From assembly GCA_025774865.1 (NCBI GenBank), contig JALGZO010000552.1, positions 1 through 6,520 on the forward strand: a stretch of DNA of 6,520 nucleotides. Direction: 5' to 3'. The translations under genes and the position numbers were made by a program. Under the pieces are notes generated by a model. That model did no database searches. It had not been told where the DNA came from and worked only from the letters and a program-made list of their open reading frames with translations. This document shows positions 1 through 6,520 of the stretch, piece by piece; the stretch's first letter is position 1, and every line of letters starts with the position of its first letter. This DNA is from a bacterium. Lineage in GTDB: Bacteria > ARS69.

Positions 1-1
1 T

Positions 2-148
2 TTCGGCTTCGTCGAGATGGGCAACAGTGAGCACGCCGACCAGGCCATCCGCGATCTGAACGGCCAGGAGATGGACGGCCGTCAGTTGACCGTCAACGAG
101 GCGCGCGAGCGCAGTGGTGGCGGCGGAGGCGGTGGCGGACGCTACTAA
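2..148 (+). CDS. Glycine-rich RRM RNA-binding protein, C-terminal fragment
   Basis: This is the last 48 codons of a gene that begins left of the window. The first visible residues, FGFVEM, match the RNP1 core of an RNA recognition motif ([RK]GFGFVxM). They are followed by the typical second half of the domain, with AIRDLNGQEMDGRQLTVNEAR forming helix 2, the beta-hairpin and beta 4. The protein then ends in a short glycine run (eight Gly) and Arg-Tyr. Small bacterial proteins with one RRM and a Gly-rich tail bind single-stranded RNA in the cytoplasm and are often linked to cold or stress responses in cyanobacteria and proteobacteria. That role is family knowledge and is not shown here. The stop is TAA, and a strong terminator follows 30 bp later. 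The family assignment is firm; the exact role is unknown. Confidence 0.9.
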   Translation, partial: FGFVEMGNSEHADQAIRDLNGQEMDGRQLTVNEARERSGGGGGGGGRY

Positions 149-177
149 GTAGCGTTCGACCTTAAGGTTGTACGTTG

Positions 178-207
178 GGGCGCCCTCAAAAGGGCGCCCT
201 TTTTTTG
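178..207 (+). terminator. Rho-independent terminator of the RRM gene
   Basis: A perfect 9-bp GC-rich stem pairs 178-186 (GGGCGCCCT) with 191-199 (AGGGCGCCC) around a CAAA loop. It is followed directly by seven T residues and, after one G, three to four more. It lies 30 bp after the RRM stop codon and ends transcription coming from the left. On the minus strand there is no T-run after the stem, so it should not work well in the other direction. Confidence 0.93.
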
Positions 208-224
208 TTTTGATCCGCGAAAAC

Positions 225-268
225 GCGAACCCCGGACCCCGAGTCGAGGTCGAGCGCCTCGGGTTCGC
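225..268 (-). terminator. Possible hairpin terminator of the radical SAM gene
   Basis: Directly after the minus-strand stop codon, GCGAACCCGAG (complement of 258-268) can pair with CTCGG...GGTTCGC (complement of 225-243). The pairing needs an 8-nt bulge in the second arm and a loop of about 14 nt. A short T-run (GTTTTCG) follows on the minus strand. The position is right for a terminator, but the bulge and the four-T tract make it weaker than the one at 178-207. It may only protect the 3' end of the transcript. Confidence 0.4.
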
Positions 269-1771
269 TCACGACGTCTCCAGCACCGGCGTCCGCTCCG
301 CCCGGGACAGGAGCGCGGCATACTTGCCGAGCTTGCTTTCGTAAACACGGTGATAGTAGTCGGGCAGCGCAGGCGAGCGGCCCTCGTGAAATGCCCGGAA
401 GCCGAGATCGGTCCTCAGCATCTTCCGGGTGCGGCGAAACGCGGCGAGAAACTTCTTCATCGCGAAGCTCCGCAGCACGTGCAGCATCCGGAGCGCCGGC
501 GGCGCGTCCGTGAGCAGCCGATTCCCGATCATCGTGCCGGAGGTCATGAGGGAGTACATGTCCGCCAGCTTCTCGTAATACTCGATCGGGTGATAGTTCT
601 TGAGCGTCGTGACCAGGTAGGGGGTGTAGTAGAAGCTGAACGGCATGGATTCGAGGATCCGGCCCTCGGCGAGACAGCGGTCGTAGAGCGGCGTGCCCCC
701 GAAAGGTGTCGGGATATTGATCGTGGGCCAGACGAACGGAAGCCGCCGCATGAACTCCTGGGTCAGTTCCACGGGCTCGTCGCCGCGATCCACGTCAGTG
801 CCGAAGATGAAATTGGCCTGCAGGCCCACGACGTGATCTCGGAGCTCTTCGAAACGATCAACGAGACGCTCTAGCCTGTCCCTTCCCGCGCTCTTGCCGA
901 CCCCGACCTTCTCGGAATACTCCTGCCACGACTCGACCCCCGGCGCGACGTAGACGCAGCGCGTGTCCTTGAGACGACGCAGCCGGGGTCCCTTCAGTAT
1001 CGAGAGGGAGCTTTCCATGACATAGGGGTTGCGCGTCGGCTGCGGTACCCGTTCCATCACCGACAGGACCTGGTCGAACTTCGCCCCGAAGTTCGGGTCG
1101 TGGTACGCGACCATGACTCGAGGCCACCGGCTCGACATGAAGTTGAGGTCGGCTTCCAGGCGGTCGAGGGGAAGCAGCGCGTAGTCGTTGTTCCAGTCCA
1201 CGCAGAAGTCACAAGCATAGGGGCAGCCCACGCTACTCAACAGCGGCACCATGCTGGACCATACGGGCCTTCCCTTTGAAAAAGAGGAGGTCGCGATCTC
1301 CGGCATCCGCTCCTCGACGCTCGGGATGTCGCGCAGGGGACGGCCGCTGGTGACGATGGAGTTCCGGTCGAACGCTCCTCGGAGGAGGTCGTCGATCAAG
1401 GTCTTGTCGCATTCGAGAACGACCCAGTCGAAGAACCGCAGACAGTCCGCCGGGAAAGACCTGGCATGGGGTCCTCCGATGACCGTCAGGGTCCCTTCCC
1501 TTCGATAGAGCTTCGCCAGAGCATAGGCCATCGCGCTCGACTGCGTGTAGGTGGAGAGGAAGACGAAGTCCAGGTCGTCCGGGAGCAGCCGCTCGGGCTC
1601 GTGCTGTCCGTAGTACGTCGCGTAGGCCACCTCGTGGCCGAGCTGACGGCACCACACCGACACCGCTTGAGGAACGATGCCCGCGTACTGCTTCTTCAGA
1701 ACTCCGCGGTAGGCGAAGTTGATCCAGGTCCGTGGGGAGTCGACGAGGATATCGAGAACGCCGATCTTCAT
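269..1771 (-). CDS. Radical SAM protein with B12-binding-like N-terminal domain
   Basis: This 500-residue protein resembles the cobalamin-binding-domain radical SAM class (COG1032, BchE/MiaB-like superfamily). Residues 1-135 form a Rossmann-like domain, with the characteristic VIGGPHA stretch near 97-103. The iron-sulfur cluster motif CPYACDFC (CxxxCxxC, Cys183, Cys187, Cys190) opens the radical SAM barrel. Further family landmarks are YHDPNFG (223-229), GVESWQEYSEKVG (278-290) and PTPFGGTPLYD (355-364). Residues 415-500 form a basic, helical C-terminal extension. Such enzymes cleave S-adenosylmethionine to a 5'-deoxyadenosyl radical and often modify lipids, cofactors or natural products; the substrate here cannot be told. 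The N-domain lacks the DxHxxG histidine that ligates cobalamin, so B12 may bind base-off without His, or not at all. A GTG five codons upstream (1786) is an alternative start. The ATG at 1771 is preferred because the protein then begins MKIGVLDIL, the usual first beta strand, with a weak GAGAG upstream. Confidence 0.9.
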   Translation of the reverse strand: MKIGVLDILVDSPRTWINFAYRGVLKKQYAGIVPQAVSVWCRQLGHEVAYATYYGQHEPERLLPDDLDFVFLSTYTQSSAMAYALAKLYRREGTLTVIGGPHARSFPADCLRFFDWVVLECDKTLIDDLLRGAFDRNSIVTSGRPLRDIPSVEERMPEIATSSFSKGRPVWSSMVPLLSSVGCPYACDFCVDWNNDYALLPLDRLEADLNFMSSRWPRVMVAYHDPNFGAKFDQVLSVMERVPQPTRNPYVMESSLSILKGPRLRRLKDTRCVYVAPGVESWQEYSEKVGVGKSAGRDRLERLVDRFEELRDHVVGLQANFIFGTDVDRGDEPVELTQEFMRRLPFVWPTINIPTPFGGTPLYDRCLAEGRILESMPFSFYYTPYLVTTLKNYHPIEYYEKLADMYSLMTSGTMIGNRLLTDAPPALRMLHVLRSFAMKKFLAAFRRTRKMLRTDLGFRAFHEGRSPALPDYYHRVYESKLGKYAALLSRAERTPVLETS

Positions 1772-1838
1772 GCTGGAAGCTCTCACGGACTCGACTCGGA
1801 CGGCATCGCTCCTGCCGGCCGTCCGCTACGAGAACACG

Positions 1839-1868
1839 AGTCTAGGACAACCGCTTCCTCGCGGTCAA
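1839..1868 (-). promoter_or_regulatory. Candidate sigma70 promoter for the radical SAM gene
   Basis: On the minus strand, TTGACC (complement of 1863-1868) and TAGACT (complement of 1839-1844) are separated by 18 bp. They match the -35 consensus at 5 of 6 positions and the -10 consensus at 4 of 6. Transcription would start near 1832, about 60 bp before the ATG at 1771. The element lies in the 111-bp gap after the phosphatase gene, which is where a separate promoter would be expected. It was found by eye, so a chance match is possible. Confidence 0.42.
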
Positions 1869-1882
1869 CGTCGCGCTTGCTG

Positions 1883-3406
1883 TCAGGGTGCCGCTTCGAC
1901 TTTGCAGATGACGACGGTCATGTCGTCCGTCTGGGGTCGCTTCGTCTCGAAAGTCCTCGCCGCTCCGTACAGACCCTGCACGATGTGGGAAGCAGAATCG
2001 TGGCGATGGTCCTTGATGAACTTCAGCAACCTGGCTTCGCCAAACGCGTTTCCGTCGAGCTCTCCGATTTCCGTGATGCCGTCGGTCAACAGAATCACGG
2101 TCTCCCCGGGCTCCAGCGAGAGGGTCGGGCCGGACGGGAAGTCACGTCCTGCGAACATCCCCAGAGGGATCCCGGTGCTTTGGAGGCGCTCTCGGACCTC
2201 GCCGCCGCGGTCAAGCAAATAGCCCGTCGAGTGTCCGGCACTGGCGTACGCCAGCGTTCGGGCACGCGGGTCGAGCCGCGCAATCAACAGCGTCAGATAG
2301 TCCTTGACGTCCGAATCGACGACGAGTATCTCGTTGAGCCGGCGAAGGAGCTCGCCGGCGTCAAAGCACGAAAGGGCCAGAGAGCGCAGATAAGCGCGCG
2401 CCTGGGCCATGAGAAGCGAGGGGCCAAGCCCGTGGCCGCAGACGTCGGCGACGACAAGTCCGAGGCAATCGCCGGGCATCGGGAGGAAGTCGAACAGGTC
2501 GCCACACAGGGTGGCGGCCGGAAAGGCGGCGCCGGCGATGTCGAAACCCGGCAGTCGGGGAGCGCTTTTCGGATACAGCCTTTGCTGCACTTCCTGCGCG
2601 ACGTCCATTTCCACCTGCAGTTGCTCGTTTCGCAGGCGCTCGGTGACGTCTTTCAGCACGGATACGAGAAAGGCGTTCCGGCCATCGGCCCCTCGGACCG
2701 GCGAGATCGTTTGCTCCGCGTGAAACAGATTCCCGTTCTTCTTTCTGTTGACCAGGGTCCCGCGAAAGACGCTGCCACCTAGCACCGTGCTCCACAGGTC
2801 TTGATAGAATCGAGCGTCGTGCTCGCCGGACTTGAGGAGACGTGGAGTCTGCCCGACGATCTCCTCTCGCGTGTAACCGGTCATCTGCTCGAAACCCGGA
2901 TTGACGTACTCGATGGTGCCTTTCATATCGGTGATCAAGATCGCGTCGGCGGTTTGCTCCACGGCTCTGGACAATCTCTCGGCGTCCTCGAGGGACCGCT
3001 TCTGGGCGGTGATGTCACGGAAGACCACCACGCCGCCGGACACGGTGCCGTCGTCGCCCCGCCAGGGAGCCGCGCTCGCGCTGATCCAGACGCCGGGATC
3101 CACGTGCTCGTTCCGAACAAAGATCTCGACGTCCGTCACTACCTCCCCGCGAAGCGCCCGGGCGAGAGGCAGCTGATCGGAGGGGAACGGTGTCACGGCG
3201 TCCGCGAGATAGCAGCCGTAGACCCGTGTCCGGTCATCCGGGCCCACGGCGAGCGCACCCAGACCGAGGATCCGCTGCGCAGCCGCGTTGAAACACAGGA
3301 TTCGCCCGTTCCGATCGGAGAACATGAACCCATCGGGAAGGTCCTGGATCACGGACTGCAGGAGTGCTTCGGGGTTCGCGAGGCGAGAGGGCATCAGTCG
3401 TGACAT
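1883..3406 (-). CDS. PAS-PAS-SpoIIE (PP2C-type) serine phosphatase, RsbU-like
   Basis: This 507-residue cytoplasmic signalling protein has no membrane segment. PAS domain 1 spans about 11-130 (DGFMFSDRNGRILCFN...). PAS domain 2 spans about 145-255 and has the classic IEYVNPGFEQMTGYTREEI core. A short helical linker (253-280, ending AQEVQQRLYP, as in RsbU proteins) leads to the SpoIIE/PP2C phosphatase domain (285-503). The manganese-binding and catalytic motifs are all present: GDLFDF (Asp303), ADVCGHG (Asp321), LLTDGITE (Asp442) and TDDMTVVI (Asp494, Asp495). Family members dephosphorylate a STAS anti-anti-sigma factor, or a similar partner, in response to the sensory domain. No STAS protein or HATPase kinase is encoded nearby, so the target is unknown. 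The start is set at ATG 3406, which has AAGAGG 11 nt upstream. The GTG at 3433 has no ribosome binding site and would add nine residues. Confidence 0.92.
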   Translation of the reverse strand: MSRLMPSRLANPEALLQSVIQDLPDGFMFSDRNGRILCFNAAAQRILGLGALAVGPDDRTRVYGCYLADAVTPFPSDQLPLARALRGEVVTDVEIFVRNEHVDPGVWISASAAPWRGDDGTVSGGVVVFRDITAQKRSLEDAERLSRAVEQTADAILITDMKGTIEYVNPGFEQMTGYTREEIVGQTPRLLKSGEHDARFYQDLWSTVLGGSVFRGTLVNRKKNGNLFHAEQTISPVRGADGRNAFLVSVLKDVTERLRNEQLQVEMDVAQEVQQRLYPKSAPRLPGFDIAGAAFPAATLCGDLFDFLPMPGDCLGLVVADVCGHGLGPSLLMAQARAYLRSLALSCFDAGELLRRLNEILVVDSDVKDYLTLLIARLDPRARTLAYASAGHSTGYLLDRGGEVRERLQSTGIPLGMFAGRDFPSGPTLSLEPGETVILLTDGITEIGELDGNAFGEARLLKFIKDHRHDSASHIVQGLYGAARTFETKRPQTDDMTVVICKVEAAP

Positions 3407-3417
3407 GCTTGTTGCAT

Positions 3418-3423
3418 CCTCTT
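3418..3423 (-). promoter_or_regulatory. Ribosome binding site deciding the phosphatase start
   Basis: AAGAGG on the minus strand lies 11 nt upstream of ATG 3406. Nothing similar precedes the in-frame GTG at 3433, so this site supports the ATG as the start. Confidence 0.6.
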
Positions 3424-3446
3424 GATGAGCCACGGGTTTTTAGATG

Positions 3447-3462
3447 TGCGAGCGCGGTGCCC
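3447..3462 (-). promoter_or_regulatory. Candidate sigma54 (-24/-12) promoter of the phosphatase gene
   Basis: On the minus strand the sequence GGGCACC-GCGC-TCGCA resembles the sigma54 consensus TGGCACG-N4-TTGCA. The invariant GG and GC dinucleotides have the required 10-bp spacing. It overlaps the last codon of the 114-residue gene. Transcription would begin near 3435, leaving about 30 nt that hold the AAGAGG site before ATG 3406, a geometry that fits. In GC-rich DNA such a match can arise by chance, and no activator binding site was recognised. Confidence 0.3.
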
Positions 3463-3806
3463 TACCGATCGTGCAACACGGGGTGCTGCGGCCGAGGCCG
3501 TGGGCTGAGCGCGCGACGGGTGGCGGGGCCCCAGTCCGTGAGACGATCGAAGAATCTCGTGTAGCGGCGCTTGAGGATCGGGGCGACCCGCAGGTGTTCG
3601 ATGTCGAGGGACTGCCCACCTCGAGTGACTTCATTACAACGCTTCATGAATGTGGCCAGCGGTACGAACCGCGCTTCGGATTGCTGATGATACTTGACCC
3701 TCACGTGGGAGCGGCTCAGGTTTCGACGGATGTTGTCAACCACGGAGCCGAACACCGCCTTCGACGGATCGACGAGCCACTCGGGCTTGCTACGTCTCCG
3801 GAACAT
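3462..3806 (-). CDS. Conserved-looking small protein of unknown function (114 aa)
   Basis: I do not recognise the family. The protein is basic and soluble, without a signal peptide or membrane segment. It reads as a plausible folded domain for residues 1-90 (MFRRRSKPEWLVD..., then FGSVVDNIRRNLSRSHVRVKY, LATFMKRCNEV and APILKRRYTRFFDRL), followed by an Arg/Pro-rich tail. Codon use has the high third-position GC of its neighbours, which supports this frame over the overlapping open frame on the plus strand. An AAGGAG site (complement of 3819-3824) lies 12 nt before the ATG. The gene begins 38 bp after the groEL stop and is probably co-transcribed with groEL. The single-Cys content and many Arg/Lys residues would allow nucleic-acid or partner binding, but nothing specific supports either. 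Confidence 0.68.
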   Translation of the reverse strand: MFRRRSKPEWLVDPSKAVFGSVVDNIRRNLSRSHVRVKYHQQSEARFVPLATFMKRCNEVTRGGQSLDIEHLRVAPILKRRYTRFFDRLTDWGPATRRALSPRPRPQHPVLHDR

Positions 3807-3818
3807 GTCGTGTCATCT

Positions 3819-3824
3819 CTCCTT
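3819..3824 (-). promoter_or_regulatory. Ribosome binding site of the 114-residue gene
   Basis: AAGGAG on the minus strand lies 12 nt before ATG 3806, a rather long spacing. A second ATG (3816), only 2 nt after the site and in another frame, opens an eight-codon ORF (MTRHVPET) that overlaps the real start. That overlap could lower or couple initiation. Confidence 0.55.
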
Positions 3825-3844
3825 GGTTGCGAACGAGGTGCGCG

Positions 3845-5524
<1,680 letters not shown>

Positions 5525-5541
5525 TCACGCGCTCGTGTCCA

Positions 5542-6513
5542 CTACCCCTCGTTCGGAGTACAACCGTCTCCCCGCCTCCGATAACCGGTGTCGCAGCGCC
5601 AGTCGTTTCCCCTGTAACCGAGGCGGGCGTTCGCCGGCACCACAAGAGCCACGCACGAGTCACCGCTCTTCTCGAAACCTCGCTCGCACGCCCAGTCGCG
5701 TCCCGAGGAGGCGAGGTAGCCATTCAAGGGCACGGCGATCGCGACGCACGAGCCGTTGCTCTTCTCGTAACCACGATTGCATTCCCAGTAGCGTCCCGAA
5801 GATGCGAGGTGGGCTTCCCGAGGTATCTCGAGAGCCACGCACGACGCGCCGACTTTGTGAAATCCCCGATCGCAGTCCCAGCGATCTCCGGAAGATCCGA
5901 GATAGGCGTTCGCGGGCACCTCGACGGCCACGCATGACTGGGCGGCTCTCCGGTAACCTCGATTGCATTCCCAGTCGTGCCCCCGGGAATCCAGGAAGGC
6001 ATGGGCAGGTATTTCGACCACGGCGCATGCGTTGTCGCCAACCGCGTCCGTAGGAGTCCATCGCATAAGCGTTTGCGGGTAGCTTGATCGCGACGCATGA
6101 CTCGTCGACCCGGGTGTAGCCCCGATCGCACTCCCAGCCGCTCCCGCGGGAATCCAGGAAGGCGTTGGTTGGGACGTCGACTTCCGAGCAGGCCTCATTC
6201 GCCCTCCGAAACCCTCGGCGCACTCCCAACCGCTCCCGCGGGAATCCAGGAAGGCGTTGGGAGGTACGTCGATTTCCGAGCAGGCCTCGTTCACCTTCCG
6301 AAACCCTCGGTTGCACTCCCATCTTTCCCCGAAGGAATCCAGATGAGCATTCGTCGGCACCTTGACCGGATCCGCCTGTGCGGCGCCGACGGTGGGTGCC
6401 ATCGCGAGTAGCAGCACCACGAGCATCAGAGGAACCAGCGACCGACAGGGGCCGGCTCGTCTTGACGAGTATCTTCTCTTGATGGTTTCTCCCTGGGACT
6501 GGCGCGCAAGCAT
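5542..6513 (-). CDS. Secreted cysteine-repeat protein with an out-of-frame central segment
   Basis: The 323-codon ORF begins with a basic stretch (KRRYSSRR) and a hydrophobic core (about 27-44). It ends in a signal-peptidase-I-like site (GAAQA before Asp48), so export across the inner membrane is expected. Then come nine tandem units of about 31 residues with the pattern [VIL]P-x-N-A-x-L-x-S-x-G-x-x-W-x-C-x-R-G-[FY]-x-[RK]-x4-C-V-A-[IVL]. Each unit has two Cys, which probably form a disulfide outside the cytoplasm. I cannot name the family, and the function is unknown; binding or a structural role outside the cell is a guess. Residues about 99-158 break the pattern because of a 1-bp deletion in unit 2 and a 26-bp deletion in unit 4, which together restore the frame. 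The ATG at 6511-6513 is 7 bp from the window edge, so a longer N-terminus cannot be excluded. Calling it an active gene is uncertain; it could be a pseudogene or affected by assembly error. Confidence 0.72.
   Translation of the reverse strand: MLARQSQGETIKRRYSSRRAGPCRSLVPLMLVVLLLAMAPTVGAAQADPVKVPTNAHLDSFGERWECNRGFRKVNEACSEIDVPPNAFLDSRGSGWECAEGFGGRMRPARKSTSQPTPSWIPAGAAGSAIGATPGSTSHASRSSYPQTLMRWTPTDAVGDNACAVVEIPAHAFLDSRGHDWECNRGYRRAAQSCVAVEVPANAYLGSSGDRWDCDRGFHKVGASCVALEIPREAHLASSGRYWECNRGYEKSNGSCVAIAVPLNGYLASSGRDWACERGFEKSGDSCVALVVPANARLGYRGNDWRCDTGYRRRGDGCTPNEG
6038..6219 (-). other. Frame-shifted segment between two compensating deletions
   Basis: Between Cys98 of the ORF (codon 6222-6220) and the unit-4 tryptophan codon (6040-6038), the repeat pattern is found only in the next frame. 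At the right border, unit 2 reads CTCGG-CG-CACTCCC where unit 1 reads CTCGG-TTG-CACTCCC (plus strand), so one base is missing. At the left border, only 10 nt (6028-6037) separate the Trp and Cys codons of unit 4, where other units have 36. Losses of 1 and 26 bp total 27 bp, so downstream units are read correctly. No stop codon arises in the shifted stretch. Confidence 0.8.
6138..6168. repeat. 31-bp direct repeat, copy in unit 3
   Basis: These 31 bp are identical to 6230-6260, in unit 2. The copies are 92 bp apart rather than 93 because of the 1-bp deletion. With one mismatch the identity extends further to the left (GCACTCCC...). The match marks a recent duplication, or gene conversion, between units 2 and 3. 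Confidence 0.88.
6230..6260. repeat. 31-bp direct repeat, copy in unit 2
   Basis: This is the partner of the copy at 6138-6168. It encodes the NAFLDSRGSG portion of the unit, which is identical in both proteins. Such near-identical tandem copies are prone to slippage and to assembly collapse, which bears on the indels next to them. Confidence 0.88.
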
Positions 6514-6520
6514 GAGGTCC

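Follow-up and report, generated by a model that had tools for sequence, protein, structure and literature searches.

Does the cysteine-repeat gene on this contig carry two genuine deletions that cancel each other in the reading frame, or did the deletions arise when the genome was assembled? The window analysed here is the entire contig C556 (6520 bp) of metagenome bin G000. Its minus strand carries, at 5542..6513, an ORF for a putatively secreted cysteine-repeat protein, 323 aa long in this assembly, in which a hydrophobic N-terminus is followed by nine units; one of the nine is hidden and two are split in the assembled sequence. If the deletions were real, a compensated frameshift, rarely met in bacteria, would have put a linker in place of disulfide units and left the old frame readable; a new protein segment would have been taken from the other frame of an old gene and caught in the act. 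If they are an artefact, bin G000, and apparently also its sister bin G002, carries short frame-breaking skips, and for this reason broken genes, odd ORFs and lost catalytic loops (such as that of a kinase without DFG) called from G000 need to be treated with caution.

The units are arranged in tandem, are about 31 aa long and follow the pattern P-x-N-A-...-W-x-C-x-R-G-[FY]-...-C; the hydrophobic segment preceding unit 1, LVPLMLVVLLLAMA, may be an export signal. Trp-to-Trp lengths on the minus strand were 93 bp for unit 1, 92 bp for unit 2, 96 bp for unit 3 (itself 3 bp over the usual 93), 67 bp for unit 4 and 93 bp for each of units 5–8. With lengths of 92 and 67 against 93 bp, the original prediction of a one-base shortfall in unit 2 and a 26-bp shortfall in unit 4 was borne out, as was its reading that the sum of 27 bp, a multiple of three, restores the frame after about 60 residues: the unit pattern is left at the junction 6219/6218 and regained near 6040–6037, codons ~99–158 are read out of frame, and units 5–9 follow in the frame of the ORF. 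The approximately 60 out-of-frame codons (6039..6219, minus strand) encode a Cys-free stretch that is rich in Ser, Pro, Ala and Arg and predicted to be disordered, and at the junction of the 26-bp shortfall (6037..6040, minus strand) the first Cys half of unit 4 is missing. About three Cys pairs had been claimed to be lost; counting gave four Cys, two pairs' worth, with C98 and C163 as leftover partners and 14 Cys remaining beyond the hydrophobic N-terminus.

A unit profile, trained solely on four other genomes (L006–L009, 29 units), was scanned over all three frames. The ORF frame was found to hold unit 1 and half of unit 2, the −1 frame the remainder of unit 2 (12.1 bits), the whole of unit 3 (53.7 bits) and the beginning of unit 4 (16.9 bits), and the ORF frame again units 5–9. 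Hidden unit 3 (PTNAFLDSRGSGWECDRGYTRVDESCVAIKL; 6080..6172, minus strand, −1 frame) is undamaged, and its 53.7 bits in context were the top single-unit score in the window. Complete window units, the hidden one included, scored ~45–54 bits and display the family pattern P-x-[NH]-[AG]-...-W-x-C-x3-[FY]-...-C; the placement of all units in one reading frame, which is the rule in the family, does not extend to the window gene as assembled, with the second half of unit 2, unit 3 and the first half of unit 4 lying in −1. GC content by codon position shifts phase across the out-of-frame stretch. That this stretch contains no stop codon is uninformative, because 14% of 59-codon windows in the neighbouring genes are stop-free in that frame and the repeat gene's own +1 frame is also open, over codons 107–262 (156 codons).

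Just past the point where the frame is lost, the ORF frame contains a heptamer of the form X XXY YYZ (G GGT TTC; 6214–6208, minus strand), from which a −1 slip would lead into the hidden frame. That the hidden frame is reached by such programmed or slippage recoding is nevertheless extremely improbable: the heptamer is probably a by-product of the conserved Arg-Gly-Phe codons read one base off, no homologue uses it, no further sign of recoding was found, and a second, opposite shift would be needed in unit 4, failing which units 5–9 would be lost.

Scored alone, hidden unit 3 reached 60.6 bits, within a range of 46.9–61.9 bits for the family units used in training, and substitutions simulated on the unit profile cost ~2.5 bits for one, ~10 bits for four and ~20 bits for eight. 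Because 60.6 bits is near the top of the family range and ~2.5 bits are lost per neutral substitution, hidden unit 3 has taken about one neutral substitution at most; the same figures uphold the argument, made from the undamaged unit in the hidden frame, that the change is recent. The site of the first frame step was then found to be more than a place where a base is lacking. Two adjoining 92-bp copies (6219..6310, minus strand, the remainder of unit 1 with the beginning of unit 2; and 6127..6218, minus strand, the remainder of unit 2 with the beginning of unit 3) are identical at 84 of 92 positions (91%), and the missing base of unit 2 coincides exactly with their junction at 6219/6218. To call unit 2 one base short is thus correct as to its length of 92 bp and incomplete as to the site, which is a tandem-copy junction. 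The left flank of the junction (TGGGAGTGCG) reads like the beginning of unit 3, the right flank (CCGAGGG) like unit 1; taken in the unit frame, the eight differences between the copies comprise four synonymous and four conservative changes (P = 0.15 against neutrality).

An origin by duplication, in which 92 bp instead of 93 bp were copied so that unit 2 was made out of frame and the 26-bp deletion compensated later, would agree with copies that are exactly adjacent at a period of 92 bp and with flanks that match the start of unit 3 and unit 1, and one event would account for both the duplication and the missing base. The copies have, however, since diverged at 8 of 92 sites, yet hidden unit 3 is undecayed, which dates the frame step to long after the duplication. 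On the strength of the undecayed unit the 92-bp duplication was rejected as the source of the frame step, and this course of events is considered very improbable. With almost no decay in unit 3 while the copies differ at 8 of 92 positions, the loss of frame is either extremely recent or absent in the living organism.

Homologues of the repeat protein were collected from other genomes. Twelve distinct ones were found, all intact members being in frame with unit lengths that vary only by whole codons, and each unit carrying two Cys. They came from alphaproteobacterial genomes, from Rhizomicrobium electricum and six others among 96 searched genomes of its order, and from Pseudohongiella, which has a short paralogue besides two full ones. 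In a contig scan across genomes, four true relatives came up, besides a match by chance (L010). No relative of the repeat gene was found on viral contigs, and no homologue in four other genomes of the family or phylum. The repeat proteins of L006–L009 and L020–L033 (Rhizomicrobium relatives, other Alphaproteobacteria and Pseudohongiella) share with the window protein units of the form P-x-N-A-x5-14-W-x-C-x-R-G-[FY]-x5-13-C with two Cys each and the hydrophobic N-terminal segment, and most of them have five to eight units of ~31–40 residues; they are wholly in frame, whereas the window protein as assembled is not. In one of them (L033, genome G134) consecutive units are nearly identical (SLDHFGSSWVCN.GF/Y.RAGSECLKVVPPENA), as in a recently amplified array.

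Resemblance to EGF-like domains was weak at the sequence level: the whole window protein scored 36.5 bits with PF12946 (EGF_MSP1_1; cut-off 27), with no single stretch passing on its own. In Foldseek the top structural matches were EGF and TNFR-type rods, the best being 6pog_B (NELL2 EGF1-6; E 0.0017, TM 0.28); the window protein differs from EGF-like domains in having two Cys per unit and no PDB match at E < 0.001. In the AlphaFold model, each of the five intact window units is built of four short strands, and their mean pLDDT is 91.6. Behind the assembled sequence there is probably a gene for an in-frame array of ~31-residue units, a secreted, EGF-like, two-Cys repeat rod, and its role is most likely that of an exported, disulfide-stapled binding or spacer rod. 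When the protein was modelled as assembled, residues 108–159 fell below a pLDDT of 50 and the flanking blocks of units reached ~83–96; judged from these models, genuine indels would leave a physically plausible protein.

A real and very recent compensating pair, in which the frame was lost through an indel in unit 2 and regained through the 26-bp deletion in unit 4, is a rather unlikely reading. Such a protein would consist of unit 1 and units 5–9 as rigid parts joined by a flexible, Cys-free linker of ~60 residues, and C98 (unit 2) and C163 (unit 4) could pair, the number of Cys being even. In favour of the pair are a total shortfall of 27 bp, a regained frame, an open ORF with its 14 Cys, and models with well-formed units on either side of a disordered middle; natural pairs of this kind are also documented (PMC8935012; PMC8127213). 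In a survey of vertebrates and insects, 6 of 624 candidate pairs survived stringent quality filters (Biba et al. 2022, PMC8935012), and long compensating indels were deemed suspect there on the ground that assembly artefacts are less sensitive to length. The window locus shares with those compensatory pairs two nearby non-triplet indels, a restored frame and a replaced middle; it differs in that the stringent pairs are supported across species, and the present case includes a 26-bp deletion and is seen in one assembled sequence alone. Against a real pair, the two events would both have to happen while 93 bp of sequence gathered only about one neutral substitution, the deletion in unit 4 is long and of a kind seldom fixed, and the four family genomes lack the repeat gene, no relative with the locus being among the genomes compared. 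We hold it rather unlikely, by a slightly lower estimate, that a genuine double frameshift made two disulfide units into a flexible, Cys-free hinge of 60 residues with the array otherwise intact.

The absence of the gene from the four other family genomes, where it is hence dispensable, speaks for a different reading, namely a real pseudogene at the beginning of its decay, in which the indels are genuine and the frame was restored by accident, as would happen with about one-third of random second indels. Substitution decay is, however, found nowhere in the gene, and the scores of units 5–8 and of the hidden unit are those of intact family members; despite the presence of other broken genes in the bin (see below), we regard incipient decay as improbable.

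Contigs of bin G000 (552 kb), G002 (631 kb) and G003 (400 kb), all of the same family, were compared with each other's ORFs. A break was scored where one homologous ORF was matched in two frames at a single point, and candidates were then inspected. In G000, four credible breaks, with skips of ~20–75 nt, were found in ~128 kb of comparable coding sequence, or roughly one in every 30 kb; each lies in a conserved gene of non-repeat type. They affect a YyaL/DUF255-like protein (C355, L086, ~9126–9136; ~20 nt missing), a TolC-like protein (C468, L121, ~7797–7819; several tens of nt missing), a Ser/Thr kinase left without its DFG/activation loop (C5, L041, ~3929–3937; ~74 nt missing) and a C-terminal sorting domain (C75, L078, ~348–350; ~23 nt missing); these product names were assigned from motifs in the present analysis. 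An independent search for RND pumps (PF00873) revealed two further G000 genes broken alike, one on C52 (gene 6838–9769, broken at 7013–7032) and one on C679 (gene 1388–4971, broken between 4372 and 4366), both read from the match table only; the stretch on C679 is a single unbroken match in all four relatives. No internal break was seen in the PF00501 genes of G000. Four further candidates were rejected: L090, L101 and L161 resemble pairs of ORFs in antisense, and L037 matches a query that two G003 sites also match, probably reflecting gene arrangement.

In G003, a 100%-complete relative, no credible break was found in 102 kb, the candidates there being of low identity or antisense; the sole exception, from the PF00873 search, was a short RND remnant at C8. 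G002 yielded one credible break, and many other sites in that bin were short repeat matches and were discarded. The break lies in a glycosyltransferase-like gene on C1 (L103, ~19720), in which 43 bp are absent compared with C14 (L141, 1–552); the two contigs agree fully over the 114 bp that lead up to the skip, and identity falls to ~93% immediately beyond it. Because of this drop in identity, C1 appears to switch haplotype exactly at the 43-bp skip. In G000, the ends of C466 (L119, 1–565) and C474 (L127, 9656–10220) overlap at 98% identity, which points to strain variants being mixed in the bin. G000 consists of 785 contigs (4.72 Mb; completeness 92.65%, contamination 8.3%), and this fragmentation suggests a short-read origin. 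Skips are not marked by runs of N, of which one (6 N) was met in the G000 contigs read. Like skips occur in G000 in genes where they must do harm, which counts further against a real pair at the repeat locus.

Since the skips recur in genes of G000, strain variants are present and the skip in G002 falls at a haplotype switch, we consider it probable, though well short of certain, that the cancelling deletions arose as a local fault in assembling a metagenome bin in which strains are mixed. Of the three options first offered (a gene still intact but with its middle replaced, a gene in decay, or a sequencing or assembly fault), the third is thus favoured by weighing rather than by proof. In joining reads across GC-rich repeats, the assembler would have passed over some tens of bases in unit 4 and, at 6219/6218, joined two adjacent unit copies out of register by one base, or by a unit plus one base; that the two skips cancel each other would be chance. 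At the measured rate (4 frame-changing skips per 128 kb), ~0.9–1.6 genes with two cancelling skips are expected by chance per bin, and because of this the cancelling pair requires no special cause.

Local assembly skips in fragmented, strain-mixed bins, as exemplified by C355, C468, C5, C75, C52 and C679 of G000 and C1 of G002, have in common with the window a loss of ~20–100 bp at a single point of a gene that is sound elsewhere. The window differs in that two steps fall in one gene, within a tandem repeat, and cancel, and in that one step amounts to a net single base. This last difference stands against an assembly fault, for the other skips are of tens of bases and a one-base shortfall fits only as a unit plus one base; against it, too, the remaining long ORFs on the contig are intact. 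We infer that the skips are assembly faults instead of mutations and that the join at 6219/6218 shares its cause with the skip in unit 4; part of the surveyed breaks could be real pseudogenes, and the comparison of bins is small (4 + 2 events in G000, 1 in G002, none or one remnant in G003). A literature search on local metagenome misassembly gave no usable comparison.

The further long ORFs of the contig, all undamaged, encode GroEL, a PAS/SpoIIE phosphatase and a B12 radical SAM protein. The intact groEL (3845..5464, minus strand) lies downstream of the repeat gene, with 77 bp between the end of the repeat ORF and the start of groEL at 5464; groES was not found on the contig. The window contig may be accessory or mis-binned. 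Like the repeat gene, the radical SAM gene has no homologue in the four other family genomes, and the best match of the PAS/SpoIIE phosphatase there is 38%. The groEL at 3845–5464 is a third, divergent copy in bin G000, with at most 64% identity to any groEL of the family; the other copies of the bin, on C228 and C462, are 82–83% identical to those of its relatives.
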